NCBI RefSeq assembly: GCF_025602895.1
Contig: NW_026516435.1
Coordinates: forward strand, 1 to 44,133
Direction of reading: 5' to 3'
DNA from: Polychytrium aggregatum
Lineage: Eukaryota > Chytridiomycota > Chytridiomycetes > Polychytriales
DNA length: 44,133 nt
Below the pieces are notes generated by a model. That model was not told the origin of the DNA, did not search any database, and saw only the letters and a program-made list of their open reading frames with translations. This document shows positions 1-44,133 of this stretch, piece by piece; position 1 is the first letter of the stretch, and every line of letters starts with the position of its first letter. The position numbers were made by a program, and so were the translations under genes.

Positions 1-1276
1 GGTCGCCCGGGATATGGTCGAGTTCCTGAGAAGCGAAAAGTGGTATGCCGATCGAGGCATCCCGTATCGCCGAGGATACATGCTCTACGGAAGCCCCGGA
101 ACGGGCAAGACTTCGTTTGTGACAGGTGCGCCATTATTCTGACGAGGCCGTTCGGCTCGGCCGCTCGTGCTGGCCGGCCTCGGGTGGGGCATGGGATCAT
201 GTCTTCACAAAGACAAACATCAGAACGGAGTCTGATCGTCAGATACCTGTTTTGATGAACTCAGCGCTCGCCGGCGAAGTCAAGCTCAACATCTATGTCA
301 TCAGTCTGGCGAACAAAGGTCTCAGCGACGAAAGTAGGTCCTGCTATGATCGGATTCTGGCTCGGTGACTGTGCCGTGAGAGCGTAATAGACCGACGCAC
401 GTTCACGGCCAATCTGCATGTTTCAAGCAGGGAACTTGTTCCGGGATGGAGGACAGCGTGATGCTAGTTATATATCACTTGCGTCATACACTGATTCGCC
501 ATGTCACCCCTTATACTCTCTCCCAGCCCTCACAGAGTTGATGGTCGATACTCCTCCACGCTGTATCTTGCTCCTCGAGGATATTGACGCAGCGTTCGTC
601 TCGAGAGAAAGTGCCGCTGCGGTGGCCCCTGGGGCCAGTACGGCTGCGGCAGGAACAGCGTCGGCCAATGTGACTTTTTCTGGGCTCTTGAATGCCATCG
701 ATGGCGTGGCTGCCCAGGAGGGCCGTCTCCTCTTCATGACGACAAACCACATTGAAAAACTGGATCCGGTGAGTTTCGCGCTGGGCGAGGGTCAGACGCA
801 TCCATCTGAGTGAGAGTCGGGAAAATGGGAGGTCCTCTGCCATTCGATAGTTACTGCTGATCAATGCCATTGTGAATTGGGTTGGCGTGCACACGCGGTA
901 TTACCTTGTCATCACAGCCGTGCAGGAGTAGCGTTCGCAGTCGCCATCGGCCAAGGCGTGGCTCCTGAACTGACAGGGCCATCATTTGACGATGCAGGCA
1001 CTGATACGGCCAGGACGAGTCGACGTCAAGGTGCTGCTGGACTTGGCGACTTCGTCGCAGGCGCAGGGGCTGTTTGATCAATTCTATCCACACGACGAGA
1101 CCAGCAGCGAGATCATGGAGCTCTCGATCGAGTTTGCCCGAGGTATTCCCGACCGCACCTACTCCATGGCGCAGCTGCAAGGCTACCTCATGCGATACAA
1201 GAACAACCCACAGCTTGCTGTGCAGAATGTGGGCGAGCTGATCCGAGGCGGCGCCCAGGTTCTCAGGAGCGACTAG
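1..1276 (+). CDS. BCS1: BCS1-like mitochondrial AAA-ATPase, 5' end cut by window edge
   Basis: Family role: inner-membrane AAA-ATPase that moves the folded Rieske iron-sulfur protein across the membrane during respiratory complex III assembly. Exons read as 2-125, 265-333, 536-768 and 998-1276 (TAG stop), joined by GT-AG introns with matching phases. In order one sees the pre-core segment [20 protein letters not shown], Walker [10 protein letters not shown], the conserved [15 protein letters not shown] stretch, Walker [22 protein letters not shown], the sensor-like [11 protein letters not shown] and the arginine-finger segment RPGRVD, then a short C-terminal helical part ([13 protein letters not shown]). 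The first AAA half and the BCS1-specific N-terminal domain with the membrane segment lie outside the window. A GAAAC/AGTA-rich insert ([19 protein letters not shown]) after Walker B is a low-complexity loop. The gene converges on the kinesin gene. Identification is firm; it is not a classical ABC or FtsH AAA protein because the BCS1 signature precedes the P-loop. Confidence 0.93.
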
Positions 1277-1987
1277 GACGCCACTTGCTCCACGTGCGAA
1301 GGCGAAACCACAGCCAAGCGTCTCGGCATCGCGTTGGACAGTGCTTCGACTCGCTGGATAGATAGCCGCCTGCCGGCGATCGGCTGTGTCTCGAGACGAC
1401 ACAGCTGTTTTCACACTCGTCGCCGATGTTGCTTCCCTACGATTCGATGTTCGCTGCAACGACTCTCCTCCCTGGGCTGCCTGACTGTCTCCACAGTCAT
1501 CGCAATCAATAGATTCTCCCTGTAGTCATGTCGCCATGTCCCAAGTCGTGCGGCTGACGCAATCTTATTGGGTTGGTCAGGGGATGAGCGGATACGACAG
1601 GGTTGAGATATCGGCGCGATATTTCGCTTTAACAGGGGCAAGTCTTTGGTGTATGATCTTTGCTGAGTGGCTTCAATGGGATTTCAGGGTATCAGTGCTT
1701 TGAGGCTCGATGGGTTTAGGCTGTTTACGATCCATTCGACGAACAGAGGTCTGACCTTCGACAACTGTTGGTGGCAGCAGTGGAGGTGATCTTTGAGGAG
1801 TTGGAGCGAATTAGTATCAATCGGGGGAACAAAGACAGCGCAGGACACGGAACAGCATCACCGCGAAGGGGCAGAACCACGCTCGAACCCATGTCCTCGA
1901 CAGGGTGCCAAGAATGGTACGTGCAGATGGAGTCTGCTAGCGTTTGTGTATGTGTCTTGCAAAACTCTTGGTGGGTGGGAGGGCAAC
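1277..1987. other. spacer between convergent BCS1 and kinesin 3' ends
   Basis: About 710 bases between two converging stop codons. No reading frame here shows a recognisable domain. It probably holds both 3' UTRs. One point matters: the kinesin coding end (GTG TAA at 1988-1993 on the minus strand) overlaps a strong splice-donor sequence GTAAGT, so part of this spacer could be an intron or an alternative last exon of the kinesin. Confidence 0.5.
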
Positions 1988-4900
1988 TTACACTTTGGGA
2001 TCACCCTGACGCTGAGGCTTGTGTGATGGCAGCATGATGGGAGGCAGCGTAACATTCTCTCGGCTTGATTCCCACGACAGACCAGACGCCCTCCGGTCCA
2101 ATCTCGGTCTGCTCGCCAGAGATGGCGCCGAGGACCGGCCAAGCGTTGCTTCGATATTGTCCCAGCTGTTCTGCAGCTGTGCAACAGATGCGCTCAGCCT
2201 CGGGAGCGAAGCCATCGTGCCCTGCAGTTCTTCGAGCCTTGTTGATGCAGCTGTCATATCGGACATGGACATTGATCCAAGCATCGTCTCGATAGAGCCC
2301 GCGTCGGACAAATGTTTTGGACCAACTCCAGCAAGGAATTTACCGGTAGAGTCCGTGTTCTCGACAGCGGCCGGAGCCATCGCTTGCAGCTGCTGGACAA
2401 GTGGGTAGATGGCCAGCAGCTCGTTGGTGGGCTTGACTTTCTTCTTGGCCAGCAAGTCCCTTTGAGAATCGATTGCCTGGAGAAGCGATGGAACGACGGA
2501 CGACCGGAGAATCTTGTTCTGGGTCTGGACATGGGACAGGGACTCTGCTAGATGCTGACACTGCTGCTTGAGGTAGTGCGCTGTTTGTGTGGCCCCGTCC
2601 GTGCGGAGGGGAGGCAGCCGATCAAAATCAAAGGCGCAGGGTTATCAAAATTGAAACTAGAGATCGGTTGCATTGACTAGGGGACCAAGACTCGGGGTGC
2701 GTTCGACATAGTCAAGCATCCTTTGTCCCCACAGTGCGGACGGCAATACAAAGGGAGCTGTCCATACATCCGTTGCAAGGGATGACGGGCAAGCAATACA
2801 GAGGTTGGGATGGCTATACCTTCGATAGACTCATAGTGCAGAGCTAGGAGGAAAACCAGGTACTGTGGAAACTCTCCAGAGGTTGATCTTTGCGTGACCT
2901 TGATGTCGTGAGACGGTCGGTCGGGACATGGGTTGTTCATCGGAGCGGTGCATCAAATGTCAGTGCTGCTCTGGCCGAGTACACGTGGAGGACGGACTCG
3001 ATGCAGCAAGCGCTGCGGTGTCACTCGGCCTGCCTCCACCACCTCGCATACCTTGACGAGATCATGGATCTTGTGCTCGCACTGTAGAATATCATTCAGA
3101 AGGCTCGATCTCTGGGTCTCTTGATCATCAGACTTATTCTCTGACAGGAGTATAGCCACCAACCTGCGGTGCATTTCCATTTCTTCTCGGAAGAGCTGTC
3201 GAAGATCCGAAACGAGCTTGGCCGAGCAGGCGCCCGAATCAAGCAGCGGAACTTTGCCTGTTGATTTGGTGTGGGTCAGGGGATTGGGCACCTTGCATGC
3301 CAGTGTCTTGGTGGTCGCGGGGCGTTGCTGCTGGCGCAAGTGTGCCGGAAACTTGGGCTGGAAATCGGGTGGCAGGGGCACGACGTTGTACTTTGTTTGA
3401 ATCTGTGGGATTTGGGGGGCAACCATCAATGGAAACGATTGGCGTCGCGGCGTTATGCGGTTGCTCAAGGCAGTGGCGGTGTGGTCTGGAGGGGCGACGA
3501 AATCGTGTCTTTGACTCGGACTGCTGCATATACACCGTATCTGTGACAGACCTTGTTCTTGATCGAGCGAGCACGAGTGGCATACTTGAGGGTGTTGACT
3601 GTTTCGTCGTAGTGGACTTGGGATGGACTGATGTTCACAATCATGATTGTCCGGCAATGTCCTCCCAAACTATCCTAAAGCCAGAGCCGCTCCATCAGTC
3701 GGGTCTCCGATGCAGAAACGACGACAATCCGCGGCCAAATCCAACCAACCAAGGGAGCGATGGTCCACGAGTCCCGCGACTCACTTTGAGCAGCCGCGTC
3801 AGTTTGCTGTCGCGATAGTTGATGTATTTCCCCTTTTGTCCCTCTGACAGGGCGTTGATGCAGTTACCGAGTGCCAACAGCGAACGGTTGATGCTGGCAC
3901 CTTCGACCATACGAATCCCACGATTCTATGTTGTGATGATGATGATTATTGCGATTCAGGATCGAGCCGCAGTATTGGCCCCATTTCGATTGTCCAATGC
4001 AATTTGCAGTGAACAGAGTTGTCGAGAGTGAAAGGCCTGTCAGCAAGCCAGTGATGCTCGATGCATTCTCCCCATCCATCATGGCAGGCATCGGTCCCAT
4101 GCGGTCATATTCGAGCAGCGATTGTAGCTCTTCCCCAAGCACTGACGACGCTGGTGATACTTGCATTTGTCTCGGCAGCTCGCTCTATCGACATGGCCCC
4201 GAGATCAGCAGCCACCAAGGAGAGTGTATTGGCGACAGAACCGATAATGCGAAGTTCAAGCCACGCAGCCATGCATTGAGTTGGACAGGCATCAGACGAG
4301 GATGTATCGAGATTACAGGAGGTTAGATGATACGGAAGCGCTTGGTGTATTCAGTCCATTTGCCAGGAGCTCCGCGAGTGGTCATTGTGGCATTTTGTTG
4401 TCTGCTCCCCGCTGAAACGTACCTGATCCTGCAAGGTCGATTAGTCCCATTTTGGCCGTTCGCCGTGACTTACGCTTTGAATTCGAGACGTCGTCCCACT
4501 CGATCTGGATTTGCATGATGGCGTGGCTCCGGGACGACACCTCGTTTGCCCCTGTGGCTTGCTGTGATCTGAGCCGATTTCCCTTGTCCAGGAGCTCGAG
4601 GACTTTGTCTGCAGTCGAGACAGTGATCTCATTCAGTCCGGCCACAAACACCGACCCAGAGCCGTCCTCCCGCAGCTCCAGGCACTCAAAATTGGGTTCG
4701 GCGGAGAGCAAGTCATAGATGCTCTCGTTGTAGATCTCAAGATACGACATTCTGAGACTGCAAGCTTGCAGGCTGCCCGCTCCGACGGCATCAAAGAGAT
4801 CGTGTAGCGTCCGGGACATGATTCCGGGATCAGCCTCGGTGCCGAGCATCGTGTACCTGCGATACCGGGTCGGAGAGCAGAGCGGAGGCCGACATTGGGA

Positions 4901-5813
4901 GTCAATCGAGATGGGCGAGCGTGCATGGGTGCAAAGCGGGTGCCTCTGACACACTCCGAGGCATGTTAGGACAACACCAACGTTTTTCCACATCCAGTGG
5001 CTCCTGCATTATCCGTCAGTCAAAAGCGTGGATTAGCATTGCAGCTGTGACTGCGAGTGGTCGTCGTGGATGTGTTGGCGAGAGAAGCTCGAGGGCTGAC
5101 AAGTGATGGACGTGCACAGAGCGACTCATGCTGGAGGGAAACCAATTGACACGCGAGATGGTGATGGAAGGCAGAATGGTGGGAGTCGGTGTGGCATTTG
5201 GTGTTGGGGAGGGCCCAGGAAAGCGGGCGCTATCCGGCAGCAAAGAGTATTCGGAGCAGACGGCAAGAACGCACCATAGGCGAACACGGTGACGTTGTAT
5301 CCGTCCAGGAGCGAGGGAATGAGGTCCTTTGCTGTCCGGCAGTATACATCGGCCTGGGTATCCTTTTCAGAGAACACACGATCGAAGGAGAAGAGCTGCT
5401 CCTTGAATTTTTCTCGCTTGCGGATCTCGTCGGCAGCAGGTGGATGCGGTTCGGTCACCTGGATCGTCTACCAGCCGCAAGTCGGAGCCACAAGAGAGAT
5501 CCATTGGGTGAGAGCCAGGAGAGTATGCAGAAGTGAGTGGACAGATGCTGGTCGAGGAGCATCCATTGGTGCGTGGGCTGCTGGTGATGGTACCTTTGAG
5601 TCCAAGGCAGTGACGCAGATGGTGGGATCCTTTGCTCGCTCCTTTTGTGAGAGAGGACGCAGTCGCACGGCGACCTGCGAGATAACCGCAGCGAGGGCAA
5701 GTGAAGGTGATGTTACTAAAGTCGAGAGGATATCGACAGGAGACCGACAGATCGGTCAGGGGTTGGATGCCCACCAAGACATTTGGATGCAGATCGTCGT
5801 CGTCCTTGCTCAT
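1988..5813 (-). CDS. KIF19: kinesin-8 motor protein, KIF19-like
   Basis: Plus-end-directed motor that depolymerises microtubules; KIF19-type kinesin-8 limits cilium length (family knowledge). Exons on the minus strand: 5813-5775, 5674-5594, 5458-5275, 5003-4982, 4856-4423, 4184-4165, 3925-3785, 3674-3552, 3402-3052, 2862-2820, 2580-1988; total 2031 nt, 676 residues. Motor motifs in order: [31 protein letters not shown] (P-loop about residue 102), [27 protein letters not shown] (switch I), DLAGSERAAETN (switch II), [35 protein letters not shown] and [15 protein letters not shown]. The [27 protein letters not shown] segment is much closer to KIF19 than to kinesin-1. Two micro-exons (22 and 20 nt) carry the P-loop and switch II. 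The second is followed by a GC-AG intron (GCAAGT donor), the only choice that keeps frame. The tail is helical ([17 protein letters not shown]) and short. Exon 9/10 borders and the 3' end are the least certain. Confidence 0.92.
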
Positions 5814-6031
5814 GGAGCTCTGAGCCGCGGGCACGGGCGATGCGGAGACATGCAAATCAAGAAGCAGGCAAGCGTCGGTGTCTTGTGGACAGGCAGGCCA
5901 GCGGCGAGGAGCGAATATGGATGCGGGAGTCGGGGAGAGAGAGTCGAGGTTTGAGCGAGTGCGATACTGAGGAGGGCGGCATTGACGGATGACGACACGG
6001 ACGAAGCAGAGACGAATCGCAGTGACGGGAC
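5814..6031. promoter_or_regulatory. kinesin upstream region up to the LINE fragment
   Basis: About 220 bases separate the kinesin start codon (5813, minus strand) from the first base recognisably homologous to the second LINE relic. No TATA-like or other motif stands out. The LINE insertion therefore sits very near the kinesin promoter. Confidence 0.35.
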
Positions 6032-7483
6032 ACTGCCGCCCCAACCAGACCCAGCGCCTCCTTGACATCTGCGAGGCCCACAGCATCGAGAACCGATACC
6101 AGTTCTCGCCTCCGAAGTGCGAGGTGATGTTCACCGAACAGCACCCAGAGAAGGATGCCAAGGTACACCTGTACGGCAAGGAGCTGCCAGTCGCCAAGGA
6201 GTTCCGATACCTCGGAGCCATCGTCGACATCAACGGCTTCAGGATGGACCGCCAGATCCAGAACCTCACCCACAAGGCCCAAGGCGCCGCCGACAAGCTG
6301 GTGAAGCACGGAATGAGTCTGGGACGATACTCGGCCAAGACGGTGACGAGGGTGTTCAAGACCTTCGTCCGGCCCATGCTCGAGTATGGACTGACCCTCG
6401 AAGTGCTCACGAAGCAGCAAGCCGTGATACTCAGACGAGCACAGATGCACTGTCTGACCCGACTCTTCAGAGTGGTGCGGAACACGTCCTACGGAGCGAT
6501 GCATCTCGGATGCGGTCTCATCACCCTGCCCAACCGCCTCAAGCAGCTGGCCCTCCAGAACCGAGCCGTCTGGGAAGACCGTCTGGACCACAACGACGAG
6601 ATGGTCTCGCTGGTGCTGATATTCTTGTATCCAGCCCAGCCTGATGGATGCATCCCTCGGCTCCCAGTTCTACCTCGACGAATACTGGCGACAGCTGATC
6701 GTGCTGAAAGAACAGTGCCAGCCGGACTACCCGATGAAGGAGCTGTTCAGGAACGGCCACCACGAGCTCACAGGGCCACCAGTCAAGTTGCAGATTCACA
6801 TCGATGACGCGCAAGGCTTCGACAGGTCAAAGGAGCTGACTTCGGCCCGCACCGTGACGACGACCATGTCGGGACTGTGGGCCGAGCGAGGGCCCAAGAG
6901 AGATCGATACTATCACAACATGATGGTAAGATGGACCCTCGGTGCCTTTCCTGGACACCCGTATGGTCACTATCGGCTGTGCATCTCCTGCACGAAGAGC
7001 CGAGGAGAGTTCGTCGCGATGTGCCGGACCCACACCCAGAGCTGCGTCGGAAGAGGCGGCTCGTGGCAACGGATAGTGGACGAGCTCGAGCTGCGGCACC
7101 CCGAGTGGCAAGTAAGCGAACACGAAAAGGTCGGCCCGATCGACAAGCTCCTGGACCTGACGAACGTAGTTGGCTACTACGAGCTGGATGGCATGAGAAT
7201 GTTCAACTGGCAAGACCCAGATATCCATACCCTGTGGCGAACACTCCGAAGGGTGTTCAAGACGCTGATCATCGCCAAGGCGGGGTGGAAACCCCCCAGG
7301 CGATAGGCGGCATGGTCGAAGCAGAGCGAGAGATGAGGGCATATGGCTCTCATTTCTCAAGACTGCTCACTAGGTCTATAAGAACTTTATTTTCTATCCT
7401 TTTTTTTTCTTTCCTTTCCCCTGATATACTGCTAGGGCCGACCAGGCCTTGATAGCTTTCAATTGAAATATTAAAAAAAAAAA
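6032..7483 (+). mobile_element. 5'-truncated non-LTR retrotransposon (LINE) with reverse transcriptase C-terminal part
   Basis: A frame open from about 5989 to 6650 encodes the end of a LINE reverse transcriptase: QTQRLLDICEAHSIENRYQF, a block KEFRYLGAIVDINGFRMDRQ and FVRPMLEYGLTL, typical of the palm end and thumb of non-LTR enzymes. At about 6610-6650 the frame shifts by one and continues as a second open stretch to 7306 with a Cys/His cluster C-x2-C-x10-C-x2-H-x3-C near 6980-7045 (CISC, AMCRTH, QSC), which may be a zinc-knuckle-like motif. Untranslated sequence and a run of 12 A at about 7472-7483 mark the 3' end. Endonuclease and first polymerase motifs are absent. Homology with the 18.6-19.0 kb relic begins at about 6032 (TGCCGCC), so the true 5' junction is near there. 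I see no clear target-site duplication. Confidence 0.82.
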
Positions 7484-7857
7484 ACCGCGACGCTGCCAAA
7501 GTGGCCCGTGGGACACTATGAAAAAAATTTCATGTTAATAAAATGAGCGAGAACGAAAAAACGCGCTCTCGGAGCCACCTCGGTCGGCGAGAAGAGCAGT
7601 CTCTGGCGAGAGACCCCCGAGGGAAGGCGAGAAGCCTCTCGCCGTCACACACACACACTTTGCACACACACACACATTGCACACACACACTTTGCACAAG
7701 GGAGTCAAACACCTCCCATCGACCATCCCAAGAGGGATGGCAACCCCGAAGTGGACTGCCCAGAATATGGGCGACCCGGCATCCACTGTCGAAATTAACA
7801 AAGAACAGTGCGAAATACTTACAGTTTATCCAGAAAGAAACGGGACAGTCACTTTCT
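7484..7857. other. short spacer between LINE tail and Fanzor 3' end
   Basis: After the poly-A tract the sequence holds an AC microsatellite (7646-7698) and then about 130 bases leading into the hairpin region at the Fanzor stop codon. No gene is visible. If the Fanzor element is intact on this side, its right end and any guide boundary should lie in about 7700-7830. Confidence 0.4.
7646..7698. repeat. interrupted (CA)n microsatellite
   Basis: Three blocks of CACACACA separated by TTTG or TTG, each block of 8-14 bases, then TTTGCACAAG. Confidence 0.9.
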
Positions 7858-7877
7858 GGCTTCAGATGTCTGAAGCC
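7830..7877 (-). ncRNA. candidate Fanzor guide-RNA (fRNA) scaffold hairpins
   Basis: Two perfect inverted repeats lie at and just beyond the Fanzor stop codon. Arms CCAGAAAG (7830-7837) and CTTTCTGG (7852-7859) enclose 14 bases; arms GGCTTCAG (7858-7865) and CTGAAGCC (7870-7877) enclose 4 bases, and this second hairpin contains the stop codon (7862-7864). The two share two bases, so they may be alternative folds or stacked. TnpB and Fanzor guide RNAs are known to start near the 3' end of the nuclease gene and run into the element's end, so position and structure fit. That this segment is transcribed as a guide RNA is inference. Confidence 0.35.
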
Positions 7878-8740
7878 CGTTGACTGACTGTAGACCCCAG
7901 TGGGCAGGTCGTGCGATTGTTTCCCGTCCTGGTTGGCAATCGAGTGGTTTTGGTTGGTTTGGGAAACATGGTCTTGAATACACCCGGTCGATCTCCTGTG
8001 GCGATGATCGACTGGCATACCGAGATCATGTTCCTGGCTGCATTGATGTCTCGATCCCACAGCGTATGGCAGCTTGCACAGCTCCGGACAAAGTGTGGTT
8101 TCTCGATATCAAGATGCTCGGGTGACTCAAGTCGCTTGGCTTCCCGACAATGTGAGCACACCTGGGATGTGTTGAACTCGTTCACCGAGCACACATGGAT
8201 CTTGGAGACGGATCGGTCTGGTGGTCGTCTCTGGTGGTGGTGGAACTGCTCAAAGTACTTGGCGAACCTGAGCCTCCGTGGGCTGGATGCATATCCCTTC
8301 CCCTGCTTCCAGGATGCATTCCCAAAGGCAATCACCACCTCGGTTTCCTTTGGTGCCTGGTCGATGACTCGCTTGCACATCTCGTGGACAGTGCGCTGTC
8401 GCTTGCTGTGGAGATCGAGTCGCTTGAATCGCCGTCGCCGAGTCAGGCTGAAGTACAGCTGTTTCTCCAGCATGTCTCCATCGAACACATGGCGAATGTA
8501 TTGCAGGAAGGAAGCCAACCCAGGGATCTTGGGACTTGGTGTGGTGCTCATCCATTTCTGCAGACCAAGGATCTTGTGGGTGTTCTGGATCCACTTGGTC
8601 GCCTGGGTGGTGTCTTTCTCTTGGGAGCCATCTGGCGAGAAAATAGCGACGATGGCTGGTTCTGCCCTCGGGGAAGAAAAATTCTCCTCAAATCCAGCGC
8701 ATTTGGGCTGGCAGAGATACTGTGCAGTGGCGTCCTTGAT
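7862..8740 (-). CDS. Fanzor (eukaryotic TnpB-family) RNA-guided nuclease, C-terminal part
   Basis: Fanzors are transposon-encoded RNA-guided DNA nucleases of eukaryotes, homologous to TnpB; a chytrid (Spizellomyces) is a known source. An open frame of 293 codons shows the catalytic C-terminal half. VVIAFGNASWKQGKGYASSP matches the segment preceding RuvC-II; NEFNTSQVCSHC carries the RuvC-II Glu (codon 8177-8179) and the first zinc pair CSHC (8147-8158); CASCHTLWDRDINAARNM carries the second pair and the RuvC-III Asp (codon 8048-8050). This order, E-x-x-TS-CxxC-CxxC-D-NAARN, is the family signature. The RuvC-I Asp and N-terminal domain were not found: the frame is closed upstream by a stop at 8741-8743, with related-looking codons (RLIERAMRFW) just before it. 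So the gene is either split by unrecognised introns or decayed. It sits alone, opposite to the LINE upstream. Confidence 0.82.
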   Translation of the reverse strand: MKDATAQYLCQPKCAGFEENFSSPRAEPAIVAIFSPDGSQEKDTTQATKWIQNTHKILGLQKWMSTTPSPKIPGLASFLQYIRHVFDGDMLEKQLYFSLTRRRRFKRLDLHSKRQRTVHEMCKRVIDQAPKETEVVIAFGNASWKQGKGYASSPRRLRFAKYFEQFHHHQRRPPDRSVSKIHVCSVNEFNTSQVCSHCREAKRLESPEHLDIEKPHFVRSCASCHTLWDRDINAARNMISVCQSIIATGDRPGVFKTMFPKPTKTTRLPTRTGNNRTTCPLGSTVSQRASDI

Positions 8741-9443
8741 TCAGATCCAGAAACGCATTGCTCGCTCAATCAGTCGTGGGAAGACATCTTGTCAAGGTGA
8801 GTCTTGCCTGATAGCCAAACGATCATGTCATCTCGCTGACACACAGCCACGCTTGACTAGGTTCCCAACCAGAGAGATTCAGATGGTGGTGGTTCTTGTC
8901 CGCAATCGGAGTGGAGCTTCCAACAATGATACAATTGGTCATTCCTCCACACCAATTGCCCACCACCGTCAATCGGCTCAAGGTGATATCAAATGCCTTC
9001 AACAGACCATGGCCGGATTCCAATTTTGCTGCGCCACATCCAACGTGACTTTCAGGTGACCGAGATGAGCAGCCACGCGGAGCATCCCGGATGCACGATC
9101 CAGCGACGATCCGGAGAGACCCGAAGCCAACCCCGGATATCGGCGCGCATCAGCCCGAGTGCGGCTGGCCACAGCGGCGACAGGGCAGACTTGGACACAG
9201 GGCAGACGAGGACAACGGTGGAACGTCGGACGGGGACGCCAGTGGCGTTCTGAGCGGAGCATTCGGCCTTTGTGGACGGGGCACAGGACTGGCGGCTGCG
9301 CAATGGCGGCGCGGGCGCGCCTTTGCTGGCGAAGGGCACAAGCGGCCACAGCTCGGACGGCCACTGTTGTGTGGTGGCAGTTGTGAGACTGGAATGGGAC
9401 TGGATTGGGACAACCGAGGACTGCAACTTGAATGTGCTGCAGC

Positions 9444-9494
9444 ATTGACATTGGCATTAACATTGACATTGAAATTGATGTTGATATTGATGTT
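9444..9494. repeat. degenerate ATTGAC/ATTGAT hexamer array
   Basis: About eight imperfect copies of a six-base unit (ATTGAC, ATTGGC, ATTAAC, ATTGAA, ATTGAT, GTTGAT). Confidence 0.8.
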
Positions 9495-9577
9495 CCAAGT
9501 CGACCACTCCATATCGACTACTCCAAGTCGACACTCCATATCGACCACTCCAAGTCGACCACTCTATATCGACCACT
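9495..9577. repeat. 28-bp tandem repeat, three copies
   Basis: Units begin CCAAGTCGAC, continue CACTCCATATCGAC and end near CACT; lengths 28, 27 and 28. They start immediately after the hexamer array, about 400 bases upstream of the transporter start codon. Confidence 0.88.
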
Positions 9578-9978
9578 CCAGCAGCTGGATTGCGCTCTCT
9601 CCTTCCACGACAGGCCTCTTTGCGCTCTCGAGCACAGCAGAACGGCAACAAAGCCCCCCCCCCAAGACCACAACACATCCACCGGTGTGTTTCTTCGACT
9701 GCCAAGTGCAACATCCCACGCCCGCCACAAACTCTCCATTCCCGCAGTGCGCTCGATCCCGCACAGCCCTGTCTTCTTGGCTCCTTCTGCTGCCTTGGTT
9801 CCTTTCTTTGGTCTCGGCCCCGTCTGTCCTCTCCCCCCCCCGCGCCCGCTCTCTCGGATTTTCGGTCGCATCTGTTCTTTCTCCCGGTCCATCCTCCAAT
9901 CCACCCCCCCCATCACCACCGCCATCGTCGTCGTCTCGCTGCTGGCCCTCCTTAGCCCTCCTCCGACATACCGCCGCC

Positions 9979-12900
9979 ATGTCGATCCAGGGCGAAGCGA
10001 CCGCCGTCCCTTCCCTGCGCTCTCGTCCTCCCTCGCTGTCACCAAGCGAGGCACCGTCCCGCCCGTCAACTTTATTTGAGGTGCGCTGTGCTCCTCTCGG
10101 TCTCCACGAAGCCGCCGGGCCATGCAACGGACTTTGACTGCCTGGCCTTGCAGCATCCTGATCCTGTCTATCCCCTCTCTTCGTCCTCGTCCGATTGCCG
10201 CTCCAGCTCCTTCGGGTCAAAAATATCGGAAAGGCAAGCACAGCACCCCCTCTTGCCAGCTGCTCCCTGGACTCTTCGCACCGCAACCATCCAGACTGAT
10301 TTGCCTCCTCATCTCACAGTTCGGAAGTGTGTGCTTCATCTATGGGTCCATCCTCGGCCCAGGTGTCCCGCAAATCCAAGCGGCCTTCCAGCAGGTACTG
10401 ATCACAACCACTGCCGTCAGACCGCAGCTCTCCGTCTGCACTCGCCATCTACTTACCCTCTGCTGCTCTCTGTCCTGGCAGTATGGCTGGTTCACCACCA
10501 CGCTCTTCTTCCTGGCCTTTGCCATCATCAGCACCCTTGGCTCTCTGTTCATTGTCGAGGCCATGCAGTGCATCCCCGGCAACCGCCACTTCCAAGGCAC
10601 GATCGAGTTTGGGACCCTGATCAACTTTTACTTTGGCCGGCGCTTCTACATTGTCGGCCAGTTCTTCCTTCACTGCTCGCTTGTTGCTGCTGGCGCTGTC
10701 TCCATCATCCAGGCTGTACAGGTACTGCACGATATCATGCCATCCCTGCCTTGCAAATCCTCGTAGATCTCACTCATGTGTCTACAACATCCTATCGATC
10801 TTCTTGCCCAACTCCTGTTGTCGATCCTGCCCTCGACTGATCTATCCTCCACTCATTCCAATCAACTCGGACCCCTCCACCAAGACCATGGATTCCATCA
10901 TCGTCGATATTTTGCGGTACACCTGTGGCATTGGAATCGGCGACGGAACCAAGGGCTGGATCTGCGTTCCTCGCGAATTCGCCACACAAGCGACCGATCA
11001 GTACTTTCACTATGGAAACGAAATCATGCTCATGACCGCCGGCGCTTTGGTACGAAGTTGCCCTGCACACAAAGGCGCATCGCCTGGAGCGCTCGCTGTG
11101 TTTTGGAGGGCATGCTGGTCGCCATCAGAGTCCGGATGACCTCTCACGCCTGATGCTCGAATGAATCCGTGCTCTGGCTCTGAGCGCCCTGTCGACAGCC
11201 GTGTCAACCTCGTTTGGCGAAACTCTAACGCTTCCTCCCCGCCACTGCCTTTCCAGGTGATGATGCTGATCATTATTCCGCTGACGCGCCAGCAGCTTAA
11301 CGAGAATATCTACGTCCAGATTGGTGAGCTGGCCCTTGCGATCATGATGATTCACTGCATACATGTCCGAAAGCTGACTCTCGATTCCCTTCTTCACGTC
11401 GACCCGCTTTCCATCCGATCAGTCTCGTTCATCGTCACCATCGCTGTGTTCTCGTTCTGGGTGGGCATCTCAATCCAGAAGCTCGTAACCAGCGGTCCCG
11501 AGGCGCCCGTGCCCATGTTTGGCCCAGTTGTCGATTTTGGTGGCGCTTTTGGTCCCATCATGATGAACTATGCCTACATCACCGTGATTCCGTCGTGGGT
11601 CAACTTGAAGGTAAATGCCATCGCCCGCTCATTGCCGATCAGGCGATCAAAGCACCTCGTATTCGGTCCAATGCCGATCTGGCTGTGCTCTCGTCAGACT
11701 CGACTGGTTCGCTGTTCGCCCGTTGGACGCCTCAGCATCCACGCCTCTGACAGATGACTTTGCTCGTTCGCCAGGATCGGCACATCAACATTCAGCGCAC
11801 GCTGTGGGAATCGTCCAGCATGGCTTTCTTTACCTATTTATTTGTGGGCTTGATTCGTAAGTGCAAGGCCGTGTTCGACTTGCTTCTCTCGTGGCTATAC
11901 ATTTGTCCAGTGGATACCTTTGAAAGCGCCCCTCACCGAGTATTCCACCGCATACAAGCCTCCATATCCACGTAGCCTCATCGTGCCCACCTCCTTCACC
12001 GACGTCCACTCGGCTGGTGCCTAACCCTTATGCTGCGTCTGCGTCTGCGTCTGCGTCTCGGCGGTAATCGCAGCCGCCCTTGCGTTCCACATCGACGACA
12101 ACTCAAACCTGTTGCTTGTGCTGAGCTCAAAGAACAACCTCCTTTACCGCATCGCTGGATATGTCTATGTCCTGCTCGTGCTCATCGCCTCGATCCCGGT
12201 CTTTATGATCGTCAGCCACCACAACCTAGTGCAGAACAAAGCAGTCTCGCCACGTACGTCTTGCCATTCTGTGGAACTCGCAATGTTGGCATGATCGAGG
12301 ATGGGATTACAGGAGCCACCTAGTCCTTGAGTGCCGTAGCGATCTGCCCTGGTCGCCGTGCGCCACAGTTTCTCATACGTTATGCTCCCGTAATGCGTCT
12401 CCCCTGCAGTGTTTGGAAAGTTTTTGTCCTTCGCGGTGCCCTGGATCGTTGCCATCCCGTGCCTGTCGGGGCCTCTGCTGATTCGCCTCACCGACTGGTC
12501 CGGCTTGGTCTTCATCGTCATCACGAACATGATCATTCCATTTCTGATCTACCTCCGGGCGGTCAAGTTTAGAAGGGTCTACAACCGCACTCGTGGTAAG
12601 CACCGTATCTGTATCACTTCCGAGCTCCGATCTGCTGCGCCGACCGCAATCGACAGTTCCATGCAAGTCTCATTCCAACTGCACGGGCTCGCTTCCTCGC
12701 TTCCTCGCTTCCTCGCTTCCTCACTTTCGATGATCAAATCTTACCTGCAGAGCTGTCGCCCCAGCAAAAGGAGCTCTTGCGTGAGATCCACTGGCCCTCA
12801 AAGACAATCCTCAAGTTCCTCGACCGTCTTCCATCAGAGTCCCCAGATGGCATCGCAAGCATCGGTCGGACTTTTACTTCCTTCATGAAACGCACGCTCT

Positions 12901-14021
12901 CCAAATCCAAAAATGCGGACGCTCCGATCGAGCCAACCGAGCCACCCCAGCCACCCAACGCCGAGCATCCCTCACCCCGAGCTCCGTATGTTGCCAGGCA
13001 GAATTCCAAGCCGGGAAGGAAATCAGGGGCCTCGTTTGAGCTCCCACAGATGCTCAAACTGCCATCGCTTGGACCCAGCTTTGACCTGTCGCTCCGCCGG
13101 CCGCCAAGCTCGCCAGCATCCCCAGCGCACACCATGGCGACCAATCCCGATGCAATCAGCCCCTATATCGACGACCACTACTACCAGAACTATCATATTC
13201 ATCGTCACTGCTCCCCCCATGACTGTGACGGAGAGTCGGTCAATATCGACGAGATGCTGGACTTGTTTGGCGATGTGGTTGACCCCGACCGCGACGATGA
13301 CGCCATTCCAGTGCCGGACCTCTCTCCACCCGCGGTGATCTCCCAACGCTCGCATCCGGGCTCGAGCACGCTGCCTTCCTCTGCTGCATTTCACGACGCC
13401 AACCACGCCCGGCCCAACTCTTGCGAATATTTGCAGGCCGATATTCCAGAGATCCTCATATCCCAAGCCGACGACACTGTCGCTATCACAACTCCGATCA
13501 TCCTTGTCAACGATGCCGACAAGCCCATGCTTGCACAGGAAGCCGTTCTGGTCCATCCCGATGCGGTAGCTGCGCCCGAGCATGAACAGCCCCAGTCGGA
13601 CTTGTCGGTGCCGCTGACCACGCGTACCGAGTCCAAAAAGTCGACAACATCGAGTCTCGGCAGCGGCTTGCCGGCGCTCCGGTCGCCGTCCCTGCAGACC
13701 ACCCCAACTCACGGCATCCAGCCGAGTTCTCCCCTCGGTCTGTCCAAGCGCGCTTCCGAGTCGTCTCTCAAGCCAAGCGATGCCTACGAGCTGGTGCGTC
13801 AAGTCTCGCAGCCCGCCTCGGTGACGGCGCGGCTGTCCATCGCCAGCGGATACTCGCTGCGGCCCGGAAGCCTGCCGATCCATCCCGAGTACACGACGCC
13901 CGTCTTTCGGGTTCTGCCTCGCAAGTTCCCGATCCCGGGTGTGTATGTAGCCTACATATCCCTCGTTATCACCCTCACCGTTACCATCTGGTCGCTGTAT
14001 AATCTGTCTCGCAATTTGTGA
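9979..14021 (+). CDS. amino-acid-transporter-like multi-pass membrane protein with long C-terminal tail
   Basis: Exons: 9979-10080, 10320-10394, 10482-10721, 10885-11049, 11257-11323, 11423-11610, 11775-11856, 12074-12253, 12410-12595, 12751-14021; 2556 nt, 851 residues. The first 430 residues form about ten hydrophobic segments, for example FGSVCFIYGSILGPGVPQIQ, FFLAFAIISTLGSLFIVEAM, VMMLIIIPLT, FIVTIAVFSFWVGISIQ and FVGLI. The central NYAYITVIPSWVNLKDRHIN and IQRTLWESSSMAFFTYLFVG resemble the 'PSW-N-K-RPDV-I-xTLWES' stretch of AAAP (Aa_trans) amino acid transporters in early-diverging fungi. A role in moving amino acids is inferred from that likeness; I am not certain of the family. After LIYLRAVKFRRVYNR the protein has an extra tail of about 400 polar, Pro/Ser-rich residues that ends in one more hydrophobic helix (YVAYISLVITLTVTIWSLYN) and a short cytosolic or lumenal end. 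Introns hold simple repeats (12033-12058, 12693-12722). Confidence 0.72.
12033..12058 (+). repeat. (CTGCGT)n in transporter intron 7
   Basis: Four copies of CTGCGT in a row, between the exons ending 11856 and starting 12074. Confidence 0.85.
12693..12722 (+). repeat. (CGCTTCCT)n in transporter intron 9
   Basis: Nearly four 8-base units of CGCTTCCT in the intron before the last exon. Confidence 0.85.
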
Positions 14022-14510
14022 ATCGGGACGACAGGCCCTGCTTGTCGACACTCCAGGCTGCCATCGATGCGTCTGTATCTACTACAACTACCGCCACCAC
14101 CATCGCCACCACCCACACCTATTCCTCCATCTTCACCCTGTGGATATTTTGTACTATTTTGTTTACCCACCTAGTATCCATATGCCGCGCCTCTCCAATA
14201 ATCATGTCCCAGGGGTGTTTGGGATCGGGTCGCTTCGACCTCGCCCTGCAACTCTCCTAAGAAATATAAGCACACCCCCAGACACTTCAGACTTGACGCC
14301 ATGTTCACCGAGCAGTAGTGCATCAAGAGCGGTCGGTATGTGTTGCCGGGGCGATTATTGCGAGCCCGAGGCTGGCTGTTCCGAGTCCATCCGGCGGCCC
14401 ATTCCGAACCGCCATCTTGACCCAGATCAACCCAGATCAACCCAGATCAGATCCGGCACTCTCTTCGCTCTCTCCCCCGGCCACTCGCTCGCTGTGATCC
14501 GAATCTCGAC
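14022..14510. other. spacer with 10-bp tandem repeat
   Basis: No gene visible between the transporter stop and the next start codon. The segment contains a tandem repeat (14421-14449) and just before the next gene a pyrimidine-rich stretch (CTCTCTTCGCTCTCTCCCCC) likely to be promoter sequence. Confidence 0.45.
14421..14449 (+). repeat. CCCAGATCAA tandem repeat, three copies
   Basis: Three perfect or near-perfect 10-base units, about 60 bases upstream of the secreted-protein start codon. Confidence 0.9.
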
Positions 14511-15323
14511 ATGTGCCGTCGAACCACACTTTTCCTGTGGCTGTTTCTTGCCACTCTGATCGTCGTTGCTCAGGCCTCTGGAGCCGACGGGCGAATTCAA
14601 GCAAAGGGCAGACAGGAGCTCGAGGCCCTCAATCTCGATCAAGTGCGCAAGCACTGCCAGGACCTGGGCATCCCCAAGTGTCTGCGGCTGCGGGGCAAGC
14701 GAGAGCTCCTGTTTGCCATCGAACTATCGCAGCAGTTCCCTGGCGAGACCATCCCCGAGATGTTCTACGTGCCAAAGATCGAGGAGCACATGCGCATCGC
14801 CAAGCGCATGTTCCGGCTCATCCGCACACAAGTCGAGAGCGATCAAGCTGACGATCGTGCCGGCATCGTCGACCTGACCCAGCGCAAGGACAGGGACGGC
14901 ATGCTGTACTCGCTCTTCCGGACCGACCCCAGCGGGCCAACCGGCTACGAGGCCCTCTACAAGAACGAGCTGTATCTCGGTCGCTTTGCCGGCTACGACC
15001 CCGCCGAAGCCGTCGAGGACTGGGAGCGTCGATGCGGCCAGACTGCCCGTCTGAAAAAGTTTGTCCGGGCCGAGCGGGTCCGGCTTGCCCTCGATCTGCT
15101 CCGGCTCGAGCTCCAGGTCCGCGGATACTCGCTGAAGCACATTCCGACTCCTGACGACGCCCGGATTTCTGAGGGATGCGAGCTGAGCCAGGGCTGGGTC
15201 AGCGCTCCGGCTCCGCTGGTGACCGAGCTCATGATCAAGTGGCTCAAATATGTGAAGCGGGTGTTTGTCGACGAATGGCAGTTCCACCGCGAGGGCGAGG
15301 GCACCCAGCGTCAAGAACTTTAG
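14511..15323 (+). CDS. secreted protein of unknown function with a SAP-like segment
   Basis: A single exon of 270 codons. The N-terminus is a clear signal peptide: basic MCRR followed by a hydrophobic core LFLWLFLATLIVVAQASG, with likely cleavage near A22-S/G24. The mature part begins with LEALNLDQVRKHCQDLGIPK and LRLRGKRELLFAI (residues about 40-75), which has the helix-turn-helix spacing of a SAP-type motif although the context is extracellular. Next come charged helices (EEHMRIAKRMFRLIR; LKKFVRAERVRLALDLLRLE), and an acidic C-terminus. Only three cysteines remain in the mature chain, so it is not a typical small cysteine-rich effector. I do not recognise the family. No in-frame ATG precedes 14511 closely, and codon use matches the neighbouring genes. 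Confidence 0.75.
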   Translation: MCRRTTLFLWLFLATLIVVAQASGADGRIQAKGRQELEALNLDQVRKHCQDLGIPKCLRLRGKRELLFAIELSQQFPGETIPEMFYVPKIEEHMRIAKRMFRLIRTQVESDQADDRAGIVDLTQRKDRDGMLYSLFRTDPSGPTGYEALYKNELYLGRFAGYDPAEAVEDWERRCGQTARLKKFVRAERVRLALDLLRLELQVRGYSLKHIPTPDDARISEGCELSQGWVSAPAPLVTELMIKWLKYVKRVFVDEWQFHREGEGTQRQEL

Positions 15324-16540
15324 TTTGAGCATGGTCGATGAGTATGGTCGATGAGCACGAATACGGATATGCCAGAGCAATACACAGATGGACACTTGAC
15401 ACATGAGCAACGGGGACACCCCTCCCTCTTTTATCCATATCAACGCAGCGGTGGGTGTGTGCATTCAGGAGCCAGAATCAAACGGCAGAGAAGGAAAATC
15501 ACCATGATCAGTACTATCTCGGCAACTGCCACCGTTATGGCGTCGGCTATCGACGGCCTCAAGCAACTGGGCAAGGGCCGGGTTGGGTTGTATTCGACAG
15601 TAAGCGCATCCAATACATTCAATACGTTAAATATGCAAATCAGTGCCTCCCCATAACAGTGGCCGATGTTGATCGATCGATTGAAACATCGAATAGCATA
15701 ACAACGAACTCCCCTCTCACCAGTTGAGTTTCATCCTGCAAACCCCACGGGTGCAAAGAGTGGCCACCATGCCCATCATTATCGATTGATCGACAAGCAT
15801 TGGCCATGGAAATGCAGGACCTGGGTCCTCCGAGCTCAAGTTTGAATCCCCAGAGCCATGAGGCCAAGAGTGAGAGTTGTGCTTTGATTCGCCATGTGGG
15901 TTGAAGAATCAGCGACCACCCTACTGGGATGAGTCAGTGTTTGAGCAACTGTTGCTCGATTACTCGTAGTCCTTGTGACTTGTTCCGGATTTTGAATAGA
16001 CGCAACTTCAAGCCAACACAGATATCGCGGTTCTTCGTTTATATCGCCCCAATTTCCTTGCATCCAAGAGTCGCTGCCCTGATCATAACCTGCCCATGAT
16101 CGCCTCGGTCATCGGCATTTCCATCAGTATCACTGTCCCATGATGGATGATTCTCGGGTGTCTGTGGTGCTCTCTAAACTGATGGTAGAAATCACTACGA
16201 TGAAGTCCGGGTGGACTTGCCTCGAGAGAGGGATATCTTCATATCTAGTCCTGTTGCACATCATCACAACCGGCATTCATATCAACTCAATGCATCCAGC
16301 TGAACGTAACCAGTGACGCTCTTGTGTGAATTGTCATGGATTTGGAATAGTTGCTCTGTCTGTTACATCAGGAGAGCCCTTCACACAAATCGATCAAAGT
16401 ACATCAATGGGCAGGCACACAAACCAAGAATACGACCAAGCCCAATGTCCAAGAGTATGACTATGAACTGTCAAGTGGTTCAATATCCACCCCGTTTCTC
16501 GGTCCAGCAAGACCAGATCCAACCAAGCCACCAGAATCAA
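15324..16540. other. AT-richer spacer without a recognised gene
   Basis: About 1.2 kb of lower GC content than the surroundings between a plus-strand stop and the 3' end of the minus-strand LRR gene. A 51-codon frame from 15504 contains AIDGLKQLGKGRVGLYSTV, which looks coding-like but is too short to support as a gene. I saw no repeat family or RNA gene here. Confidence 0.4.
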
Positions 16541-18502
16541 TTAATGTTTGATAGCCTGGTAAACACCATACACCGCGCCTCCTAGGATCCCAAGCACAAA
16601 GGAGACAAAAACGAGGCGTGGAAAAATTAATCTTATCCATATGAGAAAATACTTCCGTTCCATGAGGAACCAACTTGAAAAGTTCCCATAAATGAACTCA
16701 TAATCTTTAGAGAAATTGACGCGACAGCCTTTCGGTAGCCCTGATATCCTCGAGCTCGTTATGTTCCACCGATGACCAAAGTTGCCGAATACCAATTTAG
16801 TGAGACAAGATCGATCAGAGCGCAACGGCGATTGTGCATCGAGGTGTAGTTGCTTGAGAGATGGCAGCTTCTTGGCCAGTCCTCTGATCCTCCTTATCGA
16901 GCGAGGGGTGTGGAGGACTTCAAGGTTTGGAAGAGAGGGCATTTCATCCAACGATTTCAATTCGTGGCACTTCTTCAAATCAAGGACTCGGAGTGGGCTT
17001 TCTTCGAGATGTAGATCAGCCAAGCTCACGACGGATTTTGACAGGACCAGCTGCTCAAGTTTTGGCATCCTTGGGAGCTGGCTCAAGACATTGTGTGGTT
17101 TGTTTGAGCCCACTGTGAGGTTGATGAGGGCTGGGAATTCCTCAGGTACATCCACGAGGGTGTCAACGTTGTATGCGATGTGCAATTCCAGAAGCTTTGG
17201 CATCTCAGAGATCCCCTTGAGTGATTTCAAACCTTTGCAATCACCAAAGTGAAGGCTCGTAAGTGAGGGCAGCACTCTCGGCATGCCCTCGAGGCTCTCG
17301 AAAGGACCATTGAGATGGAGTGATTCCAAGCTCGGCGTTTCAGGCATTCCCTTGAGGGATTTTAAATATTCATAACAACCAAAGTGGAGGTACGTGAGTG
17401 AGGGTAGCGCTCTCGGCATGCCTTCAAGGTTCTCGAAGGAACCTTGAAGACAAAGTGCCGTCAATTTTGGCATTTCAGGCATCCCCTTGAGAGATTTCAA
17501 ATCTTTGCAACAATTGAATCTGAGGTTGTCAAGTGAGGGTAGCACTCTCGGCATGCTCTCGAGGCTCTCGAAGGAGCCTTCAAGGTGGAGTGTCGTCAAT
17601 TTCGGCATTTCAGGCATCCCCTCAAGGGATCCGAGGTTTCCAAGATCGAGTCTTCTCAATGAAGGCAGCACATTTGGCATGCCTTGCAAACTGGATAGGG
17701 GACTGTATGTTTCATACCGGTATTGACCATTCTCATTCGTCAGTCCTTCAGTCATAGAGAACACTTTGGGCCATCCGGACACCTCCAAAAACGAGATGTT
17801 GCAGATATTGACACATTTGCCCGCCTGATCGATCCCTGGGATCGTGAAGGGCAGCAGTTTGGAGACATAGGCGTCACCCCTCCGTGGTACATTACGTGAG
17901 ATCGTCATACCGCGGTAATCTGACCAGATCTCTATCGGAGATACGATGGTGAAATTCATTCTCTCAGCAATATTGATCCTCTCCTCTATGGACAGTTTGT
18001 TGGGCGAGCTCGAGTGTTGTGTAGTTGGAAACTGGAACGAGGGGTCGATAACTTGGCAGTAGCGCGAAACTTTTGAGTAGAGCGTTTGATCACGGTAGAC
18101 TTCGGCCCAGAGTCGATTCTCCTTCTCCAGCATTGATTTGGTCGGTGGCTTTCGTCGGTATAGGCGGATCAGATAGCAAAAGAGTCCCTGCATGACGTCG
18201 AGGCGGTTGACGGAGGCATCGACGCCCTGGAACATAAACTGGGCTGACACTTTCAAGCGAGTGGAAAGGAATCGTTCCCACATCCTTTCGGTGTTGAGGA
18301 TGGCCCGATGTTTCTTTGAAACCCGCAAGAGCTTGGCGAACAACGGCGGACTGGCATTGCTGAAGAATGCCTCATTTGTGATCAGGACCGTGAGCAGGTC
18401 GAAGCGAGCGAGGCCCTCTTGAACAGCCAGCGATACCATCAGTGCTTCTTGGGCGGCGAATGGCTTGGCGGGGGAAAGGATGGAGTGGGTGGGGCTTGTC
18501 AT
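16541..18502 (-). CDS. leucine-rich-repeat protein with F-box-like N-terminus and C-terminal membrane anchor
   Basis: Intronless gene of 653 residues from the ATG at 18502; the frame is open a little further upstream but starts there only with TTG. N-terminal region (about residues 30-85) reads FDLLTVLITNEAFFSNASPP, LFAKLLRVSKKHRAIL, then WERF, an F-box-like helical pattern. A charged linker follows. From about residue 270 to 550 are leucine-rich repeats whose units contain GMPEMPKL, LHLEGSFESLEGMPR and VLPSLTxLHF; three units are near-identical at 45 residues. The chain ends with a hydrophobic helix (FVSFVLGILGGAVYGVYQAI) and a short basic tail, as in tail-anchored proteins. F-box plus LRR would suggest a substrate receptor of an SCF ubiquitin ligase, held on a membrane; this is inference. 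Its upstream region is a LINE relic. Base composition is lower in GC than the neighbours. Confidence 0.8.
   Translation of the reverse strand: MTSPTHSILSPAKPFAAQEALMVSLAVQEGLARFDLLTVLITNEAFFSNASPPLFAKLLRVSKKHRAILNTERMWERFLSTRLKVSAQFMFQGVDASVNRLDVMQGLFCYLIRLYRRKPPTKSMLEKENRLWAEVYRDQTLYSKVSRYCQVIDPSFQFPTTQHSSSPNKLSIEERINIAERMNFTIVSPIEIWSDYRGMTISRNVPRRGDAYVSKLLPFTIPGIDQAGKCVNICNISFLEVSGWPKVFSMTEGLTNENGQYRYETYSPLSSLQGMPNVLPSLRRLDLGNLGSLEGMPEMPKLTTLHLEGSFESLESMPRVLPSLDNLRFNCCKDLKSLKGMPEMPKLTALCLQGSFENLEGMPRALPSLTYLHFGCYEYLKSLKGMPETPSLESLHLNGPFESLEGMPRVLPSLTSLHFGDCKGLKSLKGISEMPKLLELHIAYNVDTLVDVPEEFPALINLTVGSNKPHNVLSQLPRMPKLEQLVLSKSVVSLADLHLEESPLRVLDLKKCHELKSLDEMPSLPNLEVLHTPRSIRRIRGLAKKLPSLKQLHLDAQSPLRSDRSCLTKLVFGNFGHRWNITSSRISGLPKGCRVNFSKDYEFIYGNFSSWFLMERKYFLIWIRLIFPRLVFVSFVLGILGGAVYGVYQAIKH
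17235..17640 (-). repeat. 135-bp tandem repeats inside the LRR gene
   Basis: Three consecutive 135-base units encode 45-residue LRR blocks; the conserved seam (GGCATTTCAGGCAT on the plus strand) recurs near 17336-17345, 17470 and 17607. Identity is high enough to suggest recent duplication or gene conversion. Confidence 0.85.
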
Positions 18503-19408
18503 GAGCGAGACGGCAACGGGAGGAACGGATGGAGGCAATATGGGAAGATGGAGGAAGGGGAGCGACAGGAGGGAGACAGCCGAGGAGAAAACGAACGGCT
18601 TCGTCGATGATACCGGTGTGGCTTGGGATATTGAGGCACAGCCAGCACGCCCCGTGCACGGCCACCCTCAGGCTCCTGAAGGCCATGTTCGACGATGTGA
18701 AGATCCAAGTCGTCAGCGAGAGCCGTCGGTCCAATCGGATCTGGCTGCAGAAGGGACTGATCCAAGGATCGGTCCTGAGCCGCGGATGTTCAGTGTGTTC
18801 ATTGACGATCTGCGAGGACGCTTCCGAAGCATGGGAGGTACTCCCTCTAGAGCAACACCGGAGTCACCATCGAAGTGAACTCACTGTGGTTCGCCGATGG
18901 GGTGCTCATCTGCCGCCGCAACCAGACACAGCGCCTCCTTGACATTTGCGAGGCCCACAGCATCGAGAACCGATGCCAGTTCTCGCCTCCAAAATGCGAG
19001 GTGATGTGAAAGCGTCTCGTTTCAAAATCAGTTTGCTGTAGCACGTCCTCGGCTGAGATGATATGCAAGTCGGTTGATTGATTGATTGATGCGGCGCCTT
19101 CTCAGTCCCTTGCCCCACCGCCGAAACCGGGACGAGTCACAGCCCCTCGCTCGCACACGTGATCCTGCGCACCCTGGTCGAAAGTGCTCTTGCCGTTGCC
19201 CTCCGGATCTGTCTCCGGGCATTTGATTGCTCAGGCTCCCATCCGTCGCCGCCAACGCCCCGTCCATCTCGGCTCTTCCCCGCGAGTTACTCATCTGCCT
19301 CGCCGTCGCTCTCATTCCATCCACCTCCACTCTCTTTGCCAAGGAGTCTTCAGCCATCCGCTCGTGCACCTATCCTCGCCACCACACATTTCTTCAGGCA
19401 AGCTCGGA
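18503..19408. promoter_or_regulatory. divergent promoter interval shared by LRR gene and RPN1, half filled by a LINE relic
   Basis: The two genes face away from each other with 906 bases between start codons. About 18640-19006 is a LINE fragment. Between 19076 and 19095 there is a short (GATT)n run. The last 250 bases before RPN1 are pyrimidine-rich, as before other genes in this window. Confidence 0.45.
18640..19006 (+). mobile_element. LINE relic: reverse transcriptase palm fragment
   Basis: Encodes the catalytic core missing from the other LINE fragment: LKAMFDDVKIQVV, WLQKGLIQGSVLS, then after a one-base shift PRMFSVFIDDLRGRF, and after another shift NSLWFADGVLI, where the normal FADD catalytic box has lost an aspartate. 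It ends with QTQRLLDICEAHSIEN and PPKCEVM, overlapping the first fragment (6032-6128) over about 97 bases with about six mismatches. It stops abruptly at 19006 without a poly-A tract, so it was cut at both ends. Frameshifts and the damaged active site show it is dead. Confidence 0.85.
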
Positions 19409-22400
19409 ATGACCAAGGACGAAACCCTGGCCGATCAGAAGAAGCAGCAGCAGGCCGACGACAAGGCTGCTGTCTCCAAGGCCGATCCGAAGAAGAAGGA
19501 GGCCGAGGAGGAGGAGCTGGTAATGACTCGACCAGCAACGGCGTGGCCGCCCTTCTGCATCGCTCTTGGTGTCAGGACTCGACCGATCTACCGTCGGCAC
19601 GGCCTGGCAACGGTTCTCCTGGTTTGCGCTCGCGCTCACCCATGTCTGCTGTTTGATTCTCGTTTGTCATCCATCTCTCCGTGCCCATATTGCCCGATCG
19701 CCCGCTTGATGGCGACCTCCTTGTCGACCACTCCAGTCCGAAGAGGACCAGCAGCTGAAAAACGAACTCGAGATGCTGGTCGAACGCCTCAAGGAAAACA
19801 ACGTTGTCCTCCACAAGCCTGCTCTCGAGACCCTCCGTACACTCATCCGAACCTCGACCTCGTCCATGACGGCCGTGCCCAAGCCCCTCAAATTCCTGCG
19901 CGCCCACTACTCCACCATCATCGCTGTCTTCGAGGAATGGCCCCAGAGCGACAACAAGGTTGGATTTCCCTCCTGCTGTTTGATATTATCTTGCTTTGTG
20001 GCCTCGATCTGGTTGATTGTCTCAATTGGTCGCTCCGGCTAAACCGGACCCAGTCGACTGAGATGATCGGCTCGTGGTGGCTCCCAGCAGAGCGTTCTCG
20101 CTTCGACTGCTCCGCGAGATCTCTCTCGTTTGCTGGTCCATTGCCCTTGTCATTTGGCCTCATCGAGGACAATCTCTGTTGCATATCTGTGCCCAGTTGT
20201 TTGAATCGTGCAGCTGCATCCCTCGCCTCGCCTTCTGCGACGTTTTCATCTGCTCGTATTGATTCGGATCGCATTTCGACATGGCCGCCATCCAGAAAGA
20301 CCTGGCCGACATTCTATCGGTACTCTCCATGGCCTATGCCGAGGAAGGCAAGCGCGATAGCTTGAAATATCGTCTGCTTGGATCTGGCGAGGCTCCTGGC
20401 TCCTGGGGTCATGAATATGTTCGGTAAGGACCGCACTCAGGCACACGTAGTGCCCATGCTCGGATATACCACCAATATCCTCCCCTTCAATCGTATTGGT
20501 CTTTTGATGCTCCTCCGGTTCTCACATCGTGACACCTCCCCCTCACCTTTTGGATCTCAAGACACCTCGCCAGCGAGCTTAGCGCCGAGTATCTGGCCAA
20601 CTCCGAGGAGGAAAAGCCCACCGACTACATCCTGGCTTTGGCCCTGGAGCTTGTTCCCTTCTTCCTGCAGCACAACGCCGAGGCCGATGCATGCGATCTG
20701 CTCCTCGAGATCGAGGCGCTTGACCAGCTGCCCAAGTTTGTCGACAAGAACACCTATCAGCGTGTCTGTCTGTACATCATCAGGTAACCATCTGTGTGTC
20801 TGGCAGAGGTCGCGCATGTGACATATACAGCATCCGCTGTTGCAAGGTCGCTGCTCACCCTCATGTTCACGCTTCCGACATCTTCGCTCCCATACATAGC
20901 TGCGTCAACTATGTTGCCCCGCCCGATGATGTGTCCATCCTCAAGACGGCCCACACCATCTACCGCAACCTTGGCCACTTGCCGGAGGCCCTGCAGATCG
21001 CCATTAAGCTGAACGACCAGGAGCTTATCCATGAAGATTTTAATAGCTGCCAAGACCCGTGAGTATCGGCTGCATTTGTTCGTACATAATGAGTTCTTCG
21101 CGCAATCTTGGGGGACGCTCCAAGAGTCCAGGAACAAGTGCTTAGCCACACCTGCGTCCTCCTCCTTCCTTCCTCGTCTGCGCTGCTAGACTGCTACAAA
21201 AGCAGCTCGCCTACATGCTCGCTCGCCAGCAAGTCAAGTTTGATGCAGACGAAGCCATCACCGAGATCCTCAACAACACCCAGCTCTCGTCTCACTTTTT
21301 GGCTCTTGGCCGCGACCTCGACGTTATGGAAGCCAAGACCCCCGAGGACATCTACAAGAGCCACCTCGAGAACATTCGTACGTCTCTCGCTGCGGCTGTT
21401 CTTCGCTCATCTCTTGGAGCTGACTCCAATTCGTGTCGATATTGACTCGCACATCTCATTCGTCCTTGTCCTTTCTTGGGCATTGTGCTCATCGTTGCTC
21501 CCGATGCACCGTCACCGATGACCATGGCGGCTCTCTGGCGGACCCTGCTTGTCCCACCAATGCGGCATGTAGGCTCTGGTGTTACAACCGTCGACTCGGC
21601 CAAGCATAACCTCGCCTCCACCTTCGTTAATGCCTTTGTCAACGCCGGCTTTGGCACCGACAAGCTCATGCTGGATCAGGATCAGAGTGGATCGTGGATC
21701 TACAAGAACAAGGATCACGGTGAGACTCTGCTCGACTAGGCTCTCTGTGCTGCAGTGAAATGACAGCGGAAGGGGGCCAGATCCCGGCTCGAGAGCTGGC
21801 GCTCATACCTACTTGTTGGTAACTGCAGGCATGATCAGCGCCGCGGCGTCGATTGGCTCGATTATGTTGTGGGATGTCGAAACGGGCCTCACCCACATCG
21901 ACAAATATCTGTACGCCGAGGACAACAATGTCAAGGTAGGCAATATCCACTCCCTTGGCCCATGAGGCTTTTGCACATGTCCATGCCGAGTGATTACGAA
22001 CCACTCATCATTTGCTTTGATCATTCAAGGCCGGCGCTCTCCTCGCCATCGGACTGGTTACGGCCGGTGTCAAGAACGAGTCCGACCCCGCCCTTGCCCT
22101 GCTCAGCGAGTACATCAACAGCGATCAGTCCGTCCTGCGCACTTCGGCCATCATCGGGTATGTATTGCGCTCGGTGGATGGTGATCGGTTTCAGCGAGCT
22201 GATCTCGGACGTGTCGAGTAGACTAACGTTGCTCTCTCTCTCACTGTACTTGCGGAGCTCAGCCTTGGCATTGCATATGCTGGCACTGCACGCGAAGATG
22301 TCTTGGAGTTGCTGCTGCCCATTGTCAGCGACACTGGCTTGACCATGGAGATCTCGTCCCTGGCGGCCCTCTCTTGCGGCCTCATCTTTGTCGGCACTTG

Positions 22401-24289
22401 CCATGGCGACATCACCTCAACGATTCTGCAGTCGCTGATGGAGAGCGAGGACGCACAGCTCAAGGACGGCTACGCCAAGTTCATGGGCGTGGGACTTGCG
22501 TTGCTCTACCTCGGCAAGCAAGAGGCCAGCGAGCCCACGCTGGAGACTCTCAAGGTCATCGAGCACCCCATCGCCAAGCAAATCGAGGTCATGGTGGAGA
22601 CCTGTGCCTTTGCCGGTGAGTTCTGCCTTGTGATGTCTTTCCCTCGGATCTGTGGCAACAAGTTGCGTCGCCGGCCTCGGTGCACGTTTGCATGGCAAAG
22701 TAGGCATGCATCCTGCGCATTGGCGCTGCCCACTAACGTCCGTACGAATGGCTAGCTACCGGCAACGTGTTGAAGATTCAAAAGATGCTGCATCTTTGCA
22801 ACGACCACCTGGATCCCCAGAAGGACGACGACAAGTTCCAGGCCATCGCTGTCCTTGGTGTGGCTCTCATTGCTATGGGCGAAGACATTGGCGCCGAGAT
22901 GGCTCTGCGGCAGTTCAACCATTTGGTGGGTATACCAACAAGCCTGGCTACTCCTCCACGCTGGGCCACATCCTCAACTGCAATCGCTGCTTTCGCTCGT
23001 GACGTGTCTGCATTGGATCCCGTGCCCACATCGAATATCATGCCTCGTCCTGGGCACCATATCCAGGCGTTCCTTGGTCTCGCAAGCGAGTCTGCTTTCT
23101 AATTCTACCGTGATTCGATCGCAGATGCACTACGGCGAGCCTGTGATCCGACGCACTGTGCCCCTGGCTCTGGGTCTCTTGTGTGCGTCCAACCCCCTCG
23201 TGCACGTCCTCGACATCCTGAGCAAATACTCGCACGACAACGATCCGGATGTCGCCATTTCGGCCATCTTTGCCATGGGTCTGGTCGGCGCCGGCACCAA
23301 CAACGCCAGGATGGCACAGATGCTGCGGCAACTCGCTGCCTACTACCACAAGGAGCCCAACCATCTGTTTGTCGTCCGCATCGCCCAGGTTGGTTTCTGT
23401 GTCGTGGTGCCGCATATCCTCACCCCCCCCCGTGCGCCTATTCGTTGACAGCGGCCATACGGACGCAGTCCCATCTTTCTCGCTGCCAGGCACAGCGTTT
23501 TGCTGACATGCATTGTTTGCTTGATTTCTTCCGAAACAGGGCCTCCTCCACATGGGCAAGGGCACTTTGACGATCAACCCGTTCCACTCGAACCGCATGC
23601 TGCTCTCTCCTGTAGCTATGGGCGGTCTCTTGACCACGCTGATCGCATTTATGGATCCCAAGTACAGTAAGTGGCCGCATAGCATCTCCGATCTGACAAC
23701 ACCCTGAGACATCAGAGCTCCCCCCCCCGTCGATATGGCGTTTCTTCTGTCCATGTGTGCGTAGCAGAGTTCGTTAACCTCATCGGATCTTGTCCATATC
23801 GTACTGTCCTTGCCCAGCTATCCTGGCTCGAGCGCACTACTTCCTGTACTATCTGGTGCTGGCCATGTACCCGCGATTCCTGGTGACTCTGGATGAGAAC
23901 CTGAAGAGCATCCCGGTGACGGTCCGCGTCGGTCAGGCCGTCGATACTGTTGGCCAGGCTGGACGACCCAAGACCATCACCGGCTTCCAGACGCACTCGA
24001 CTCCGATCCTGCTGGCCTCGACAGAGCGTGCCGAGTTGGCAACGGAGGAGTGGCTGCCGTTGACGCCCGTGCTGGAGGGCTTTGTGATTCTGAAGAAGAA
24101 CCCTGAGGTAAGTCGACAGTCCTCTCGCTCTGGCCCTACTTGAGCTTGCACATGAGAACACCACGCCATGTTGCCGCGGCTGACACCCAACTCGTTCTGG
24201 ACATTGATTCGCTTCATCTCTCGCCAACCCACTCACTGCTGATTCGGATTGCCTCGCAGTGGATGGACGAGGACAAGGACACAAAGTGA
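19409..24289 (+). CDS. RPN1: 26S proteasome regulatory subunit Rpn1 (PSMD2)
   Basis: Scaffold subunit of the proteasome base; binds ubiquitin receptors, shuttle factors and Ubp6 through its toroid of PC repeats (family knowledge). Fifteen exons: 19409-19519, 19737-19958, 20296-20423, 20562-20783, 20900-21058, 21190-21377, 21573-21719, 21829-21935, 22030-22157, 22263-22615, 22756-22925, 23125-23388, 23540-23666, 23818-24107, 24260-24289; 2646 nt, 881 residues. Landmarks: acidic/Lys-rich start, [82 protein letters not shown], the PC repeats ([39 protein letters not shown] blocks) and [20 protein letters not shown]. The length and C-terminal [11 protein letters not shown] fit the family. Start chosen at the first ATG of the acidic exon. 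AATAAA follows at 24421. Confidence 0.95.
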
Positions 24290-24892
24290 TCCCGCCGCTG
24301 CTTGAGCGTGATAGCGCATCCATTTCCACCCTCCCGAGCATCATTTCTTCTGCCTTTGGTGCTCCCTCCATGGGATCGACTGCAGGACGTGCTGTATCGT
24401 TCCAAGCTTCCGTCCTGGACAATAAAATGCGAAATGAGCCCACCTTGAACATTCGTGCTTGCCCCCAGTGGTGTCTTTGTCTTGGTCCCCTGGCGCAGCT
24501 GTCGATCGTGGGCAACGCTCCAGCCAACATACAGCTGCCGATCTGGCGGGCTCCGGTTCATGTATCCCACTCGCTTGCCGTTGCATTTGTCGTTGCCCCG
24601 CCCTCCTCCTCGACTGCGACTCGGCCCCCATGACAGCACCCACCCGTTGCTGACAAAAGGGCGCCATCAAAACCGAGGCGGCACCGGGCTCTCTGACATC
24701 CGAGCGCGGGTCGCCAACAAAGAGCGTGTGGGGTTCATATTCAGGAGCATCAGCCGGATCCGCATCAGCAACGGGCGATCAGGCATCGCAACGACCCAGA
24801 GACCCCAGGCTTCTCGCTGGCATCGCTGAGCACTCACCAGACTCGCTTTCGGCAACCCCTCGCTCGTCTTCTCGATCCATCTGTCAAGCGAC
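24290..24892. other. RPN1 3' UTR and methyltransferase promoter
   Basis: Holds an AATAAA signal 132 bases after the RPN1 stop. No other gene or repeat is visible. The two genes run in the same direction. Confidence 0.5.
24421..24426 (+). terminator. polyadenylation signal AATAAA for RPN1
   Basis: Canonical hexamer in the expected place downstream of the stop codon at 24289. Confidence 0.55.
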
Positions 24893-25708
24893 ATGGCAAC
24901 ACCAACCCCAGAAACGATTGCTACCCGCAACCAAGAGCTGCTCCAGTGCTGGGACAACTTTGCCAACGACTTTCGGCACTACGAAAAGATCATGCAGCAG
25001 TCCTGGCGACCACTGCTCAGCCACATGGACCTCGGCTCGGCCCGCAGCATCCTCGAGGTCGGATGCGGGCGCGGCGAGTGTGCCAAGGCCATCCTGGGCA
25101 TGGCCCCGTCCGGCTGCAGCGTCGTCACGTCTGACTTTTCCTCCGAGATGATCAAGGCAGCTACTGCCGCTCTCGAGGCCCATGACGCCCTGCCAAACCC
25201 TGGCAGGGAGGGCCAGCTGCGGATCGAGCAGATGAGTGCCCTGGATCTGCACAGCGTCCCCACGGCCTCGATCGATCGGTACATCGCCAACATGCTCCTG
25301 CACCTCGTGCCCGACCTGGACGGCATGCTGCGCGAGACTCGCCGTGTCCTCGATGCCAAGACCGGCATCGCCGGATTCACCATCTGGGGCGACCGAGCGC
25401 AGAGCCTGGTCTTCAGCCTCCGCCCGGGCCGAGAAGACAGCCCCAACTTTGACGCCGGCCGTGATCTGGATGCACTCGCTCGACGAATCCATGCCGCCGG
25501 CTTCTCCAAGGTGCGCATGTGGCGCCAGCCATGCATCTTTGAGCTGTGGGACCCCGAACGGGTGGTCGAGTTCTGGATGCACTCGGAGGGCAAGACGATC
25601 CAGGACACTGAGTGGCTCCAGGAGGCCCGCAAGCGAACCACCCGGGCAATCTGTGACGAGGGCAAGCCGATTGGGCTCGAGGCCGTGATCATCCTCGCGA
25701 TGCCCTGA
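24893..25708 (+). CDS. class I SAM-dependent methyltransferase
   Basis: Single exon of 271 residues. The Rossmann-fold motif I ILEVGCGRGECAKAI (residues about 52-66) and the following acidic post-motif region VVTSDFSSEMIKAA are those of the Methyltransf_11/25 type that transfer a methyl group from S-adenosylmethionine. IEQMSALDLHSVPTASIDRY gives the motif II/III region and MLLHLVPDLDGMLRETRRVL the motif IV-V helix. After the core lies a C-terminal part with GFSKVRMWRQPCIFELWD, as in small-molecule methyltransferases. No signal peptide or membrane segment is seen. The N-terminal WDNFANDFRHYEKIMQQSW helix resembles the start of ubiquinone/arsenite or generic small-molecule enzymes, but the substrate cannot be read from the sequence. 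Confidence 0.88.
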   Translation: MATPTPETIATRNQELLQCWDNFANDFRHYEKIMQQSWRPLLSHMDLGSARSILEVGCGRGECAKAILGMAPSGCSVVTSDFSSEMIKAATAALEAHDALPNPGREGQLRIEQMSALDLHSVPTASIDRYIANMLLHLVPDLDGMLRETRRVLDAKTGIAGFTIWGDRAQSLVFSLRPGREDSPNFDAGRDLDALARRIHAAGFSKVRMWRQPCIFELWDPERVVEFWMHSEGKTIQDTEWLQEARKRTTRAICDEGKPIGLEAVIILAMP

Positions 25709-26085
25709 GCACCGATCTGCGGGAGGAGACATGGATGAGAGCAGTCCATGGAAATACAGTCTCGATCCATGGAAATACAGTCTCGATCCATTGAAATACA
25801 GTCTCGATCCATTGAAATACAGTCTCGATCCCGTCGCATGAAGTTCCTTCGCTCATGGAGATCCACTGGTGTGGGCCGTGGCCATCCCGGCGAACGAGTT
25901 GCTGGGCCGATGTGGTCGGCACTGGTCGGGAGTGGAGTCGTCCCGCGCTGTGCTCTCGCTGTGTTCTCGTCGATCCTCGCCCTGCCAAGTCCGCTGCCAA
26001 TGTCCGGTTCTCGTCGGCTCCGTTTCGAATCCCATCAGCCCACAGAGCCCACAGAGCCCGCTCACACCACTCCCAGCAGCGCACC
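25709..26085. other. spacer with 21-bp tandem repeat
   Basis: Between the methyltransferase stop and the SNARE start codon; contains the repeat array at 25746-25831 and then an otherwise featureless promoter stretch. Confidence 0.5.
25746..25831. repeat. 21-bp tandem repeat, four copies
   Basis: Unit CCATGGAAATACAGTCTCGAT, wording shortened to its ends CCATGG and CTCGAT; copies 3 and 4 have CCATTG instead of CCATGG. Units are contiguous, so there are no spacers. Confidence 0.95.
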
Positions 26086-27376
26086 ATGGCATCGTCGTCG
26101 TCCTCAGCAGGCTCCTCGATCATCTACGGCCTCGTTGCTCGAGGCCCTGTGATCCTGGCCGAGCACGCCACCTCGACTGGCAACTTCACCACCATCACCC
26201 AGCACATTCTCGAGAAGATTCCCCAAGGCGACTCCAAGCTGACCTATGTTTACGATAGGTTGGGCATCGCAGAGGATGCGGGAGATGGACCTCAGCTACG
26301 GCGATTACGGGACCGCATCGCTCGGATTGCGACAGCACCATGTCACTGGAGGCGTTTCTCTGGCCCCAAGTCGCATAGTATCAACATGCATCGTGCGACT
26401 CGCCAGCGCCGGCATTGATGGCCGGATGCTGTTCCGACATCGACCCCGAGCACGGTATGCTGATCGATTTGCGTTCCTCTATCCCAGATATCTCTTCCAC
26501 TATATCCAGCGCAACGGCATCATCTACCTGTGCCTGGCGGACGACACCTTTGGTACGTTGTTCTGCCGCCGACTGATGTCTGTCAGTCTCGGCCAGGGCA
26601 CCAGAGAGCGGGGTGATGGATGCCCCTTGCTCATTCACAGGATCGAATGGCCCTCGCTCCGTCTGGCTAAAACAGAACTGCGCTGCTGACTTGATCCCAG
26701 GCCGACGCATCCCGTTTGCTTTCTTGGAGGACATTGCTGCCCAATTCGAGACAACCTACGGCGCCCGGGGACAAACGGCCATAGCCTATGGACTCAACGA
26801 GTTCTCCAAGACCATTGCCGCCCGGATGGTATGCAGGCTGCAGTCGTCTTGGCCCGGCGTATCTGATCTCGACAATGCCTCCAGCAGCACGGCGACGGAC
26901 AACGGCTTGCCAAGTGGGCCTTTGGAGACCGCTGCCCCCTTGGGCAAACGGGCGGGGTGGGGGAGAGTGAGGGCGATGGAGCAACCAAAGGTGGCTTGCT
27001 GACCCCGACCGATCCAGACCGATCCAGGCTGATCCCGACCGATCTCCATCGACAGGAATACTTCTCGGCCAACCCCGAGGCCGACAGTCTCCGCCGAGTC
27101 CAGGGCGAGATCGACCAGGTCCGCGACGTTATGGTCCACAACATCGAAAAGGTCCTCGAGCGCGGCGAGCGCATCGAAATCCTGGTCGACAAGACCGAGT
27201 CGCTGAACGCAACGTCGTTCGCATTCAAGAAGCGATCGACGGCCCTCCGCCGCGCAATGTGGTGGAAGAATACCAAGCTCATGGCCGTGTTGGCCGTCGT
27301 CGCCGTCCTTCTGGTCTACGTGCTTATCGGCAGCGTCTGCGGCCTCCCAGCCTGGGGCCAGTGCTTTGCCAAGTGA
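26086..27376 (+). CDS. VAMP7: VAMP7-like longin R-SNARE
   Basis: R-SNARE that drives fusion with late endosome or vacuole membranes (family knowledge). Exons 26086-26258, 26488-26552, 26701-26828, 27056-27376; 687 nt, 228 residues, a normal VAMP7 length. The N-terminal longin domain is seen as IIYGLVARGPVILAEHA, FTTITQHILEKIP, NGIIYLCLADDTFGRRIPFA and FLEDIAAQFETTYG. The SNARE motif follows in the last exon: VQGEIDQVRDVMVHNIEKVL, then the zero-layer arginine in ERGERIEIL and DKTESLNATS. It ends in WWKNTKLMAVLAVVAVLLVY and a short lumenal tail. The transmembrane helix rules out Ykt6, which is lipid-anchored. Phases agree at all three introns. The last intron contains a GACCGATC-type simple repeat. 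Confidence 0.93.
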
Positions 27377-28390
27377 TGTTACTGCCCTTGTTACCAGCAA
27401 TGTGGCAATGCTGTTGTCAATGCGGTCATGTTACTGCGGGCGTGGTAATATTACAACTTGACAATATTGAACCGGGACACCCTGGGCTGTCGCTGTTTCC
27501 CGGTCTGAATACATCGCTGTGGATGTATTCAAGACGGGAACAACCGCACGATCTGCCCACCGGGGCTACGCAAGCTCAACAGACCTGTGTCGCTGATGCC
27601 AGAGAATGCGGACACTGCCCCGTTATTATCAGCAGCGACTGCACTGTCGATACCGACACCATCGTCGTCCTCTGATATCCAACCCCGGCCCGTGCCCTGT
27701 CTTGGCTTTGCCCAACTCCCCGCCCTTGATTTGAACACATCCCTTCCCATGTCCAGCCCGCATCCATGACATTCCCGTGCTCGTATTCTCGTCCGGCAAC
27801 CCGTCCTTCCAGAGCCACCGCCATCGTCTCCATGCCGCCGTCGTGCTCGCTGGACTGCGAGCGGACGCCCCTCGGGCCAGTTTTGGTCCATTGTCATGGC
27901 TCTCCCACTGCCCGCCCCGTCCGCCCCCCAGTCCCTCGTCGCTGCCCAGCTCGTCCCGGCGGAGACCCCTCCCTCGAGCCAGGACGGCAATCTCCACCCG
28001 CACTGGTCTCTGCGTCGAGGAGCATCGGCAGGCCACTCACCGATGGTGCCCTTCATCCCCCCTTCATGTCTGGCTGGCCCAGAGCCGGCCTCTCTCGGCG
28101 CCAGCATCGATCGATCGTCGTCCAGGACCGAGCCGCTCGTCGTCAGACCTGATCCGTTCGCTGCTATCGCCGGTCTTGGATCTCAGCCGCCCGACTCTGC
28201 CTGGTTCCGGCACATTCTCGCTCCACTCGCTGGGGATCGCCGATTCGAAATCCAAACTCGCAACCGCATTTGCTGGAGCTCGCTCTCTGTGGATCGCACC
28301 CTGGCAATTTTCCCACACCCGCTCTCGTCTTGCAACTCGGTTTGCGCATCCCTGGACATCCGGGCACAGATCAAACCAGCCTGACTTGCT
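27377..28390. other. spacer with Fanzor-related foldback element, then pyrimidine-rich promoter
   Basis: Holds the mini-element at 27476-27600. From about 27700 to 28380 the plus strand is rich in C and T and has long open frames in several phases (for example from 27777 and 27896) that show no domain; they are probably composition artefacts of promoter/5' UTR sequence, although a 5' coding exon of the next gene cannot be excluded. Confidence 0.45.
27476..27600 (+). mobile_element. miniature foldback element related to the Fanzor 3' end, copy 1
   Basis: Arms GTCTGAATACA (27503-27513) and TGTATTCAAGAC (27524-27535) form an imperfect hairpin. The bases that follow (27536-27565) match the C-terminal coding end of the Fanzor gene (minus strand 7926-7896) with few differences, e.g. 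shared CGCACGA and CTGCCCAC. Relative to Fanzor about 45 bases between TATTCAAGAC and GGGAA are missing. The left flank CTGTCGCTGTTTCC is shared with copy 2 but not with the Fanzor locus. It encodes nothing by itself and looks like a non-autonomous derivative or a shared terminal module. Confidence 0.6.
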
Positions 28391-31300
28391 ATGGCATCGA
28401 CTGCCGCTGCTGCCGATCGACAGGGCAAGGAAGCCAGTCCTCTCGAGCCTACCCTCGAGCGCCAAAGTGCAGATCGCCCGGTGGATCGCCCAGCGGGTCC
28501 CGCCGATCTCCAACGCCATGGTCCTCGCACCCATGCTCGGGGTGCTCGATTTCAACGCCACCCGCAGCACACTGTCTCGCTGAGCCCAACCACCACCACC
28601 ACCGGCAGCAGCAGCACCAGCACCACCACCAGCAGCGCCCATATCTCCACTATCACCACCAGCCCGGCTCTCGTCGCCGACTTGCCCGGCTCCCACTTTG
28701 CGGGCCAGCAGGACCCCACGTCCTTGGCGACCTCTGGGAAGCACCTGGCCTCGATCTCCATCCACAACCGGTCGCCCAGTCGCCCTGCAGGCTTCGGTCG
28801 CTATCCAAAGCGGCCCTCGGCCCTGGCCACCCATCTCCACATGCCGATCTCACGCCAGGATGTCCCTCTGCACTCGCCCGAGTCGAGCGACCACGACAGC
28901 GACCTGATGCAGCAGACCCCGCCGTCCATGTCGTTGCCACCGCCGATCCGCCATCTCCCAAGGACGGCGACGCTGCCTGTTCCGGCAAGGTCGACATCGG
29001 CATCGCCGTCAAAGTCCCACAGCCTGCTCGTTCCTGTCGTTGCCTCGCCCTCCCACTCGATTGGATACGGCGGGTTGCGCTCGTCGTTCTACCAGTCGCA
29101 GAGCCACCAGATCTCGGTCGAGACCTCGCTCTCGATTCATCCGCACCATCCCCAGGCCCGGCCCTCCATCTTTTCATGGAACTCGGTAAGTCCATGCGCT
29201 TGTCGGCCTGTGTTGCGTCCTTGTCATCGGCAGCGTAACATGGGCACCTGTCCCCCAGTGCGGCACCGCTGTCCGCTTGTTCCGAGGCTCCTTGTCTGGC
29301 TTGCTTGGGGTTGTCTGGCATCGCTGGGCATCGCCAGACATCGTCAGGCATTGCACAACATCCCAGGCTTCACCAGCAACCGTTCTGCCTTCAATTTGCC
29401 GGGTCACCGCCTCACATCACCTGGTTTTATCGGCCGTGGTCTATCCTTGCCTGGCCGCCGGACTGGGCCATGTGAAGCGCATCTCACTCCCGTCCCTGCC
29501 GAGCCCTGCTGAGCATCCATGCCCGTGTCCGGCCATGATGGCGATCCAGGCCGATATTGACCCGGACGACTGGTGTTTCGGTTGCGAGCCCGCACTGCGG
29601 TCATGATTTCCCTTGACAGCCTCGGGGCATATGCGCCGATGTGAATGCGCCACCAAACGAGTCCAGCCGTTCTCACCCGCCTTGACCACACTCTCTCTGC
29701 CTCGCTCTGCCACCCACCACACAGGGGTCAGGCAGCACATCGGCGAAATCGGGAGGTAAGATCCATCTGTCCACGCCAGCAGAGTGCGGTGTCGACGATT
29801 GGCTTGTTATTTGAAGCGAGCATGTACTCCATGCCTATGCACCAGCCAGACGATTGAAGTAGATATCCACTGATAGTGGTTACGGATGCGCCTCTGATGT
29901 CCCTCGCACAGACGACGATGAGGATTTTGTCTACACTCGTTCTACCGGCCGCCGCACCCTCCGCGCCCTCAAAGGAGCTATGGAATACCGTCCGCTGTCG
30001 AGTCTTTCGGGCTCGTCCGGCTCTTCGTATCCTTCTCTTCAGTCGTCTCCCGGTGGCTCAGCCGGGTTACTGCATCCAAATCATGCTGCTCCCGTGAGCC
30101 CTTCCCAGTCCTTTGGTCGCAACCTCCCCTTTGGCTACGGTTCGTTTGTTCGGCCAAAGCGTCCAGGGCCAGCCCGCAACATCGGCTTCAAGGATAGCCC
30201 CGATTCTCGGCGGACAGGATACTCCAAGCTCACTGGCCAGCGGTCGCCGGGCCTGGAACATGAAGGCTTCAACCTCCCCGGTGGCGACGAGTCACTGCAG
30301 TCCCCGATGGCACTCGATTCCCGTCCTCTACTTGCGCAGACCCACGAATACGTCCGCACATTCTACCGATCGTTGCTGTCTCGGCCGACCCACGCCGCTC
30401 CATTCGAACACCCTCCTCCTGCCGTGCTCGTGCCCGTGCCTGGCGAGTCAAGTCCGCTTCTCCCCCGATCTCGGATGGACGTTTCCGGCATGGATCGTTC
30501 TCAGGCCTTGCTGCTGAACGAGCGCCTGGATCCAGCTTCCCGAGACCCACTCAGGGTCTCTGTCGCTCGAGGCATCCTGATCCAGTCGCCGCGACCCAAT
30601 CCATCGCGGTCGTGGTTCCTGTCATCGATGCTGTTTTTGCTCATGGTCGTTTCGATCGCAGCCTTTGGAGGATTGCTGTCGTATATCCTCCTGTTCGGCA
30701 AGCCTTTGATTGGTCTGGGCTGCATCGGCATCAACGGCAAGACCCTGGTTGCGACCAAGCACGTCTTTGCATTCGATGTCGAGCTGGAGGCCCACAACTT
30801 CAACATGAGCCCCGTCGAGGTCGTCTTTGGCGAGATCGACATTTCTGTCGCTCGTCCGGGTAAGCGAGTGTGAGAGTGCTGCAGGGACTTTAACGCTCCG
30901 TATCGCCGACTTGTCTTTGCGGACTCGCTCGCCGAGTACATTCGACTCATGAGACTTGCGCTTCTTGCACGTCTTTAGATGACTTTGGCGGCAACGGCTA
31001 TTCTAACGGCACAAACTCGGAGGCACCAGGAAGGACCATCGTGGGCCACGTCTCGCGTCTGAAGGAGCCAGCGTTCTTTGACAGCAACCAGCGCTCAGTT
31101 GAAGTCATCCGGATTGAAGTGCCGAGCCCCCGACCAGGGTCCCACGAGTAAGCTGCATGGAAGGAATATGCTGGCTGTTGTCGTGATAGGGGCGGCAGCG
31201 GTGGTCTTGGTGACAGGGGCGCGATAACACATCCATCCTTTCCGACGACGTGGAATGCTGAGCGAATGTGCCTCTCTTGTCTGATCCGAATGTGGCTGTT

Positions 31301-31479
31301 TCGACATGCGTGATGGTGCGAGCAGGATCTACGAAGCCTTCCCATATGTGCTGCGGCTGCAAGGCTTTCTGATCTACAACGTGACCGGCGGCTGGATTAC
31401 GTATCGCAACCGGCTCGACCACGCCTTCTTCATCGAGAAGCGCCATCACCGCGAGCTCCAGAGTCAACGCCTGGGCTAG
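28391..31479 (+). CDS. VAC7: Vac7-like vacuolar membrane protein
   Basis: Vac7 activates the Fab1 lipid kinase that makes PI(3,5)P2 on the vacuole (yeast knowledge). Exons 28391-29185, 29725-29755, 29912-30859, 30979-31147, 31326-31479; 2097 nt, 698 residues. Residues 1 to about 510 are low-complexity Ser/Thr/Pro/His sequence. One transmembrane helix follows (WFLSSMLFLLMVVSIAAFGG and LLSYILLFG). The lumenal part has VFAFDVELEAHNFNMSPVEV followed by VVFGEIDISVARP, then HVSRLKEPAFFD, and FPYVLRLQGFLIYNVTGGW. This is the beta-sandwich (LEA2/TMEM106-like) pattern of Vac7: 'FDVxVEAxNxNxxPVEV...LxIxxxS'. The second exon is only 31 nt. The start at 28391 is the first ATG after an in-frame stop. N-terminal half is poorly conserved and could include a further upstream exon. 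Confidence 0.75.
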
Positions 31480-32285
31480 TTACAGCAGGCTGTGTTCATC
31501 ACCAGAGCCTCCAAGCAGTTTTTGCAGTGCCTTGAAGTGATTTCCGAATGGTCACCGACCTATTCCTCCCCCCCCCGAATGACTCCCAGCGATTCCGATT
31601 GCAAATAGTATATATTCAGTGTCCATATCGATGAGCCCAGGTGTAACAATCGGTGTGATGAGCTGTGGGTGCCTCTGCTTCTCAGTAACCAGCCCACCGC
31701 ACATCCACATCCACATCCACATCCACATCCACATCCACATCCACATCCACATCCACATCCACATCCACATCCACATCCACATCCACATCCACATCCACAT
31801 CCACATCCACATCCAAAACAGCGCCACAGCCGAAAATAGTGTCTGCTCCCTTGTCCGGGAATGGCGCTGGCTTGTTCGCGGCGTTGGGTTTCACGCCATC
31901 GGCCGATTGTGTCGCGTGCCCGCACTCGAGCCGGATGGAGCCGGAGCCGTTTCAGGCTCTGAAAAAGCGTCCCAGCATTATTCGCACGCTTGGGCGGATG
32001 TCGCTGTCTGGCCAAGGAGACCGCTCCAGCTCGCCTCTGCGAGAGCAACAGCACTCACATACGCTCCTCCCGCAAAGACATTCGGCTTCGACGGTAGGAC
32101 TGCCGTGTGGGAGAGTACGGCGGCGCACCGACTGCTCCGACTGCTCCGTGTGCGCCGTGTGCGCCGCAATCAATGCGACCCGGCTGGTCAGGCTCGGGGC
32201 TAACGGACTGGGTTGGTCCTGCTTGCGTCTGCGTTTCAGCCACAACGAAATAAGCGAGCTCGTTTCCCTCTCCCTGGATTCAAAC
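31480..32285. other. spacer with long CCACAT microsatellite
   Basis: Contains the hexamer array at 31698-31815. After it, long frames run into the E2 gene region on both strands but without domains. I see nothing else. Confidence 0.5.
31698..31815. repeat. (CCACAT)n microsatellite, about 19 perfect copies
   Basis: Uninterrupted hexanucleotide array of about 118 bases. Because the unit is six bases, every frame without a stop stays open and would read as a dipeptide repeat (His-Ile, Pro-His or Thr-Ser on one strand; Asp-Val, Met-Trp or Cys-Gly on the other). Confidence 0.97.
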
Positions 32286-34231
32286 ATGTCCGCGCACGCC
32301 CTGCGAAAGCAATATCGAGGTAGGCCACAGGACGAGATGTCTCTCTCTCCCCTGCTAGTAGCAGCAGAGTGATTTTTCAAAGATCTGCACAGGCGGGGCA
32401 GATTTGTGCCGGACAGCGATCCACCGTCTCTCGCCCGACTCGAATCCCGACGCTGCCGGACACGACCGGAACTGCGATCACTGGCTCCATGTAGCCGATC
32501 GCACAACGGATGTTCTCGCTCTGGATGGAACCGGTCCGCAGCTGAGCTCAATGGGCGGATGCTGACCATGACCATGTCGCTCCTTTGTCTCGATTGATTT
32601 CGTCCGGCAGAGCTGGTGAACAACCCCGTTGCCGGGTTTACGGTCTCGCTGCAAGATGATAGCATCTACAAATGGAAGTAGCGTATCGTTCCTCCCTCCC
32701 TCAGCCGAGAGAGACTCTTGTTCCCTTGGCCGTAGCTGCGGTAGCTGTCGTAGCCATCGAAATGGGTTGACGGAATTGACAAGGCAAGCCAGCTAACGAT
32801 CCCATATCGGACCGTGCGCTCCGTCTCGAACAACATCCTCTCACAGAGTCGGAATGGTCGGACCCCCGGATACACCATATTCAGGCGGATTCTTCTGGGT
32901 ATGAGCCGTGTGTGTCGATGGAGGGGACATGATTGAGGGCGGGAAACATGCGGGATCTTGGACAGCGTGGTGGTCGTTCCGGGGTGAGCTGCGGAATGGG
33001 TCCAAGCTGGTTCCATATGCATCTCGAGGAATGCCCGTGGTCTCATTCTTCGCACAATTGACTGGTTTGCGATGCTACCGATCCTCCAGGCCACGATGAA
33101 GTTCCCCGAGGATTTTCCCTTCAAGCCTCCGACGTTCTCCTTTGACAAGCCGCTCTACCACCCGAACATGTGAGTGTGCAGGCTCTACTCTTGCTGACCA
33201 TTCTCGCTTGCTGCACTTGCCGACTCGGTGAGTCTGACGCTCCTTCCTATCTGTGTTCCTGCCAGATATGGCGATGGCCGGCTATGCATCTCGATTCTCC
33301 ACCCGCCTGGGGATGATCCGATGAGGTGAGCGTCGGTCATGAGCTCGACCGTATGTCCCGGAGCCTGGCGCAAGCCTCTGCACTGTTATGAATAAGTGTC
33401 CTGCACACCGCGGTGCATATGGTTGGTTTTGTAGAATGCGTCGCTAATGCTCGCATGGCGTCTTTCCTGTCCGGCTTCATCGATCTAGCGGCGAGTTGGC
33501 CGCCGAGCGATGGAATCCCACGCAGACCGTCGAATCCATTCTCCTGTCGGTCATTTCGCTGCTGGGCGACCCGAATTGCTCGTCGCCGGCGAACGTTGAT
33601 GCAGCGGTGAGTTCATTTGGGAGAGGCTTGTGGATGACATCGAAGGGTACCCTCGAAGGGTGCCCTCGAAGGATGCCCTCGAAGGATGCCCTCGATGGAT
33701 GATGAGCGGGCACTCTCCATTGGCTTGGAGCAGGGCGGTCGGCTGGGCTGGCTCTCCGGCTGCGTCGCAGCACAGAACTAATCAAGCTGGTCTTGACTGG
33801 GGTCGCTAGGTAATGTTCCGCGAACGACCAGAGGAATACAAGAAAATGGTGCTCAGCCAGGTGCAGGCATCCCGAGCAGATATCCCGGAAGACCTGTATA
33901 TTCCCGGCTGGGGTGCGTATGGCAGCTGCATGTTGCGGCTTGAGCGGTTGATTGTCTGTTGCCGCTGATTCTGCTGCGTTGTGGGACAAGGTGCTCCGTC
34001 CTGACGTCTGCTCCTCGGTCCTGTTCAGACGAGAGCCATTCGCATACACGGGGTGCGTCGGGCGCTTCGGAGGACGACGCCGAGTCCGAAGACTTTTGGT
34101 ACGACGACAACGAAGACGAAGCCGACGAGGACGAGGACGAGGGCGACGACGACGACCAGAACAACGAGTGGGAGGAGCAAGCGGACGACGACGATGATGC
34201 GCAGGGTACATGTGAAGAGGACGACAACTGA
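32286..34231 (+). CDS. CDC34: ubiquitin-conjugating enzyme E2, Cdc34/UBE2R type
   Basis: E2 partner of SCF ubiquitin ligases (family knowledge). Exons 32286-32319, 32611-32677, 32847-32898, 33090-33169, 33266-33325, 33489-33606, 33810-33912, 34029-34231; 717 nt, 238 residues. UBC fold: [50 protein letters not shown] and YHPNM; the catalytic cysteine is in [19 protein letters not shown]. The insert [20 protein letters not shown] is the acidic loop that sets Cdc34/UBE2R and UBE2G apart from other E2s. [20 protein letters not shown] follows. The last exon supplies an acidic tail ([20 protein letters not shown] and more) like UBE2R's, used to bind the basic canyon of cullin-RING ligases. TCC/TTG-type simple repeats of CCCTCGAAGGATG fill an intron (33649-33700). 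A second Cys lies in the tail. Confidence 0.94.
33649..33700 (+). repeat. 13-bp tandem repeat in CDC34 intron 6
   Basis: About four degenerate units of CCCTCGAAGGATG between exons 6 and 7. Confidence 0.85.
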
Positions 34232-34407
34232 TGTGTGTTGATATCGACGAATACAGAAGGTTTCGCAGCGACAGGAGACCGGGGCAATCGGCTCGTCCCG
34301 CGGGTGGGGGCGGATGCATCCCTTGTCGGGCAGGCTCGGCTCCCAGGGAGTGCGGCCTGAGGCCAAGTGGAGCGAGTGGGGTATTGGCTGCGGCAGTCGA
34401 CATTGGC

Positions 34408-34487
34408 TGTTACATGAGTTGTTACATCAGTTGTTACATGAGTTGTTACATTAGTTGGTATATGAGTTGGTATATGAGTCGTTACAG
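34408..34487. repeat. 12-bp tandem repeat (GTTACATGAGTT)n
   Basis: Six to seven degenerate units with variants GTTACATCAGTT, GTTACATTAGTT and GGTATATGAGTT, ending just before the poly-A signal. Confidence 0.9.
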
Positions 34488-34494
34488 TCGATCC

Positions 34495-34500
34495 AATAAA
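34495..34500 (+). terminator. polyadenylation signal AATAAA for CDC34
   Basis: Canonical hexamer about 265 bases after the CDC34 stop codon. Confidence 0.5.
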
Positions 34501-34928
34501 ACGGGCACCTTGGTCTTTGACTTGATATTTTGTTACCCAATAACTATTGCTTGACGAATTCCATCGCATACGACGCCAACCTATGGGATCGTGAGGGTGT
34601 CTCGTTTGCTCATATGCAAAGTGTTCATTTAACAATCGATTGTTACATTGTTAAACGATGCTCTAACATGTCCCCACTCGTCTCACAGTGACACTCTCAG
34701 TCTCCCCCCCCCACCGCCCCGTCGCGCCGCGCTCTGTGCGCGGATTGCCTGGGATGGGCCACCGTCCTTCTGCTCGCCCCCCGACCCGCACCCCCCCTTT
34801 TCTGCCGTGCGGTTCCTTCGCTGCCCTTCGCTGCTCCTGTTTCTCCAGGGCCGTCTTCCGTCCGCTTGCCCCAGGCCTGCCCCCGTCGCCCTCCCCGCTG
34901 ATCCGCTATTCTGCCCCCCGTCGTTGCC

Positions 34929-37900
34929 ATGCACATGCAGCGCTTTCGCCCGGGCGGCATCGGCGCCCTTGTCCGTCTGGTCCTTTTGTCGGTGTTGCTG
35001 CGGCCCAGTTTGCAGCAAACTGGGGCACCAGGTAAGCGACCCCGCTGTTGGCTGCCGTGCATTTGCCGGCTCGCTTGTTGCCGTGCATTTGCTGGCTCGC
35101 TTGCTGCCGTCTGCCGTCCCAGCGACTGAGTCTGATGCACCCTCGACCGCCCAGATCTCGACGTCAGTGCTTCCGGCGCAACGTTCCCCGGCGCCCTGTA
35201 CATCCAGCTCTCGTCCGACTTTTCCTCGGCCTTCACCGACAACTTCACCTATTCGCCCACCTCGTCGGGCCAGGGCGTCAGCTCTCTTCTCGACCCGTCG
35301 CAGCCCCTTGGCTATGCTGGTTCGGATCTCATCCCCAGCACGCTTCAGGCCAACGGATTGCAGCTCGTTCCCGTGCCCTCCTTTGTCAGGTATCTGATCT
35401 GCATCACCGCAATCCGCCCCCAATGTCTCCCTGCCACTTGCCCCTGCCATCTGCGCCAGTGTCTCCCTTGCGATACCGCCACTCATCATCACACCACTCG
35501 CCATCCAGCGGCATCGTCGTCGTCTACAACCTTGGCCCGCTGACCGCCAGCAATCCCCTCAAGCTCACCCGCAAGAATGTTGCCGACATCTTCCAGAATG
35601 TCGTCACGACCTGGAGCGACCCCAGTCTGGTCGCCAACAATCCTTGGCTCGCGGGCACCAACCACTCGATCCAGCTTGTCACCCGCTCCGGCACCTCCGG
35701 CACCAACGCCCACTTTCTCGATGCCCTCAGCAGCTTCCGCGACAACTTTACCACCCTCTCCAACGGTGTCTTCCCGAACGTCAACCAGTTCTGGGCCCCC
35801 ACCAACGACTATGTCGGTGCTGTTGTCAGCAGTGTCAACTACTCCATTTCGTACATGGACTTTCCCGACGCCCTCTCGAACCGCCAGGCCAACGCCGCCT
35901 TTGGCATCGCCCAGCTCTTCAACAAGGCTGGCAATCTCATTGTTCCGTCGCTGAGCTCGATCCAGAGTGCCCTCAACAACCTCAACTCCACCTCCAGCCT
36001 CGATACCTCCAACCTTGCCTGGTCGATCAACAGCGCTCTCACAGACTCGCCTGATCCCAATGCCTATCCGATCATCGGCTCGACTTTTTACATGCTCCGC
36101 CATGACAGTCCCAGCTCCGTCAACTCGGCGCTGACCGAGAGCGACATGCGCGCCGCCCTGCGCTATCTGTGGTGGACGCTCTTCAACGGCACCGAGCCGA
36201 CCCCGAGCCCCTTCTACAATGCCACCTCGACCGTCACCTCCAAGTCCTTTGTTCGATACCCATTCGCCTTCCGAAACTACTCGTACAGCCTCCTCCGCAC
36301 CGTCAGCTTCCGCGGAGTCCAGCTCTACAACGACCAGGAGCCCTGCAACCCCCGCTTCGATGCCAGCGGCAACTACCTCGGCCCCAACTCGTGTGCCAAT
36401 GGGTTTTGTCTGATCGACGGGCCTTTCCAGTCCGGCTCCACCTGTGTCTGCCAGGCAGGCTTTATCAACATCAACCAGCGGGACTGTTCCGAGCAAGCCG
36501 TGTTCTTCAACTACCCCCTCGGCGCCCAGGACTCGTACCATCTGCGGTTGATCCTGCTTGTGCTGCTATGCTTGGGCTTTATACTCATTGCCGCGATCAC
36601 AGCCGTTATGATCTGGAAGAGCAAGGAGAATCTCATCCGTGCGATTGCGCCGGCGTGCTGCTATGTGGTCCTTGGTGGATGCGGTAACTATCCGGCAGTC
36701 GTTGATGTTGCTGCGTTGCGTGGTACTTGCATCGTCGTCTTGGCAGGTCATGGGCCATTGTCGTACTTTGATGTGAGGCTCGATCACCCCAGATTCCCAT
36801 ACCGCGTCACCCTGGCTAATCCAACCTCGCCCATCGCTTCTGTTATGCAGCCATCGGTCTCTTGGGTGCCCTGCGCCTCTCGGAAGTGCCCACCAGTTTG
36901 ACCTGTGTCTTTGACTTCTTCCTGGTCCCGGTTGCCTTCACAACCGTGTTTGCCATCCTGCTCCTCAAGGCTTACCGGATCTATGCCATCTTCTCCTACA
37001 AACGCATGTCCACCTCGTCCATCATCCCCAACACCAAGCTCATCCTCGTCAGCCTGGGTCTCAGCGTCGTGCAGCTCCTCATCTCGGCCATCCACACCGG
37101 TATCATCCGTCCCAAGGCCTCGGTTGCCCTCATCGGCGAGCAGTATGTCGTCACATGCCCGATCGACCCCGGCATGTTTGGCGGCTTCATCTCCTTCCTG
37201 GTGATCACAATTGCCTTCAACCTGCTTATCCTGGTTGGCTGCTTGGTCCTTGGTGTTCTGACCCGCGGCGCCCATGTGACCTTTACCGAGTCCAAGGAGC
37301 TCTACTACTGCCTGATTGCCACGGCCCCGACGGTCATTCTGGGCACGATCATGGTGTGTCTCCTGCGTGGCCTGAGCTTTACCGGCTCGGACACGGTCTC
37401 GCAGTTCTTCACCTCTCTGGTCATCACCATCGTCTTTGGCTTCATTATTCCCTTGACCCTCTTCATGCCGCGCATCGTTGCCGTGCTGAGGGGCTCGGAC
37501 GCCAAGCCCGGCCTCGAAGCCGGCCCCACCGACAGCCAGAACCTGTCGAGCCCCGTGGCTCCGTCCATTGGCTCGTGGGCCATCCGTGCGCACACCTACG
37601 AAGTCGGCGTCCAGGGCCTCAAGTTTGGCTCGGCCTGGACCTCGGTCTCGCTCCTGACCCTCCCTGAGATGGACCTGATTGTGTTCCTGGACTCGGTCAA
37701 CACCAAGAAGGCCCTCATGTCCTTCCAGCTCAAGACGGTCGAGATCAACTACGTCCAGCCCAACGGCGACCGCGCCGACGAGCCCACCAAGCGCATTCAG
37801 CTGCGGCCCACGCCGCTGTCCAAGACCCACTTCAAGATCGAGTTCCCGGTCTTAGAACAGGCCACCCGCTTTGCAACGGCCGTGGCCCAGTTCCAGCGCC

Positions 37901-38244
37901 TCAACCAGAGCTCTCCCTCCGACGGCAGTTCGGCCAACTTTGGGCCTCTGTCGTCACTTGCCCGTCTGAGCCAGCCCAATCTCGACTCTCCGGTGGCGCT
38001 TACGCCCATGACTCTGCCTCCACTGAACCCGTCCGTCATCAGCCGGTCGTTCCCTGCCGAAAGCCGCCTGTCATCGGTCCACTCCCAGCTCTCAAAGGCG
38101 CCGCATTCCGAGAAATCGAGTCCCACCGCCGTGACTTCCTCCGAGTCCTCGCTGGGTGGACGCCTCATGACCCTTGAGAGTCTCGCGTCCGATTCTCATC
38201 TGAAGGACGACGATGGCGACGAGCTCTTGGTTCTCAGGCCCTGA
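34929..38244 (+). CDS. class C seven-helix receptor with extracellular PstS-type phosphate-binding domain
   Basis: Exons 34929-35031, 35155-35389, 35509-36683, 36851-38244; 2907 nt, 968 residues. Signal peptide GALVRLVLLSVLLRP (residues about 11-25). Residues about 36-385 match bacterial PstS: SASGATFPGALYIQL, TSSGQGVSSLL, LGYAGSDLIP, SGIVVVYNLGPL, NVADIFQNVVTTWSDP and LVTRSGTSGTNAHFLDALS. The residues that bind phosphate in E. coli PstS (Thr10, Ser38, Asp56, Arg135, Ser139, Gly140, Thr141) all have a counterpart here: Thr44, Ser72, Asp92, Arg172, Ser176, Gly177, Thr178. Residues about 390-440 form an EGF-like six-cysteine module (CANGFCLIDG, CVCQAGFININ). Residues about 457-718 hold seven hydrophobic helices: LRLILLVLLCLGFILIAAIT, AFTTVFAILLLKAYRIY and LVITIVFGFIIPLTLFMPRI, with LLKAYRIY as in GABA-B/class C receptors. 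A 250-residue cytosolic tail follows. Expected role: sensing extracellular phosphate or a related anion through G proteins; this is inference. Confidence 0.87.
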
Positions 38245-38908
38245 AGGATCCATGTGGGCTCGACCGATTCCAACCGCCATCTGCAGACACCTGCCATACT
38301 GAGCCTTCCTGCTGCTCGGACATGACACTTGCTACCGTGCCCACCTCGTATAAGCCTGCTTTCCTCCACTCTCTTCCGCCTGCGTTCCTGGCGCATTTGA
38401 CTTTGTTGCTGTTCTATGTTGTGATGTTGATACTTTGATTTGCTGGTCGTTTGTGCGATGCTGTATCCGAGCCTTTTCTCGTTCTCTTGTCCCCGTTTGT
38501 GTCCTCAAATTATCTTGCTTGAACCCTGTCCCTCCCCCTGAATCTCACTTCGGTCCCCGCCCTCGTGTCTCTCCGCTTGTTGTCCGTCCTACGCCCACCT
38601 ATATCGCTTGGTCTAAATTGTACCCACCCTGCCCTCCCATCCTGTTGGGGGTGGCTCTTTTCCTCTTTGAATAATCCCCTTCCTCTAAAGCCTTCCAAGA
38701 GAGAAGCCCCGTTGGAGGCTACCAGTGAAAATTATGATTTTCAGAGTCGACCTATGAACCAGAGCTTCCGTACTAATGAACCAGAGCCACCATTCTATCG
38801 TGCACGGAGCTTTCTTTGGCGATGCCCGGTGGCATTGCTTGGTCAAGAGAGGGGAGTGGGGCTGGAGGAGTTAGTAGGAGTATACAGTCCATCCAGATAG
38901 AGAAGATA
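38245..38908. other. receptor 3' UTR and spacer
   Basis: T-rich plus-strand sequence after the receptor stop, with no domain-bearing frame and no repeat until the foldback element at 38909. Confidence 0.45.
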
Positions 38909-38986
38909 GTGCGATTGTTCGTCTTGAATACACCCGGTCGATCACAGCGGTGTATTCAGACCAGGAAACAGCGACAGCACTGGGTG
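38909..38986 (-). mobile_element. miniature foldback element related to the Fanzor 3' end, copy 2
   Basis: Same unit as copy 1 but in opposite orientation. Arms GTCTTGAATACA (38921-38932) and TGTATTCAGAC (38951-38961) flank 18 bases. Bases 38921-38943 are identical over 23 positions to 7971-7993 within the Fanzor 3' coding end, and GTGCGATTGTT (38909-38919) also recurs at 7911-7921. The other flank (GGAAACAGCGACAGC) matches copy 1, not Fanzor. Confidence 0.62.
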
Positions 38987-39101
38987 CCTCGTTTCAAAAT
39001 GAACACTTCACCACTGCCGGTTTCCTCTCACATTCGTTTGCTCGCTCGCTTGTTTGCTGTTTCTGACACAAATGGACATCCCATTCATGACAGGAGCGGC
39101 T
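38987..39101. other. short spacer before FAHD1 3' end
   Basis: No gene. Begins with CTCGTTTCAAAAT, a string also seen at 19018-19030 beside the LINE relic; probably chance or a second small repeat. Confidence 0.3.
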
Positions 39102-40913
39102 TCATTCCTCGCAGCCAAACAAGCCTGACCCAGGACGATCGGCCACCTGGAACTCGATCGTTGCGATATCTTGATCCGATCCAGGGTTTCTCAAGCCGCC
39201 TTGCAGAATTTGGCCTGGCAAAACGGGTCCAACTCCAGCGGGCGTGCCTGCATCATGGTGCAGTTCCGAGCGACGAAGCGATTGCAGAAGCAGAACAATA
39301 CGAATGAGCACCGCTGGAAACGAGCATTGCGATGACTCGGGATAATGTGAACGGCGAAAACGCTCCATCAATGGCGACGCTACCAAGTATGGTGTAGCGG
39401 GGTTGCGAAAACAGGATACATGGGTGCATCTATAGGACATGAAAGTGGGGATGGCAGGATCAACCCAAGTTCCGTGCCCAAGCTTACCAGTCAGAATGAC
39501 ATCACCGGCCTCAAGCCGCATGACCGAGCTGACATACTCGATCAATGCAGGGATACTGCATGCATTGCCCGAGAGGATGCGTGGAGAATATGCAGCATCC
39601 GTCAGGATCCTGGTTGACACTTTGGCGAGCAGGGAAGGACGGCCGACGAGTGACCGTACTACCAACTATCTGGCTCGCAACTGCTTCCGCAACTAACCCT
39701 GAGCAAGCATGAAGATCGACGCGGGTGATGCTCGCCAGGAACGAAACGCACCTGAAGAGCATGTCCCTGGTGTTGCCGTTTTGAACGAGCTTGCCATCAT
39801 TCTACAAGGATGATGGTTCGTGATATCCCACAGTGTGAGCAGCATTTCATGCCACAGAACTATCGAGTGTTCCTGCTGAACCCGATCCATAGGCTGCATT
39901 GACCAAACGGAGGTGCTGTCGCAGTTGTATCATTCAATTTAGACTCACCTTGAGCCAAATGTCAAGATTGCTGGGATCATGGACTCGCTCTTTTTCGATA
40001 AACTCGCTACCAGGATAAAGAACCAATCGTCAAGGAGGCTCACATTCGCGACTGGATCATGACAAGGGGTATTTCTCTACAGCAACAGGGCGTCGACGAC
40101 AGAGCATCCTACCCGATCGGCGTAAAGGTGTCGAAGCCCTTGGCCACAGACCAGGGGTGGCCTTTGCTCTTGGCAGCATCCTGGTCAGATAGATTTTGGG
40201 GAAGGGGTCAGATTCGTATCAAGAATCAAGTGCAACTCTACTGGTGTGCCCGAGGGAGGCGGGCACATTTGAGGCCAACGGCAGACTGGCTGTTTGTCGT
40301 GGACTGGATATTACCTGGAGGTTTCTTGCAGTCATGTCCAAGGCCAGGGCATAGCCTGCAGCAACATCCGCTGTCATGAGTCCCAGTCTCAAGGCGCTAT
40401 TCCATCCCAAGAAGGTTCGCAGCGCAGATCTCTGCAGGTTCGGTGAGCACCGCAACACACGCACCCGAAATAATGCCATCGAGACCCGCCCTATCTAACC
40501 TGAGACATAGTCCATGGCCCGGCTGGCCTTGATGTCCCTTCCATTCTTGCCGATGACCAGGGCCAGCTCGATCTCATGGTGTAGGATCACGTTCTTGGGA
40601 CGCTCGATGATGCCCAACGATCCATCGCTGGGCCGGACGAGGTAGGACGATGTGGGCTTGAGGAAGAACATGGGGCTCTTGGGGACGGCATTGCCGAGCT
40701 CTTTGGCATGCTCGCTGGCAGGTAAAGAGCAAAAACAATGTCAGACCAGCACGGATCGGCTCTGAGGCCGGACATACTCCAACGGCGGATCTATTAGTGG
40801 GCGAAGTGGGCTGTGGTTGGATTTGTGGAGGGCGGTGTGGGTGGAAGAGGGGCTTACGCATAGTTTCTGCCGATGGCGATGATCTTGCGGCCGATTTGGA
40901 CAAAGTCTCTCAT
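39102..40913 (-). CDS. FAHD1: FAHD1-like acylpyruvate hydrolase / oxaloacetate decarboxylase
   Basis: Fumarylacetoacetate-hydrolase-family enzyme, usually mitochondrial, that splits acylpyruvates and decarboxylates oxaloacetate (family knowledge). Minus-strand exons 40913-40858, 40714-40500, 40355-40315, 40180-40113, 40006-39949, 39801-39752, 39555-39488, 39247-39102; 702 nt, 233 residues, close to the 220-225 of animal FAHD1. Motifs: KIIAIGRNYAEHAKELGNAV, PMFFLKPTSSYL, then the metal-binding HHEIELALVIGKNGRDI (HxExE), MDYVSGYALALDMTARNLQ, PWSVAKGFDTFTPIG, RVHDPSNLDIWLKNDGKLVQ and VSSVMRLEAGDVILTGTPAG, then VGPVLPGQILQGG. No obvious mitochondrial presequence precedes the first motif. Exons are tiny (41-68 nt) apart from the second and last; phases agree at every junction. 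Confidence 0.94.
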
Positions 40914-41202
40914 GGCAAGAGTGCGGTGGGGGAGCGGTTCCAAGCGGACGGGAGAGGAGATGGCGGTTGATCCAGATCGGAGGAAAGCCGGCGATCTCGG
41001 ACTGGACGAGCTGGCGGATGCAAAATGCAAGCGCGTCGGGGATGGAGCTGCAGATCGGAGGTCATACGATCAAGGGCTGCATCCAATCCAACGTATATTA
41101 TCACGATCAAGAAACGAGTGCGGTGGCTGTGATGAGTCTCCGAAACATCTGGCCGGTACGCAAGCATGGCGGGGCAATGGCCGTCTCTGCACCGATCCAG
41201 GT
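40914..41202. other. FAHD1 promoter / ATG22 3' UTR
   Basis: About 290 bases between two genes transcribed in the same (minus) direction; no motif recognised. Confidence 0.4.
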
Positions 41203-43428
41203 TCAGCCCTTCATCGCTGCGGATTTGGGGCTTTCGACTTGTTCCGCCCGTTCGTCCTCGCTTGAGACGTGCTGAACGGAGAAGAACAGCGCTCCGGCGA
41301 CGATAAAGGAGCCCAACAGGAACCACAGCGAGTTGCGGCGGTATCCGGTGCCCTGGATGATGGCTCCGACAATGAGCGGCCCGATAGCCGAAGATCCCTT
41401 GTCGGTGATAGCTGGGGATTGGGGGGAGAGTGGATGGTCAGCCCGAGGTGCAGTGGCTCGGCTTTCATGATATCATGGGCAGACAGCGACAGCGGCATCG
41501 AGGGATCCTGAGAAGCTGCCTCGACATCATACTCACTCATCATCGAGAAATACTCAGCCTCCTGGCCCGGCGGGATCATCTGGGAGTACCAGACTCGACA
41601 TGAGCTCTGCGTCGCTCCGATCAGCAATCCATGCCACACGGCGCACACCCAGATCTCCCACTTGTGCTTCAGGAAGAAGACTCCGTAGAGCGTCAGGAGC
41701 GCATAGAGGGATGCTTGCGCAATCAAAATTGGCTTGGTAGATCGCTTGGTCAGGTTTTGGATCCACGGGAAGGCCTTGAGGCCAACGATGCCGGCGACAA
41801 AGATCGTCAGGGCGATCCCAACGAGCTCCAGCTGGCTGGCGCCGAGCTCCTCCTGGGCAATCAACAGCGCAACCGAGAGCAGCGTGTTGAAAGCATCTGC
41901 GTAGAGGACCCAGCCGAGCAAAAAGAAGATGATATGCCGCTCGTCCCGTGCGGCCTTCCTGAGGGTCTTGCCGACTGTGGAGCAATGGTGACCGAGGTTA
42001 TCGTTAGGGTCAAGGGAGGCGATGCTATCAGCGGCTCATGCAAACTGTCCAATGACGGAGACCGAGCGATGCCGGGCAGAGCTCGAGGCCGCTTGGCTGT
42101 TGGACCTAACCTTCGCTCCATATGGTACTGCCATGCTTACCTTTCTTGAATGAGTATGTCAGTGGATTCACCTCGGCTGGAAGACAAGGGCCGGGACGAG
42201 ACTTGAGCCATGCAGCAGGGAACCAGAGGAATCCGAGCCACCACACGCTCGAGAAGGCCACCACGATCTGCGACGGATACGTTGACGTAGGCATGGCTGG
42301 GTTGGATCCAAGGAGATAGATGATGGCTGAGCCAATAGCCAAGGTGACGAGGGTCCCGCCATAGCCAAAAGCCACCGCAGTGGAGCTGATGCGGTTGGCA
42401 GTGCGATCGTATGCGACATCGGCGCCGACTGTGGTCGAGAGGCTCAAATAGTCCGGATGGGCTCGGGTCAAGACAGGGATGTAAGCAAAGAAGAACAGGT
42501 ACGAGCCCACGAACAGAACCGAGCCTGCAATAAAGAGCAGGCCCGCAATCCAGAAGAGTGCTGGAATCGTTGGCGGTGCGAGATGAGCGTCGCGGTTGTC
42601 GGGAATGATAGGTACAGCGATCAGCAGCGGCTTCACCACCACGGATCTCGTTCGTGCTGAACCGAGGGTGGACCTGCGACGGGCGCATTCGCACTCACCG
42701 GCTTTGAGGACGAGAACGAAAGCCAGACCGCAGAAACACGAGAGTATTGAAAAGATAATCATCCATCGCTTGCGTTTCTCTGGAAACCGATGTCGATAGG
42801 GCCATAGATGATGAGAACATGCCGACTGTGAGCCTGATACCGGTGCAGACGCAGCCACATCCAAGCACATGTCTCATTCGGCTTGGCGACTCACCTCCGT
42901 AGTCCGACAGCGCCCCGAAGCCGATCAGAACGAACATCTGCAGAATGGTCGCTGCCGAGCTCAGATACAGGAACAGCGAGCCGGTGTCGAGGCAGCCAGA
43001 GCCGATTTTGACACAGCACGAGTACGAGGCGGCAGTGATATCGCAGGGGACGCTATTATCGAGGAGATTCCAGCCGCTCTCGGCCGCAAGGCCCCGGACG
43101 ACCACAGGCATCAGCAGAGACATGGACATGCCCCTGGATGAAACAGGGCAGCGTCAGCAGAGCAAAGACCCTGATTGTATATAACAAGCTGGTGTTGGAG
43201 CTGGACTCGACGTACATGAAGCATTCGCTCTGCAGTCGAAAGAGGAGCATGGAGTAGCGAAATGTGAGTTTATGAGGGCCTCCAGTGTCTGCAGCAAATG
43301 TGACAGAGTGTGGTCGGGTTGGAGCGACAATGGCTTACAGCAAACGAAAAGATATAGTACCCCCACAGTTCCCGTTTGGAAACAGTGGTGGGGTCTCCCG
43401 CGGATATCGGCATCGAATGAGACTGCAT
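41203..43428 (-). CDS. ATG22: Atg22-like vacuolar amino-acid effluxer (MFS)
   Basis: Major-facilitator protein of the vacuole membrane that exports amino acids after autophagic breakdown (yeast knowledge). Minus-strand exons 43428-43339, 43229-43216, 43133-42895, 42779-42699, 42656-42141, 41974-41537, 41411-41203; 1587 nt, 528 residues. The start is REL-WGYYIFSFA-SECFM-GMSMSLLMPVVV, the Atg22 first helix; it is assembled from three exons, the middle one only 14 nt. PCDITAASYSCCVKIG and an odd Cys-rich lumenal loop follow. Other landmarks: ALSDYGEKRKRWMIIFSIL, AYIPVLTRAHPDYLSL, GYGGTLVTLAIGSAI, VWWLGFLWFPAAWLKSRPGP, NPLTYSFKK, WVLYADAFNTLLSVALLIAQ and ITDKGSSAIGPLIVGAIIQG. About twelve hydrophobic helices are present. 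ATG at 43413 is an alternative start; the acceptor at 42656 (after a 42-nt intron) is the weakest junction. Confidence 0.87.
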
Positions 43429-44133
43429 CGTCAAGGGGGATGGGCTCTGGCCTGGGTTGCAGATGGCAGAGTCGTCGGGGGGGGGGGAGGATGTGGGGAA
43501 GGAGGGAGGAATGCAGTGCTCTCAGGCAGGGTCGGGTGGAACTGCATCCTTGTGGGCAGTGGTCGGCATGGGCAGCCAGGCGCGACTGTGGCGCCACTGT
43601 ACAGCTGTCGGCGCCACGCGTTTGCATCACGACAGAATTCCTTGTGGATCGCGCATCAAGGGAATACACACAGTTCACTGCCACAATCCCAGATCACGCG
43701 GAAGGGTTGGGTCAGGTGATGAAATGGAAAATGGATTCATGTTGTTCGAACAACGGGAGAGGGTCCATGATGTTAAGATACAGGAGTGGGGTGGATATTT
43801 TTCTTTCTTTATTGTGCGCCGCCGTGGCGGCGCACTAGCCATCAGGACCCCGTGGTCCCCGGCATCTCGCTCTTCATGGAGTACATCGAGTGTTTAAAAG
43901 TCCCACTCAGGAATGTCGCCGGGCCTGGCTTGCCATCCAGCGAGTCTCTGTCAAGACTGGACAACGGGGCAAGCAGGGAAGTGCGCAAGAGTCCTAATGC
44001 AAGACTCGAACGTAGGGAGAGGAGCGGGGACTGGACTGGGACACAGAGTGTCAAGTGTGAAGCCAAAGTTTTATTCTAGATCCAAGGCTTAGGATACTAA
44101 AAATACAAAGTGGCAAGACGAAGGCAAAGACTG
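43429..44133. other. right-end spacer, ATG22 upstream region
   Basis: No recognisable coding exon. Contains a G run near 43478, a perfect GC-rich inverted repeat at 43814-43835 and AT-rich sequence at the window edge. A frame open across 43457-43897 has no domain. Confidence 0.45.
43814..43835. repeat. perfect 10-bp GC-rich inverted repeat
   Basis: Arms GTGCGCCGCC and GGCGGCGCAC separated by GT, directly after a pyrimidine run (TTTTTCTTTCTTTATT). Confidence 0.9.

Follow-up and report, generated by a model that had tools for sequence, protein, structure and literature searches.

A PstS-type binding domain joined to a class C receptor membrane domain in Polychytrium aggregatum, with a candidate phosphate pocket that is intact in some paralogs and dismantled in others

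The gene BJ171DRAFT_123089 of the chytrid Polychytrium aggregatum lies on the forward strand of a 44,133-nucleotide stretch of DNA, referred to here as the window. Four exons with GT/AG borders join into a single frame of 968 codons (Table 1), and its translation is identical over the full length to the 968-amino-acid NCBI protein, which bears out the sequence-only reading of one continuous four-exon gene. From the N-terminus, the product consists of a hydrophobic stretch, a PBP_like_2 domain of the PstS type, an EGF-like linker with six cysteines, the class C (7tm_3) membrane domain, and lastly a conserved C-terminal domain.

Table 1. Features of the PstS-type/class C receptor gene, in window positions
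Feature	Position	Strand	Content or basis
Exon 1	34929..35031	+	Start and signal-peptide-like hydrophobic stretch, residues 1-34
Exon 2	35155..35389	+	N-lobe of PstS-like domain
T44-F45	35181-35186	+	Exon 2
S72	35265-35267	+	Exon 2
D92	35325-35327	+	Exon 2
Exon 3	35509..36683	+	Remaining PstS-like domain, EGF-like linker, helix 1, most of helix 2
Phosphate loop R172	35684-35686	+	Exon 3
Phosphate loop S176-G177-T178	35696-35704	+	Exon 3
Six-cysteine EGF-like module, C392 to C439	36344..36487	+	Cysteine positions
7tm_3 domain, residues 458-704	36542..37449, split by intron 36684-36850	+	Pfam
Exon 4	36851..38244	+	End of helix 2, helices 3-7, tail
C523	36904-36906	+	Exon 4
K544	36967-36969	+	Exon 4
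C607	37156-37158	+	Exon 4
E651	37288-37290	+	Exon 4
R712	37471-37473	+	Exon 4
Conserved C-terminal domain	37555..37905	+	Genome searches with C-terminal pieces

PBP_like_2 matched residues 32 to 311 with 59.3 bits (Pfam cutoff, 27) and 7tm_3 scored 86.4 bits (cutoff, 33.5); a hydropathy scan, with overlapping windows merged by eye, placed seven hydrophobic segments in the region of residues 461 to 708. The best PDB matches were PstS chains for the ectodomain (to 8.6e-23) and metabotropic glutamate receptors for the membrane part (mGlu6, 6.7e-9). Together these matches support the earlier claim that a type II, PstS-like ectodomain sits on a class C membrane domain. The NCBIfam model for PstS, TIGR00975, gave 132.9 bits, under its equivalog cutoff of 205 bits, and the ectodomain is therefore a PstS homolog rather than PstS proper. 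Eight of the 10 N-glycosylation sequons fall in the ectodomain. A 7tm_3 match was present in all eight NCBI proteins of the receptor family, and the type I flytrap (ANF_receptor) and the cysteine-rich domain NCD3G were absent from Pfam scans of the family at E values up to 1. The linker module consists of cysteines 392, 408, 413, 425, 427, and 439, and its six cysteines are kept in 15 of 16 modeled loci, the exception being L029 (P0003), from which most of the module is missing. The earlier description of this module as EGF-like holds for the six cysteines; the EGF model PF00008 exceeded its cutoff in one of the eight NCBI proteins, the paralog P0002 (24.9 bits against 21.5), and had no match in the Pfam scan of the window protein.

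The fusion of PBP_like_2 with 7tm_3 is a real gene and not an annotation artifact, because exon 3 spans the phosphate loop to helix 2 and because both whole domains occur in one frame of a paralog. The frame is free of stops from 35036 to 36901; exon 3 reads without interruption from midway in the binding domain across the EGF-like linker and on into helix 2, and intron 3 lies inside the membrane domain rather than between the two domains. The paralog, on contig C365, carries PBP_like_2 positions 5 to 256 of 267 and 7tm_3 positions 10 to 250 of 251 in a single frame of 1,089 codons. Throughout the 64.7-Mb assembly, each of the 28 PBP_like_2 matches has a 7tm_3 match on the same strand, 424 to 1,866 bases downstream, where chance would supply such a neighbor about 0.002 times per match. 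Given the stop-free exon 3, the paralog with both complete domains, and the 28 concordant neighborhoods, we reject an artifact of the gene model and leave the idea that two adjacent genes were wrongly joined with next to no probability.

A second, near-identical copy of the gene lies on contig C113. Across 4,001 bases, the two copies show six substitutions and a single inserted base; three of the six substitutions are coding (35177, 37101, and 37623), and all three are silent at the protein level. Most simply, the second copy is the other haplotype. Bacterial contamination was rejected on the strength of the introns, of the second copy, whose coding sequence differs only silently, and of a tree in which the receptor PstS domains all fall on one side of the branch that separates them from 79 bacterial rows (support, 100/100). 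That branch is very long, at 1.5 plus 1.8 changes per column, and the tree is to be read with its long branches and the unlike letter makeup of many receptor rows in mind. No bacterial donor group emerges from this tree of the receptors and the 79 bacterial rows.

The 28 PBP_like_2 matches represent about 15 loci when near-identical copies are paired by eye. Genome searches were run exon by exon at E values up to 0.001, and counts for large families are lower bounds; at this threshold there were at least 58 matches to 7tm_3, 30 of them in PBP_like_2 neighborhoods and 28 elsewhere, and no free-standing PBP_like_2 gene was found. The 28 matches elsewhere resemble class C receptors with other or unnamed ectodomains, and some of them score equally in several places (C210, C334, C359, and C104). 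Spliced-alignment models were built for 16 of the 28 PBP_like_2 neighborhoods and reproduced the NCBI lengths of P0001 (968 amino acids), P0002 (1,011 amino acids), and P0003 (967 amino acids). These 16 loci are interdependent: each of the pairs L025/L026, L030/L031, and L032/L033 consists of near-copies or alleles, and L034 is closely similar to L030/L031. In the full-length tree, L035 and L021, the allele of the window gene, have long end branches. The NCBI models of P0004 and P0005 appear to skip parts of the receptor, namely some of the cysteine module and the region of helix 3, respectively, which are contained in the spliced models L023 and L027; annotation errors are likely. Protein searches beyond the species returned P. 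aggregatum proteins only, some of these searches having scored just the 8,000 candidates richest in shared words; one returned the query alone, missing P0002 and P0003, and none recovered the Spizellomyces punctatus receptor SPPG_06488.

Bacterial PstS (E. coli; PDB 1ixh and 1qui) has in common with the window protein both its sequence family and eight phosphate contacts. In the alignment, T10, F11, S38, D56, R135, S139, G140, and T141 of the E. coli protein, in the usual numbering of its contacts, correspond to T44, F45, S72, D92, R172, S176, G177, and T178 of the window protein, an identity at eight of eight positions. The ligand residues named in the sequence-only reading were thereby confirmed, and the pair F45/F11 was added to them. 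A similar eight-residue pattern is given for a related protein in PMC7922408, which assigns the Asp of the pattern a key part in phosphate specificity.

For a broader comparison, the best 80 of the 563 relatives confirmed in a bacterial scan were retained; 78 of these entered the alignment beside E. coli PstS (79 rows in all), two having been dropped by a filter, presumably for an ambiguous residue. Measured against these rows, the window gene matches seven of the eight contacts by strict consensus, the commonest letter at position 10 being Ser, and all eight if Thr or Ser is accepted there. Outside the contacts, it matches 26 of the 47 columns with conservation of 90% or more in the PstS rows; against these, eight of eight contacts is an excess with a one-sided Fisher P value of 0.015. 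Two-sided P values were 0.02 to 0.09 for six other loci with intact pockets and 0.24 for L035, these loci being related to one another. Such values suggest a modest excess of pocket conservation in the receptors, and conservation at positions 10 to 12 is biased because one search pattern contained the motif Gly-Ala-Thr/Ser-Phe-Pro. Judged by its sequence, the window gene is a genuine receptor gene whose phosphate pocket is credible.

The best explanation, and in our view a reasonably likely one, is the direct phosphate sensor proposed in the sequence-only reading: a class C receptor of the plasma membrane in which a type II Venus-flytrap ectodomain would bind, and so directly sense, inorganic phosphate. 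Phosphate would close the two lobes of the ectodomain as it does in PstS, and the seven helices, receiving this closure by way of the EGF-like linker that occupies the position of the cysteine-rich domain of animal receptors, would activate a heterotrimeric G protein; the receptor would probably work as a dimer. Paralogs with intact pockets would be phosphate sensors as well.

It is unlikely, though worth serious consideration, that the receptor senses a phosphate ester, a phosphonate, or some other oxyanion instead. The ectodomain as a whole resembles PstS only distantly (the bacterial consensus is matched at 70 of 263 noncontact columns), and the pockets of six paralogs (L030 to L034 and L036) are plainly altered. 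Asp137, which adjoins the phosphate loop, is Asp in 78 of the 79 PstS rows and is kept by E. coli PstS, unlike the receptors, all 16 of which have Gly, and this replacement counts against the phosphate reading. The PDB chain 1qui also has Gly at position 137 in the alignment and scored above its series mates 1quk, 1qul, and 1ixh; we take all four to be E. coli PstS and 1qui to hold phosphate. What speaks against a different ligand is that the window gene keeps all eight direct contacts, among them the Asp keyed to specificity in PMC7922408.

The family varies at these contacts. All eight (with Thr or Ser at position 10) are kept in nine of the 16 modeled loci, two of which, L025 and L026, are near-copies. 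In L035, Arg135 is replaced by His, and in the six loci L030 to L034 and L036, T10, F11, R135, and T141 were lost together; S139 is changed as well in L034 and L036, and L036 also has Thr for S38. These six pocketless loci form one clade in the full-length tree (support, 99/99), and the tree that includes the bacterial rows places this clade within the intact receptors. Two-sided P values for contact excess in this clade were 1.0 for L030, 0.70 for L033, and 0.13 for L036. Since the pocketless loci keep 25 to 29 of 46 other conserved columns, numbers that resemble the 26 to 30 of 46 to 48 kept by intact loci, their scaffold was evidently kept while the pocket was lost. Binding-domain dN/dS is low for L034/L036 (0.10) and L033/L036 (0.17), both with near-saturated synonymous sites, and for L030/L034 (0.25), and the pocketless clade therefore appears constrained; the near-copies L032/L033, at 0.71 with very few changes, argue against a uniform constraint. 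The L032 model contains one in-frame stop. With six of 16 loci pocketless and one carrying the change of Arg to His, the family is not uniformly one of phosphate sensors, and the pocketless paralogs must, as far as their sequences indicate, have a role other than phosphate sensing. The earlier reading, which dealt with a single gene, missed the other loci, the dismantled pockets, and the C-terminal domain.

Because the pocketless clade kept its conserved columns (25 to 29 of 46) after losing four contacts, the fold seems to be independent of the pocket, and one might suppose that every pocket in the family is a relic and that the PstS fold serves as a structural or protein-binding part without a small ligand. 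The intact pair L022/L029, whose binding-domain dN/dS of 0.63 likewise argues against a uniform constraint, would fit this supposition. We consider it very unlikely, given that the eight contacts are kept in nine of 16 loci belonging to several separate lineages and that binding-domain dN/dS is 0.13 to 0.27 in the intact pairs L023/L028, L024/L028, and L024/L026, the first two of which are near synonymous saturation.

GABA-B1 and GABA-B2 are a class C pair with type I flytraps in which one subunit is nonbinding, and the NCD3G cysteine-rich domain is not part of GABA-B. By analogy, this pair offers a model for the pocketless clade as putative partner subunits; within the direct phosphate-sensing reading, its members would either respond to another ligand or act as silent partners. 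A fuller version is rather improbable: a phosphate system of several receptors, in which intact PstS receptors would signal via G proteins, the later pocketless clade would supply ligand-free partners, the GABA-B1/B2 arrangement having then arisen independently a second time, and a C-terminal output domain would be the system's own.

In the membrane part, all 16 modeled loci have C523, C607, K544, R547, E651, and R712; we take C523 and C607 to be the TM3/ECL2 disulfide cysteines and K544 and E651 to be the TM3 Lys/TM6 Glu pair of class C. Other class C positions are variable, Lys653 being kept in 12 of 16 loci and Pro711 in three of 16. PstS itself is a free periplasmic protein that feeds an ABC transporter. 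The ABC permease family PF00528 (PstA/PstC type) has no match in the P. aggregatum genome and is matched in 14 of 14 control genomes. With this result, and given that a class C receptor domain, conserved residues included, forms the membrane part, it is highly improbable that the protein is a phosphate transporter or scavenger, a role to which its PstS homology (TIGR00975) would point and which is proposed in print for fusions of this kind in Plasmodiophora (PMC4815078).

The genome contains G-alpha genes (best match, 5.6e-57). Two pieces of the C-terminal domain searched against the genome matched 26 and 24 places, all of them, on comparison by eye, behind PstS-like receptors, and in the same searches the domain was not found behind other 7tm_3 matches. 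Among the 28 PBP_like_2 neighborhoods, only C62 and C375 lacked a match to it in one search. By topology the domain would be cytosolic. Pfam gave it no name, and a weak, subthreshold match to PH_29 was seen in one of the eight proteins (E value, 0.021).

The calcium-sensing receptor, which to our knowledge has no PstS domain, resembles the proposed reading as a class C receptor that responds to outside phosphate. The response there is direct, phosphate acting as a noncompetitive antagonist whose effect is abolished by mutation of R62 in an anion site (PMC6795806). PBP_like_2 on a chytrid class C receptor was reported by Krishnan et al. in 2012 (PMC3251606) for SPPG_06488 of Spizellomyces punctatus, which, compared by description, combines the same ectodomain family with a class C membrane domain; the accessible text of that report gives a single receptor, without a ligand, pocket, EGF-like linker, C-terminal domain, or pocketless clade. 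In gut fungi, almost half of the class C receptors bear type II binding domains and a few have an EGF-like domain (PMC5168858); these share the type II fold that replaces the animal type I flytrap, and theirs are said to be like sugar-binding proteins. A 2016 report on Plasmodiophora brassicae (PMC4815078) described 7tm3 domains fused to bacterial binding domains, PBP_like_2 among them, which its transcriptome analysis showed to be single coding regions, assigned four of the fusions to phosphate as "transporters," and claimed them to be unique to Plasmodiophora. The four are, we infer, the PBP_like_2 fusions of its figure. By description they are alike to those of P. aggregatum in joining a bacterial binding domain to 7tm3 and differ in the transporter label.

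In view of these fungal and Plasmodiophora reports, the architecture of the window gene was already known, and the novelty implied by the sequence-only reading was overstated. In the accessible portions of PMC3251606, PMC4815078, and PMC5168858 we found no mention of a series of intact and dismantled pockets or of the C-terminal domain. In the open-license literature, mostly at the level of titles and abstracts, no work on BJ171DRAFT_123089 was recognized.

The family as a whole is a test set in which intact and dismantled PstS pockets sit on otherwise similar receptors, and it supports the published view that the ligand domains of class C receptors were acquired from more than a single bacterial family, which makes the membrane domain a better definition of class C than the animal flytrap. 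Fungi gauge phosphate through transporters that act as sensors and through intracellular SPX signaling. If the direct-sensing reading is true, a G-protein receptor that reads outside phosphate would be a route distinct from both. Because SPX-domain matches are present in the genome (best, 8.2e-24), an intracellular phosphate pathway may coexist with the receptor.

Elsewhere in the window, a 12-base unit resembling ttacatgagttg was seen by eye to recur about six times head to tail at 34410 to 34481, roughly 450 bases before the start codon; the array is possibly regulatory. The forward strand also encodes a methyltransferase domain (24830 to 25708). On the reverse strand lie a frame of 708 codons that contains leucine-rich repeats and falls in the part of the window lowest in GC (16541 to 18667), a weak fumarylacetoacetate-hydrolase match slightly below the cutoff (39102 to 39665), and pieces of an Atg22-like vacuolar effluxer (41211 to 42873).
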